This document shows, piece after piece, positions 1 to 64,000 of a stretch of DNA of 64,000 nucleotides; within the stretch, counting starts at the first letter, position 1, and each line of letters begins with the position of its first letter. The notes under the pieces are model-generated. The model searched no databases. It was given only the letters and a program-made list of their open reading frames with translations, and had not been told where the DNA came from. The position numbers and the translations under genes were made by a program. Origin of the DNA: Hypericum androsaemum (Eukaryota > Streptophyta > Magnoliopsida > Malpighiales > Hypericaceae). The stretch spans positions 6,981,487 through 7,045,486 of the forward strand of contig OZ023181.1 of NCBI GenBank assembly GCA_963995505.1, written 5' to 3'.

Positions 1-1040
1 TTATTAGCCTAACATTTTCAAGGATGCCCGTGATTTTGTTGCTCAGTGCGATCGATGCCAAAAGACCGGCAATATTTCAAAGAGGAATGAGATGCCTCTC
101 TCTGAAATTCTTGAAGTGGAGCTCTTCGATGTTTGGGGCTTGGATTTTATGGGACCTTTCCCAACCTCTCATGGCAACAAGTATATCTTGGTGGGGGTGG
201 ACTACGTGTCAAAGTGGGTGGAAGCTTAGGCATCACCCACAAATGATGCTAAGGTAGTCATTCGCTTTATCAAAAAGCTCTTCTCTAGATTTGGAGTGCC
301 AAGGGCAATCATCAGCGATGGCGGTTCGCACTTTTGCAACTGACCATTTGGGATCCTATTGAAGAGGTATGGGGTCACTCACAAGGTTGCTACACCTTAT
401 CACCCCCAGACAAGTGGCCAAGTAGAGCTCTCCAACAGGGAACTCAAGAAGATCCTTGAGAAAACGGTCGGGGGAGCAAGGAAAGATTGGGCCAACAAGC
501 TTGATGATGCTTTATGGGCTTATAGGATGGCATTCAAAATGCCAATCGGGATGTCGCCTTACATGCTTGTCTATGGAAAGGCTTGCCACCTCTCTGTCAA
601 GCTAGAACATCGAGCATTTTGGGCCATTAAGACCCTCAACTACGATTACAAAAAGGTCGGTGAACGAAGGGTATTATAACTTGAAGAGTTGGACAAAATT
701 TGGGACATGGCGTTCGAGAGCTCTAGACTCTACAAGGCAAGTACGAAGAGGAGACATGATGCCCATATTGTCAAGAAAGAGTTCAAGAAGGGCCAACAAG
801 TTTTGCTTTATAACTCCCGATTGAGACTATTCCCAGGAAAACTCAAGCCGAAGTGGAGTGGCCCATTCAAAATTGCGAGGATTTTCCTATTCGGAGCCCT
901 CGAGTTAGAAGGAAAAGATGGAGGAATTTTTAAGGCGAATGGCCAAAGGTGCAAGATTTACCTTGGTGGAGGTATTGAACGAAGGTCGGAGGTCGAAGGG
1001 GGCAGCGCCCCCTGCCTAAACGGTACACCCTGTGGCCCAA
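1..1040 (+). pseudogene. Ty3/gypsy (Athila-type) integrase fragment, broken
   Basis: The forward frame reads as the integrase core and C-terminal region of a plant Ty3/gypsy polyprotein, cut at the window edge. Visible landmarks are the catalytic-core strand [19 protein letters not shown], the second acidic site in IISDGGSHF, and the glutamate-bearing [14 protein letters not shown], which together cover a D,D,E-type core. The downstream KPKWSGPFKI block is typical of the integrase C-terminus. In-frame stops fall at 227-229, 341-343 and 677-679, so it cannot encode a working enzyme. Its position just upstream of the envelope-position ORF and of an LTR places it in the Athila lineage. I see no chromodomain. 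Confidence 0.9.
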
Positions 1041-1127
1041 CGAGGTGATAATTTCTCTGGACATTGGCGAGAGGAAAAACCGAAGAGCTCGGGTGGACCA
1101 ACTTGCAAATTTTTGAAAGGGACCAAC

Positions 1128-1323
1128 TTGCGATCGCAACTCAACTTGCGATCGCAAGTCCTCAAGAGTTACAGAAAGTCCCCGAATCGACCCAACTTGC
1201 GATCGCAACTCAACTTGCGATCGCAGGTTCTTCATAGTCACAGTCGGGAATCAAAACGACCCGACTTGCGATCGCAAGTCCTCAAGTCCTCTTATATAAA
1301 AGGAGGGTAACCTGCGATCGCAA
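1128..1323. repeat. Cluster of six TTGCGATCGCAA palindromes
   Basis: Six copies of the perfect or near-perfect palindrome TTGCGATCGCAA lie at 1128-1139, 1146-1157, 1197-1208, 1215-1226, 1266-1277 and 1312-1323. They are embedded in longer repeated phrases (ACTTGCGATCGCAAGTCC). They sit between the integrase remnant and the envelope-position ORF of the Athila element and surround a TATA-like box. The arrangement resembles a cluster of protein-binding sites, but binding is inference. Confidence 0.85.
1293..1300 (+). promoter_or_regulatory. TATA-like box ahead of the Athila third ORF
   Basis: TATATAAA at 1293-1300, followed by AGGAGGG, lies about 170 bp upstream of the ATG at 1470 and within the palindrome cluster. 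A TATA box here could drive a separate internal transcript for the downstream ORF. The motif is seen; promoter activity is inferred. Confidence 0.4.
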
Positions 1324-1469
1324 GTCTTTTCACACACCCGCCGGCAAAGAAAATCAGAGAAGAGCCCGACCACCTCTACCACCCGACGACCTCAAATCTC
1401 GATGACCCAAACCTCCTCCATCTCCTTCTGTCCATCTTCCACCTTCCCAAACCACCGTCGAGGTCGAAA

Positions 1470-2534
1470 ATGCCTCCAAATCCAAAGAGGGGTGAAAACC
1501 CTAATTTTTCTTCCTTGCTAGATTTTGGCACAACTGAGCTCAGACGACGCGAGCCATTTTGGGGGAGATTGATTGGGACAACGACTCGCACCATGACGGA
1601 TGGCGCTAGCTCGAGCAAGAAGGGCAGGATGAAGATTCCTACTTCAAAGAAAAGGAAGGCACCTCAACCAACACGGTCCCCTTCCCCGCCAGCATCGCCA
1701 AGTCCCGAAGCCGCTGATCCGCAGGATGACACCTCCTTTCCCCTCCACCACAACTGGGAGCGTGACAGGTTCTCTAAATTTGTGGGTTTTAAATTTCATA
1801 CTTATAGTGTGATTAATTGGACGGACATGCACATTTTGGGGATAGATGAGAAATTTCGCACTGCTTTACAGTCGCTGGGTTGGGAATATTTTGCAGACCA
1901 TACTGTTCCTGCAAATGTGGGGTTGATGACTGAGTTCTATTCTACTTTGCGCATTGCTAACAACAAGACATCATTTAAGGCGTGCTTGTTTGGCAAACCG
2001 TTAACGGTTACTGAACAAGTACTGGTTGACATGCTGAATATTAAGCCAGGTGGGGGTCCAATAGATTTTGATACCGATGGGGAAGCAAATAAGGCTTGGC
2101 ACTCCCTCACTGGTTTTCCTGAATATGCGGCTGGCCAAGCCCCTTCTGCCCTCATTCGTGCCCCGCATATGTCTGTGCTGCATCGGTTCATGTGTAAGAT
2201 ATTCACTGGTGCTAATGAGGAGAGTCGTGTGAATCGTACACAGTTGTACATCATGTACTGCATCCGTCGTAGGACTGCATTCAGCACTTTCAACCTGATT
2301 TTGGAGGTGTTCAGGAAGATTATCACTGGTCATCGAACTTTGGTGTTTCTTGGTCACATTGTCACCCGCATTGCAGAGTATTTCTTTCCTGATGATCTTG
2401 CAGGTTTCGCGGGCTCCTCTCGGGGCCCAGATGAGATCGGGATTCCACTACTGAACTCTTGTCGCCTCATCTCCAAAATAAAGAGGAATGGCCAGGAGGT
2501 GGTAACTTTTAGGGACTGGGAGGACCGCGAATAA
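1470..2534 (+). CDS. Athila envelope-position ORF (putative plant transposon protein domain)
   Basis: An open 354-codon frame follows the integrase region. Residues about 1-90 are basic and proline/serine-rich, and a second ATG with good context lies at 1594 (MTDGASSSKK). From about residue 95 it matches the conserved domain found in the third ORF of Athila-type retrotransposons: WERDRFSKFVGFKFHTYSVI, then the LGWEYFADHT-like and FYSTLRI blocks, then LTVTEQVLVDMLNI. This is the domain often annotated as a putative plant transposon protein. Its function is not established, and the name envelope-like rests on position. I do not see a convincing membrane-spanning segment. The frame ends at TAA 2532-2534, and related coding sequence continues beyond a short CAA repeat. 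Intactness suggests a fairly young insertion, although the integrase beside it is broken. Confidence 0.75.
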   Translation: MPPNPKRGENPNFSSLLDFGTTELRRREPFWGRLIGTTTRTMTDGASSSKKGRMKIPTSKKRKAPQPTRSPSPPASPSPEAADPQDDTSFPLHHNWERDRFSKFVGFKFHTYSVINWTDMHILGIDEKFRTALQSLGWEYFADHTVPANVGLMTEFYSTLRIANNKTSFKACLFGKPLTVTEQVLVDMLNIKPGGGPIDFDTDGEANKAWHSLTGFPEYAAGQAPSALIRAPHMSVLHRFMCKIFTGANEESRVNRTQLYIMYCIRRRTAFSTFNLILEVFRKIITGHRTLVFLGHIVTRIAEYFFPDDLAGFAGSSRGPDEIGIPLLNSCRLISKIKRNGQEVVTFRDWEDRE

Positions 2535-2855
2535 GTGAAGAAACAACAACAACAACAACAACAACAATAATAACAAGAATCGGCACGCCTCCCAACCTAC
2601 CAAGCTGACTTGATAAACCTCTCGGACGTCATTGCCAGTTTGGAGGTTCGTGTGACCGACATGGCTGCTACAAATGAGGCCCACTGGGCAAGACAACACG
2701 AGCAGAATGCTCGTATGGAGGCAGCCCACCAAGCACAAGTTGCAGCCCAGCAAGAGTACTATGCAAGGATGGAGGCAGCCCAACAAGCACAGTTCGAATG
2801 GATGCGCACCCATTTCACTCACCCACCACCTCCACCTCCTCCTCCGCACGGCTGA
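2535..2855 (+). pseudogene. C-terminal coiled-coil tail of the Athila third ORF
   Basis: In the same frame as the preceding ORF, beyond its TAA and a (CAA)n run that itself ends in two TAA codons, the sequence encodes an alanine/glutamine/glutamate-rich helical tract (ARMEAAHQAQVAAQQEYYAR) and a proline run (HPPPPPPPPHG) before TGA at 2853-2855. The same layout appears in opposite orientation at the right edge of the window. I read this as the natural C-terminus, separated by repeat-associated stop codons. Confidence 0.6.
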
Positions 2856-4463
2856 CCAGGGAGTACTTTTTTGCCCCTCTTCATTTCATGGTGGTGTGTT
2901 GTCTTTTGTGCTATTACCCTGTTCTTTTGTGTTTTGTCTGTGTGCATGTTTATGTTCATTTGTTATTTTTGCTTCGTTCTTTTTGTTCATCTTGTGGTGC
3001 TGCGTGTGTTTTTATTGTCATTATTCCTTTGACACTTTGAGGACAACGTGTCTTTCAAGTTTGGGGGAGGTTTCCACTTAAGTGGAGCCACTTGTTGTGT
3101 CTAGGAAGAGATTTGGCATGATTTTTCAAAGGTTTGACCCCCCTCAAAATTTTTAAACTTGTGTTATAAGCTTGCCACATACCTAGTTAGGGAATGAACT
3201 CGAGCACAATGATTAGGAACTTGTAAAAACTTCACCCTCGGTTGTTTAGACTAGTGGTCTCACTATGTAGATTAGACTAGAGGGTTGACGAGTGAACCTT
3301 GTGAGGAACTTTGAGCTGAAGGAGGAGACAACCGTCTTCATTTATTCATGAGGTGCCTACTTGAGTTCGGTTGATCGAGGTATCCTACTAGTACTTGACA
3401 TGGTCTTGGCTGTGCGGCGTTTGTGAATAACGGGAGCTAATCCTTTGAATTTGAGCCTAGAGCTTTAGAGCCAAGAACCTTTATATCCATTGCTTTAACC
3501 CATTGAGCCTAGCCATTCATTGATCATATTATATGTATACCAACTTTAAGCCTTATATCCATCATCCTCCCTACCTTTGGTCATCCGATCCGAGGACACA
3601 TAAGTTTACTTTTTTTTTGGGAAATGATATGTATTGGGTTTAGTTGGTAGCTTAGTGTTCTTATGGGTTAATTCATTAGGAATTTGGGTAATTGAGAGGC
3701 CATAAAAAGAAGCCGAGTTCTTGCCTAGAAAATGCCAAGTTTGTGTTTGTAGAAAGAAAAAAAAAGATGAAAAAGAAAAAAAAGATGAAAAAAAGAAGAA
3801 AAAAAGAAAAGAAAGAAAGGAAAGTGAAGGTTGAATAAGGCATTAATAATTGACATAACTCGTGCTACGCGGTCTTACAAAATGGGTAAATTTTGGGAGT
3901 GTGCTTTAACTATTTATGGTGAAGATGTTTAGAATAGACGAGAGACTAGAAAGCTTTAGCAATAAGTCCTCGGATTGGGTGGTTTAACTACTATCCATAT
4001 ATATTATCTCACCAATACCTTAGCCCCATTACAACCCGATTAAAAGCCTCCGGTTCACGAGCAACCACAAGACTTTGAGACACTGTTGAGTAGGACGTAG
4101 GATACTTTGAAAGACATCGATCATGTATGCGAGAGATAGGAAGTTGGCTACTTACAAATCGTGAGTTAAAAATTTCTGAACCTCTGAGTGGTTAACTTTC
4201 TAGTGTCTTTTACATAGTGATAACACTTGGTTAAACCATCGAGTGGTGAGATGTCTACCGGTTCTTACTCTTTGTGTTTGGGTTGATGTACTAACTAGGT
4301 TGTGTGATGGTCATTTTGATGCGAGTTTAAGATTTTGAGGGGAGTTAAATTGTGAATTGATCATGCCTAGTCTTGTCCTTCACATATTTTCTTTCTTATG
4401 TGATTGTGATTGTGTTTGTATGAGTCTTGCTTGAGGACAAGCAAAGATTCAAGTGTGGGGGTG
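2856..4463 (+). other. Noncoding 3' region of Athila with two polypurine-tract-like motifs
   Basis: No coding frame is visible. A motif TTGAGGACAA, then a purine/T stretch, then CAAGTTTGGGGGAGG occurs at 3037-3070. A near repeat (TTGAGGACAAG, then CAAGTGTGGGGGTG) occurs at 4431-4463, directly against the LTR. The second is in the normal polypurine-tract position for plus-strand priming. The first, 1.4 kb upstream, looks like an extra tract. An A/G-rich low-complexity run fills about 3747-3825. Nearly all of this region is matched in reverse by 62143-63620. Confidence 0.75.
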
Positions 4464-5962
4464 TGATGAGTGTGGAAACACTCTATCATTTGTGTATGTT
4501 TTTCTATTGATTTTCTATTATTTCTAGTATGTTTGTTCGTTATTTGACATCATTGTCTCGTATTATGTGTTATGTTCGTTTTAGTATAGACTTGTGATTT
4601 TTATTGTGATTCTTTCCTGATAGGAGTCTTATTACAGTAATGGTGGACGTTCGTGTGCCGAGGGACGCGTCATAGGCGATCGGATCAGCCGGGACGATTG
4701 GCTTTTTACGAGACCCAAGAAAGCGTGGAGCAAAACTGACCCATTAAGACTCAAATGCCAATAACTTTCTCATCTAAAGTCTAATGGAGGCAAGCAAGGT
4801 GGCGCTGGAAAGAAGACATCCGGAGCTATAACTTTGTCTTCATGGTCTTCTTCAAATTCGAAGTCCAAGTAGGAGAAAAATTGCGTCCAATGTTGACCTT
4901 CGAATCTACCAATAAATCTGACGAGTGGGCCGAATTTTAGGATTCGTTTGGGCCCATTTTTGGGCATGAATAGTGAATTTTGTGGCTGGCACTTCTTAAG
5001 CCAAAAACTTGTATAAATACCTTCCTTGGACTCCCTTAGTGGGGTACTTAAACATTATTGATCTACTTTTCATTATTGTATTGGTTTCTTCCACTTTCAC
5101 CAACTCTCCCACTATCTCTTTTTGGGAGAAAAGCTTGGATCTCCATTGTTGGATCTAAGAAGCCATTGTTGAAGCTTGTGTAGGGAATTTGAAGGAAGAA
5201 TATTGGATGCTTGGAGACCATCTTGAGCTTTCTCTTACTCTCTCTTTTAATGTTCTTGCTTTGCTTGCTTTGTTCAATGGATGTGTTGAGTTGTTTGGTG
5301 AATATGTGTGAGTAGTTGATTAGTGAGTTTGGTGCCTTGATGGCACCTACTTAGCCAATGGTTTAGGGGATTAATATGCCTAGGTATGTGTACTAGTTAA
5401 TAAGTTTAATATTTAATCTTGATTGATTACCTTGATTATGAACTTGGTTAATGTTAATTACCGAGAGGCGTTAGGATTAACAGACTATTTAACTAGTTGA
5501 GTAGAAACCTATTGATGAGAGATCACCTTAGGTGACTAGTTGTCCAAAGAATGGTGATTATAGTTGGTGATTAGTTAGATTAGATGGCTAATTTATCGCG
5601 AGAGCGTGGTTAGTTCATCTAAGTCTACTTAAGAATCGATTTAGACTAGTTTGTCGCGAGAGCATTGATTAGTTACCTTCGAAATATCCGGACCATATCA
5701 TGAACATAATAAACTCCATAAGCCATTTGGTTATTTAGGTTATCATTGGTACCAAGCTCACTCTTGTTTTAAGTGTTTAAACCATCACCTTGTTTAGTTG
5801 CGATTTTATTTCAAGTAGCATATTGTGTTTGGAATTGACAACTCCATTTCTTATAGTCCTAAACTAGTTGTAAAGTCGCGTTTGCGGCCTAGCTTAGTCC
5901 TTGTGGGACGACAATCCCTTACTTACTCATTATTGCAAGAGGGGTGAAAATCCCTCCTTTCA
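4464..5962 (+). mobile_element. Athila 3' LTR
   Basis: This 1.5-kb LTR begins TGATGAGTGTGGAAACACTC directly after the polypurine tract and ends CCTCCTTTCA, giving TG...CA ends. The boundaries were set by comparison with the inverted copy at 60686-62142, where similarity starts and stops at the same bases. The length suits Athila LTRs. The matching 5' LTR lies outside the window, so no target-site duplication can be tested. Confidence 0.9.
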
Positions 5963-6477
5963 CATATTCATGAATTCCGATCCTTTTTCTTAGTGGTCCT
6001 GAGTTCTTCTTGGACAATCCTTCTTCATGTGCCTCTTTTCGCTGCACTTGAAGCAATTTTCTTTGAACCTCCTTGACCCCGACTTGGATCCTCTTTCATC
6101 TTTTTCTTCACTACGACCATTGTTACTCCTCACAACCAACCCTTTTATTCGTTCATCGCCAGTTTTTCTCGTTGATGATACCCTAGAAGAGCACTTGTGA
6201 TATCATCTGTTACCAGGACTTCCTTTCCCCAAGTTAGAGTTGTAATCAAACTTTCGTAAGAACTTGGTAAGAAATTCAGTAGCAACAATGCCTTGTCATC
6301 ATCCTCGAACTCTGCATCGACCCTTACAAATCACTTACTAGTTGATTGAAACCGTTAATGTATTGGCTCAAATCTGAGTCCTCCATCATCTTAAATCCGT
6401 ACAAACTTTGCTTAAGATAAAGCTTGTTTTACAGAGGCTTTAATGTATTCATATGCTCTAATTTCTTGCATACCCCA

Positions 6478-7067
6478 TATAACACCCCATGATCTGACCG
6501 ACTGTCTCCACAAACAGATATGGGTCTTTTCTAGCGTGCTTTGTCCTCACTCACACGCATCATAGAAACTTCCCAGGAGGTCACTCATCCTTATCCTACT
6601 CCTAACCAAACGCATTTAACCTTAGAGTTCTCTCAAGATGTGTGCCAGAAAAGAAGGTGCACCTTGTTGATATGGATAGTACCAATCAAATTACTTAAGA
6701 CTATTCAAAGTTGGGATATCACATTCACCCCTTCTTAAATACGCGACGTCCTCGTCACGCCACTTATAACAATCTAGAACATAGAATAATCTCAAAATTA
6801 TTTTTTTTCTCTGATGCCCAATGTAACGCCCCGTGATCCAACTGACTGTCTTCACAAACCAGCATGGGTCTTTTCTAGCGTGCTTTGTCCTCACTCGCAC
6901 ACATCCCAGAAACTTCCTAGGAGGTCACCCATCATGATCCTACTCCCTGCCAAATGCGTTTAACCTTGGAGTTCTCTCAAGATGTGAGCCAGAAAAGAAG
7001 GTGCACCTGGTTGATATGGATAGTACCAATCAAATCACTTCAGGCTTTTCAGAATTGGGGTATCACA
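6478..7067 (-). mobile_element. Cassandra TRIM retrotransposon (5S rRNA-like LTRs) inside copia gag
   Basis: Two 246-bp direct repeats at 6478-6723 and 6822-7067 flank a 98-bp interior. Read on the minus strand, each LTR contains a 5S rRNA-like stretch: GTTAAACGCGTTTGG, then GGATGGGTGACCTCC, followed by TGGGAAG in the better copies. These correspond to the internal control region and C-box of plant 5S rRNA. This is the defining trait of Cassandra elements, which code for no protein. The primer-binding site next to the upper LTR is degenerate. No clean target-site duplication was found. Confidence 0.85.
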
Positions 7068-7328
7068 CCCAGCTGATGACTCTTCATCCATAATATGATA
7101 CAACATCTCATCTGTCAAGCACAAGTAAATCATCGTCACCACCTTGGCCTCCAACTCTCTCCACTCTTGCTCCTCCATTTTCTCAGGCTTTTTCCCCGAG
7201 AGCATGCTGACCATCCCTTGTTGGACTGCAAATCTTTGAAACGCATTTGCCATAACCCAAAATTTGATGAACCATCAAACTACATCAAGCCAAACTTTGC
7301 GCATTGACCCGCAATCCTTCGACCTTAG

Positions 7329-7340
7329 CTCTGATAACAG
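7329..7340 (-). other. Primer-binding site of the copia element
   Basis: On the minus strand CTGTTATCAGAG lies directly after the LTR end. It resembles the TGGTATCAGAGC complement of the initiator-methionine tRNA 3' end, with two differences. Confidence 0.6.
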
Positions 7341-7341
7341 T

Positions 7342-7710
7342 TGTTAGGAATTCACCAACAAGAGAACAAGAACTTGCAAAAAATGCGAACACAAGAGTTT
7401 ACGTGGTTCGGCCTGATGACTACGTCCACAGAGAGAATGAGAACTTTTATTGATAAGATCTGAGCCACAAAGTCATCCATAAACTAGGATAACATCTCTT
7501 TATATAATAGACAAACCCTTGCAAGCCACGAACCCTATCTAGATCAAATAATGAGTCCAAAATCAAGTCCAAACTAAACAAGACATTTTTTCCTGCGTTC
7601 CCTAGTGGGCGCCGAGTCTGCGAAATAGCCTCGGCCCTGGCTGGCGCTGGGCTTCTCGCGGCCGCCAGCTTGCCAGCCCAAATTTTCCTTTCTTCGCTCA
7701 TTTCTCAACA
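7342..7710 (-). mobile_element. Copia 5' LTR
   Basis: On the minus strand this 369-bp segment starts TGTTGAGAAATGAGC and ends AATTCCTAACA, with TG...CA ends and short inverted termini (TGTT...AACA). It sits immediately upstream of a primer-binding site and the gag pseudogene. No second copy is present in the window, because the element is truncated at the Athila boundary. Confidence 0.75.
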
Positions 7711-8039
7711 CACTCCAAACAGTACCTAATCCAAGCTATGTATTTTATGAGACACTATTGTAATGATTTCTTATATGTTAGGAAGACTTGAATATAAATC
7801 ACATATCAATTGTGGAGCTCCCCTTTGGTTATATATATTTACTTATTAACAAGGCTTGGCAGGTTGCTAACCCAATCAAAGTTTTTTTATTCAGTATCAA
7901 AGCTTGGCAGGTGGCTCGAACTTTTGGGTCCAATTATAGCAGAAACGAACCGGCAAAGCACAAATGTGTTTGGGCACTTGATATGTTCCAACACTACCAA
8001 CTCGGACAGATGCCGCCTGTTGCAAACTAATAAATAAAG

Positions 8040-8510
8040 CCAAGGTATTAGAGTGCAAAATCTACTAGCCTAATTATCATTTATCGTAAGATTTATTTTT
8101 TTATTAGATATTTGATAAGTTTGTTTTTTCTTATTTTTTTTAGAATTTTTGTTAGATTTACTTTATTTCGGTTATTTTTCTAACTTTTCATTTTTATCTA
8201 GTTTTTAGATGTTACATTGTATAATGGACATTCTCAATGCACCAAAGATTAGCACACTTATCCAACCTATTGTTTCTTGTCTTCTATAATAATATTTTTT
8301 AAAATTTCTCTATCAATCTTTTTCTACCAATTCTAATCTATTTATCCTTACATTTATTTTTTGAATTACTATCAAAATTTTCCTACCCATTCTATCTTCT
8401 TTTCTCAATCTCTTTTTGCGATCATTCTTGGGACGATCACTTGAAAACCGTCTCAATTTCGTACACGATATCCTAAATAAATTTTTTATTGCAACACAAG
8501 GGAATTGAGG
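8040..8510. repeat. Solo-LTR-like AT-rich relic with a conserved CGATC block
   Basis: This AT-rich noncoding stretch carries TTTTTGCGATCATTCTTGGG near 8411 followed by a CCGTCTCAATT phrase. The same block recurs at about 20435, 35038 and 35785 in otherwise diverged AT-rich sequence, each ending in a TTTATTA-type string. I infer diverged LTRs of one family. Strand and exact ends are uncertain. Confidence 0.45.
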
Positions 8511-8585
8511 TTGTGTCGGTTCTATGCAAATTGTAAATCTATATATCGATCTTCGGCCGAACTAGAGCTGCAAGCACGCTCACAA

Positions 8586-8903
8586 TAATAGAATCTCCAT
8601 ATCCAACTCAAAATTTTTTAGATAATGAGTTGGAGAATTTTTACTACACTTATAAATTAATCCACCACTCTTGCACTAAACAATATGATATTCTCTACAC
8701 GTCCCCTCAAACGAGACCTATCGGGCCAAAGATAGCATGAGATTCACCAACGTGCGAGGAATGGGGTCGTGCGAGCGTAATTCTGATACCATGTTAGAAT
8801 CTCTATATTCAACTTCAAATACGTAAGTTTATGAGTTGGTAAATTTTTAACACTTATAAGCTAGCTAAGTGCTCTTGCACTCAGCAATGTGGTATTCTCA
8901 ACA
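8586..8903 (-). mobile_element. Small TRIM element with about 112-bp LTRs
   Basis: Two direct repeats at 8586-8699 and 8792-8903 flank about 92 bp. Read on the minus strand, the upper LTR ends GATTCTAACA and is followed at once by TGGTATCAGAATTACGC, a methionine-tRNA-type primer-binding site. The interior holds a GCCCGATAGGTCTCGTTT phrase that recurs in the element in the SRRP1-like intron. The pentamer AATAA is present at 8584-8588 and 8904-8908 and may be the target-site duplication, though it would cost three bases of the left end. No protein is encoded. Confidence 0.75.
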
Positions 8904-11243
8904 AATAAAAATAGGCAAATTGCTCTCAGGTTCTTCGTGTCTCGTTAAATCAACGATTTAGTCTCCATGTTTGATTTTATTATACTCTGTGATCCTTATT
9001 GCCGAAATTGGTGATTTTTTCCTGCGAATCCCCACTTAAAAAGATAAAACACCCCCCTTCCCCCACCACTTAAAAAAAATTATTTCCTTCTCCCTTCACC
9101 TCCTTCTTCCTCCCACTCATCTTCTTCCTCCTACCTTTAATCAAAACCAAAACTCAAACTTTCTTAATGAGTATAAAAACTAATTAGAGCGAATCAAAAT
9201 TTTGAAAATACTTATTCGAATTAGAAATCTAAATTAGAATCCCAGTCCATTTTTCATCCCTGTTTATTTGAGATCTAGATGCAATCCATTTTTCTTTCTC
9301 CATGGCCCTACTCCACCCCGGAGATGGCCGCCTGGGTCGACGAAGGCACCAGAGAATTTCACTAGGTGACTGTTGATGATATTTTATTCAAAAAGAATAA
9401 CGTGAAAGAATCAGGGAGGGTAAGGGGTGACCATAATTCGAATGTGAATGTGTTTTGAATTATAATCCAAAATTATGATTCGTATTTAATTTGGCCAATG
9501 CAAATTTAAACAAGAATTTGGATTTGTATGAACTGATTTAAATTTGGATCATTTATGATCACCAATTTATCTCTTCTTATAAGTTTATGACTTTTTTAAA
9601 GAGTGCACTACAGACTTTCATTCACAAGAACAAGGCAAAAAGAATACGACATCAAAAATAAAGTAGGATAAATGTAAATTGTGATATATTTTAGTATTAA
9701 ATAACAATGGATGCAGTGGTATTTGCAAAGACATCATCTAATAAATTTATTACCATTTGAAGGGATGACCACAAAATTGAATTACAATTCACCAAATTCG
9801 AATTATAAAAAGTATGATTCGTACAAAATTAAATTTGTATGAGTCGATTCGAATCTGAATCAAAATTTTGACGAATCAAATCAAATAAAATCTGAATCAG
9901 ATTCAATTTATAGTCATCCCTAGGGAAGGTAAGATTTTTTCCGGATAAATGTATCAACGAGGTTGAGAAGAGAAAATATACTGGAAAAAATAAAATGTGT
10001 TCAAGACTAAGAAGGGTAAATGTTAGATTATACTAATCCAACACAAATTTTTAATGCGTCTTTTCAAATGAAGTCCATTACACACAAATTTCAAATGGGT
10101 TTTGACTCTGCCGACAAAAGTCATGTGAATAATAATGGACCAAAAAATTGCCCACTCTCATCATGTGAGCAAAAAAATATATTCAACTAAAATTTTAACA
10201 ATGAATTGATAAATTTTCGACACCTATAAATAATCGCATCATATTTAAAACTAGTTATGCAGTAATCTAACAAAACATCGTTAATGTAATAGATACTTGG
10301 AATGTTCCAAAAAAACTACAATTCCAACCAAGCTAAAATTTGCTCACTTACAAAAAAAAACTAAAATTTGCCCTTCGTGTTTTTGACCCGTAATATATAA
10401 AGTTAAAAATACTTAGGTATTCTGTATTATTGAAAATAGATATTTAGAACCATGTATTATAGAAATACCCAAAAAATATCCCAAGTTATTCAAGAACACT
10501 AAAATTTTCATATGTAAAAGCACATTATGGCCCTCTGTAAAATAAGAATCTCAGAAAATTAATTTTATTTTCTCCACCTCTCTTTCTTCTCAGGAGCGGC
10601 CACCAAAAATGTCAAAATCCAGCCTACTCCGTCTAACCATCCTTAGACATTTTCGAAGATATTGCAGCGACCGCCAAAGGGAAAAGAAGCTCTGACGAGA
10701 ATACTACTGAGCTACTAGTGAGTGTGAAAAATGAGAGAGGGCGTAGGACATGTATTTACGTGATTCAAATTGTGAAAACAAAAGAAAAGCCAATTATTGG
10801 TGACTTAAGCACGGCAATCGATGACACTAGTAGAAGGATACCTCCTCCTGAAGATCCACCCACCGTCCATCTACTCTAATGTAATTTCAACAGTGTATAT
10901 ATGATCATTTGTTAACGAGGTCGGTCAGGTCAGGTTCATGGCTGAGAGGGATGAAAACAAATCTTTCAAATTCAGTCAGGGATGACGAGACACCGAGTAG
11001 GTAATCGTGCAGCTTTCCAAGAGAAAAGGCGACTGCGATCTGACCTCAGTGGAGGAGGAGGAGAAAATTTTCTTTCTTTTTGAGGAAAATTTCTAAGCTT
11101 TTTATTTTGCAGAGGGTATAATCAATTTTTTCATATAAAATTTTTAGTGTTTACAATAACTCGGAATATTTATTGGATATTTATCTAATACAGATCATAA
11201 ATATCTATTTTTAATAATATAGGGTATCTAAATATCTTTAATC

Positions 11244-11294
<51 letters not shown>

Positions 11295-11340
11295 TTATTT
11301 AAAAAATATATTTTTTCTTTTTTTGGTAGAAATCGAGGGG
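8904..11340. other. Gene-free AT-rich interval
   Basis: I found no coding gene here. At 8925-9030 lies a fragment (GCAAATTGCTCTCAGG, then TCTCCATGTTTGATTTTATT) that recurs, reversed, at about 49190-49370 and 58660-58800, so it is probably a transposon end. A long (AT)n microsatellite occupies about 11246-11293. The remainder is A/T-rich without recognisable structure. Confidence 0.7.
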
Positions 11341-13590
11341 ATGAGGTACCCAGTGAACTTTATTAACCACGTACTGAAAGCATCGTGCAAGTACAACGAG
11401 AAAGGCTAACCCCCTTCATGTCATCTAAGTAAACATCTATGCAGAAATGAAATGGACAATCAGAAATAACATAATCGAGACCAATGGTCAAAGCATGCGT
11501 GGAGAGAGAATCTGCCACCTGATTCTCCTCGCGAAAAGTATGTTGAATCTGTGTAGTACAATCTCTGTCAAGTAATGCACGGGCACGTCGAATCAGGTTG
11601 ACTTGCGGATGCTCTGGTCTAACCTCTTGACCAACACAGAGGAGAGCTAAGGAGGAGTTGACCTCTACCACCACCTGTCGAAAACCACGCTCCCATGCTA
11701 GCTCAAGTCACAATACATGAGCCCAAAGCTCAGCAACTAGGGAACTACAACATCCGATGCCCTTGGTGAAATCCCAAAACCAACACCCTACTACATCGCG
11801 TAAAATCTCTCCTGCACCTGAAGGTCCTGGATTGCCAGCTGAGGCTCCATCAGTGTTCAGCTTGACAAATCCAGTGGGTAGGCGTGTCTACGATACAAGT
11901 ACCTCGCGCCACGGAGGGAGTGGAGTATTCTGGTTAGACATAACACGGGCAAACTGCTCTGCCTGCATAGATATAAGAGAGGGGGAGGGTCTTGTACTAG
12001 ACCCATTTTGGAAGACTATAGCATTTTGCCACTTCCAGAGCCCAAGGAGGGCCCTCGATATTCTGACCATCATCAGCAATGTTCGACCTGAGCCACTCCC
12101 TAAAGTCCAGCATGTCTAGGAATCCAGAGCGCCATGATGGTAAAAGGACATCCCAATCCTCCCTTGAGAACTTACAATCATGAAATATATGTATCAGCAT
12201 CTCATCCCCACACAGGCATCTGGGACAAGTACTTCAGCTAGTTTGATATCGTTGGCATCTCTCCGCATTAGTCATCAAGCTTCCATGGAAAAGAAGCCAG
12301 GTAAACAGTCTGATGTCGTCGGCATCTATCTCTCCGCATTAGTCATCAAGCTGCCATAGAAAAAAAGCCAGGTAAACATCTGTATCCGTTCAGGCACTTG
12401 CAGAGACCAAATACGAGACCAAGGCAACTCCCTATAATCAAGGCCTAATTCTCCACGTAGCGCTTGATACATTGACTTAGTGGAAAACTGACCATCTGAA
12501 GTAAGACTCCAAGATACCATATATGAAGCAAATGGAATGACGGAAAGGTCAACAGCCGTGAGCGAAGCAACCTGAGGGGGCTGAAGAAGACCCGCTAGGG
12601 AAGTCAAATCCCAACCCCCCACTGGGCTCCAGTAGTCTGTAACACACTTTATCTCCTCGTCCGGCGAAAAATTCACTATAAGATGGTTGCAAAGGGGCGA
12701 GGGTGACAACGAGGGGCCATTCCAAAAGAAAGTATTCTGGCCATTACCCACATTCCACTGCATCCATAATGATAAAGTAGGCCTGGCCTTGACACAGGCT
12801 TGCCATGTAGCAGAGCTATCAGAACGCGGTTCGAACATCTCGATACATGTACCACCCCTGCCATACTTACTGATCATAACATTTGCCCAAAGTGCTTCCT
12901 GTAACTGCAGCAGGCGCCATTGGAGCTTGCAAAAGGTTGCCATATTTGCAGCTTGCATAGGGCAGATTTCGAGGCCTCCTGCTGCCTTGGGGAGACAGAT
13001 AGTAGGTCAGCCCACCAGGTGAGACCTCCTCGTCTCCTCATCACTGTCCCATATGAACTCTCTCATGCACCTGTCCATTTCTGCACAAACAGACACCGGC
13101 AGGATATCAGTTTGCATAACATGGGAAGGAATAGCTGACATTACCGAACGGACAAGTGTGACACGTCCTGCTAAACTTAGGATGCGGGCCTTCCAGCCAG
13201 CCATCCTCGACCTCAACCGATCAATAATGAACTGATAGGACTATTGTCGCTGTCACGGTAGTATGGTGGGCACACCCAGGTACTTTCCTAGGTCTATAGT
13301 CAAAGGGATTCCTAATGTAGAGCTTAATTGGCTGGCAAGCCTAGCATCCACATTAGCCGACACCATGACTTTAGATTTTGGAAGGCTGATTCTTTGCCCC
13401 GAGCTAGAGCAGAAGTCGTCTAGGAGCTCACGAACTAGGACTGCTTGATCCATCGATGCCCTACACATAAGAATCAAATCATCAGCAAATATCAAATTGG
13501 GAAGGGGCGGACTGCAACGAGCAAGCTTGACCGGCACCATTGTCATCCACTTATATAATATATATCTATGAGGACCATTGTCATCCACTT
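11341..13590 (-). pseudogene. 5'-truncated L1-type LINE (RT end, zf-RVT, RNase H)
   Basis: Minus-strand frames read in order from 13588 down. First comes the end of a reverse transcriptase, with the FADDLIL active-site motif and the KYLGVP phrase. Next is a linker (AGWKARILSLAGRVTLVRSV, 13216-13007), then a zf-RVT-type region (12958-12326, with CVTDYWSPVGGWDL and LPWSRIWSLQVPERIQMFTW), and finally an RNase H remnant (11674-11363, TFREENQVADSLS). Frame breaks separate them. The 3' end abuts a T-rich run at about 11313, fitting a poly(A) tail. An imperfect duplication of about 80 bp lies at 12225-12380. A short repeat of ACCATTGTCATCCACTTA occurs at 13530-13590. Confidence 0.88.
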
Positions 13591-14238
13591 ACATAAAAAA
13601 GTATAGCAATTACTTAATAAAGATGGCTCATAACGCATCTTGGACGCGGCACCTATGATGCTTATACAATGATGGCCTATTGGGTCCTACTCCACATATG
13701 AGCATTCTCCAAGACGCACTAAAAAAGTAAACGCCAATGTACGGAAACATTGGAGCCCTTTTGTACCGAAAACATCCAGAAAGCCAAAATAGACAACTGT
13801 CTGTACTTTTCAATCCCTAAAAGCTTCAAAATTTTGGCTTCACTATGTGAGAAATCTGGTTTGCAATTCCGCCCCTAATGCGTGTACCTGCGTTAATAAT
13901 GAAAGTCGAGAATTGTCGAGTTTAATTCAGGAGCAGACCTTAAAATTGCATTTTTTACGTTCATTGCCAGATTCACTTTTGAAGAAGACCAACGCAAAGA
14001 AATAAAAGAAAACTCCATTTAAGGACCAACAAAATCAAACGGCACTTTATCTGATCGTGCTTGTGTTATATAATAATAAAAACCCTAGGGAGTAGTTGCA
14101 TATTAACTTCAGTTCCTCCCGCGAAATACCCACGGTTTCAACTGGTTATGTTTTTTACAGTTACACACATAATTTAGTTCAAACACTAATTAATGATCAT
14201 TAGCAACGACAATCCGATAAATGATTAGCAAAAATTTG
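13591..14238. other. Intergenic region upstream of the DREB gene
   Basis: AT-rich and without coding potential. It presumably holds the promoter of the downstream AP2/ERF gene. I saw no DRE core array or other clear cis-element cluster. Confidence 0.5.
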
Positions 14239-14246
14239 TATAAATA
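14239..14246 (+). promoter_or_regulatory. TATA box of the DREB-type gene
   Basis: TATAAATA lies 51 bp upstream of the ATG at 14290. With usual TATA-to-start spacing the 5' leader would be only about 20 nt. Confidence 0.6.
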
Positions 14247-14289
14247 GTGTGCACCCTTAAATAGCTAGAGCCTGACCAAAATTGATTTT

Positions 14290-14976
14290 ATGGCTGACCC
14301 AAATAATACTCCCAATCCCACCACCGGTTATCATCATCCATATCAACCTCCATTAACACCACCACCACCTCCACTCTCTAGCCCTAACCCTATCCCTGTC
14401 CCTTCAACAAGACGACCCGCCTTCTCGTCCTCTTCGAAACGGCACCCGACATACAGGGGGATAAGGTTTAGGAGCGGGAAATGGGTCTCCGAGATAAGGG
14501 AGCCCAAGAAGGCTAACCGTATCTGGCTTGGTACCTTTGCAACGCCGGAGATGGCGGCCGCTGCCTATGACGTGGCCGCCCTAGCCCTAAAAGGAACGGA
14601 TGCAACCCTCAATTTCCCTTTCAACGTAGGCACGTACCCGGTGCCTGCTTCCGCCTCACCCGCGGATATACGAAACGCTGCGACCGCGGCCGCAGCTGCC
14701 CTAAAGGTGGAAGAGGGTGAATCTAGTGGTGTTCAACTAGGGCAACCAAGTGCTAGTGGTGGGGATGAGACTATTGGAGGAGTTACTAATCTGTGTGTAA
14801 GTGGTGATCAAGGGCAGGGGTTTGTGGACGAGGATGCACTGTTTGATATGCCAAATTTGTTGGTGGACATGGCCGGAGGGATGATGGTCTCCCCGCCGCG
14901 AATAGGCTCGCCGTCGTCAACCGATGACTCCCCGGGGAACTTTTCTGACGGAGAGAGTTTGTGGGGTTATTTTTGA
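14290..14976 (+). CDS. DREB-subfamily AP2/ERF transcription factor
   Basis: An intact intronless gene of 228 residues. A proline/serine-rich N-terminus leads into one AP2/ERF domain at about residues 53-112, with [20 protein letters not shown], then RIWLGTF and [14 protein letters not shown]. The valine and glutamate at the positions that mark DREB-type DNA specificity are present (WVSEIREP). The domain resembles the group III/A-4 DREB proteins (TINY/ERF025-029-like). The C-terminal half is acidic and ends in SLWGYF, comparable to the LWSF/LWNY ending of that group, probably an activation region. It should act in the nucleus, binding GCC or DRE/CRT-type promoter elements. The ATG at 14290 is the first in frame. 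It stands alone between transposon-rich spacers, and which member of the subgroup it is cannot be fixed here. Confidence 0.93.
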
Positions 14977-17515
14977 TTGAAAATAATATTGATGTTTTCA
15001 ACTGTTTTGAACCTTTGTGATAAGGCTTAATTTTTTTTTGAAAAGTAAAAAATAAGGCTCAACTTTAAGTACCATTGCTATTATCTAAATATTTATTGAA
15101 TCGACTAATTCAAATTTAAGTCAATACATTATTTGGTTATCAAAAATTCGAATGAGTAAACCTCTTGTCTTAATTTAGCTAAAAGAATATCGGTTGATTG
15201 GAATGAAGCTTATAAAAAGAAATGGATAAAGTTGAAGACATGAAGAAGACAAAGAGAGACTATTTATTTTGATTATTCCGAAGAAGTTTTTTTTTGAGGG
15301 ATGGCTCCAATCATGAGGTATTAAATAGTGAGCTATCTGCTAGGGCTGAGCTTGGTAATTTTAGTTTTTTAATATATTTCCAATTGTAGCATGTTGCCTT
15401 GGTCCTCGAGCTTTGAATATTGCTTTGAAGATTATGGTTAATCATGTTCTCATGTGTCTTACCTAATTCTTGTCTCTTCGATTCATGTATATTAAAATGG
15501 ACGGGACCCACCCGTATGTTTCTTATATGCTACTGCCATTTATCATCCATATTCATCATCCATTTTTTTCATTAACTATACCCTACTTGCCCATTAAAAA
15601 ATAAAAAATATACCCACTTGTGAAATAAAAATATATCGTGGTTTTCACGGTGGTCAATAATTACTTAAGCCCTATAATTTTACCCCCGAATTAAGCGAAG
15701 CGAAAGAAAAATGTGAACAAGTTCTTAGTAAAATAATCAAATATTATAAGGCAGAGTTTAAATTTTGAGGTTTTCAGAGTTTTGACATGATTAGTCAAAG
15801 TTGAATAGGCCCAGCTTGTCTAGAACTTGTTGTTGAGGTTTTTTTAATTGGGCAGTCTTTCTTGTGTCTGATAAATTGATAGACGCATTGAGCGTCCATT
15901 AAATGTAAATGTCTGGGTGATGGCAAAAGTAAGAAAGAGAGAAAAATGTATGATTTGTTTTTAGGTTACATTTAAAAGCAAACCTATACCGAAACAAGTT
16001 CTAGCTAGACAAGATGGTAAAAGAACCGACGATTGTTCTGGTGATATCAAAATATAGTACAAACCAAGTAATTTCATGGTATTCTTAGACAACCAATTTG
16101 TAAATAATTACAAAGTAATTTCATGATGATATCAACATATCCAATAACAAAATACTTGGTGATCTTTGACAAGTTTGGATAAGACTCATTTTTTGGTAAG
16201 TAAATGTATCTTCCTGAAAGAGAATGTATAAGGTAATTTCAAGAGATTATTTGGTATTCTTAGACAAGTTTGGAAGCATTCTTTCTTTGGTAAGTAAATG
16301 TATTATAGACCAAACAATCTGTTAGTGATATCGCCATGAAATTAATTTTGCAAATATTTTTAAATTATTTGATTTTTTATTTGTTAAAAATTACATATTA
16401 TTTTTGCTATCATCGCCAAGAAGAAAAGAAAATAAATATTATTTTGTAGACAGTAAAATATATAAATCTATGTAAATTGTAATTTCAACTTTAAAGGAGT
16501 CCATTAGTGGAAGTGTTACATTCTCTATGTTGAGTTGAGGTTTTAATTATTATATACCATTAAAATCTACTTATTTAATTCAAAATCTTAAGATAATGAA
16601 TAGATGAATCATTTATACATATCCCAAATAAATCTAAGTGGACCAAAATTTGCTTAAACTTTATTTTCGTTATCGTGCCATGACACAAGTTCGTGCAAAT
16701 AATTGTTTTGCCACATGCACAAATGTTTAACTATTAATACTTTATAACTAAATCACCAACCATATTACTTGGAACGGAAATTTTAATTTTCAAGGAAAAA
16801 TAAATTTAAAACGCAGCCTACCAATATGAAAAGGAAAGTTGCGACCAAAAAATATGAAAATGATATCGAAAGGAAATAGCTATACGTCTTCTTGATAGTA
16901 AATGGCTAAGAAACCAAACCGACCCTCAAAAGAAATGAAACCGAACCAGAACTCAACACATCTTGAGAAAATCATGTCGGAATCCATCACGTCCAATCGG
17001 GAGACAAAAGTAATCGGTCTATATTTTTTTTCATAGACTACTATCCGAATATTACTATACTAATTAATCGAAATTCAAATCGAGTTGAATATTAAAAGGT
17101 GACAAAATTTAATTAATAAATATTTAATATTGTTATATTTTAATAAGTCGAACTCAAAAATTTTTAACAAACTAAAACTATATTCTCACCAATTTATCTA
17201 AATATTTATTGATAGTAATTGGTCTGTGTCTCGTGGACCCCAAAATACCAACAGTAATCTAGTTTGCAGGTATTTTCGGAGGGTGGGCCCATTGGTACCT
17301 TTGGCCTTTTGGTTTTTCCTTTTTCTACTCTTTGTTTTTTTGATGCTTCAAATTCAACTTCAACAACCAATGATGGGGGGCCAAGAATTACTGCTTTTAT
17401 TTTGGAAAAGTATACTTTAATACTATGAAATTTCCCAAATTTCATGTTTAATACGTGTAGTTTAATATTTTGAATTTAGTTCCTATAACTGTCCAGACAT
17501 ATGGTATAGTCTATG
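14977..17515. other. Gene-free AT-rich interval
   Basis: No supported gene or element. Short frames near 15311-15511 and 17206-17445 lack family similarity and run through low-complexity sequence. Confidence 0.65.
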
Positions 17516-18335
17516 TGTAACGCCCCGTGATTTGATCAACTGTCTCCACAGACCAACACGAGTCTTTTTCAGCGTATTTTGTCCTCACTCACTCGCATCC
17601 TGGAAATTTTCCAGGAGGTCACCCATCCTAATCATATTCCCGGCCAAACGCGTTTAACCTTGGAGTTCTCTCAGGATGTGTACTGGAAAAGAATGTGCAC
17701 CTTGTTGATATGGATAGTACCAATCAAATCACTTAAGACGTTTCAGACAGTACATATCATTTACGGGGTATCACATTAATATAACGCCCCGTGATTTGAT
17801 CGACTGTCTCCACAGACCAACACAGGTCTTTTCCAGCGTATTTTTTCCTCACTCGCATGCATCCCAAAAAATTTCCCAGGAGGTCACCCATCCTGATCAT
17901 ACTCCCGGCCAAACACGTTTAACCTTGAAGTTCTCTTAGGGTGTATGCCAGAAAAGAAGGTGCACCTTGTTGATATGGATAGTACCAATCAAATCACTTA
18001 AATACGCGATGTCCTCTTCGTGCCAGAATCAGCCAGTCCCAGAATCTCTCGTCTTCTGGTGCGTTCGATCCCCAAATCACACCGTACCAGCCGAGGTGAT
18101 GCTCTGATACCATATGTAATACTCCGTGATTTGACCGACTGTCTCCACAGACCAACACAGGTCTTTTCTAGCGTATTTTGTCACCCATCCTGATCCTACT
18201 GCCCGCCAAACACGTTTAATCTTGCAGTTCTCTAAGGGTGTGTGCCAAAAAAGAAGGTGTATTATTGATATGGATAGTACCAATCAAATTACTTAAGGCG
18301 TTTCAGACAGTACATATCATTTACTGGGTATCACA
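17516..18335 (-). mobile_element. Cassandra TRIM cluster: three LTRs, one interior
   Basis: In plus coordinates the order is LTR a (17516-17775, full), a 4-bp spacer, LTR b (17780 to about 18000, truncated), interior (18001-18114), and LTR c (18115-18335, internally deleted near 18180). Read on the minus strand, the LTRs start TGTGATACC and carry 5S rRNA-like sequence (GGATGGGTGACCTCC). A perfect primer-binding site TGGTATCAGAGC lies at 18101-18112, beside LTR c. LTR b joins the interior at CTTAA, a short string present at both expected breakpoints, suggesting a microhomology deletion. The three-LTR order points to unequal recombination or tandem insertion. Confidence 0.85.
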
Positions 18336-21200
18336 CAATGTAATTTAGATTTTCTTGAAACGAAGACATTTAGTGAATGACATGGCCGTTGAATAGGGTA
18401 ACTTATTGATGATGGGTTAGTTCAATAAATTACCAAAATCGATCCAAAATTTTAAATATATTTTTAGAAAACACTATTCTCTTTCTAGCTCTTCCGAGGA
18501 AACCTCACCCAAACACCGCTCCGCCCATCACTACCATCCACTTCCCGCTTAACCTTGGTGCTTTAGCGGGTAGTTAAGTTGGTGCTTTAGCTTTTGCTTT
18601 AGTTTCAATATATATTGATGAAGTTATCCTAAAACAAATATGCAGTGTATACTTGGGTTTTGGCAAGTTGGAAATTTTAGACAAACCCACCGACCAGTGT
18701 CATCGTGAATTATCCAAGATTCCTTTTGTGTATAAGTTTGACCATGTCTTTACCAGCTTGCTTTTATGGAAAATGGGCAAAAGGAGAAGTTTGAAGTCGG
18801 CCACCAAACCTATAACTGAAAAGGATGCCTTCATTAGTTGTTGAAAAGTTGCGCAATCTCCTTTTTAAAAAGAGGAAAAAAAGTTATATAATTTTTTATT
18901 TTCGATATGTTCCCCATTTAACTCACAATTATTAAGGCATGTGGGGAAAAAGATTTTGAAGCGAAACATGGCCGACACTCGACTCGCGGAAAAAAAGATG
19001 AGCATCGATGATCAGCCACGGTCATTTATCACACAAATCATAAAAAAGAATTGAAAATTCTGTGAAGCTTTTAAAAGATTAGAACTGAATTTTCGTTAAT
19101 TTGTAATTGTTTCGTACCATCACGCCAAATATCTTTGGTATTGATCCTGTTATCCTGACTAAAAGGGTAATATTCATTACATGGGACGGTTAGGTTAGCA
19201 AATAAGAAATTTGCTTCATTAGTCAAATATGGTGGAGTAAATCTACTAAGAAAATCTATCGTATGAAAAATTGGTAGTAAAATTTATTTACGCTTGGATG
19301 TTCAACATTTATGTTTGTTTCTAGAAGGTAAGTATGATTTTTTTAAAGGTAAATTTTTATGCCATGCAAACGTTTGAACTTTGTACCTCATTGAATTTTT
19401 ACAATGCCTTGTATTGTTATGTTACATATCTTTGACATAGAAGGCAAGTATGATTAGCTGTTGTTGATAACAATCTTATTCAGGGGGTTGGAATGGGTAC
19501 GGAATGCCACTATTCCGAACCATTTAGAATGAAGACACGTGGAAATTTTTTTGCAAACGCGCTAAAATATGGGGACCAAAATAAAAAAAGTCACGCACAA
19601 ACACAGGTCGGATACAAATGTCATTATCACATAACTGCGCATGCCAGTATCACATAACTATACATGCCAGTGTGATATTTTTGTAAAAATGCTAAAATAC
19701 GGGGGACCAAAATAAAAAAAACTATGCATGCCATTATTATCAACGAGGACTTGCCGTTTTCACAAAAATAAATATCATTATCACATAACTGTACTTGTCA
19801 TTATCACATAACTGCGTTTGCTGCTGCAGTCTCCTTCACTCCAAAATGTTCGAAATCAATTTCTTCACTCCGTACCCAATCCAAAGCTCTTATTCAGAAT
19901 ATCGGAACGTTGAGGATAAATTTGGAGTAGTTATCTCTAAATTGAAGAGAAAAGATATCTCGGATAAAAGAAGAGAAGGGTAAGGAAAGACAGAAATTAG
20001 AGTAAAGATAAAAATAGATTAGACTAAGTTAGCAATTGCTTCATTAACTGGCCGGGCAATGTAAGCATGCCAATTAGGCTCTGATGCGAATCAATTCTCG
20101 GTTATTAGATTAAAAAGATGTATAATGGCAAATATTATTTTTCAATTAAAAAATGAGAGAAGTTACAGAGTATTTGATTCCAAAATTTACATCTTATATG
20201 AACTCTATCTTTGAAAAGAGTTTTTTCTTATTTATTATGATAAATATATTAGGATACATGTTGTAGTTGTTTTATTTTTGTTTCAATTATCTTATAAAGT
20301 TTTTTACCTTATTAGGATATACATGTGCACACATCTATTCTTTTATCATCTTAAATAATCCATTATTGTTTTTCATTCTTCTCTGCTAACTGTATTTACG
20401 TTGTCTAATATACTTATAATCTTTTAAACTCCTTTTCGCGATCATTTAGGATGAAGATTTTGGATCCGTCCTAATTTCTGTGTTCTCTAAACAAAATTTA
20501 TTATTAGCAAGTAATTTGATGATTGTTGCTATAGAGTGACTAATATTTTTTAAAATAAAAATAATAGGCATTGTCACGCCTGCAATTTGTCATAGTCAAT
20601 ACTGTAAAATCCTATTTAATCGGGTGACTTAATCATTATTATTTTTATATTAGTAAATTTTGAATTTAAATTTATTTAAACGAATCCAAATTTCTAACAA
20701 CCTATATCAAACCCTGTTGGTTTAGTAATCTTACTTTGCATAACAGACCTGTGATATAATACTGACACGGCATCGACGTGGACAAATCGACTTTGCAAAC
20801 GTACGGACGATGAAAGGTGAAAGTTTAATTTTTTGGATTGTCTTTAAATTTCTCACATCGCACATCAATTGTCATTTCCCTACAGTAAAAGCTCGTTTCC
20901 TTGTGGTTCCAATAGTTTTTTTAAGGTTTCCCTACAAAAAAACAGTTTTTTAAGGTTGGCTTTCAAAGCCTAGTATTAATCCATACTCTTACGATAGATG
21001 AAAGCAAAATACAGAGACATTAAACTGAAGACATAAACTAGACCTAGTACGATAGAGCATAGATATAAAAGAAGAAGCCATTGATGGCAACATGACATAG
21101 TTGGTTTTAACGGCTACAACAACGGCTACAAGAGCCGACGTCCTCTCTAGAAAGGAAAATTTAACCGAAGTAATGCTAACCAAAATGGCAGCTGAAAAAT
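18336..21200. other. Gene-free interval with short repeats and an LTR-like relic
   Basis: No gene is supported. A phrase of the type TATCACATAACTG plus CATGCC repeats irregularly at about 19620-19815. About 20090-20520 is AT-rich and carries the TTTTCGCGATCATTTAGG block shared with the LTR-like relics at 8.4 and 35 kb. Confidence 0.6.
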
Positions 21201-21475
21201 GGGTTTTTTTTTTCTGAATGGTATTACTATTCATCACTTTTTGTGAAAAAAGTGTCCGATTTGAAAGTATTGCGGGGACGGTGTCCACGTGGCACGGACG
21301 CCGAAAAAAGTCGGATCTTGGACCAAGATCCGACTTTTTTTGTCGGATGACCAAGATCTGACTTTTTTAGTCAGATATATCATCCGACTAAAAAAGTCGG
21401 ATCTTGGTCCAAGATCTGACCGTTTTTGTCGGATGACCAAGATCCGACTTTTTTTGTCGGATCTTGGTCGATAAT
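21201..21475 (+). repeat. Left TIR and subterminal palindromic array of the MULE
   Basis: The TIR (21201-21341) runs into an array built from GTCGGATCTTGG and its complement CCAAGATCCGAC, in head-to-head pairs separated by T-runs, to about 21475. Each pair can fold into a hairpin. Such subterminal repeats are plausible transposase-binding or structural sites. Confidence 0.85.
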
Positions 21476-21599
21476 CCTATCCGCTGTAAAGTGGATTTCC
21501 GAAGGATATCGAGATCCAACTATAACAAGATCCAACAAAAAAAGTCAGATTTCGGTCGGTATAAACACCAAAATCTGACTTTTTCCGTCGCTCACACTC

Positions 21600-22262
21600 C
21601 CGTCCCCGACTAATCCTCGCCTTCCCTCGCTTCGTCTGTCCCGCTCGCCTCGCCGCTCCCCGCTCCCGGTCGCCGCTGCCCGCTCCCCGCTCCCGCTCCC
21701 CGCTCCCGCTCCTCGCTCCCCGCTCCCCGCTCCCCGCTCCCCGCTCCCCGCCCCCCGCCCCCGCTCCCCGCTCCCCGCTCAACGCTCGCCGCTCCTGCTC
21801 GCCGGCTCGCCCGCCTCTCGGTCCGGCCCCCGACGTCGTATTAGGTAAAATTTTTAATTAGTTAATTTTTTAATTAGTTAATTGTGAATGTTAGTTAATT
21901 GGTAAATTGGTGATGTTAGTTAATTGGTTAATTGTTGATGTTAGTTAATTGGTTAATTGTTGATGTTGGTTAATTGTAATTTGTAGATAATTGGTTAAAA
22001 AAAATTTGGTCCGAATGGTGCGACCAAAATTTCGGTCTGACCGGTCTGGCCAAAAAATTGATCAGACCAAATTGACCAATTTATGGTCCGACCGGTTTGA
22101 CCAAAAGATGGTCCGACCAGTTTGACCGAAAGATGGTCCGACCGGTTTGACCGAAAGATGGTCCGACAGGTTTGACCGAAAGATAGTCCGACCGATTTGA
22201 CCGAAAGATGGTCCGGCCAGTTTGACCAAAATAAGGTCTGAGTGGTTTGACCGTTAAACACT
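21600..22262. repeat. GC-rich tract, GTTAATT repeats and 25-bp GGTCCGACC tandem repeats
   Basis: 21640-21790 is a low-complexity (CGCTCCC)n tract. 21850-21980 repeats GTTAGTTAATTGGTTAATTG. 22015-22262 is a tandem array with a unit of about 25 bp, built on GGTCCGACCGGTTTGACC plus GAAAGAT, around eight copies with scattered changes. It lies upstream of the PMD gene. The apparent minus-strand frames across these tracts are repeat artefacts. Confidence 0.85.
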
Positions 22263-22416
22263 GTGACCGTAATATGGTCTGTAATAACGCTATTTTAATT
22301 AATTTTTTGATTAATGTTCTAATTGTTCAATGTTTAACATTGTTGGATTTGCTAAGTTTGTTAATATATCGGTAAGTTAATATAATGTTCTAATATGTCT
22401 ATTGTGTTGTTTAGAT

Positions 22417-25266
22417 ATGGATGCACAGCCATACGGGCATCTTCTAGGGAATGGAGGACCCTTAGATACGTCGGTATTAGTGCACCAGGATGTGCACCGT
22501 TCTCAGGACGTGTGGAACCGTGAGGTTCGTGAAGGGATTAACGATAATCAGGACACATTGTTGAAGATACATCGACGGAAATGGACGGTGTCTCATGTGC
22601 AGAACGAGGCCTTTATAGCCTATATGAAGGAGGCAGGTTTCTGGGATGTGTGGTGTATTGGCTGGGTCGTTCTCGAAACAGCATTTGTTACAGCCTTGGT
22701 GGAGCGGTGGCGGCCCGAGACCCATACGTTCCATATGCCTGTGGGTGAGATGACAGTTACTCTTCAGGACGTTGCTGTGTTATTCGGGCTTTCTATCGAT
22801 GGACACCCAGTAACAGGGTTGCAGACACCTCCTGATTGGCACGAGTTCTGCGTACGCCTATTTGGCAGTAACCCGGCAGATACCCCTGGAATGGTTTGGA
22901 AAAACCAAATTGCCCTTAAATGGTTCGAGGACCATTTTGACCCTGCTACTATCCCGATTGATGCTGGTGATGAGGTCGTAAAACGATATGTTCGAGCGAA
23001 CATATTGCGACTTATCGGATGCATTCTTTTTCCCGAGTCTAGTGATGCGAGGGTGAACAGATACTGGTTGCCACTTCTAGAGAATGTAGAGGCAATTGGT
23101 TCTTACAGCTGGGGTAGTGCGTGTTTGTCACACACGTACAGCCATTTATGTAGAGCCACAAGCTCGACACGTTCACTTATTGCCGGGGCGATGACGCTAG
23201 TATGTATGTGGGCTTGGGAACGGATCATCCCAAATCGTCCAGTTTTGTTAAATCCGGCAGTGCAACAACCTGGGCAAGCACTGGGCATCAGGTACAAATT
23301 ATTACTTAATGCACTGTAGCCGCTGATTAACCTTATAGACTTGACCTGATATTTTTATGTCACTGTGCAGGTGGAGTGGAAAATTTAACAGAGCGGCCAG
23401 CAAAAAAATAACAACCGTATCTGTTTACAGACGCAGGTTGGATGAGCTTAGAGAATCAGATGTAAGTAATTTGTTTATTAAATTTTAATGAATAGTTTTG
23501 ACTTAAATCATACTGTATTGCATACATATAACCATGACCATTTGGACGAGCTACGACTGTGTGCATTTGTTACAGGTTGTATGGATGCCGTATAACGACG
23601 AGATTGTTGGCAATCTCCCGACAATATGCCATCGTGATTGTGGCTTATGGTTGGCACGAGTCCCGTTGATATGCTTTTTGCATGTGGAGTGGCATTATCC
23701 TGATCGGGTGTTACGACAGTTCGGATTACTCCAGGGTATTCCGGCTAGCCCTGAGATCGATGAGGCGACACATAGTGCGGTGGATGGTCAGGGTCAGGCT
23801 GGCCAAAATTGGAATGCTATTTACGAAGGCCATGTGAAGATCTGGGTGGAATTTCGGACAAGATATGTGTATCGCGGAGTACCTACATCACCGTATATCC
23901 ATTATCATGATGGATATATGGATTGGTACAGGAAGATTACTCGGCGATTCATCAGCCCTGCTAGCGCAATGTTACACATGAGTGTAAGTCAATTTAGCTA
24001 TGTTAAATAAAGATGTTGTCTATTTTAATTTTAATAGCGATGTTCCACAATGCTAATGATAATAAAATTTTATTTGTAGGCGGATGTTGTTGAGCATATA
24101 CGCCACAGGTCTTCAGACATTTCAGAAATTCAGAATTTGTCGCAGGTTGCACTTGGGTTCGCCGGCGAGCAAAGACGGTACCTAGGTCTCCGCGACAGCC
24201 AGCCACCTGTGGGACTGGCGGAGCACATGACATACGATCTTCCTCAATCAGAGAGGGTATCTGTCGTGAGACGCAAAACCACCCTTTTCAACAAGCGGCA
24301 ACCAATACCCTGGCCTGAGCCCGTACCTGGTTATCAAATGGAGCCCATGGTCTGGGAAGATTATCGGTCGAGATCGCAGATTCCAGCAAACACAGTGACG
24401 TCTCTCAGCATGGATACCTCCGCCTCTCATTCATTCTCCCAGCACACAGATTTTGGCACCCCCGGCTCCGCTTCCCAGCCGTCCCACCAGCACTCGAGTT
24501 ACGGCCTAGCCCACACTGGGGTGCCGCATTCCCAGCTGTTTACTCCCCCTAGGCAGAGGTATTTGTTTATCTTAATTTGTGGTGTTAATTATGAATTTTA
24601 TTACAATATGTTCAATTGATTTGATTTCATTATTATATAAATTTTTGGGTTTGTTATTAGGGGTGTTCTCATTGGAGACGGTACAACGGCAGCTAGGTCT
24701 GTGCAGCCGTTTTCTTACGGACTGGGCCCTTCCGGATCGGGTTTCGGCGTCGCCCCCTCCGCTGCTCATCCATTATTCAGGGACAATATATTTGGTTGGC
24801 CCCAAACTGGGGCTCATACGTCCGACACGCAGTCCAGTTTTGGTTTGACCCGGTCTGGTGTACAGACATCCCAACTATTTGAGACACCTACACAGAGGTT
24901 GGTTCTCTACAAATTGGTGTGTGTAAATTATGAATTTTATTTAAAAATTTTGAATTGATTGTATGGCTTTATTGTGTTGATAACATAATTTGTTGATTTT
25001 GATAAATTTGTATGATATTTTATAATAGGACTTCGCCACGTGATACTATAACTCATGGTAGTGGTGACTCTTCATTTGACGATCCAATCGATTTTGAGGA
25101 TGAAGAAATACCTCTGGTCCGGCGTCAGCCTAATCGGGGAGCTAGAGAGGCTGGTGTGCGATGTTTTACAGGAGGACACCTGAATGTGCCTGGAAAGGGA
25201 AAGGGGAAGGCGAATGCTCAAGCAGATAAGCATCAAAAGGAGAAGCCTCAGAAGAAGAAGAAGTAG
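22417..25266 (+). CDS. Plant mobile domain (PMD) protein, transposon-borne, 6 exons
   Basis: Exons are 22417-23291, 23371-23461, 23576-23983, 24080-24558, 24661-24897 and 25029-25266. All have GT-AG introns and consistent phase, giving 775 residues without a stop. The PMD fills about residues 25-480: FWDVWCIGWV, VTLQDVAVLFGLSIDG, YVRANILRLIGCILFP, YSWGSACLSHTYSHLCRAT, VVWMPYNDEI and HRDCGLWLARVPLI are hallmarks of the domain shared by host MAIN/MAIL proteins and by plant transposons. The tail is serine/glycine-rich and ends in a lysine cluster (QKKKK) that may be a nuclear signal. The ATG at 22417 directly follows a likely 3' splice site (TTGTTTAG), so a leader intron is possible. The end of exon 4 and exon 5 are related by duplication. 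It is convergent with the OB-fold gene, with stops 0.3 kb apart. Its role in the element is unknown; host PMD proteins act in gene silencing and genome stability. Confidence 0.9.
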
Positions 25267-25564
25267 TTTATGCTTCTGTACTAGACATTCGTTGGATGCT
25301 TTTATGACTGTATTAACTTCACTTTTTTTATGATTTGTGTTTTAGTTCTCGAAACTTTTCAAACGTTATAACTTTCTAGATAAGTATGCCGTCAAGATAT
25401 TAAACAAAGTACGGTATAAGGAAATACGACATGACAAAACTAAGAAGTGCAATACTAAAATAGGATGACAACAATCTGAAATAACAGATAAAAAAAATAT
25501 CTTTATGTTTCTCAACACGTTGTCACAATTCTCATCAGAATTCCCGGTAGGGACATATTTGCCA

Positions 25565-28275
25565 CTATTCCTTGAAAACTCGTTTAACATTCTCGTGATC
25601 AACACTGAAATGTATTCGATTTTCTTCATACGAGACATAAATCTGTTCAAAAAATACTTAATTAGGTCAATGATTATATTAAAATAATTTACTGACGACG
25701 ATGTAATGATAATATAAGCTTACATCTTTAACTAGCAACACACATCCATCACAGTAGGTACTCTCAATGTCTTGTAAACTCCCCGTGATTTCGCTAGTAG
25801 GATCCTTCATAAATTTATAGATATGAAGTCTTTGATAATTAAAAAATATGATTAAGAAACAAATAATACATTATATTATAATACCTGAAAAACTGCTCGG
25901 AAACTATTGCCGTATACATGTTTCTTCTTTTTCACGTACAGAACCATCTGCAAGTCTCTTAGTTAACAATAACATTACTTGCAAATTGCAAAATTTTCAT
26001 ATATGTACAAATGTTACCAGTGGAATTGTGATGCTTTCAGAGATTGTTTTTACATCCTCAATAGATACTCCATCAACGTTAGCTCCATACATCAAACCTA
26101 AAAAATTTAAAAATTAGATACTCCATAAATGTAAGTAACAAGTATGTATAAGTATTTTCGTAATACCGTGAGATAGAACAAATTCAATAGCTGTTGTCCA
26201 TGGTTCATTGTTGAAAATGTCATTGGCTTTGCGGTCTGCTTCAGCTCGTATGGCTTTCCTTCGAAGGGCTGATTTAGCTTCAGCTTCCTTTTTATGCAGC
26301 TCTAACCTCTTTTGTTCTTGAAGCCACTCAAAGGCCTCTGAGCCATATAGTGCCTTCAAATCGGCACCACGTCCCTCAGGATATGGTGCTGGAGGATAAG
26401 GACGACGACCATCATAGGATGGTGCTGGACGAGTTTGTTCTTGGGAATCTTCATCAGATTCTCCATTTTTCTTGAACACTTTGACCACGTTCTCATCAGT
26501 AATGCTAAATAATTTGTTGTTCGGGTATGGGGACGAGTCAACTTTTACCTGTTGAAGAACCAGAAAATCAGTAAACAACTATCTGGGACTATTGAGAAAA
26601 AAAAAAGGATATGCTCACATTTTTAAGATACAACACACATCCAGCTTCAACAAGACCGGTAGAGTCATTTATGGTACCAGTAATACTGCCTGTAGAATCC
26701 TGTAATATATTAAAAGTTTAAAAAATTTCTCACATAACATAAATATGTAAGAATAAATAAAATTCTTTTAATTGTACCTTTAATGTCGCAAGTGCGCCAA
26801 TTCCGACACGCTGAAAATGGGTCACCTCTACAACCATCTACAAGCAAATACAAAATACTTGTTATAAAATTGACTATGATGCTAACTCAAATTAAAGGAT
26901 AATGTAAAATTTCTTACCGACATAACTGTAGTACCACTATAGGTATTTTTGAAGCTCTGAATACTTGTCCCTTTAAAACAGGTTCCTATCATCATCCCTG
27001 TAAAATAAATTAAAATTTAATAAAAATATTATGTGATCCAATATAGAAATACGGAATACCTTCAACTGTCAGAAAGTCCATGGCTCTACTCCACGGTTCT
27101 GGATCTCGCTTGACAAGCTTGTAATAACAGTTGCTTTTGGTAGGTTTCTGAGGAGGGACTTCTGATCTATCGTTGGATGGCCTCTGTAATCGTTTGAAAA
27201 TATACCCAAACTTAGAACCACATAGAGCATTCCAATCGATTTGTTCTGGTTGTTCCTCTACTCGTTTCTTAATAATTTGTGCAATGAAAGCAGAAGTGAG
27301 TTGTTTATGATCCTGCGACTTTCGTAGGCGACCACAGGTATGGGGGTAGGTGTGTTTCACGATTTTCCATGGACTGAAAAGTGTGCCCCTTCTTTCCTGT
27401 GAGACACGGATCTCCCATTTGCAATCATCCGTCTCCCATTTTTTACACTTCACAGAAAAAGTTTCTGGCCTTGTTTCTTTTCGGACAAACTCACGCCCAT
27501 CGTTCATTACGAACGCCTCGATCTCCCTCTTTGCATCAAATTTGCTCTTCCAAATCGTACCCTCTTTCAACAAACCAGAACAACTTCCATCTATTGCTCG
27601 GTCGCAATCCCATTCTTCACCATAAACAGTCATCGATAATTGTTCACCGGGATCAGTTAGAGCGAGTTCACCGTATTGTTGTTCTCGGTATTGTTGTTCC
27701 TCTTCTTCTACTACTTCTTCTTCATCTTCGTCTTCTTCTGCTTCATTTTCGTCTTCTTCTGCTTCGTCTTCGTCTTCTACTTCTTCTGCTTCGTCTTCAC
27801 GATCAAAATTGTATGTGGCATATGGACCCGTCTCTCTAGGATCATTTTCAAACCAATCAAATATTGGTTCATGAGCAACATCCATCCCAGTTGACGTACT
27901 AGCTTCAACGAAAAACGGGTTGTAATTATTAACCCTCTTTTCCACAATGATTGTAAGCTTAATCTCCTTCACCATTGGTCCAAAGAAGTTAATCATGGTC
28001 TCCAGCATTATCCTAACATCTTCATCGTCGTTAATAAACATTGGACCAAATTGTCCTCTTCAAAATGGACATCTAAATATCAATGGCCCAAATTCTTCAT
28101 TTGGACCTATTGGGATCTTTTCGTTAACTTTTTTCCGCAAGATATTGTATCTAACAAATGCTGCATGAAATTTTAACTTCTCTTTCCCACCACCTTGGTA
28201 ATCAAAACCGGTTTCATTGTTGTTGAAAATTACTCCATCGTATTTCAACTTTATTCTTATAACCCGGTTAGCCAT
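25565..28275 (-). CDS. MuDR N-terminal region fused to two OB-fold modules, 9 exons, one in-frame stop
   Basis: Exons (high to low) are 28275-27060, 26997-26918, 26837-26778, 26699-26619, 26548-26167, 26097-26018, 25947-25885, 25804-25724 and 25642-25565. All have GT-AG borders and matching phase, 706 residues, with one TGA at 28062-28060. Residues 1-115 resemble the MuDR amino-terminal region (MANRVIRIKLKYDGV), and 155-195 are Asp/Glu-rich. About 240-325 is the Mutator DNA-binding domain (CKKWETDDCKWEI, then HTYPHTC). Where a DDE transposase should follow there are two repeats, each starting EPW..A..F. The first carries GIGALATLKDSTGSITGTI, GCVLYLKN and FSITDENVVKVF (about 433-510); the second carries DPTSEITGSL, GCVLLVKD and FSVDHENVKRVF (about 634-706). 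This pattern fits the HROB-type OB-fold. A Pro/Lys-rich helical linker joins them. The TGA may be a loss-of-function change; translation could alternatively start at the ATG at 28041. Confidence 0.78.
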
Positions 28276-28479
28276 TATGAATACTACAACAAAAGAAAAC
28301 AGTATGCAATTCTATATTAGCAAAACAAAACATAATTTATATTAACGAAAATATCATATAAACATACATTCTTCTCCATCAATTTTTTGGTCCGAGACCA
28401 CCTTAAGAACCAGATAAAATTTAATCGGACTGGCAGGGTGGTCACTTTTTGTACTCGACCATCCGGAATTTACCAAGAA

Positions 28480-28625
28480 AAAATTCACAATCTGACCGGT
28501 TGTTCCGGTCGGATTGGTCAGACTAACCAGACCGGTCTGACCGACCAGACCGGTCTGATCAACCCGACCAGTCCGACCGACCCGACCGGTCCAACTCATT
28601 AAACCGGTCTGGCCATTGGGGTTGG
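28480..28625. repeat. GACCGGTCTGACC-type short repeats
   Basis: Overlapping direct and inverted copies of GACCAGACCGGTCTGA and GACCCGACCGGTCC fill this stretch just upstream of the minus-strand gene. The motif resembles the 25-bp array at 22015-22262 on the other side of the element. Confidence 0.75.
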
Positions 28626-28644
28626 TCAGTTTATAAAATCCGCA

Positions 28645-28874
28645 CACCCACAAAATTTTAAATAATCAGATATCACACTCAAAAAATAGAAGGAATTAAT
28701 AATTTCAAAAGTAAAATATACTAATTATTTTTAATTAATGAACAAACTCTACATATATACACCCACAAAATTTTAAACAATCAGATATCACACTCAAAAA
28801 ATAGAAAGAATTAATAATTTCAAAGCTAAAATATACTAATTATTTTTAATTAATGAACAAACTCTACATATATA
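28645..28874. repeat. 115-bp tandem duplication
   Basis: The segment 28645-28759, beginning CACCCACAAAATTTTAAA, is repeated at 28760-28874 with only a few changes. It lies in the probable promoter region of the minus-strand MULE gene. High similarity suggests a recent duplication. Confidence 0.9.
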
Positions 28875-29001
28875 CCAAAATATTAAAGTAAATTAATTTA
28901 CCTGGTTTTGGGCAGGGTCTTCTATGGTATGCAGGACGTCTTCGTATGGATGACAAAAGGCCTCTGCGAGGTATCCATTATATAGGCCATATGATTGACC
29001 A

Positions 29002-29291
29002 AGATCCGACCAAAAAGTCGGATCTTGGACCAATATGATATATTCAAAAAAAAATGTCGGATCTTGGTCATATCTGAAATCTTCTGTTCAGATTTCGGAT
29101 ATGGCTTATCGACCAAGATCCGACTTTGTTTGTCGGATCTTGGTCATCCGAAAAAAAAAGTCAGATCTTGGTCCAAGATCTGACTTTTTTCGGCGTCCGT
29201 GCCACGTGGACACCGTCCCCGCAATACTTTCAAATCGGACGCTTTTTTCACAAAAAGTGGTGAATAGTAACACCATTCAGAAAAAAAATCC
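29002..29291 (-). repeat. Right TIR and subterminal palindromic array of the MULE
   Basis: This mirrors the left end: GACCAAGATCCGACC and GTCGGATCTTGG pairs at about 29000-29190 run into the TIR, which ends at 29291 next to the CTGAAAAAC copy of the target duplication. Confidence 0.85.
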
Positions 29292-29602
29292 CTGAAAAAC
29301 ACAGAGCTTTATTGGTTCCAATAGTTGAAAAGGCTTTATTGGTTAAGAGAATGATATTTATATCATTCTCATTGAGATTAATTCTTAGGAGCTCCTTTCT
29401 CTCCGTCCCCTTGCGTTCTCTCTGAAACCATGGTTTCAAAATTCAAAACTCCTCACCTCCTTCCCCCAAATTATTCCTAAAATTAATCCCAATTCTAAAA
29501 TCTCAGTGCATCCCTCTGTGTCTCTTCGTTCCCACTGTCGCCACCTCCATCCTTCCACCAGCGGGAAGGTCGGTTGGTGACAGTGGACCCTCCGCCCATC
29601 CC

Positions 29603-29943
29603 CCATGGTGGGCCTGACATCCTTGTTCGTCAATAACCTCCCGCCGTCATAGAAGTTCATCGACCTCCGGAATCACTTTGAGCCCTTATGTTTGGTGGTA
29701 GACATCTACGTTGCTGCCACGAGATCGAAGCAGAACTCCAAGTTCGGCTTTGTTCGAATCCCTGCCCTTGAAGATGTCGATTCTTTGGTTCTCAAGGTCA
29801 ACGGTTCACGAGTGGAGAATAAGCGAATCTTTGTGTCCAGGGAAAAGTTCGTTTGGGGTGGCTCCATGGCTCCCCCACCTTCTCCTGCTGCTCCTCTCGG
29901 GGCTTTCCCTGTTTTACCATGCGCTTGTGATGGTCCTCCTTAG
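29603..29943 (+). pseudogene. RRM fragment of a LINE ORF1-like gene
   Basis: The frame from ATG 29603 reads an RNA-recognition motif: RNP2-like SLFVNNLPPS, an in-frame TAG at 29648-29650, LRNHFEPLCLVVDIYV, then RNP1-like KFGFVRIPALEDVDS and VENKRIFVSREKF. It ends at TAG 29941-29943. RRMs with this layout open the first ORF of plant L1-type elements and also occur in splicing factors. The degenerate flanks favour a retroelement relic. Related sequence may continue beyond the LTR element inserted at 30080. Confidence 0.55.
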
Positions 29944-30823
29944 TGTCGGCCTCAAATTCAGATGGGTCCCCACTCTTCCTGTCTCTGCGGTGCGTCAAAA
30001 GTTCCATGCGTCCAATCCTTCTGAGGAGCTTGTGGACGATTCGTTATTTTGTTGCGCGGCATCGGCCCTTCTCGATGTGTGATACGAACCCCGCCAACGA
30101 TGCGCGAGACCCGTCCAAGAAGCGTTGAAATCCCAGATCATTCTAGATCAGTTCGTGATGGAGATCTCGACCCGATGCTCACAACCAAACAAGAACCTTG
30201 GTATTAAGACCGCGACCCGCTGCTTGAGTTGAAACAAAGAACCTTGATATGTCGAAGACGCCACAAACGGTGATGAAGATCCGCTTGATAAGTCGATAGT
30301 GAACTCGACGGAATCCCTCCGTTGTGTTCGAACAGTTTCGAAGAACCAAGAGAGCAAAGCCCATGTTTTTCAATCAATAATGGTCTACTTATTCTCATTG
30401 CATCAGCCTCTATAAATAGGCTCAATATTACAAAGAGATTCCTAATCAAACAACTCCTAAAAAGGAATTGAAATCTGGCTGGAAAGGGAAACTAAAAAGG
30501 AAACAATTCTCAGCCTTTTAGGAAGGCTAAAAACGTGTCCAACAATCTAAATAAGCCAAGAGTTGTTGGAATATAACATCCTAATCAAAACTAATGGCTG
30601 AAATAAACTTCCTAAATAGAATGCCCAAATCAGAGAGAATGAATCTTCAAGATCTTTGCTATTGAAAGGACCTTCTAGAACTTGTATTAAGGTCATAAAC
30701 TCAGCTGAATTTCGTGGCTCTTGGTCCGTGGACTTTAATAAATTTGCTTGAGCCCAACTCTCCAAAGTATGCTTGGAAATCAACCCATTAAGTTATGACT
30801 TGAAGCGCCTTGTGTGTGCTCTC

Positions 30824-31795
30824 TCACTTGGTCAGATTGGCACTTGAAATAATCATATGAGTGCTCTTCATATTCATATCATTCCCCTCCTCTTGAATGG
30901 GATTTGTCCTCAAATCCTCACATATGGCAAGCTGCCACAAATTAACAGCCATACTGGAACAAGGTTGAGTCGTTGAACGTCGTGGTTGTACTTGATATCT
31001 TCCGCTCCAACAGAATAAGTACTTCGAACATAAACAATCTGAATTCATCTCCAAATCAAAAGTTAAAGACTTACTTTTTTGAATAAGCCTTTCACCAATC
31101 TTCAAACTATTCCATAAGTTGATCAATGCTGATCCTCCAACATATTCAAACTTGTCCACTCCAAAGAAGTCAATATGCTCAACATATTCAACGTGAAAAT
31201 CTGGAAACATGTAAGATATGGGTTGATCCTCTTCCTTGTTAACAGCAACAATAAGTTCTTCATGTTCACCATCAATAGGAATTGTGCACTTCTTCATGTG
31301 AACAATATCCACCACAGATGATTCGTCAAACAAATCTCTTAGGTAAAGTAGTGACATGGTATGGTCATCAAAATAATCTCCATCAAATAAATCAATGGAA
31401 TATTCACCAAACTCCTCCCATGTCAAAACCTCTTCTTCAATAATCTCTTCAGATGTAACCTCCAAATAGACAGAACTACATACCTTCCCCTCAATGTCGT
31501 GCTTAGTGTTAATGGTGTTCTCCCTCTTTCCATTGACTTCTCCAACAAAATTAGCTCCTGAATTCTTCTCATCTTTGACCCTCATCCTCCTTTGTTGAAT
31601 TTGTCTTCCTCTACAGACATTAGGAACATCGTGTAGTTGCTCTTGTTTGTACAATATCCGGTCCACCTTTTTGCAGAGCTTCCTGACCTCCGTTCTCATT
31701 ATATGCCTTATCCCACTCATCATGGCCTCTAAAATCTTTGGATCAAGCATTGACAAATTAGCTTTAAAATCTCTTCTTGTGTAGTTGCAAGACAT
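30824..31795 (-). CDS. Gag-like ORF of the nonautonomous LTR element
   Basis: This open frame of 323 codons (MSCNYTRRDFKANLSML start) fills the interior and runs across the polypurine tract into the 3' LTR before stopping. It is acidic and hydrophilic, with a basic patch (RGRQIQQRRMRVKDEK) and no zinc knuckle, protease or reverse-transcriptase motif. Segments such as VHMKKCTIPIDG, EELIVAVNKEEDQPISYM and FDDHTMSLLYL recur in broken form at 48.1-48.5 kb and reversed at 49.8 kb, so it is a family protein. Placement between the primer site and the polypurine tract suggests a gag-derived role, but I cannot confirm the family. Confidence 0.65.
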   Translation of the reverse strand: MSCNYTRRDFKANLSMLDPKILEAMMSGIRHIMRTEVRKLCKKVDRILYKQEQLHDVPNVCRGRQIQQRRMRVKDEKNSGANFVGEVNGKRENTINTKHDIEGKVCSSVYLEVTSEEIIEEEVLTWEEFGEYSIDLFDGDYFDDHTMSLLYLRDLFDESSVVDIVHMKKCTIPIDGEHEELIVAVNKEEDQPISYMFPDFHVEYVEHIDFFGVDKFEYVGGSALINLWNSLKIGERLIQKSKSLTFDLEMNSDCLCSKYLFCWSGRYQVQPRRSTTQPCSSMAVNLWQLAICEDLRTNPIQEEGNDMNMKSTHMIISSANLTK

Positions 31796-31986
31796 TTTTT
31801 TTCACAATTCTCTTTTCTTTCCACTCTACTTTTTCTTTTTTTTTGGATTTTTTTAAACAGCAACAATAAGTTCTTCATGTTCACCATCAATAGGAATTGT
31901 GCACTTCTTCATGTGAAAAGAGAATTGTGAAAAAAATGTCTTGCAACTACACAAGAAGAGATTTTGAAGCTAATTTGTCAATGCTC
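31748..31986. repeat. About 68-bp inverted repeat beside the primer-binding site
   Basis: 31748-31815 (start of the gag ORF and its leader) reappears in reverse complement at about 31919-31986, nearly perfectly. The spacer includes a displaced direct copy (31856-31918) of gag sequence from about 31240-31300. This scrambled leader fits template switching during reverse transcription. Confidence 0.85.
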
Positions 31987-32798
31987 TGATACCAAATGAT
32001 ACGAACCCCGTCAATGATGCACGAGACCCATCCACGAAGTGTTGAAATTTCAGATCGTTCTAGATCAGTTCGTGATGGAGATCTCGACCCGATGCTCACA
32101 ACCAAACAAGAACCTTGGTATTACGACCGCGACCCGCTGTTTGAGTTGAAACAAAGAACCTTGATATGTCGATGACGCCACAAACGGTGATGAAGATCCG
32201 CTTGATAAGTCGATAGTGAACTCGACGGAATCCCTCCGTTGTATTCGAACAGTTCCGAAGAACCAAGAGAGCAAAGCCCACGTTTTTCCATCAATAATGG
32301 TCTACTTATTCTCATTGCATCAGCCTCTATAAATAGGCTCAATATTACAAAGAGATTCCTAATTAAACAACTCCTAAAAAGGAATTGAAATCTGGCTGGA
32401 AAGGGAAACTAAAAAGGAAACAATTCTCAGCCTTTTAGAAAGGCTAAAAACGTGTCCAACAATCTAAATAAGCCAAGAGTTGTTGGAATATAACTTCCTA
32501 ATCAAAACTAATGGCTGAAATAAACTTCCTAAATAGAATGCCCAAATCAGAGAGAATGAATCTTCAAGATCTTTGCTATTGAAAGGACCTTCTAGAACTT
32601 GTATTAAGGTCATAAACTCAGCTGAATTTCATGGCTCTTGGTCCATGGACTTTAATAAATTTGCTTGAGCCCAACTCTCCAAAGTATGCTTGGAAATCAG
32701 CCCATTAAGTTATGACTTGAAGCGCTTTGTGTGTGCTCTCTCACTTGGTCAGATTGGCACTTGAAATAATCATATGAGTGCTCTTCATATTCATATCA

Positions 32799-33299
32799 AC
32801 GTGGGACATTCATGCTCGGCCGAGGCTACGCGATGTTGGGTAAGCTCTTTGAAGCCTTTTTGAAAGGCTATGTGGAAAAATCTCTTGCGTGTCGCTGTAG
32901 GATATCCCGCTCCTCTCCTCCCTTCAGGCAATTTTGGTTTGGTGGCTAGTCCTCTGCTTGTGGACGTTATGTCGTCTCCTTCTTGGTTGGCTGTCGGCCA
33001 GCAGCTACTGGCCTCTTCCTCGATTGAGGGTTTGCCCCTGGTTAAATTGGAGTCATTTGCTGCTGCTCCTGATGCTGTCGGCCCGGGGTCAAGCTGTCAA
33101 ATTTACAGCCTCTTGATGCCACTGCACTTGCCACTGAGATTGTGGTTTGTGGCCTTGAGCCGCTACTCCCCGCTATTGTTGTTCCACCTTCTGTGCTCCC
33201 TGCGGTTTCGTCGTCTTCGTCCTCCGATGCCGGTGATCTGATGTTAGAAGCGCAGCCTCTTGCTGCCATTTTTATGTTGTCTTGCAGGGACCTTCTATC
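32799..33299 (+). other. Right flank of the LTR insertion, possible LINE-like relic
   Basis: GC-richer sequence of the same character as 29440-30079, which the LTR element interrupts. Open frames are present but carry no motif I can name. It may be the rest of the RRM-bearing relic. Confidence 0.35.
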
Positions 33300-33960
33300 G
33301 AGGATTGCGCTGCTGTAGTTTTTGCAGACTTCTTTCCTTATCTTGGCTATTCTTTACTTATCTTATCTTTTCCTTGCGTTTGTTGCTTTTTCTTGCCTTT
33401 TCTTTCCTTATATTGCATTCCTTGCCTTTTTTTTGCCTTATCATGCCTTTTCTTTCCTTTTCTTGCATTTTCCTTGCCTTTTAGAGCCTTATCTTACTTT
33501 TTCTTGCCTTTTCTTTCTTTATCTTGCATTTTCCTTGTCATTTCTTGCCTTTTCTTTCCTTATCTTGCCTTTTCTTGCCTTTTCTTTCCTATTCTTGCCT
33601 TTTCCTCACCTTTCTTGCCTTTTCTTTCCTTATCTTGCCTTTTCTTTCCTATTCTTGCCTTTTCCTCACCTTTCTTGCCTTTTCTTACATTTTCTTGCTT
33701 TTTCATGCCTTTTCATACCTTTTCTTCCCTTTTCATGCCTTTTTCTTGCCATTTCTTTCATTTTCTTTCCTTTTTGTACATTTTCTTGCCTTTTCTTTTC
33801 TTTTCTTGACTTTACTTTCCTTATCTTGGCTTTTCTTTCCTTATCTTGCCTTTTCTTGTCTTTTTTGGCCTTGTTTTGCCTTATCTTTCCTTATCTTACA
33901 TTTTCCTTGTGCATCTTGCCTTTTGTTGCCTTATCATGCCTTTTCTGATGTTCCTTTCCA
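33300..33960. repeat. Pyrimidine minisatellite (CCTTTTCTTG)n
   Basis: About 660 bp of degenerate tandem repeats built on CCTTTTCTTGCCTTTTCTTT and shorter variants, with strong C/T strand asymmetry. Long hydrophobic open frames in all three forward frames arise from the repeat and are not genes. Confidence 0.92.
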
Positions 33961-34330
33961 AACTTTTGCAAACTTCGATTCCTAAATTGAAGGTAAAATC
34001 TTCGAAGCTGGAGTTGGAGCTTTGCCTCCCTTAGATTATGGCGGGTATGGATTCGAATGAGAATGCTCTTCGTGAAGTGCTCTCGGCCGAGGTATGGCGC
34101 CTTGCTATCGTTGTGAATTTTTCATGGAAGGAAGACACCTCTTTTATCCTCCGCGCAATTAAGGAGGCCGCCATTGAGCATTCTCATCCTTGGTTTTTTG
34201 ACCCCCTTAACTTTTTCGTCTATGCCTGGTTGGAGTTTGTTCGGTGTTTGGTTGGATTTTGGCCTTCCTTTGTGATGTTTGCATGTTGGGTGTTCGATGC
34301 TCTTGCTGGGTGATCGGTGGGTTTTTGGCT
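33961..34330 (+). other. Unassigned GC-richer segment after the minisatellite
   Basis: A short frame (34038-34313) shows no recognisable domain. Composition matches 32.8-33.3 kb, so it may belong to the same relic. Confidence 0.3.
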
Positions 34331-34784
34331 TGGTTCCATATGACCAAAGAAATTAGATAGTATTTATCTAGTAGGTTCTACTTTAATAGATTCTATATGA
34401 TTAATTCTATTAGGATTATAATTATCTAGTTGTAAGTTCCTTTGGGATTCTTTTGAGAAGTTATATACATTTACTTATTAAAAAATAATTAATTCACAAT
34501 CATTGAATGGAATTGATTCCATATTCTTCAAGGACGAATTTATCTAAAAAATATTCTGTAAGGACGAACCTCTTCAGGTAAACTATTGGAAAAAGTTTGG
34601 AAATGAATATAGTCTTTCCTATAATGTATATATCGGAATCAATGGCCACGAGCCTCCCGTCACTTCCCCGTCCCATAAAAAATAAAACGAAAACAACATT
34701 CAAATGGACGGAGTTGGAACTCTTGTGAATATATAATAATTTTTTATATTTGTTAGGAGAGTTTGACATCATTCATGTATTGAA

Positions 34785-35850
34785 TTTCAAGATCTATATC
34801 TTAGTCGGACTTAAATCTAATTTAGTTTTGATTATCAAAAATATTTTTTTATTTTGATCGAGTTTTTTTAGATGCTTATATAAAGACCCCTAGGTAGGTG
34901 ATACATTATAATTCGAACATACTCTAATATACTCACACATGGTATAACAACTATCCAATATTTTTCTTATATCCTCTAATAACATTTCTTTCTTTCTTTT
35001 CTTTTCTGTCCATTATGTCTTCTCTTCTCAACCCCTTTTCGCGATCGTTCTTGGGGCAACACTCCTGACCTGTCTCAATTACGTTAACAATGTTCTGAAC
35101 ACCATTTATTATCAATATTTATTTCGGCACACCTCGTGGGACTACCGGAGGGTTTGAGAATAATGATATGAGGGGTGCCGTAAGCAAAAGAAGCGGTTGG
35201 CCACAATCGGCATTCTCATATGATTACTGCAGCTATGGGGGCAAGATCTTGTCATGGATACATGCCTTCAATTCTCCTTTACCAGTCGAATCAGAGGAAT
35301 GTAGGGCAATGTTGGATCTCAAGATTTACATCCTTACCAGACTTTATCTCGTAGAACTTTATTTTTATCTTTAGACTAGTTTTATCTTAATGTAAAATTT
35401 ATCTTTTTATTAGGATATTTGTTACAATTGGTTATAATTAGTTTTATCTTTTTTATTAGGATTTATCTAGTTTAATTTTGATTATCATTTGTATTTTTTG
35501 TTTTTATCAAAAAAATTTATAGGGAGGTGATACATTGTAATTCGAACATCCTCCAATACATCCATATGAGTACAATAACTATCCAATCTTATTCTCATAT
35601 CCTCTAATAATATTTCTTTCTTTCCAAACCAAGCCTTTTTCTTTTCTACCCTTACTAGTCTATTTTTACCGTTACCCTTACTAGTCTATTTTTACCGTTA
35701 CCCTTACTAGTCTATTTTTACCGTTACCCTTATTTCTTGCTATTCTTTTTTTTTTGACCCATTATGTCTTTCTTTTCTCAACCCCTCTTCCGGTCGTTCT
35801 TGGGGCCACTACTCCGAATTGTCTCAATTATGTTCACAGCATATTTTATT
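34785..35850. repeat. Pair of related LTR-like segments with a short spacer
   Basis: 34785-35115 and 35310-35850 share, in order, a GGAGGTGATACATT-type phrase, CAACTATCCAAT, a TCTTTCTTT run, CCATTATGTCTT, and CGGTCGTTCTTGGGGC or its variant. The second starts TGTTGGATCTCAAGAT. They flank about 200 bp without coding capacity. I infer an old small LTR element, and the ends are approximate. Confidence 0.5.
35649..35726. repeat. 26-bp tandem repeat, three copies
   Basis: Three exact consecutive copies of a 26-bp unit starting CCCTTACTAGTCTATTTTTA at 35649, 35675 and 35701, inside the second LTR-like segment. Confidence 0.95.
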
Positions 35851-36756
35851 GATCTAATAGATATCCGAACAACCAAAAAAGAGAAAAGAAAGGTTTTTGA
35901 CAATTTGAAGAAAACATCGTGACTTGAACATTTCCTTCAAAAAACACTAAACAATAATTCCATTTCTTAAAGGTGTCCACCACTCCGGACTGGTCAAATT
36001 AGATGGGTTCGATGGGTTATTCTTAAACAATAATAGAAACGGTTTCTATTACAGGAAAAGGATGTCAGCAATTCATATTTTAAATTAGATCCTCGTTACT
36101 ATTTTATGAGAGAGGAAAGAAAGACAAGCAAGCAGCGGTTGATACATTATTGTGTCTTAATTTGGATATTGCAAAGGTTCTTTGTCTTGTTATTAGATTC
36201 TATAATCTTATGGTACCCCACAGTGGGGACTGAATTCAGGCCTCGCAAGGTGGGTAATTTTTCAAAAGGGGGTTAATTTCTCCGACAATTCCCTGAACAC
36301 CTGGCCGCAGATGAAGTAGGACACAAAATATTTTCAAGTGCTGTCCTCCTAGTAACAGAGCTGTTTCATAGGAGATTGAAGCATTCTATCTCAGATCAAA
36401 CAGTAATTTAAGCTGATGAGAGAGATGGCGTATTCTTTCACTACGTAAGGCAATTACCTAATGATTCTCAGGAAGAGGCGGAACATGTCTGCAACTAATT
36501 CATCCAACTCCAGGTCCAGCATCACCAAGCAGGACCTAACCTTTGCAACAGTACCGCTCCCTTTTTTGGCAAACCAAAAAATATCCACGGGGAGCTTTTT
36601 TGGGGAGAAAAAAAGACTTCCACAATTTTCAATAAGCACTCTAACCAACAAATCTACAAGAGCCTATTGACTTATAATTTTGTAATAAATAATATATTAC
36701 ATATATACTATTTCTATGAAATATATAATATATTACATAAATACATATATTACCAA

Positions 36757-38345
36757 AAACCGCTCCCGGGAGAGCGTTTTCTTTTTTTCCCAATCAAAAA
36801 CCGCTCCCCCAGAGCATTTTTTTTAACCAAAAAAATTTACCACAAACCGCTCCCCAGGGAGCGGTTTTTGGTTAACCAAAAATTTTTTTACCAAATATTC
36901 CATCAAACCGGCCAAAAATCGGTCCACAGCTTTTTGAATATACCAAAAACCCACGGACTATTTTTTTATCCCGCAATTCAATTCCAATTGTCTCATTTAA
37001 ACGGTCTTAACCATGGTTTTAAAAAATGACCCGGAGGCCGACCCGGGATTTTTCCCGTCCTCTGGGTCGGTCGGTCGGACCGGTCGAACCACCAGTCAGA
37101 CCAAATTTTTTTTAAAATATTTTAAATAATATATATATGTAGGTTAAAATATACTTATTTTCCATACAAAAAAAAGTAGACTTAATTTTTTATCTCTCCA
37201 CTCTATAAATCTACTTTATTTATTTATTTATTACTTTATAAATTTGTCAAATCAATTTTTTTTCCTCGAAAATTACAAAAAAAAAGTCAATTTTGCCCAT
37301 TTTTGTACTAACCGGGTTCGACCGGTCAAAATGGACCTCAAAATCGGCCGGTCCGACCGGATTTGGTCAGGTTAGTACAGACCCCGGTCAAAAGCCTAAA
37401 AACGACCCGGTCTAGTGCCCGTTTTACGGTCCAACCAGTCGGACTACCGGTCGGACCGCATTTTTTAAAATCATGGTCTTAACCATTATACATGTAACCG
37501 GGGGAAGCGTTTTCTTTTTAAACAAAATTTTTTTACAACAAACCGCTCCCCCGGGAGCATTTTGTTTTTTACCAAAAATTCTTCTTTTCCAACCAAAAAC
37601 CGCTCTCGGGGGAGCGTTTTCTTTTCAACCAAAAACCGCTCCCCCGGTAGCATTTTTTTCAACCAAAAAATTTACCACAATAACCAAAAATCATTTTTGG
37701 TTAACCAAAAACCAAAAAATTTATCAGAAACCGCTCCCCAGGGAGCGGTTTTTGGTTAACCAAAAATCAAAAAATTTACCACAAACGCTCCGGTTTGTGG
37801 TAGCATTTTTTTAATGACTTTTCGTTGCTTTATTATTTTTTCAGCCATCGGTTTACTTCAATTTTAATTTTCTAGTTTTCAGATAATTAACAAAATAAAT
37901 TAAAAGTTTCTATCGTATATTGTGGATGTTTTGCCAGGGTGGACTCGTTATTACAGATGTTAATTGCCCAATAACTTATACTACCATATATATTATACAG
38001 GTAAAAGTTAAAAAAATAATGAAATCTGAGATTTATTACGACAAAAATTTAAGAGATTTATTGCAAGCTTACGTGTATAATCCGGGGTCTGGTTTAAATG
38101 GGACAATTGGAATTAAATTAGTGAGATTTTTGGTAAAAAAAATTGCTCCAGGAGGACCGTTGTGGTATTAAAAAATGCTAAGGTTGTGGTATAAAATCAA
38201 ATAAACGCTCCCTTGGGAGCGTTTTGTGGTATAAAACAAAACGCTCATCCGGGAGCGGTTTCTGGTATAAGAAATAACGCCCCCAGGGGAGCGGTTTTAG
38301 GTAACCAAAAAATGCTCCGCCGGGAGCAGTTTCCGGCTCAACCCC
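36757..38345. repeat. Field of CCGCTCCC/GGGAGCGG hairpin repeats
   Basis: Many copies of AACCGCTCCC followed at once or soon by GGGAGCGTTTT or GGGAGCGGTTT occur at 36757-36880, 37500-37810 and 38195-38345, separated by AACCAAAAA strings. Each unit is a GC-rich stem in an A/T-rich background. The field is interrupted by the hAT MITE at 37012-37475. No protein is supported. Confidence 0.85.
37012..37475. mobile_element. hAT-type MITE with perfect 8-bp target duplication
   Basis: The 464-bp element starts CATGGTTTTAAAAAATG and ends with the inverted copy (reverse complement CATGATTTTAAAAAATG, one mismatch). It is flanked by identical GTCTTAAC octamers at 37004-37011 and 37476-37483. The interior contains GGTCGGTCGGACCGGTCG-type inverted repeats. 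No coding capacity. Confidence 0.92.
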
Positions 38346-38789
38346 AGACAAGGAATACATCCCCTGACAACCCCATTCAGGAAATTGTCGGGGGAATTAA
38401 CCCCTTTTGGAAAATTAACCTCGCAAAGCCACCTCAGGACAGGCCTAATCAAAGGAAAAAAGGTTAGTGACAAACTTGTAATTAATTGTTAAATTAAAGA
38501 GAAAAAAGGCGTCAGGGAACGCGGGCGCGTTGTGACATGTGCATGAAGACCCCTCGAGTACAAAAGGGAGACGCACTCCAAAAGAGAAAAGGAGAACATC
38601 CAAATATTTTATTATTCCTTCTTAAAAAAATATTTTATTAATTAATTATTTTTTATAATAAGTATTTTTAAATATTATTATATTGATATATCATACTGAA
38701 TCGAATTGGTAAATTATTATGAATCAAATTGATATACCATAGTGAATCAAATTGGTATATTATTTAATTTTTTATTATAAATATTTTTA

Positions 38790-39145
38790 AATATTAATCG
38801 GACATACCATTATGTCATAACCGGCATACCATTATGTAATAACCTGGCATACCATTATGTCATAATTCGGACATACGATTTTGACTAATAGTGCTTACTA
38901 TTTCGACAAAATTAGGTATACAATTTTGACATAACAGTACGTTCTATTTTGACATAACCGGGCATACCATTCCGACATAACAGTATGTATTGTTTTGACA
39001 TAACCAGACATACCATTCCAACGTAACGAGCATACCATTTCGACATAAGAATACGAACTATTTTGACATAACTAGACATACCATTCCGACATAACGAGCA
39101 TACCATTTTGACATAACCGGATATACTATTTTGATATAAAAGCGC
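38790..39145. repeat. GACATAACCGGCATACCATT minisatellite
   Basis: Degenerate tandem repeats, period about 21-22 bp, of GACATAACCGGCATACCATT, with variants, across about 350 bp. Strand bias and period argue against a coding function. Confidence 0.85.
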
Positions 39146-40224
39146 CGTCACCCTCCTCCTGCCTATAGCCAACTTTGCGGGACCCAGCCATGCAACCCCT
39201 TTGATAAATTGTCGCCGACGCAAGACCCCGAACTCCGATGCGGTGCCAGTTGTGAATTAGTGTTTTTATAAGGAAACCCCGAGCATCCTTCTACCCCTAC
39301 TAGCTGCGAGCCGCCGCGTGAATTCGGCGCCCGTCTCTAGTCCCGAATTAGGGTTTTCGTCCAGAAAGGATTGGAGTTCTCCGCCGCGTGAGTTCTCCCC
39401 ATCCCTAGTCGCAAGTTCTCCGCTCGTCCCTACTCGCAAATTGGGTTTTCTTCCAAAGGCAGACGATGCCCATGCACGTCGCGTCGTCGTTGCTAGAGTT
39501 CTGACATCGAGCCGACCCCCGAATTTTCTGACCCGGCCGCATCCCGCCGCCGTCCAATGTGGTTGTCGTTAGGCTTGGAAGAGAGTGAGGGGTTGAGAGG
39601 GAGGAGAGACGGAGAGAGAAAAGAGAAAGAGAAAGAGAGAGTGAGAGTGAGAAAACCCATAAATACCCCCGAACAAATTTGAGTCATTAGATCACGCGTG
39701 TGGCTTGTTGGATCTAATCGGATGGCTCTCCTCTGTGTCATGTTAGTCCAGACCCCCTTATGAACTCAGGACCCAATCCTATTCATCCACAGTGATGTTA
39801 TAGAAATTAAGGACACCTTTAAGAAATGTATATACGCCGTCCACCAAGTTGGTGTTTCCCATTTAGCCCCACCAATATGTTCTTTGGGTTATTGGCTGAT
39901 GGCTCATTCTCCATCATTCAAGATTCGTATAAAAAATATTTATTATCGAATTGATTTATAAAGAGTTGAAAATCTAGAGATTCATCATACAGCATATTAT
40001 GTTTTTTTTAAGTAAATTTCTTACACTATACTTTTACCATGGACGTTCTTGAATTTTTTTGATACATAAAATGTTTATTATTCATCAAAAGGTTACGCCA
40101 ATATGCACAAGTGCACTACATCTAACATGCTGTTAAGCACGATAGTTCTCCTAAAAAGATAAAAGAAATTCACTAATCTAGATAACATAAGTTACTAGAT
40201 AGAAAAATCTTTGGCACAAATCTC
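39146..40224. other. Gene-free interval
   Basis: 39200-39580 is GC-richer, with short frames and no recognisable domain. 39595-39660 is a (GA)n-like tract. The rest is AT-rich. No gene is supported. Confidence 0.55.
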
Positions 40225-40946
40225 TTAAACCTCGATCTCGGCGTTGCATTCTTCAACTATTTTGAGCCAATCGACTTTTAGATATTCTGAGGCATCTCCA
40301 TTCCATAAGAAAAATAATTTCTCCGATATAATCTCAACCTTCGATTTGTCCAGCCCCTTATGTTTCACCTTGTGCCCAAAAGCTCGGGCTGCTTTCCACA
40401 AATCTTTTGGAGTCAAAATAAGTCCTTCCACCATCTTTAATGTTGGTTTTTTCGGCCTTGAACTTCTCCTAAGGGTCTGAGTACCAGGCCCATTTGCCTT
40501 TGGATTGGGCCTCTCTTGGGAAAAAACTTCCTCTCTTGGAAATCCTAGTTCGCAAGTTGGCTCAACCGCCGCTATGTCCACCACCAATTGAACACTGGCA
40601 GCCTCATCTTCTTCTCCTGGAACTCAAGGCGAGCTATCACGTGGCATTGGAAGCCTCCACATCCACCAATTGGCAATTAGGTGTTGCCTCGATGCGCCGA
40701 CCGAGGCAAAAAGGTTGGTAACAACTCACAACTTTTCACCTCCCTTTCAAATTCGAAAAACCTCTCTTGAATCACTTTATTATCCATTGGTTTTTCCTTT
40801 TCCCTATCAGACACCTCGTGTTCTTCACCTCTTCCTTCAACCTCCAGTTGTTCTTCGCCACAACATATTATGCTCATATCCGAAAAAAGGATAGCTACAG
40901 AGTATAATGTTCGTTCCAAATGAATAATAGAGACGAAGAGAGGCAT
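40225..40946 (-). pseudogene. Unidentified minus-strand coding-like fragments
   Basis: Two minus-strand frames, 40946-40677 and 40587-40225, are rich in charged residues. The second contains RRSSRPKKPTLK and LTPKDLWKAARAFGHKVK and ends in an acidic tail. They are separated by stops. I do not recognise a family; a retroelement ORF1 or gag remnant is possible. Confidence 0.35.
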
Positions 40947-42505
40947 TGCTTAGTATCTCTAAAGAAATTGTATTTATAAAAAAAAAATCGTCAAAATAAT
41001 AAGTATAGTTACCTGCTATGTGTTATCGCAAGTACATTTCACGTAAATTAACCAGACATAAACATGTACTAAGTTAGGTAAGTTGTAGGTTCTAGATACC
41101 CACTCAATCCGATCTCCACGTATTTCCCTACTACGATTCGTCATCCCCAAATTGCATCGAAGTAGACAGTTAACCATCCCGTCCCATTATTATCGAGCCT
41201 TGCAAAATTATAATCAACTACCTTGAGAATTAGTATCTTAAGTCACAAGGCAGGATTAACCCATTACCAATCTGCATGTACTTATGCATAATTGATACAT
41301 TATCAATTTAGTTCAGTATATTGATTACCTTCACCACTATATTATGAAATCCGGAGTTCACCAAAAAATTTAAAATCAGGATAAGCACCAAATCTATAAC
41401 TAATTGATTTATAGACATTTTTTTTCTTTCAATTTCTTATTCATTCAAGACGTGCCTATGTCATTTCTTACGCAATCCTTTGCTTTCTTCTTTTAGTTGC
41501 TTCTCTCAAGCGAGTTAAATAATTGCTTTCGATTTTCTCATCTTTCTCCTGCGTTTTTTTATTTACAAACAAATACTAAAATTAACTGCTGAAAAATTAT
41601 TTTATTTTATCCAAAATATTTCGAGTTTAAATTATTAGAACAGTATTAGATATTGAGCAAATTGCCTTTGGATCTCCGAGATATGACTAAATTTTGATTT
41701 TCGTCCTCGTGATTTTGAAAATAATTTTATTGAACTCTCAAGTCCGAAGTCAAAAAGGTGGTGAGAAAGTTGAGATGGTATTATTGATGGCGGTGTATCT
41801 ATGGTCAAGGTGGAGCTGGTAGAGTCGGTTTGGTTTCTCAGGTTCTCATGGTTCTTCATGTGGCGGTATTTCATCAAGATGGAATTCGTTGAAGTTCGGA
41901 TGGATCTTCATGGTTCGTCCACATGATGATTTCTCGCCAAGGTGGAGATTGTTAGAGATGTCGAGAAATTAAAGAGCAAACGATTTGTGGGCTTGTTTCC
42001 TATTCTATTCGGACTAGCTTTTGGACTCATAATTTGACCTAGATAGCTTACTTGATGTACAATAGTTTGCCTCTATATAAAGGCATGTTACCCTAAGATT
42101 TTGTATGGCTTTGTGGCTCGAAAACTCATCAATAAAAGTTCTCCTTTCTCTCCGTGGATGTAGGCATTAGGCCGAACTATGTTATCTCTTGTGTCCGTGT
42201 TCTTTGCGCGTTTTGTTCCCTAGTTGCTGAATTCATAACATGTAACAATACATTGGTACTTCGACAGTATATAATAATATACGCATGCGACATACAATGG
42301 TACGGTAAACATATTGGCACAGTGGCATACCATGCTTTTAAATGCAAGTATCTGGTCATATATCGTGAAACTTGAATAAAACTTGATTCTACAATTAGGT
42401 TCTGTACAGCTGAAACAACTTATTAACATACGTTTCCAATAGCAACGCAGGACTAGAAAATTTCTCGAGACATGCTCAGACAAATTTGTCCATAATTCAG
42501 ATGCA
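40947..42505. other. Gene-free AT-rich interval
   Basis: No gene or element was recognised. It ends at the 3' end of the SRRP1-like gene, whose 3' UTR must lie at about 42100-42505. Confidence 0.55.
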
Positions 42506-45500
42506 TCAAGGGACACGTGTCAGGGCTCTTTGCAGTGCTTCCTTGATACCTTCTTGATCAAGTGTTGTCGTCAGCTGTATTTCCTGGACCTGAATTGCCA
42601 TCATTTATGGAAGAAATGCAATACATCAGCAAACAAGTACTTATGGAAAGATGAGATAACAAAGGACCAAGGTCGCTTTCGCAACAATATACCTGTCTTC
42701 CCGCGCGAGCAAGTAGGGTGAACTTCTTATCTACAGGTGGTGCCTGCAGAGAACCGATGTTAGGGAATAGAAATGAAGCTCGGAAACAAGCGTAAGCGAA
42801 TATTGTCGTTGAAGCGACTCACACTCGAAAGCCAAATCTGAAGGTCTTGTGAAACTACTCGTTTCTCGAAACCTTCTCTGTTGATTTTTATATCGACTAT
42901 CCTGCAACACGAATTTCAAACGTCGTATTGATGTTAGATCAAGTTGAAGGAACAGAATTGAATCAACAACATCACACGTAGAAGTGGAAGTAAGGATGCG
43001 ATACTAGAAGCAATTGAATCCGAAGACGTTGTAACTGTATCACATACCCATCTTCAAGTAAAAGCTCTTGCATAATTGCTTCAAGACCAGGTAGAGGGTC
43101 GATCGTACTGCTGTCGCTGTTGCTTGGAGGACCCGAACTGATAGAACCGTCCTGTCGATAAAATTTCATTAGTTACTACTTAGCCAAGCAAAGTTGTTCG
43201 GACTATCTCCCTACTTTACGTTCGAAAAATGGAAATATAGGCAGAAAAAAGTCCAGACAGTCTGCTTGTTCTACACACCCGTGGAATAACTTTGTCCAAA
43301 GTTTCCAGCAGAGGGTCATCCTCCAACTGTTTAATTGACAGGTTAATCCTTGACTTTTCACTGCATTTGAAATACGAAGCAGATGTAAGAACACCACCCG
43401 CAAAGAACGACACTGACACGTATTGCAAAATTTGGAGAGACAAGCAGAAACAAGTGAAATCAGAAATACATTTCCAAATTCTAAGGCAACTGAAACAAGA
43501 TATCTTGCTTCAGATTAAACTTCATCTCCACGTGGTACTGTACTAGTTTATTAGTGCAAAATTGTAGAAACTACATAGTACTTTCCTTAAAGTGTCAAAC
43601 CACACGGTAAATATACTACAATAATGAAGCGGGCCGGATTCAATTCTGCGGGGGCCCAGCAGCACGAATCTAACAACTGGCCTTCTAACGGTACCCTCCA
43701 ACGGCAAAATCATTCCGACGGCACAAACATCCCAACGACACAAAAATCCCAACGGCACATCGATTTTCAAAAAAACAAAGCCGTGATTCGTGTAGATCGT
43801 TAAATTTCCTTTATGAAAATATATTATAATAGCAAAAATTTCAACTGAATCAAAATTTATAGTCCGTTGAAATTTTGATTTTTTTTTTTGAAAAAAAAAT
43901 CTGACACACACGCGTCAGAGTGCGCATTAGACTTGCAACATGGTGCTGCAGGCCCCATGTTGCCAGCAACGAATCGGCCCCATAGCACGAAGTATTTTCT
44001 CATCTTTATCCAACTCCAAATTTGGCAAGTATTTCAGATCATGGATAAATCTGATTACAGACTGAACAAGGAAAAAGTTTCAAGCTTAAAATATCCACAT
44101 GGACCAACACTTCTCATTAATTTGAAGACAAGTTGAGAAGTCTGCTTTCAAAAGTCAAATGCACAGATATAAAGGTAAAATTCTGAATCAACTCTGTCTT
44201 AATTTTCTTTCCACATTTTTTCTTCTAAACAAGGGACCAGATACAACAACACAATGCAAAACCGAGCTGTTAAATACCTAAACTTCGTGTTCTATTTCTG
44301 ACAAAAAAGTTTTGACATGCAATATTAGCATCGAGATCTGACATGATGATGTAAATTGGATTTCACTTCAACAAATAAGAATCAGAGTAACAAGAAACGA
44401 ACAAGCTCACCGATCAATGCTTATGACTTTTACCCTCACTTCATCACCCACGTGAAGTACATCTCTCATATCGCGAACCAAATCCCATGAAACCTCGGAC
44501 ACATGTACCAGGCCAGTCAGATGATATAGACCTGTTAGTTATGTTATAAGATGAGTTTTAACTCCAAACTATGGGAGAAACAATCTTGCAAGAAAATCAA
44601 AGATATCGATGAAAAGCATCAGATAATCTCACCGTCTGGAAAGCGCAAATGAATAAGGGCACCATAATCCTCAACAAAAGCTACCAACCCTTGAAAAATG
44701 TCTCCGAGATTAATTGCGTCGGATAATTTCGAGAAAACAGCTTCTTTTTCGGAGAATATCAATCTCTGGAACTCTTGTGCTTGAATTACCTGGACAAGTT
44801 ATAATGAAGCCAACTTCTTAGTAAGTTGGAAGATTCATGTGAAGAAATAGCAACAGATGTGAGCTAGGAAAGAAATCGACAGCTGCAATAGGACAGCTAA
44901 ACAATGGAAAACTATCCCTCAGATCATCTCGACCGAGTCGTCAGGCTGCAAATGGAAAACTTGAACCACGCTTTGTTTGTCTCCCACCCCGGTAAGGACA
45001 GAGTCCTCAGCCTATGAAGCCTTGTACTAATCATGATCAATCGAGAATGTGAAAGAGGAACAAAGGGAGACAACTCAAATCCGATCATGAAAATATGCAA
45101 GGACATCTAGAGCCTCTGAGTGCTGCAAAAGGGAAGTAGTACATACAAGAGATGTGGCTCATTACCTTGACGGAAATTATTGATCCCGTCAAACCTTTCG
45201 CGACATCTTGAATGCTTTTTTCCGGATCTACATGAAAGTGACATACAAATTAAAGGAAAACACAAGCACATCAATTGAAGTAGTCAAAGCACAACATTTA
45301 TGAGAAAGTGGACAGGAATTTGAAGTATCTGCAAATAGTGCGCAATGAAACTCATGCTCATACGTGAAGCTATCGGAGTAGTCTTTCCCTATTTCTTTCT
45401 CAAATCTGAGATTTTGTGAAGGTTCTTCTACCAATCACTTGTTGTCCTTGTGAATCTTCCATTACTCGGTATCTTTTCGTTATTGTGGAGAGTCTAAAAT

Positions 45501-46681
45501 GTGTTGGTTTAGTTACAAGTTCGGAACGCAGATCAGGCATTGTCGAAAGGCAGATCACGCATTGTCGAAACGCTGCTACTCATATACGAGCAGGGTCGCG
45601 AAAATGTCGAGGAAAGCAGGACCTACCTTTGCAGGAGTGTGATGGGCTGAGCTGTTTGAAAGGAAGAAATCCCACAAGGGAATAAAAATGGACTAGCAGG
45701 CCTCCAGAATTAAATCCTTGGACTTTTGCTTCATAAATTGATCCACTTTCAAAGTAGGCTTGTGCTGCCTTCCAGTCAGCGGCGTACCTCTAATTCTTTG
45801 CAGAAACAAATGATCAGGTCACAATCGTCAAGGTACTCAACACCCATATGAAACATAGACAACAAACAACGGACAACCAATTGGGTTCTTTATATAGCAA
45901 TTGACGTATCTTACGTAATGAGTAGGTGGATCTTCCACACTCGCAATTAGCGATGTGGTGATTCCAACACGCTCTCTAAAACGAAACCCATCGGGCCGAA
46001 GTTTGCACAAACTTCTCCACTTTATCAACGTGCCATGATATAGGGGTGGATAATGGGTCACATATCTCACAAGAGCAATATATCATTTTTCATATTCTAT
46101 CAAAAACCTTAAGGTAATGAGATATAAAACAGTCCACCACACTCGCAACTAGCGATGTGATAATCCCAACACGAAAACACGCAGCAAATCAAGACAAGAA
46201 AATCTAGTCTTTTGACATAACAACACACATTCTCAAACGGAAACTTGTCTCAAATTAGTAATCTAATGCATAAACATTCCTTTAGCTCCTAAAATATCTT
46301 CCAAAGCAATACCATTATCGAATTTCGAGCAGAACCGGTCCTCGTGTCCTGCATTTGCTTCATCGTATTCACAAGTACCAACTAAGACATAAAAACAAAA
46401 GTAACCAACCAACAAAGAGCAGCTAACTTGACTTGGCTTACCACGGAAGTAGAAGGAGCAAGAAGACCAGTGGAGGATGAAGGCGCGTCGGAGTCGTTGG
46501 CTCCATCATTACCAGAGACGGAAGGAAGCGGAGACGAGGAAGAAGAAGCAGAGAACCTAGTGGAGACGGCCAGAGGTGGTCGCCGGAGGCTCAGCTTATG
46601 GGGGTGGTGGGGATGATGGGAAGGGAAGAAGAGGTGGGAGGAGGAGGAGGAGAAGACGGAGAGCTTTGTGGATATCTGCAT
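42506..46681 (-). CDS. SRRP1: Plastid S1-domain RNA-binding protein, SRRP1-like, 10 exons
   Basis: Exons (high to low) are 46681-46442, 45789-45627, 45227-45166, 44789-44633, 44531-44411, 43360-43279, 43151-43048, 42901-42823, 42743-42693 and 42589-42506. Introns are GT-AG with consistent phase, giving 380 residues without stops. Exon 1 is a Ser/His/Pro-rich plastid transit peptide (MQISTKLSVFSSSSSHLFF). A first S1-like region covers about 90-155 (SGSIYEAKVQGFNSGGLLVH). A canonical S1 domain covers about 178-265 (GDIFQGLVAFVEDYGALIHL, TGLVHVSEVSWD, SRINLSIKQLEDDPLLETLD). The C-terminus has FEKRVVSQDLQIWLS and LLARAGRQVQEI. Order and length fit Arabidopsis At3g23700 (SRRP1), which is described as a chloroplast S1 RNA-binding protein acting in plastid RNA processing. 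Intron 1 has gained a TRIM. Confidence 0.92.
45870..46171 (-). mobile_element. TRIM-like element in intron 1 of the SRRP1-like gene
   Basis: Two diverged direct repeats end ATTCCAACA at 45969 and AATCCCAACA at 46171, each preceded by CACACTCGCAA(T/C)TAGCGATGTG. Between them is AACGAAACCCATCGGGCCGA, which is also the interior signature of the TRIM at 8586-8903. The left boundary is approximate. The primer site is decayed. Confidence 0.65.
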
Positions 46682-47292
46682 GGAGGCTGCTGGTCGCCCG
46701 TTTCAGAGCACCGGTGAGGACTGCGAGTCTTGTGTGGTACGTAAGGATATTGCTCGAGTGGGCTTGTTTTACGATATGGAGTGGACCCAATACACATGTG
46801 GCCTCTCTTCTGCCCACCAATATCCTATCAATTGATATGCTTACCGACGACAAGCATTTATAACTATCGTTTTTATACATTAATCAAGTTCAAGACTAAC
46901 AATATTATATATTTGTCAAATTTTTTTTGTCACTTTTCAAATTCACCTCGAAATTGTATTAAAATTTATAGTAGGTGTCTTGATACTAAGTATTATAAAA
47001 AATTAGGACTGGATTGGAAAACTGCTGAGCCTCAGCAACACTATGGGGACAAGTGGATATTAAATGACAAAATTGTAATATCAGATAATACATAGGAGTA
47101 ATTTTGGAAATTTGAAAAACAAACGGCACATAGACACTGGCACATGTAAAATTCAAGAACGTTGACACACATGTTATAGACGCTAGAACTTAGACAATGG
47201 CACATCATGTACACGACACCGGCAGACTCTTGAAAGTGATCATACGGCACATCATGTACACGACATCGGCACATCATGTACATGACACTAGC
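46682..47292. other. Upstream region of the SRRP1-like gene with a short tandem repeat
   Basis: The promoter of the minus-strand gene must lie here. 47180-47285 repeats GGCACATCATGTACACGACA three to four times, with changes. Nothing else was recognised. Confidence 0.6.
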
Positions 47293-47836
47293 TGATGTGA
47301 ATCCCGTTAAGGATCCACACAGAAGTCGAATCGTCTATTTGATAGATAAAAATCTCGACCCATTGTTTATGCCTAGGTAAGAAACTTGGTATGAAGAACC
47401 TCTATCTGCTGCTGTAGAGAAACAAGAACCTCAATTTTGTTGCGATGACCACAAAAGGTGGTGGAAGAACTATTTGATAAGTAGTTGGTTGTGCAAATAC
47501 CACGAAGAGAGTCAATCTCGCAAAATTTATGAAGCCACAAAGTGTGTGTGCCTTTATTCTATTTGTGCTTCTATATATTAGGCAAAGTCTGCTTAAGAGA
47601 ATCCTAATTTAGATTAAACTAGTTTCCAACAAAATTAACATATAATTGATTTCATTAATACACTTCACATTGTGTATGGGCTTTCTATAAGCTTGATGAT
47701 CACCAATAGGCCTCAACAGATTGGCTTGACCCCAAATTTCTTGAATTAAGCCATTGAACTCAGCTTGAAACTTCTTCTCCCTTGCTCTCGTGACTGATTC
47801 AATTGGCACTTGATAAGACTGCTAGAATTCACATCA
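47293..47836 (-). mobile_element. LTR of a second TR-GAG/LARD-like element
   Basis: The segment starts TGATGTGAATCCCG and ends GAATTCACATCA. On the minus strand it follows a polypurine tract (AAGAGGAGAAAA). It is a shorter relative (544 bp) of the LTRs at 30080 and 31997, sharing phrases such as AAATCTCGACCCAT-like and CAATTGGCACTTGA. Confidence 0.75.
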
Positions 47837-48810
47837 TTTTCTCCTCTTAAAATGGATTTGTCCTCAAATCTTTACGATCTTCATGTTTTTGCCAATTCAC
47901 AACATGATATAACAAGATTGAATCTCTGAACATCGTGATTGCTCTTGATATCTTCTGTTCCAATAGAATAGATGCTTCAAGCATAAGCAATCAGAAATTA
48001 TATCACAATCAAAAGTTATAGACTTACTTATTTGAATAAGCATTTCTGGAATCTTCAAAATATTCCATAAATTAACAACCAGTGACACTCCAATATAGTC
48101 AAACTTGTCAACTCCCAAGAAGTCAATATGCAGTGTTCAAAAAAAAAGAAGTCAATATGCTCAACATGAAAAAATCAGAGTCATACAGATTATAGGCTGA
48201 ACATCTTCCTTGACAACAGCAACAACAAGTTCTTCATATCCACCACCAATAGTAGTTATGATCTTCTTCATATGAACAACCTCTGCCACTGAGGATTCTT
48301 CGTACAAATTTTTCGAGTAATCTAATGACATTGCATGCTCATCAAAGCAATCTTCAACAATCCCATTAGAAGTAACTTCTATACCGAAACAACATACCTT
48401 ATCCTCAATTTCGCACTTAGTTTGAATGATATTCTCCCACTGTACTTCACCAACTTCTTTTGCATGCAAGTCAATATAAGTCAATGGAATATTTGCTAAA
48501 TTCTTTTCATGTCAAAACCTCTTCAACTATTTCATCAGAAGAAATGTACATACCAATGTGAGAACTAAATACCTTGTCCCCAATGTCATAGTCTTCAACC
48601 TATTCTACAAGTTGACCAATGGTGACCCTCCAACACAGTCAAACTTGCCAACTCCCAAGACGTCAATATGTTCAATATGAAAATCCGGATTCATGTAGGT
48701 AATGGGTTGAACCTCTTCCGTGCTAATAACAACAACAAGTTCTTTGTATTGAGCATCAATGTTAGTTATGCACTTCTTCATGTTAACAATGGTACAAGGA
48801 CATTAATGTG
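47837..48810 (-). pseudogene. Decayed gag-like ORF of the second LTR element
   Basis: Minus-strand frames at 48484-48161 and 48118-47897 match the 31-kb gag-like protein in order (CFDEHAMSLDYS, ESSVAEVVHMKK, EELVVAVVKED, VDKFDYIGVS), with frameshifts and a partial duplication at 48590-48810. No upper LTR is found in the expected place. Confidence 0.75.
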
Positions 48811-49179
48811 CCCCAATGGTATATCAAGCGATAACAATGGTGTGTGTTTAGGTAAAAACCCGAAATATCCTGTGTTGATCATCACCGTCAAATCTGCCAC
48901 GCGTATCCCATCTCCTATCTAACGGCCCACAATGTACCCTTAATGGTGTTGTCCACCCTATTAGAGGCAGCATCTAATCCAACCTTGATTCCCTCGCATT
49001 CTCCTTCGACTTATCAAACATATATATATCACCATTTGTAGCCTTTTCACCATATCAAGGTCCTTTGTTTTAATTGAATCATCATGTCGCGGTCTTCAAA
49101 CCAAGGTTAGCATTTGGTTGTAACCTTTATACACGAAACTTATATACCCAAGCCCGGAGGAGACAGGGGGAAGTGGGAG

Positions 49180-49370
49180 AGAAATTTTATTTTTTTAGTA
49201 GGGGTATCAAAGTCATTTCATAGATAATAAAAAATATTTGATGACATCAGCGAGGGTCCTTATAGTATAATTTTACCAAATCATGGAGATTTTTTAATCT
49301 ATTTCAGAAATATAGGGGTATGAGAGGCGGATATGTCAAATTTCAGGGTCCTGAGAGTAATTTACTCGAC
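49180..49370 (-). repeat. Transposon-end-like fragment
   Basis: The reverse complement begins GTAAATTACTCTCAGG and contains a GATGTCATCAAATATTTTTT-type phrase. It is related to 8925-9030 and to the reverse of 58660-58800. I infer a dispersed MITE or MULE terminal sequence. Confidence 0.5.
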
Positions 49371-49769
49371 TAATTTACTCGACTAATTAACTAAGGCTTG
49401 GACTTTGCATTACATTATAACAAACCTTAGGGACTTGTGATTTTTTCCCAAAAAAATCCAAAAAAGAAAAGAAAAAAGTGACACGATTTTTTTTGCAAGA
49501 ACATATCCTAAGACTTTTCAGGAGGAAACTTTCAAGGTGATTATTCATCAATGATTGATCCACAACAGTTTATCGAGGCCGTGATGAGTGAGACGAGGCT
49601 TATAATGAGAACATGGGTCTAGAAGTTCAACGAACGAATAAACCAAAAAGAGCCAACAAAAGTAGTCACAAGACGTTCCTATGTGTGTAAAGAAAAATAA
49701 ATTAAACCAAGGAAAGTTATTTGATGGAGATTGTTTTGATGAGCATAACATGTCACTACTTTAGATGAG

Positions 49770-49980
49770 GAAAAAATGAAGAGTGGTGAATGTTGTTAAC
49801 ATGAAAAATTGTATAACTAACATTGATGCTCAATACAAAGAACATGTTGTTGCTGTTATCACAGAAGATGTTCAATGTGTAACCTACGTGACTCCATATT
49901 TTCATGTTGAGCATGTTTAGCATATTGATTTCTTTTGAGTTGATAAGTTGGAGGGTCACCGTTGGTCAATTAATGTGAAT
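49770..49980 (+). pseudogene. Inverted gag fragment of the TR-GAG-like family
   Basis: The plus strand here matches the reverse of 48600-48810, including the stretch encoding the TNIDAQYKE-like phrase and the CATGTTGAGCATG segment. It lies in opposite orientation to the rest of the element, so it is a rearranged copy. Confidence 0.7.
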
Positions 49981-52900
49981 CCTAGCATATCCATACATGT
50001 TGGTCCAAGTAGTAACATATTTAGATTCACTTAAAGAGATATTGGATTCAAACATCGTGAATGTAAAAAATATAATTAAGAGAATATCGCTAATAAAAAA
50101 AACCGATGTATATCTACCTAACCGCAGGAAATGTTTCCCTAATACCCTAAATATGTAGAACAATTTTTTTCACACAACTTAAAAAGACTTACAGTAATTT
50201 GCCAAGTGAGAAAATGACAATCTAGTGTGATGGAGTTAAAATTTGTTGATCCAGTGGCCAGAATTCGCTTGCAGACAAACGGAGAGCAATGGTCTCCAGT
50301 ACGGGGAACCGAGCCACTCCAGCCAAGAAAAATCAGTACGATATCTCATAGTAAATCTATTGAAAAAATAATGGGAATTAAGAGATTTAGATTTATTAAA
50401 TAAAATTTTATGAATGTAAAAAAAATTGAGTCATTTCTAAAAAAAGATTTCACAAATCCGAATATCATAATTTTAAAAAAATACCGTGGTGAAGAGAATG
50501 TTTTGCTGAAATAAAAAATCTGGCGTCAAATAATCGCACAAGAAGAGAAGTTGACATTATATGACTTGTATAATAAGAAATTAAGATTCCCAAGATCTTC
50601 AATAAAACTCCGCATGAAGCGGGATAACTTGAGAAAAACATCGAGAACTATATAACTGGTCCAAACCGGACAAACTTTAGGTTGGAAGGAGATTCATAAG
50701 AGATTTGGCCCAATCGGCTCTCGCAATTCAAAAAATTGTTCTCCGTTCTGGTTATGGTTCGAGTCCTTTTACAAAGAACCATAATAACTGAGACAGAACT
50801 TCAATTTACATAAAAACTTTAAATAAGGTCCAAGAAAATCTCACGCGTGAAAAAAAAATTAATTTCTTCTTGAGAAGTCATGGAGGAATAGTTTCCTAAC
50901 TAATATTATTTATGATGCGAGCCTCGAGTTATTTATTTATCGTACGACATTATTGTAGTTTCTTCTTGTATTTTTTGTCATTAAATGTGCAATGCTACAA
51001 CCAAACCGCAAAAGTTTCATATTTTATTTTCGGTTTTGAACTGGAACCAGACAAAAAAAAAAGTTTCCGGGTCTGGTCCGAATCCGAGGAAGATCTAGAC
51101 CAGATCCGATTTCTTAATTTCAGTCTTTTTATTCTCGGTTCTTTAGATTGGGATTGGTTCATTTTGGGATATTTGCTCAGTGCAATAACCCAGTCTCATA
51201 AAAAAACTTGACCCTAAAATCTAGGGCACGTACCCCTTAAAAAACCATTTTGGGCACGTTGAACTTGGCAAAACGCGAAAAGGGTTGAAGGCACGTTAGG
51301 AAGTGGCTGTCTGGCATATCTTTTTGGAACCAGCTGACGGCTTGATAGATGCTTAGCAGCCAATTTTGTAGTGTTTGCCTGTTTGGTGAACTTTGTAATC
51401 AACAACTGTTTGCTTTTTATGCGATGCATTTTATATTTATATCAACAGTTATTTTTTTGTGAATCTTTTCTTTGTTAACTAAAAGCTAGGGGTGTGCAGC
51501 TGATTAAGAGCTTTTCAAGGAGATAGGGTTTATTTAAATGATCAAAATACATTTTGCCTCATGCTCTAAGTGTAATATTTTCTCATCCTTTATGAAACAT
51601 ACGGTTTGAGCAAAGACAATAACTCAGTTATTTTTTCAGAAACACTTATTCTAGTAGCGGCTAATGCCAATGGATTGCCCCTTATTACGAATGAAACTAT
51701 TTTCTCATTTTAAAGGCGATTGCTTGTAATCAATATAATTATTTAGTAACAATGTGCACTTAGATTAACTAATAAGTAAGTTATTTTTTGTTTAATAAGA
51801 GTTCTTGTCGAGCCACTGAAAATACATCAAATTGACCAGTGTTAAATATTTGTTGGAAAAGCTTTGACACATTTAAGAGGTTTCATTATGTTCAAATTTG
51901 AATTAGTTGAATCGGTGAATATTCGAATTCTAGGTAATAAAAAATATAGTTAATTTAGTACGATATTGCAATGCCATGGTACGTGATTGCACGGTCTTAT
52001 GTATTTTTTCCAAGTCCACGTTATTGAAAATATAGATATATTGTGTTCCCAAAAAAAGAAAATATAGATATATTGTTAAAAATAATATACATCGCAAATA
52101 TAATGTGTCATATATATATAAAATGAGTGAGTGTTTAATATAATCAGACAATTCAAAGTACTAAAATTATAAATAATATAAAAGGAAACCGTAACATGTG
52201 GTTTTATTTTTTCTTTTTCTTGAAACAAAAGTTCTTCAAATTGTCACCTTTGTTGATAGAGTTTTCCAAAATGATACGTTTAGTGAAAAATTCTAAACCA
52301 TGATTATTTTTTTCCCGAATAGAATAGTGTTCGTGTGTATGACGACGTCCATGATAAGTCACATTTCTTTCTCTTCGTTTGTGCTGATATCACAAGTGAG
52401 TTTCTCAAATTATGTTGGTGTTCTATCGCCTTCTCAAGCGGGAGTTCTACTGCCTGTGAGTGTGGTAGCAGGATAGCTCACATAATTAAATGTCGTGTTC
52501 AAGGAGATGTACAACATGCATGAAGCTTGGATGGGTCCCACTAGCCATTTCAATGCAAACGATGAGAAAGAAGAGTGACGTGTCCACAGACCAACTACAA
52601 AAATAACCATGGTTAAAATTCTCTCATTAAAAATATCATTTTAGAAAATATTTGGAAAATCTCTGTCCCAAAAGAGGAAAAAATAAGACCACAATATATT
52701 TATTTTTTAAAGTGTCAAACCATGGTACACGTAAAATTTTCCCTAATATCAATGTATTTATTTAAATATTAATAAGATCATCCAAACCACATTGAAGATA
52801 ACCTATTTATTTATTAATAATATGCATATAATATACATATTGTACGTATATTGTATGTTTTATTTGCATTTTAAACATTTAGTCTAAAAATATACGTGTA

Positions 52901-53820
52901 TAGTTAATCAAGTTTGAAATGTTACATAATATATTTTCTAATTGTGTAATTACGTTTATAATTTCACGTATTAACTTACTAAACTAATCAACAAACTGCT
53001 TTTCAGACAAAAACCAACGAACCTTTAGGTTTTACTCAAATTGTACTGAAATGATTTTTTGATAACCGAAGAAGATTTGTTTAAAAGAAGATTCAAAAAG
53101 GGAAAAAAATTGACCTTTAGAAATTAGTTGCATTCTACTTAACCTTCTTGATGAAGGTGTTACAGTTATATATTATTTTAATCTGTTGTTCGTTATATTT
53201 AAAAAATTAGATTTAAATTCAAATTAACAATTGAAGGGAAAAAATTCAGTTTAGTACCATACCATCATTTTTCCATGTCTGTACTATGTGGTTTAAAAAT
53301 TTAACTGTGTTTAAAACACATGATAATGATGTGAAAAATGAAATTTAAAACAACTTATCTCTCAATATAACAAAAACAAATATTCAGTGACATATAACAC
53401 AAAAAAATGTACAGATTTTATATTCATCAAACACTTTCGTAATATCAACTGTCAATTATATTTGAACTATAATCGCATAATTAACGGCTAAATTTAATAT
53501 ATATATCTGACCAAGTATACTAAACAAAACAATGAATCGAGAGCAGTGTTAAATATTTATTTGGGAGAACTTTGTCACCTTTTAAAAGTCCTAATTGGCT
53601 TGAAATTGGATTAGTCGGCCTAATAGACCGGATACCAATTGGTTAAAAAAAAAGATATATAACACAAAAAGTTAAATGTTAATGTACCACCCTTTTGCAT
53701 CAATTTCACATTCACCAAACAATTTCCTAATATCCTTAAAAAAAACAATTTCCTAATATCTGAAAATTCACTGTAGTTCACTTGACAAAATTCTGACCAA
53801 GCATAGTAAAAGAAAACCGA
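49981..53820. other. Gene-free AT-rich interval
   Basis: I found no gene or clear element in about 3.8 kb. Short frames (50912-51211, 52335-52523) have no family signature. 52020-52075 repeats AAATATAGATATATTG. The promoter of the PIP5K gene must lie at its right end. Confidence 0.6.
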
Positions 53821-53904
53821 TGAATGGAGAGAAAGGACAGTAAAGTAAAACAGGGTGGGGACATGGCAGCGTTCCCCAGACAAACAAAGGGACTAGGCCT
53901 TCTC

Positions 53905-54035
53905 TCTCCTTCCTTCCTTCCTTCCTTCCTCTCTCTACATTTCTTTTCTCTAGTTTCCTTTTCCGTTTTCCCCAAACTACCCTTCTCTTTCTCTGCTTCA
54001 AAACGACATCGCTCTCTCTCTCTCTCTCTCTCGAG
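53905..54035 (+). repeat. (CCTT)n and (CT)n microsatellites in the PIP5K leader
   Basis: A CCTTCCTTCCTTCCTTCC run at about 53909-53930 and a (CT)n run at about 54011-54032 precede the ATG at 54102. Pyrimidine-rich leaders are common in plant genes and can affect expression. Confidence 0.8.
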
Positions 54036-54101
54036 CTTGCACTCCCATTTCTCTTCCTTCCATTTCACCTCTCTTTCGAGGAGGAAGAACATGCCGCTGT
54101 A

Positions 54102-56927
54102 ATGCAAGACCCCATCCTCCGACGCGACGCCAAGGAAGCCGACCTCCTCCTCCTCCTCGTCCCCCCTCGCCGCCACCCCACCTCCCGGCGCGTGGCTCCC
54201 ACGCGCTCCCGTTCCGGCGCGGGAGACGGGGACGCGTACACCGGGCCCCTGTCCTCCGGGAAGCCCCACGGGAAGGGGAGGTACGTGTGGTCGGACGGCT
54301 GCGTGTACGAGGGGGAGTGGAGGAAGGGGAGGCCTGATGGGAGGGGGAGGTTCTGGTGGCCGTCGGGGGCCACGTACGCGGGGGAGTTCCGCGGCGGGAG
54401 GATGGAGGGGGAGGGGGCCTTCGCCGGTGTGGAGGGCGAGTCCTATGAAGGCCAGTGGGAGGACGACCGGAAGCACGGGTTCGGGGAGAAGCGCTACGCC
54501 AATGGGGACTCGTACCGAGGGGAGTGGCGGATGAACTTGCAGGACGGGGAAGGGGAGTACCGGTGGAGCAACGGGAACGAGTACCGCGGCGGGTGGAGGA
54601 ACGGGGTGATCCATGGGAGAGGGGTTCTGGTTTGGGGGAATGGGGATAGGTACAATGGGGTTTGGGAGAATGGGGTTCCTAAGGGGAAAGGGGTTTTGTG
54701 TAGTTCCAAGTGTACTAGTGCTAGTGTTTCGGTCGATGCGGGTTTGCCTAAGATTTGCATTTGGGAGTTGGATGGCGAGGCCGGGGATATCACTTGTGAT
54801 ATTGTTGACAATGTGGATGGTTCCGCGGTTTGTAATGGTGCGTGGGAGTGTAACGAGGAGGGGGCAAGTGAGGCCGGGAATTCTCAGAAGAGTCCATCTT
54901 GGAATAGCTCTGGTGATGGAGGTGGTGGTGGTGGTGGCGCAGCGGGTGAGGTTAAGAAGCCTGGCCAGATTGTTTGTAAAGGCCACAAAAACTATGAACT
55001 TATTGTTAATCTTCAGTTGGGTATAAGGTACCAGCCCCCCTTTTTTTTGTTTTGGTTTCCTGGTTTTGTAATGGCATTGGAGATCTTTCTTATAGGAGTG
55101 GCGTCTGTTGTAAGGTATTCTGTAGGGAAGCATTCTTCGATAATGCGGGAGCTTAGCCAGAGCGATTTTGAGCCCAATGAGAAGTTTTGGACGAGGTTCC
55201 CGCCAGAAGGGTCCAAGAATACGCCTCCTCATCAGTCAGTGGATTTCAGATGGAAGGATTACTGTCCAATGGTCTTCAGGTACTTAACTTGAGCTCAAAC
55301 ATAAAAATGGTTACGCATTTGGTAAGAGTCGGAGTCTGTTGGATATTTGGGCTTGATGTCAGTTTTGTGCTATGGTGGTGATTGGTTTTCCTGGCTTTTA
55401 GACATCTGAGGGAATTGTTTGCCATAGATGCGGTTGATTATATGCTTGCCATATGTGGAAGTGATGCACTTAGGGAATTCTCTTCCCCTGGAAAGAGTGG
55501 AAGCTTCTTCTATTTGACTCAGGATGACCGCTTCATGATAAAAACTGTCAAGAAATCTGAGGTTAAGGTCAGTGAATCGTGATCTTGGCCGGTTAATAAG
55601 ATATCAACTCCAGTTTGTGGCTGTTTCAAAAAATGTTTGTGGCTTTTTCTAGGTTCTTACAAGGATGCTTCCAAGTTACTATCAGCATGTTTGCCAATAC
55701 AACAACACTTTGGTAACAAAGTTCTTTGGACTACATTGTATTAAGCTAGCAGGAGGTCCAAAGGTATATTTCGGGTTTTGCATTTTCAAATGCTTTGTTT
55801 GCCAGATAAGTTTCGTTATCCAATCATCCTTCAAAATGTGCTCCAGATCCGCTTCATTGTAATGGGAAATCTGTTTGCTTCTGAGTACCGTATCCATAAG
55901 CGTTTCGACCTAAAAGGTTCTTCTTATGGCCGCACCACGGACAAGGGCGGAGGGGAAATCGACGAGACAGTCACGCTCAAGGATCTCGATCTCGATTTTG
56001 TTTTCCGGCTAGAAAGGTCATGGTATCAAAAGCTAATCAGGTAAGTCTCTCACAAGGACTAATCTTTCTTAGTTCTCTAAACTATGTTGGTCTCCTGTGT
56101 GTCTGCATTCTGGTTTATCATTAAATTTTGATCGACTTTCAGGCAAATCAATAGAGATTGCGAGCTCTTGGAAGCTGAGGGAATTATGGATTACAGTCTC
56201 TTAGTCGGTCTACACTTCTGTGATGGTAACTGGGGTGATGAAATGAAGATGTCACCAAAGTACATGCAACCTGGTATACAGCTATCTTCATTTACTTGCC
56301 TGGCAAGGCGTTGTCTTGTTGTAATGTTTACAAATTATGCAACATGAAGTATCAGCACTTCTTGATTTAGTTCATTTTTTGGTAGAGGAGAAAAATGTGG
56401 ATCGTGATGAAATGTCAATGCGTGGTTATCATTTGCTGCCCAATATGGACTGGGTCATGGAAAGCCGGTACAAGCTGCTTTCCCTTTGTTTATCATTTAG
56501 TTTCTATATCTTTTCATTTTCTTGTTTGGTTACTTGCTCTGTTGATATCGAGACATGTGTTTCCAAAGTTTCAAGCATCTGATGATGTTCCAAGTATGAA
56601 CTTCGATGTTGCAGGGGTCCGCTCATCTGTCTTGGCGTGAATATGCCTGCACGAGCAGAGCGTGTGCCAAAGAACGAAGTTGATTATTTCACGGGGTGCG
56701 GCAGTTGCAAGGCAGTACCTTCTCAGAGCGGCGGTGGTGAGGTTTTTGACGTGGTTCTCTACTTTGGCATCATTGACATCCTCCAGGATTATGATATCAC
56801 CAAAAAGCTGGAACATGCATACAAGTCGTTGCAAGTGGATGCGACATCGATCTCGGCAGTTGATCCCAAGTTGTACTCGAAAAGGTTTCGTGATTTCGCA
56901 CATAAGATCTTCGTGGAGGACAAGTAA
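54102..56927 (+). CDS. PIP5K: Phosphatidylinositol-4-phosphate 5-kinase with MORN repeats, 8 exons
   Basis: Exons are 54102-55027, 55115-55279, 55402-55567, 55653-55763, 55847-56040, 56143-56273, 56386-56467 and 56615-56927. Introns are GT-AG in phase, giving 695 residues. Residues about 46-210 hold seven MORN repeats ([18 protein letters not shown] type), the membrane/regulatory part typical of plant type I B kinases. A glycine-rich linker follows. The kinase starts near residue 300 ([12 protein letters not shown]) and shows the ATP-site lysine in [19 protein letters not shown] [23 protein letters not shown], then [22 protein letters not shown] and the activation-loop end [12 protein letters not shown]. 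It makes PtdIns(4,5)P2 at the plasma membrane. Intron 1 is only 87 bp and stays open in frame. The linker between kinase halves (exons 6-7) diverges from better-known paralogues, so that border is the least certain. Confidence 0.94.
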
Positions 56928-58159
56928 TGAGGACGCCATAATTGCTGATAATTTGGGAATGGTGGTCATTGTTGAATGGAAAGGGTCTTAACTAACAGCG
57001 TGGAGAAGAGAACCATTCTGGAGGGAGGGAGGACCACAGAGAAGGAAGGAAAGTGGTTCATTGGCATTGGCAGTGGCAGATTCTCTTTAGGAATGACAAA
57101 ATGTATAGTCAAAAAAGCAAGTTGGGTGGGTGCATGTCTTTTCTATTTCATTAGGCAGCAGCCCCACAACAAAAAGTGAGAAAAAGTGAGAAAAAGTGAA
57201 AGATGGCTGGTCGGTGTGGGCGATGACAAGAGAGAGCGCTATTTTGTATATTAGAATGAATGAATGTATGTGTGTTGCATGAGACGCGTAATAGTATTGT
57301 CTCTGCTGACTTGTTCCCTTCCGCGGAATTAAAATATACCTAGTTCCAGAAGAACATTTGCATCGGCGGTAGATATTCCATGTTAGGTAGTGTTAAAATT
57401 GTATCGGTATAAATGATAAGAGATTTATTTTTAATTATAAAAAATAGGATAAATTGGTTTCAGCTTCTGATGTTTTCATTAATCTTAATGCGTCTTCTTA
57501 ATTTGAATTAATACTTCTCTCACGTTTCCGGCGTTGATGTTAGTAGTCAATATAAATTTTGTAATGACTATTTTATCCTTAAAAAAAATCAATTATATTC
57601 TCTCTCCTCAATCCACCTTCTCCGGCGAGAGGGCACCATTCCGGTCGTGTTCTCCGGCAACAAAAAATTTTCCGATCAACCCCCAACCTGAAACCCTCTT
57701 TTCCTCTCTTTCTTTTCTTCCCCAAACGCCCAAAAGATAAAAATAACCAGACCCGTTTCTTCCCAATCTGGGATCTAAAGTCCGATTAGGTTTCCGGATA
57801 ACAGCAAACCAGATCTTAGAAACTCAACCACCACTCCATTAAGAGCGTCCTCGACGAGGCCACCCATCAACAAAAAACCCAGTCGACAGCGAAGATGAAC
57901 TAACTATCCATCCGCGATGCCCGACCATGAGCCCAAGAAAATATTACTCGATTTGCCTCTGTCAAGGCTGAGATCGATAACAAAAAAATTGATCGAAGAA
58001 CGAGTCAACTCGGCGTGTACATGGAGGACCACATGTTTGGCCAGTCGAGACCTATGGAGGACTCGTGCTCATTTTCTCTTGGAGCGACACGATTTTCCCT
58101 TTTGTGGAGGCACTGGACGGTGGTCTTGGCCAGTGAAAAGCGTCGGAGGACGGCGATAG
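56928..58159. other. PIP5K 3' region and unassigned repeat-like DNA
   Basis: The PIP5K 3' UTR probably extends to about 57300. From about 57400 the sequence becomes repeat-like, with GC-richer islands at 57610-57700 and 57950-58150. No gene is supported. Confidence 0.5.
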
Positions 58160-58410
58160 GGATGTCGTGAATGGGGACTAAGACACCGGCCTCAGCCTCA
58201 AAAGGAACCCAATCGCAAGCCGGAGAGCCGCCGGGAGCGGTGACGTCAATGTCCTTGGTACCGCCGTTGCTGGAGTGCTCGATGGCGAACTCGACCTTCT
58301 TGTTGTCGCCGAAGGAGCGGTTTTCGTCGGAGACAATGTAGGACTGGTGGACGAAGAGATCGTCGGTGCCGTCATCGGGGGCAGTGAAGCCGTACCCCTA
58401 ACCGTCGTCG
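58160..58410 (-). pseudogene. Captured cold-shock-domain gene fragment
   Basis: On the minus strand GYGFTAPDDGTDDLFVHQ, then NKVEFAIEHSSNGGTKDIDV and TAPGG, match the cold-shock domain of plant glycine-rich CSP/GRP2 proteins: the GYGF RNP1, FVHQ RNP2 and VTGPGG-like end. A TAG stands where lysine normally precedes GYGF, and no glycine-rich zinc-knuckle tail follows. It is a fragment within repeat-like DNA, so probably gene capture by a transposon. Confidence 0.8.
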
Positions 58411-58659
58411 GGTGTTAATCAGAATTTGTTACCGGAAAAGAGGAGGTTAGGTCGTTGTTGCCGGAAAAGAGGAGTAAGAAGAAGAGGAGGTTAGGTCGAT
58501 GTCATTTCGGTCACGAGGAGCTTAGTGTTCATCGAAATTTGTTTGACCGAAAAAAAGAAGGAAGAAGAAGAAGGACCGATGGAAAGGAAGGAAGAAGGAG
58601 GTTATATTTTTTGTTTTTGTTTTTAGGATATTTTGGTCATTTCAGTGACAAAAATAAAA

Positions 58660-58810
58660 TAAAAGAGTTGGTGACATCAGCTAGGGACTCAAACGTATAA
58701 TAAAATCAAACACGAGGGACAAGAAAATCATTTTTGAAATACGAGGGACTAAATAGTCGATTTAGTCAAATATGAGAGATACCACAGTAATTTACCCTTT
58801 TAATTCTCCT
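58660..58810 (-). repeat. Transposon-end-like fragment next to the captured gene
   Basis: The reverse complement starts GGGTAAATTACTGTGG and includes CTCGTGTTTGATTTTATTAT. This end type is shared with 8925-9030 and 49180-49370. It lies on the far side of the cold-shock fragment and could be one terminus of the capturing element. The partner end was not identified with confidence. Confidence 0.5.
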
Positions 58811-59389
58811 ATGTGATTTTGTGTCTCAAAGTTGAAGACGAAGAGGATAAAGTTCTATTTGTTTTTTTTTGTTAATTTTTGAAAGCATATGAGAGTCATT
58901 AAAAAAATTATGTTGACGCCAGTGGTGGATCCGTTAGGAACATGAGAGGTGCATTTTCTCAAACTAGGAGGACCAAAAAAAATTATTGAAATTAGTAAGA
59001 ACTAAACCAGATATTTTGTTAAACACCAGAAACATGAGGATAAAAAATATCATTGACGGAACAACATACTAAATATGATCACACTGATTACTAGAGATTC
59101 ATAAAAAATAACTATGAATGCTAGAAATTCACAAAAAAATTTACACATTTATTGAACAAAAAGGTGTTTTTCCCCTATTAGGTGTTGATTTTTTTTCAAA
59201 TTTTACCACTTAGGGGTCCCTTTCTAAAATTCTCCTATTCTAGCAAACATCCAGAATACGAGATAATTACTCGCCAGTCGTACCCGCTTGACGAGATTTA
59301 TTATAGTCGGACGTCCGAATGACGAGATTTTTGCTCGTACCCTATCTGATCTGTTTTCGTAACGCGGGAAACCTGGCATTATATATACA
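58811..59389. other. Gene-free interval
   Basis: AT-rich. No gene or element was recognised, apart from a GACGAGATTT phrase repeated near 59290-59325. Confidence 0.5.
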
Positions 59390-59397
59390 TATATAAC

Positions 59398-59931
59398 CAA
59401 GGTTTTAAAAAATACGGTCCGACCGGCGGTCCGACCGGTCCGACCGCGAATCGGTGTGGAAAGCGTTCCGGTTATAACCAAAAACTCGCCTATCTAACGA
59501 ACCGGACAAAATCTGGTCAGACCGGGCGATTCGACCAGGTTTTTGACCCAGATTTTTCCGGTTCGTTAGGTTTTTCCCAATTTTTTTTTTTAAAAATCAA
59601 ACCCATCTAAATTAAATGCTAAGGCCGACAAAGAGAGGGAGATGGAGAGTGGGTCAGACTTGGAAGTAAAAAAAATCATGACTATTTTTTGGAAGTTGAA
59701 TTTTTCTTGAAGTTTTTTTTCTTGGAAGTTGAAATTGCCTTTCCTAGGGAGTTGAAATTCAGCAGACATGACATGTAGTAGGTAGGAAAAAGTGAAAACA
59801 TAATTGTTATATTTAATTATATAATAATTTTATATAATAAAAAATATCCGGTCAGACCGTCGGTCCGACCGATCGACCCAGAAAACGGGATAAATCCCGG
59901 GTCAGCCTCCGGGTCATTTTTAAGAACCTTG
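59398..59931. mobile_element. Second hAT-type MITE with perfect 8-bp target duplication
   Basis: The 534-bp element starts CAAGGTTTTAAAAAATAC and ends AAGAACCTTG. It is flanked by identical TATATAAC octamers (59390-59397 and 59932-59939). Subterminal GGTCCGACCGGCGGTCCGAC and its complement form inverted repeats. It is the same family as 37012-37475. Confidence 0.9.
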
Positions 59932-60399
59932 TATATAACCCCTCTTTTCCTTCTAAACCCCAGGCGACCTCTAACCCAATTATAATGGCGAGTAGATCCA
60001 ATCGCGAAGTGGATGACTCGGAGTTGCCAACCGATCCAGATTACTTGTAATACGTATTTACCTACGATATTAGGCAACATGAGAGCTCCTGCAAAGCAAC
60101 GACAATATTATGTTGGAAAATGAAGAGTTTAAAGCCACTGTGGCGCATAGTTATATTGTTATAATGCAATGTCAATAATTCCAATTAACATATTTTAATA
60201 ATTATCCATTACAAATAAATCAATTAAACAACCCACAATAATTCTAATTATACGATACACATTATAAACACAACCTTGAATTAAGCAAACCAAATTAGAA
60301 ACACCCTAACTAAAATGAAAAATATTAGACAACGCCGATATCTATAAAACTTTTCCTCACTCTTAAGCAATGCTATTTACATATGACAAACATCCTCCT

Positions 60400-60685
60400 T
60401 CACTTTCTGAACATAAGCTTGTAATCTCTGTTGTTAACGCGGCCCGTTTCGGCCGCGATCGCGGAGCGCAGCGGAAAAATCAGGTTTGCCTCTCCGGCTT
60501 GTTTGGTTGTTTGAGAGTGAAGCTTGTTTGGTTGCCACAAACGCCTTGTTGAGAAATAAGATCGAAACGAGTAAAACACGAGACACAAGAATTACGTGAA
60601 AACCCCAAGACGGGGAGAAAACCACGGGCAAAGGAGAGTCGTCCACTATGTGAGTCCAATCGGTTACAAGGCCTCCGTGAGGGTT
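60400..60685. repeat. Retroelement-like fragment abutting the second Athila LTR
   Basis: Contains AAGAATTACGTGAAAACCCC and GGAGAAAACCACGGGCAAAG, phrases I associate with plant copia leader/LTR regions. It is cut at 60685 by the Athila LTR. Family and ends are uncertain. Confidence 0.4.
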
Positions 60686-62142
60686 TGAAAGGAAGGATTT
60701 TCACCCCCCCTTTGCAATATAGAGTAAGTAAGGGAATGTCGTCTCACAAGGACTAAGTTCTAGGCCGCAAACTCGACTTCACCACTAGTCTAGGACTAAA
60801 TGAGAAGGTTTGTCAAGTCTAAACACACAAACAACACTACTACTAAATAAGATGATTTTACAAATAAAATAAAAGTGAGCAAGGTACCAATGACAAACTA
60901 AATAACCAAATGGCATATGGGGTTTATTAAGTTTATGATATGGTCCGGATGTTTCGAAGGCAACTAATCAACGCTCTCGCGACAAACTAGTCTAAATCGA
61001 TTCTTAACTAGACTTAGATGAACTAACCACGCTCTCGCGACAAATTAGCCATCTAATCTAACTAAACACCAACTATAATCACCACCCCTTGGACAACTAG
61101 TCACCTAAGGTGATCTCTCATCAATAGGTTTCTACTCAACTAGTTAAATGGTCCGTTAATCCTAACCCCTCTCGGCGATTAACATTAATCAAGTTCATCA
61201 TCAAGGTGATCAAACGAGATAAAGCATTAAGCTCATTAACTAGTACACATACCTAGGCATGTTAACCCCCTAAACCATTGGCTAAGTAGGTGCCATCAAG
61301 GCACCAAACTCACTAAACAACTACTCACACATATCAACTACACAACTAAACACATCCATTAAATGAAGCAAGTAAAGCATAAACATAAAAGAGAGGGTTA
61401 GAGAAAGCTCAAGATGATCTTCAAACTTCCAAAAGTTCTCCTTCAAGTTCTCTACAAACTCCAACAATGGTGAGCCAAGTTCTTTTCCAAAACTAAGAGT
61501 TAGTGGAGAGTTGTTACCAAAAATATCTAATAATTCTTCCAAAAATATCTAATGTCTAATAATATCTAAAGGAAAGCCAAGCAAAGGCTTTTATACAAGA
61601 TTTTTCCCCCCAAAATGTCTCAGCCACGAAATTACTATTAAAGCCCAAAATGGGCCCAAAACAAGTCTTCAAATTTGGCCCACTCGTCAGATTTGTTGGC
61701 AGATTCGAAGGTCAACTTAGGACGCGATTTTCCTCCTACTTGGACTCCGAATTTGAAGAAGTCCATGAAGATAAAGTTGTAGCTCCGGATGTCTTCTTTC
61801 CAGTGCCACCTTGCTTGCCTCCATTGGACTTCGAATGAGAAAGTTGTCGGTATTTGAGTTACAAGAGGTCTACCTCGCCCACGTCTTCGAGGTCTCGATT
61901 AAGCGTCCTTCCTCTCGGCAAATCAAATCGCATACGATGACCCAAGGTGACTTCACTTCCTCCACTTCACCTCACCAAATCTCCTAGCATGAAGAAAACA
62001 CAACAAAAACATAAGACTACACTAAAAACAAACAATGCACGATAAATGACATTACGACAACGAAGAACAAACAAAAGCAATAGAAACAACGGTAAATCTA
62101 CTCTAAAATAAACACAAAAGATGAGTGTTTCCACACTCATCA
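60686..62142 (-). mobile_element. Athila 3' LTR, inverted copy
   Basis: The reverse complement starts TGATGAGTGTGGAAACACTC and ends TCCTTCCTTTCA. It aligns along its length with 4464-5962. It is 1457 bp against 1499 bp, with many substitutions and small indels, so the two insertions are not recent duplicates. The polypurine tract CAAGTGTGGGGGTG lies just beyond at 62143 onward. Confidence 0.9.
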
Positions 62143-64000
62143 CACCCCCACACTTGAATCATTGCTTGTCCTCAAGCAATACTCATACAATCACAATCAC
62201 AATCACATCACAATCACATAAGAAAGAAAACATGAAAAGGACAAGGCTAGGCATGATAAATTCACAAATTGACTCCCCTCAAAATCTCAAACTCACATCA
62301 AAAGTCCACCCCACTACCTTGCTAGTTCATCAACCCAAACACAAAGAGTAAGACACGGTAGACACCTCACCACTCGGTGGTTTAATCAAGTGTTATCACT
62401 ATGTAAAAGACACTACAAGGTTAACCACTCAGAGGTTCAGAAATTTTTAGCTCACGATTTGTAAGTAGCCAACTTCCTATCTCTCGCGTACATGACCGAT
62501 GTCTTTCAAAATATCCTACGTCCTACTCAATAGTTTCTCAAAGTCGTGTGGTTGCTCGTGAACATGGGGCTTTCAATCGGGTTGTAATGTGGCTAAGGTA
62601 TTTGTGAGATAATATATATGGATAGTAGTTAAACCACCCAATCCGAGGACTTGTTGCCAAAGCATTCTAGTCTCTCGTCTATTCTAAACATCCTCACCAT
62701 AAATAATTAAAGCACACACTCAAAATTCACCCATTTCCTAAGACCGCGTAGCACAAGTTATGCCAATAATTAATGCCTTATTCAAACCTTCACTTCCCTT
62801 TCTTTCTTCCCCCTTTTTTTTCTTTTCCTTTTTTTTCCTTTTTTTTCTTTTTTTTCTTTCTTTCTTTTTCTTTTTTTTTCTTTCTTTCTTTCAACAAACA
62901 CAAACTTGGCATTTTCTAGGCAAAAACTCGGCTTCTTTGTATGGCCTCTCAACTACCCAAATTCCCAATAAATTAACCCACATGAACACTAAGCTACCAA
63001 CTAAACCCAATACATAACATCCCCAAAAGGTGTAAACCTATGTGTCCTCGGATCGGATGACCAAAGGTCGGGATGATGGTGGATATAAGGCTTAAAGTTG
63101 GTATACATATAATATGATCAATGAATGGCTAGGCTCAATGGGTTAAGGCAATGGATATAAAGGTTCTTGGCTCTAAAGCTCTAGGCTCAATTTCAAAGGA
63201 TTAGCCCCGTCATTCACTAACGCCACACAACCAAGACCATGTCAAGTACTAGTAGGATACCTCGATCAACCGAACTCATGTAGGCACCTCATGAATAAAT
63301 GAAGACGGTTGTCTCCTCCTTCGGCTCAAAGTTCCTCACAAGGTTCACTCGTCAACCCTCTAGTCTAATCTACATAGCGAAACCACTAGTTTAAACAACC
63401 GAGGGTGAAGTTTCTACAAGTTCTTAGGCCTTGTGCTCGAGTTCATTTCCTAACTAGGTGTGTGGTAAGCTTCTAACACAAGTTAAAGAATTTTGAAAGG
63501 GGTCAAATTATGAAAATTCATGCCAAATCAATGCCTAACAAAACAACCTAGACCTAAACACATAAAGGATTCCTAAGTGGAACCACACCCCCACACTTGA
63601 AAAACACCTTGTCCTCAAGGTGTAGGGAGCACATAGACATATAAATAATTAAGCTATACTAACAAACGCATTAAGAACTAAGCACGAACATCAATCAAAC
63701 ATAAAGAACAAGACATCGCAAAGATAAAGCAAACTCAAGACATCACGAAGATAAGAAAATAACTAAAGAAAAATAAAGTGCTAGGAAACTTCCCTTAGTC
63801 TTGAGTTGGAGATGGTGGTGGTAGTGGGATGTTGTATTCGGATCGCTCCACCATTTGCTGGATGTAATAGCCTTGATGTCAAAGTTCCCGCTCCATTTGT
63901 TTATTTTGGGCATTTATGGTGGGCATTACCTCTGGGACCTTGCTCCATCGATCAGTTGCGTGGATTGGGAGGATTTTGGAGGTAGGGTTCTAATGGGTTT
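62143..64000 (-). mobile_element. Athila internal 3' region, inverted, cut by the window edge
   Basis: Matches 2600-4463 in reverse. It contains both polypurine-like motifs (62143-62180 and 63583-63620) and a pyrimidine-rich run at 62800-62895 that mirrors the A/G run of the left copy. At 64000-63797 is the decayed C-terminal tail of the third ORF, with a helical QQ/ME-rich stretch and a PLPPPSPTQD end, broken by a TGA. The rest of the element lies beyond the window. Confidence 0.85.

Follow-up and report, generated by a model that had tools for sequence, protein, structure and literature searches.

Long terminal inverted repeats (TIRs) are typical of many, though not all, Mutator-like elements (MULEs). 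The presence of PMD in MULEs is already published. In grasses and Amborella, elements were described in which PMD-C is fused to the transposase, and an anti-silencing role was speculated for the PMDs of MULEs (Ikeda et al., 2017, PMC5418596). In the host, MAIN and MAIL1 are proteins that silence transposable elements (PMC5418596; PMC8616336), and the cited passages describe PMD as a domain confined to angiosperms (PMC8616336). The class II element VANDAL21 brings along an anti-silencing factor of its own, VANC (PMC8616336). Non-transposase genes (one of three coding genes) are likewise carried by Kaonashi MULEs, which in the cited sections encode a ULP1 peptidase and are mostly non-TIR elements (PMC13317346, PMC2528002). 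MULEs often capture gene fragments, and Pack-MULEs are mentioned in the same source (PMC2528002); in these TIR elements, captured genes absent from the autonomous parent replace the transposase. The host protein HROB/MCM8IP contains the OB-fold PF15072 (PMC11055865, PMC11675949), which according to the cited part binds MCM9 and not DNA (PMC11055865); MCM8 and MCM9 were found in most plants (PMC11055865) and HROB is common across land plants (PMC11675949).

Here, a window of 64,000 nucleotides from Hypericum androsaemum was analyzed together with related copies from the same genome. Like the elements of grasses and Amborella, the element in this window is a MULE with a PMD for which an anti-silencing role is proposed; in contrast to them, the PMD is encoded by a separate, convergent multi-exon gene and is accompanied by an HROB-like OB gene. 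In comparison to Kaonashi, the accessory genes encode PMD and an HROB-like OB protein and lie between long TIRs; a ULP1 peptidase domain was not matched in the proteins scanned (window and L011). Whereas VANDAL21 encodes an anti-silencing factor, the role of PMD in the present family is a proposed one; VANC is, to our knowledge, not a PMD protein. The element OB shares the OB-fold PF15072 with HROB/MCM8IP over the curated cut-off, but it is transposon-encoded, has 381 amino acids and contains two OB repeats. The window copy resembles a Pack-MULE as a TIR element with non-transposase genes and no transposase core; its parent family, however, carries PMD and OB alongside the transposase, so that these genes are not replacements absent from the parent. 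For an HROB-like gene in a MULE no report was found in a limited literature search, made without Repbase and most subscription papers, and such a report may exist.

Structure of the element in the window

The element spans positions 21201-29291. Its inverted-repeat arms of 157 nt show 96% complementarity, are longer than any other of the 78 pairs detected in positions 20801-29700, and place it among the MULEs with long TIRs; an earlier note on this DNA had already recognized them at a length of about 140 bp. The flanks CTGAAAAAT and CTGAAAAAC form, as also noted there, a 9-bp target duplication with one mismatch, or in an alternative reading an exact duplication of 8 bp. The features are listed in Table 1.

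Table 1. Features of the element, in positions of the window
Feature	Position	Strand	Remark
Left flanking duplication, CTGAAAAAT	21192..21200	.	Exact 8-bp part is CTGAAAAA
Left terminal inverted repeat	21206..21362	+	Arm complementary to 29132-29288; element start is 21201
PMD gene	22417..25266	+	775 aa, six exons, GT-AG introns, no stop
PMD exons 1-3	22417-23291, 23371-23461, 23576-23983	+	Window copy
PMD exons 4-6	24080-24558, 24661-24897, 25029-25266	+	Window copy
Truncated HROB-like OB gene	25565..27243	-	First codons lost
OB repeat B exons, window	26548-26167, 26097-26018, 25947-25885, 25804-25724, 25642-25565	-	Truncated OB gene
OB repeat A exons, window	27243-27060, 26997-26918, 26837-26778, 26699-26619	-	Truncated OB gene
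Deletion junction	27243..27244	.	About 1.9 kb here in 18/20 relatives (transposase core and OB start)
MULE transposase N-terminal remnant	27244..28275	-	Private TGA at 28062-28060
Right terminal inverted repeat	29132..29288	-	Element end is 29291
Right flanking duplication, CTGAAAAAC	29292..29300	.	Pairs with CTGAAAAAT

The PMD protein of the window matches the Pfam family PMD (PF10536) with an E-value of 6.9e-77 and 259.4 bits, above the cut-off of 34.9, and the gene looks still functional. The minus-strand frame consists of nine exons that join in phase and carries one in-frame TGA at codon 72. Its product matches Pfam HROB in two stretches (1.9e-14), while DBD_Tnp_Mut is under its cut-off (E 0.06). 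Of the two convergent multi-exon genes with clean splice phase described earlier, the PMD gene is therefore intact and the minus-strand exons are in phase as stated, but the minus strand does not hold one gene: it is interrupted by the TGA and is a chimera of two genes.

Sister copies encode three genes

When this genome (385-Mb assembly, 29 contigs) was searched for PMD, at least 135 matches were obtained, a lower bound because 117 of 858 first-look candidates were scored. Twenty 10-kb neighbourhoods (L010-L029) were chosen by likeness to the PMD match of the window, and this sample is biased since it was picked via PMD. The fuller copies have about 10 kb and encode the transposase and then the OB gene on one strand, with the PMD gene convergent to both. 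In L011, the transposase has 870 codons and no stop, assuming one predicted intron. It matches the Pfam families MULE (PF10551) with 3.8e-18, above the cut-off, Transposase_mut with 3.5e-6 and SWIM with 1.1e-5; DBD_Tnp_Mut stays under the cut-off at 0.061. The MULE catalytic domain is hence found in L011, and in the window copy it is deleted. By eye, guided by known motifs, the transposase has a CCHC-knuckle-like motif and what are presumably the D, D and E residues. The OB gene of L011 comprises 381 codons and matches HROB (PF15072) in two stretches (1.5e-16, 60.5 bits, cut-off 30.8); a phmmer search with the OB protein against the PDB found no match with an E-value of 1 or less. Its two repeats have internal exon lengths of 80, 60 or 63, and 81 nt in common and are 36% identical, which suggests an old internal duplication. 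The earlier reading as a Mutator-like element with genes for a PMD protein and an OB-fold protein was right. A nonautonomous type defined by this pair, as the earlier note had it, has to be given up, as the fuller members also encode the MULE transposase.

Counting the window, the PMD frame is intact in 13 of 21 copies, that of the transposase in 10 and that of OB in 13, and five copies have all three intact (L011, L017, L018, L019, and L024); intact denotes more than 95% of the L011 length, in frame from ATG to stop with none inside, at predicted splice sites. In L019, the OB gene has a 15-bp in-frame deletion. Pairwise differences, computed without L010, L012, L020, and L025, amount to 0.13% between L011 and L017 and to 1.1% between the window and its nearest relative L023, and on account of these small distances we read the family as amplified in a recent burst. 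MULE target duplications are typically 9 nt long, as in grapevine (PMC2528002). Among the 11 copies with both ends, an exact 8-bp duplication is present in L011, L017, L024, L018, L026, and L010, one of 8 or 9 bp in L013 and one of 8 to 10 bp in L012, and none was found in L015 and L019; the window, the eleventh copy, has its exact 8 bp or 9 bp with one mismatch.

TIRs related to that of the window are present elsewhere in the same genome. A TIR search, in which 40 of 642 candidates were scored, gave at least six pairs in opposite orientation that are less than 11 kb apart: the window, C12, C10, C17, C1, and C7. C12 and C10, of about 9.9 kb each, show PMD, OB and transposase sequence within the three 500-base pieces read; C17 (8.0 kb) contains transposase, OB and part of PMD, C1 (4.3 kb; L045) transposase only, and in C7 the pair is 4.7 kb apart. 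Different deletion copies have lost different parts. The TIRs bound the same unit in the sister copies, as had been predicted, and a regular loss of one gene, which the earlier note had named as counter-evidence, was not seen, though the transposase-only L045 exists.

The minus-strand frame originates from a deletion

At the codon-72 site, GGA is found in 18 of 20 aligned copies and a gap in L020; TGA occurs solely in the window. When the element was aligned in blocks, about 1.9 kb of additional DNA appeared between its positions 6041 and 6045 in 18 of 20 relatives, the exceptions being L012, with a different deletion, and L025, without OB and transposase match. This extra DNA codes for the transposase core in 12 of 12 inspected copies (L012 partial), and the core sequence continues in line with the N-terminal remnant of the window. 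The window's junction is absent from all 20 relatives aligned. As the sister copies have the intervening DNA, the fusion is attributed to the window's deletion: the frame is a predicted transposase N-terminus joined in frame to a start-less OB gene. A fusion of DNA-binding and OB parts as an evolved gene was considered and rejected, since the sister copies trace it to the window's own deletion. The absence of a transposase core, claimed earlier, is true for the window copy and false for the family, in which 18 of 20 relatives carry core-region DNA. As judged from the aligned copies, the window element arose by internal deletion within a Mutator-like family that was amplified recently. Since it does not encode a transposase and the chimeric frame stops early, it would be mobile only with the help of sister copies. 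By itself the window copy is unremarkable; moderate interest attaches to the family.

A second family with the same genes

The TIRs that enclose L038 and L039 measure 208 and 240 nt, and the first-family TIR gave no match to them at E-values up to 1e-3. The two copies encode PMD, then convergent OB and transposase, i.e., the same genes in the same order as in the first family, with 49-71% protein identity over aligned stretches. The OB gene of this second family, as seen in L039, has one repeat and exon lengths of 271, 80, 60, 81, and 132, and by eye GAGAAATT flanks L039 on both sides as target duplication. L040 has a third TIR of 270 nt and matches to PMD and transposase, both genes being cut mid-way; an OB match was not found in it. 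It is read as a deletion because the PMD match ends at residue 388 and the transposase match at 656, flanking a gap; alternatively, it possibly represents a lineage without OB.

Coding constraint

Comparison of L011 with L038/L039 gave dN/dS values of 0.25-0.26 for exon 1 and 0.30-0.32 for exon 3 of PMD, of 0.21-0.22 for the core and 0.39-0.40 for the C-terminal exon of the transposase, and of 0.37-0.39 for OB exon 1; with L039 only, the transposase N-terminus yielded 0.51 and the 183 codons compared in OB repeat A yielded 0.40. For PMD and OB, pS between the families is 0.40-0.61 and pN 0.20-0.26. Variants shared within the first family comprise 16 synonymous and 17 nonsynonymous changes in PMD (0.32), 17 and 18 in the transposase (0.27), and 4 and 8 in OB (0.55); singletons gave 0.55, 0.65, and 0.61, respectively. 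In these counts copies with a single frameshift were retained and read by the L011 columns, and rows were dropped for PMD (L010, L012, L025; 18 of 21 used), transposase (window, L012, L020; 17 of 20) and OB (L012, L020; 18 of 20). L011 compared with the more diverged L041 gave 0.35 for PMD, 0.39 for the transposase and 0.83 for OB (4 synonymous, 12 nonsynonymous), and between L038 and L039 there are few changes, with 1 synonymous and 8 nonsynonymous in OB exon 1. The substitution patterns clearly indicate constraint on PMD and transposase. They indicate it as clearly for OB between families, whereas none is visible for OB within families. The coding constraint formerly ascribed to both genes of the window therefore holds for PMD, with dN/dS below 1, and for OB between but not within families.

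Proposed roles and alternative explanations

The structural account, in which the window element is a deleted copy of a three-gene family, is held with near certainty, and the best explanation as a whole, structure together with roles, is probable. The transposase would cut and paste the element, the OB protein would recruit MCM8-9, a helicase of the host, to the gap left by excision and so favor homology-directed refilling, and the PMD protein would hinder the host MAIN/MAIL1 silencing complex. The steering of repair by OB and the evasion of silencing by PMD build on the published work on HROB-MCM9 and on MAIN/MAIL1 and MULE PMDs, and we put them forward jointly as a tentative proposal. With similar reserve, a MULE lineage can be imagined that holds two host-type proteins as long-term parts, an HROB-like MCM8-9 adaptor and a PMD anti-silencer.

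It could be argued that PMD and OB are passengers, i.e., host captures as in Pack-MULEs that persisted through the recent burst, and the known tendency of MULEs to capture gene fragments as well as the lack of clear OB constraint inside families agree with this. That two families whose TIRs are unrelated share the trio and its gene order, and that pS exceeds pN for both genes, speaks against it and makes it unlikely. That the window represents a distinct nonautonomous type, which keeps PMD and OB for mobility and borrows a transposase, would fit a copy that has both genes without core and an intact PMD frame; with its junction in none of the 20 relatives, and with OB start-less and fused to a stopped frame, this is highly improbable.

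A further question is if OB is a C-terminal part of the transposase, joined to it by splicing. The OB start follows the transposase stop of L011 after 178 nt on the same strand, and in 19 of the 24 sequences scanned, which include both families, the OB ATG is closely preceded by an acceptor-like CAG; of the five without a CAG match, the window, L012, and L025 are without the stretch and L014 and L016 fail the pattern. However, the distance from CAG to ATG is 8 nt in 17 first-family sequences and 10 nt in both second-family sequences, which breaks the frame, and conservation is seen for the ATG and the residues that follow it. Splicing to the transposase is thus rather unlikely, and we read OB as made as a separate protein because its ATG is conserved while the upstream frame is not.

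Accessory genes of MULEs are known, but their use is mostly unproven. As two distant families combine PMD and HROB-like genes with the same transposase, they provide a concrete test system. The trio could serve to test if a transposon chooses the host repair pathway after its excision and if transposon PMD proteins counter the PMD silencing of the host. If the proposal is true, the transposon would itself supply both a selector of the repair pathway and an anti-silencer.

Open frames outside the element

Three open frames outside the Mutator-like element (MULE) are listed below. The AP2 open frame, which lies upstream of the element, is probably a host transcription factor gene. At the left end of the window, retrotransposon-like integrase sequence was recognized by eye at 1-1000, adjoining the 407-aa open frame.

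Open frames in the window outside the element
Feature	Window position	Strand	Domain match
Open frame, 407 aa	1311-2534	+	Transposase_32, weak, 3.7e-5 (under cut-off)
Open frame with AP2 domain	14269-14976	+	AP2, 2.7e-11
Open frame, 482 aa, MORN repeats	53844-55292	+	MORN, 7.9e-36

Related loci elsewhere in the genome

Eight long plant mobile domain (PMD) open frames of 717-864 aa (L001-L008, G000:C8:16594889-16673436) all lie inside 80 kb, and the three of these that were compared with the PMD gene of the element (L001, L002 and L005) show only distant similarity to it. The cluster probably represents tandemly arrayed genes of a different PMD type. In the copy L020 (G000:C16:4961655-4971654), the presumed catalytic E of the transposase is replaced by Q (MTTNIAQC) and the HROB-like OB gene is mostly lost. 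The truncated relative L025 (G000:C3:6585757-6595756) carries a 264-bp stretch, corresponding to element positions 881-1144, four times in tandem.

Subterminal repeats

Inside its TIR ends (window 21300-21560 and 28990-29180), the element has numerous short inverted repeats of GACCAAGATCCGACTTTTTTTGTCGGAT type. The second family (L038/L039) has a repeat that is similar in style but different from this type. The short inverted repeats of the element are possible subterminal binding sites.
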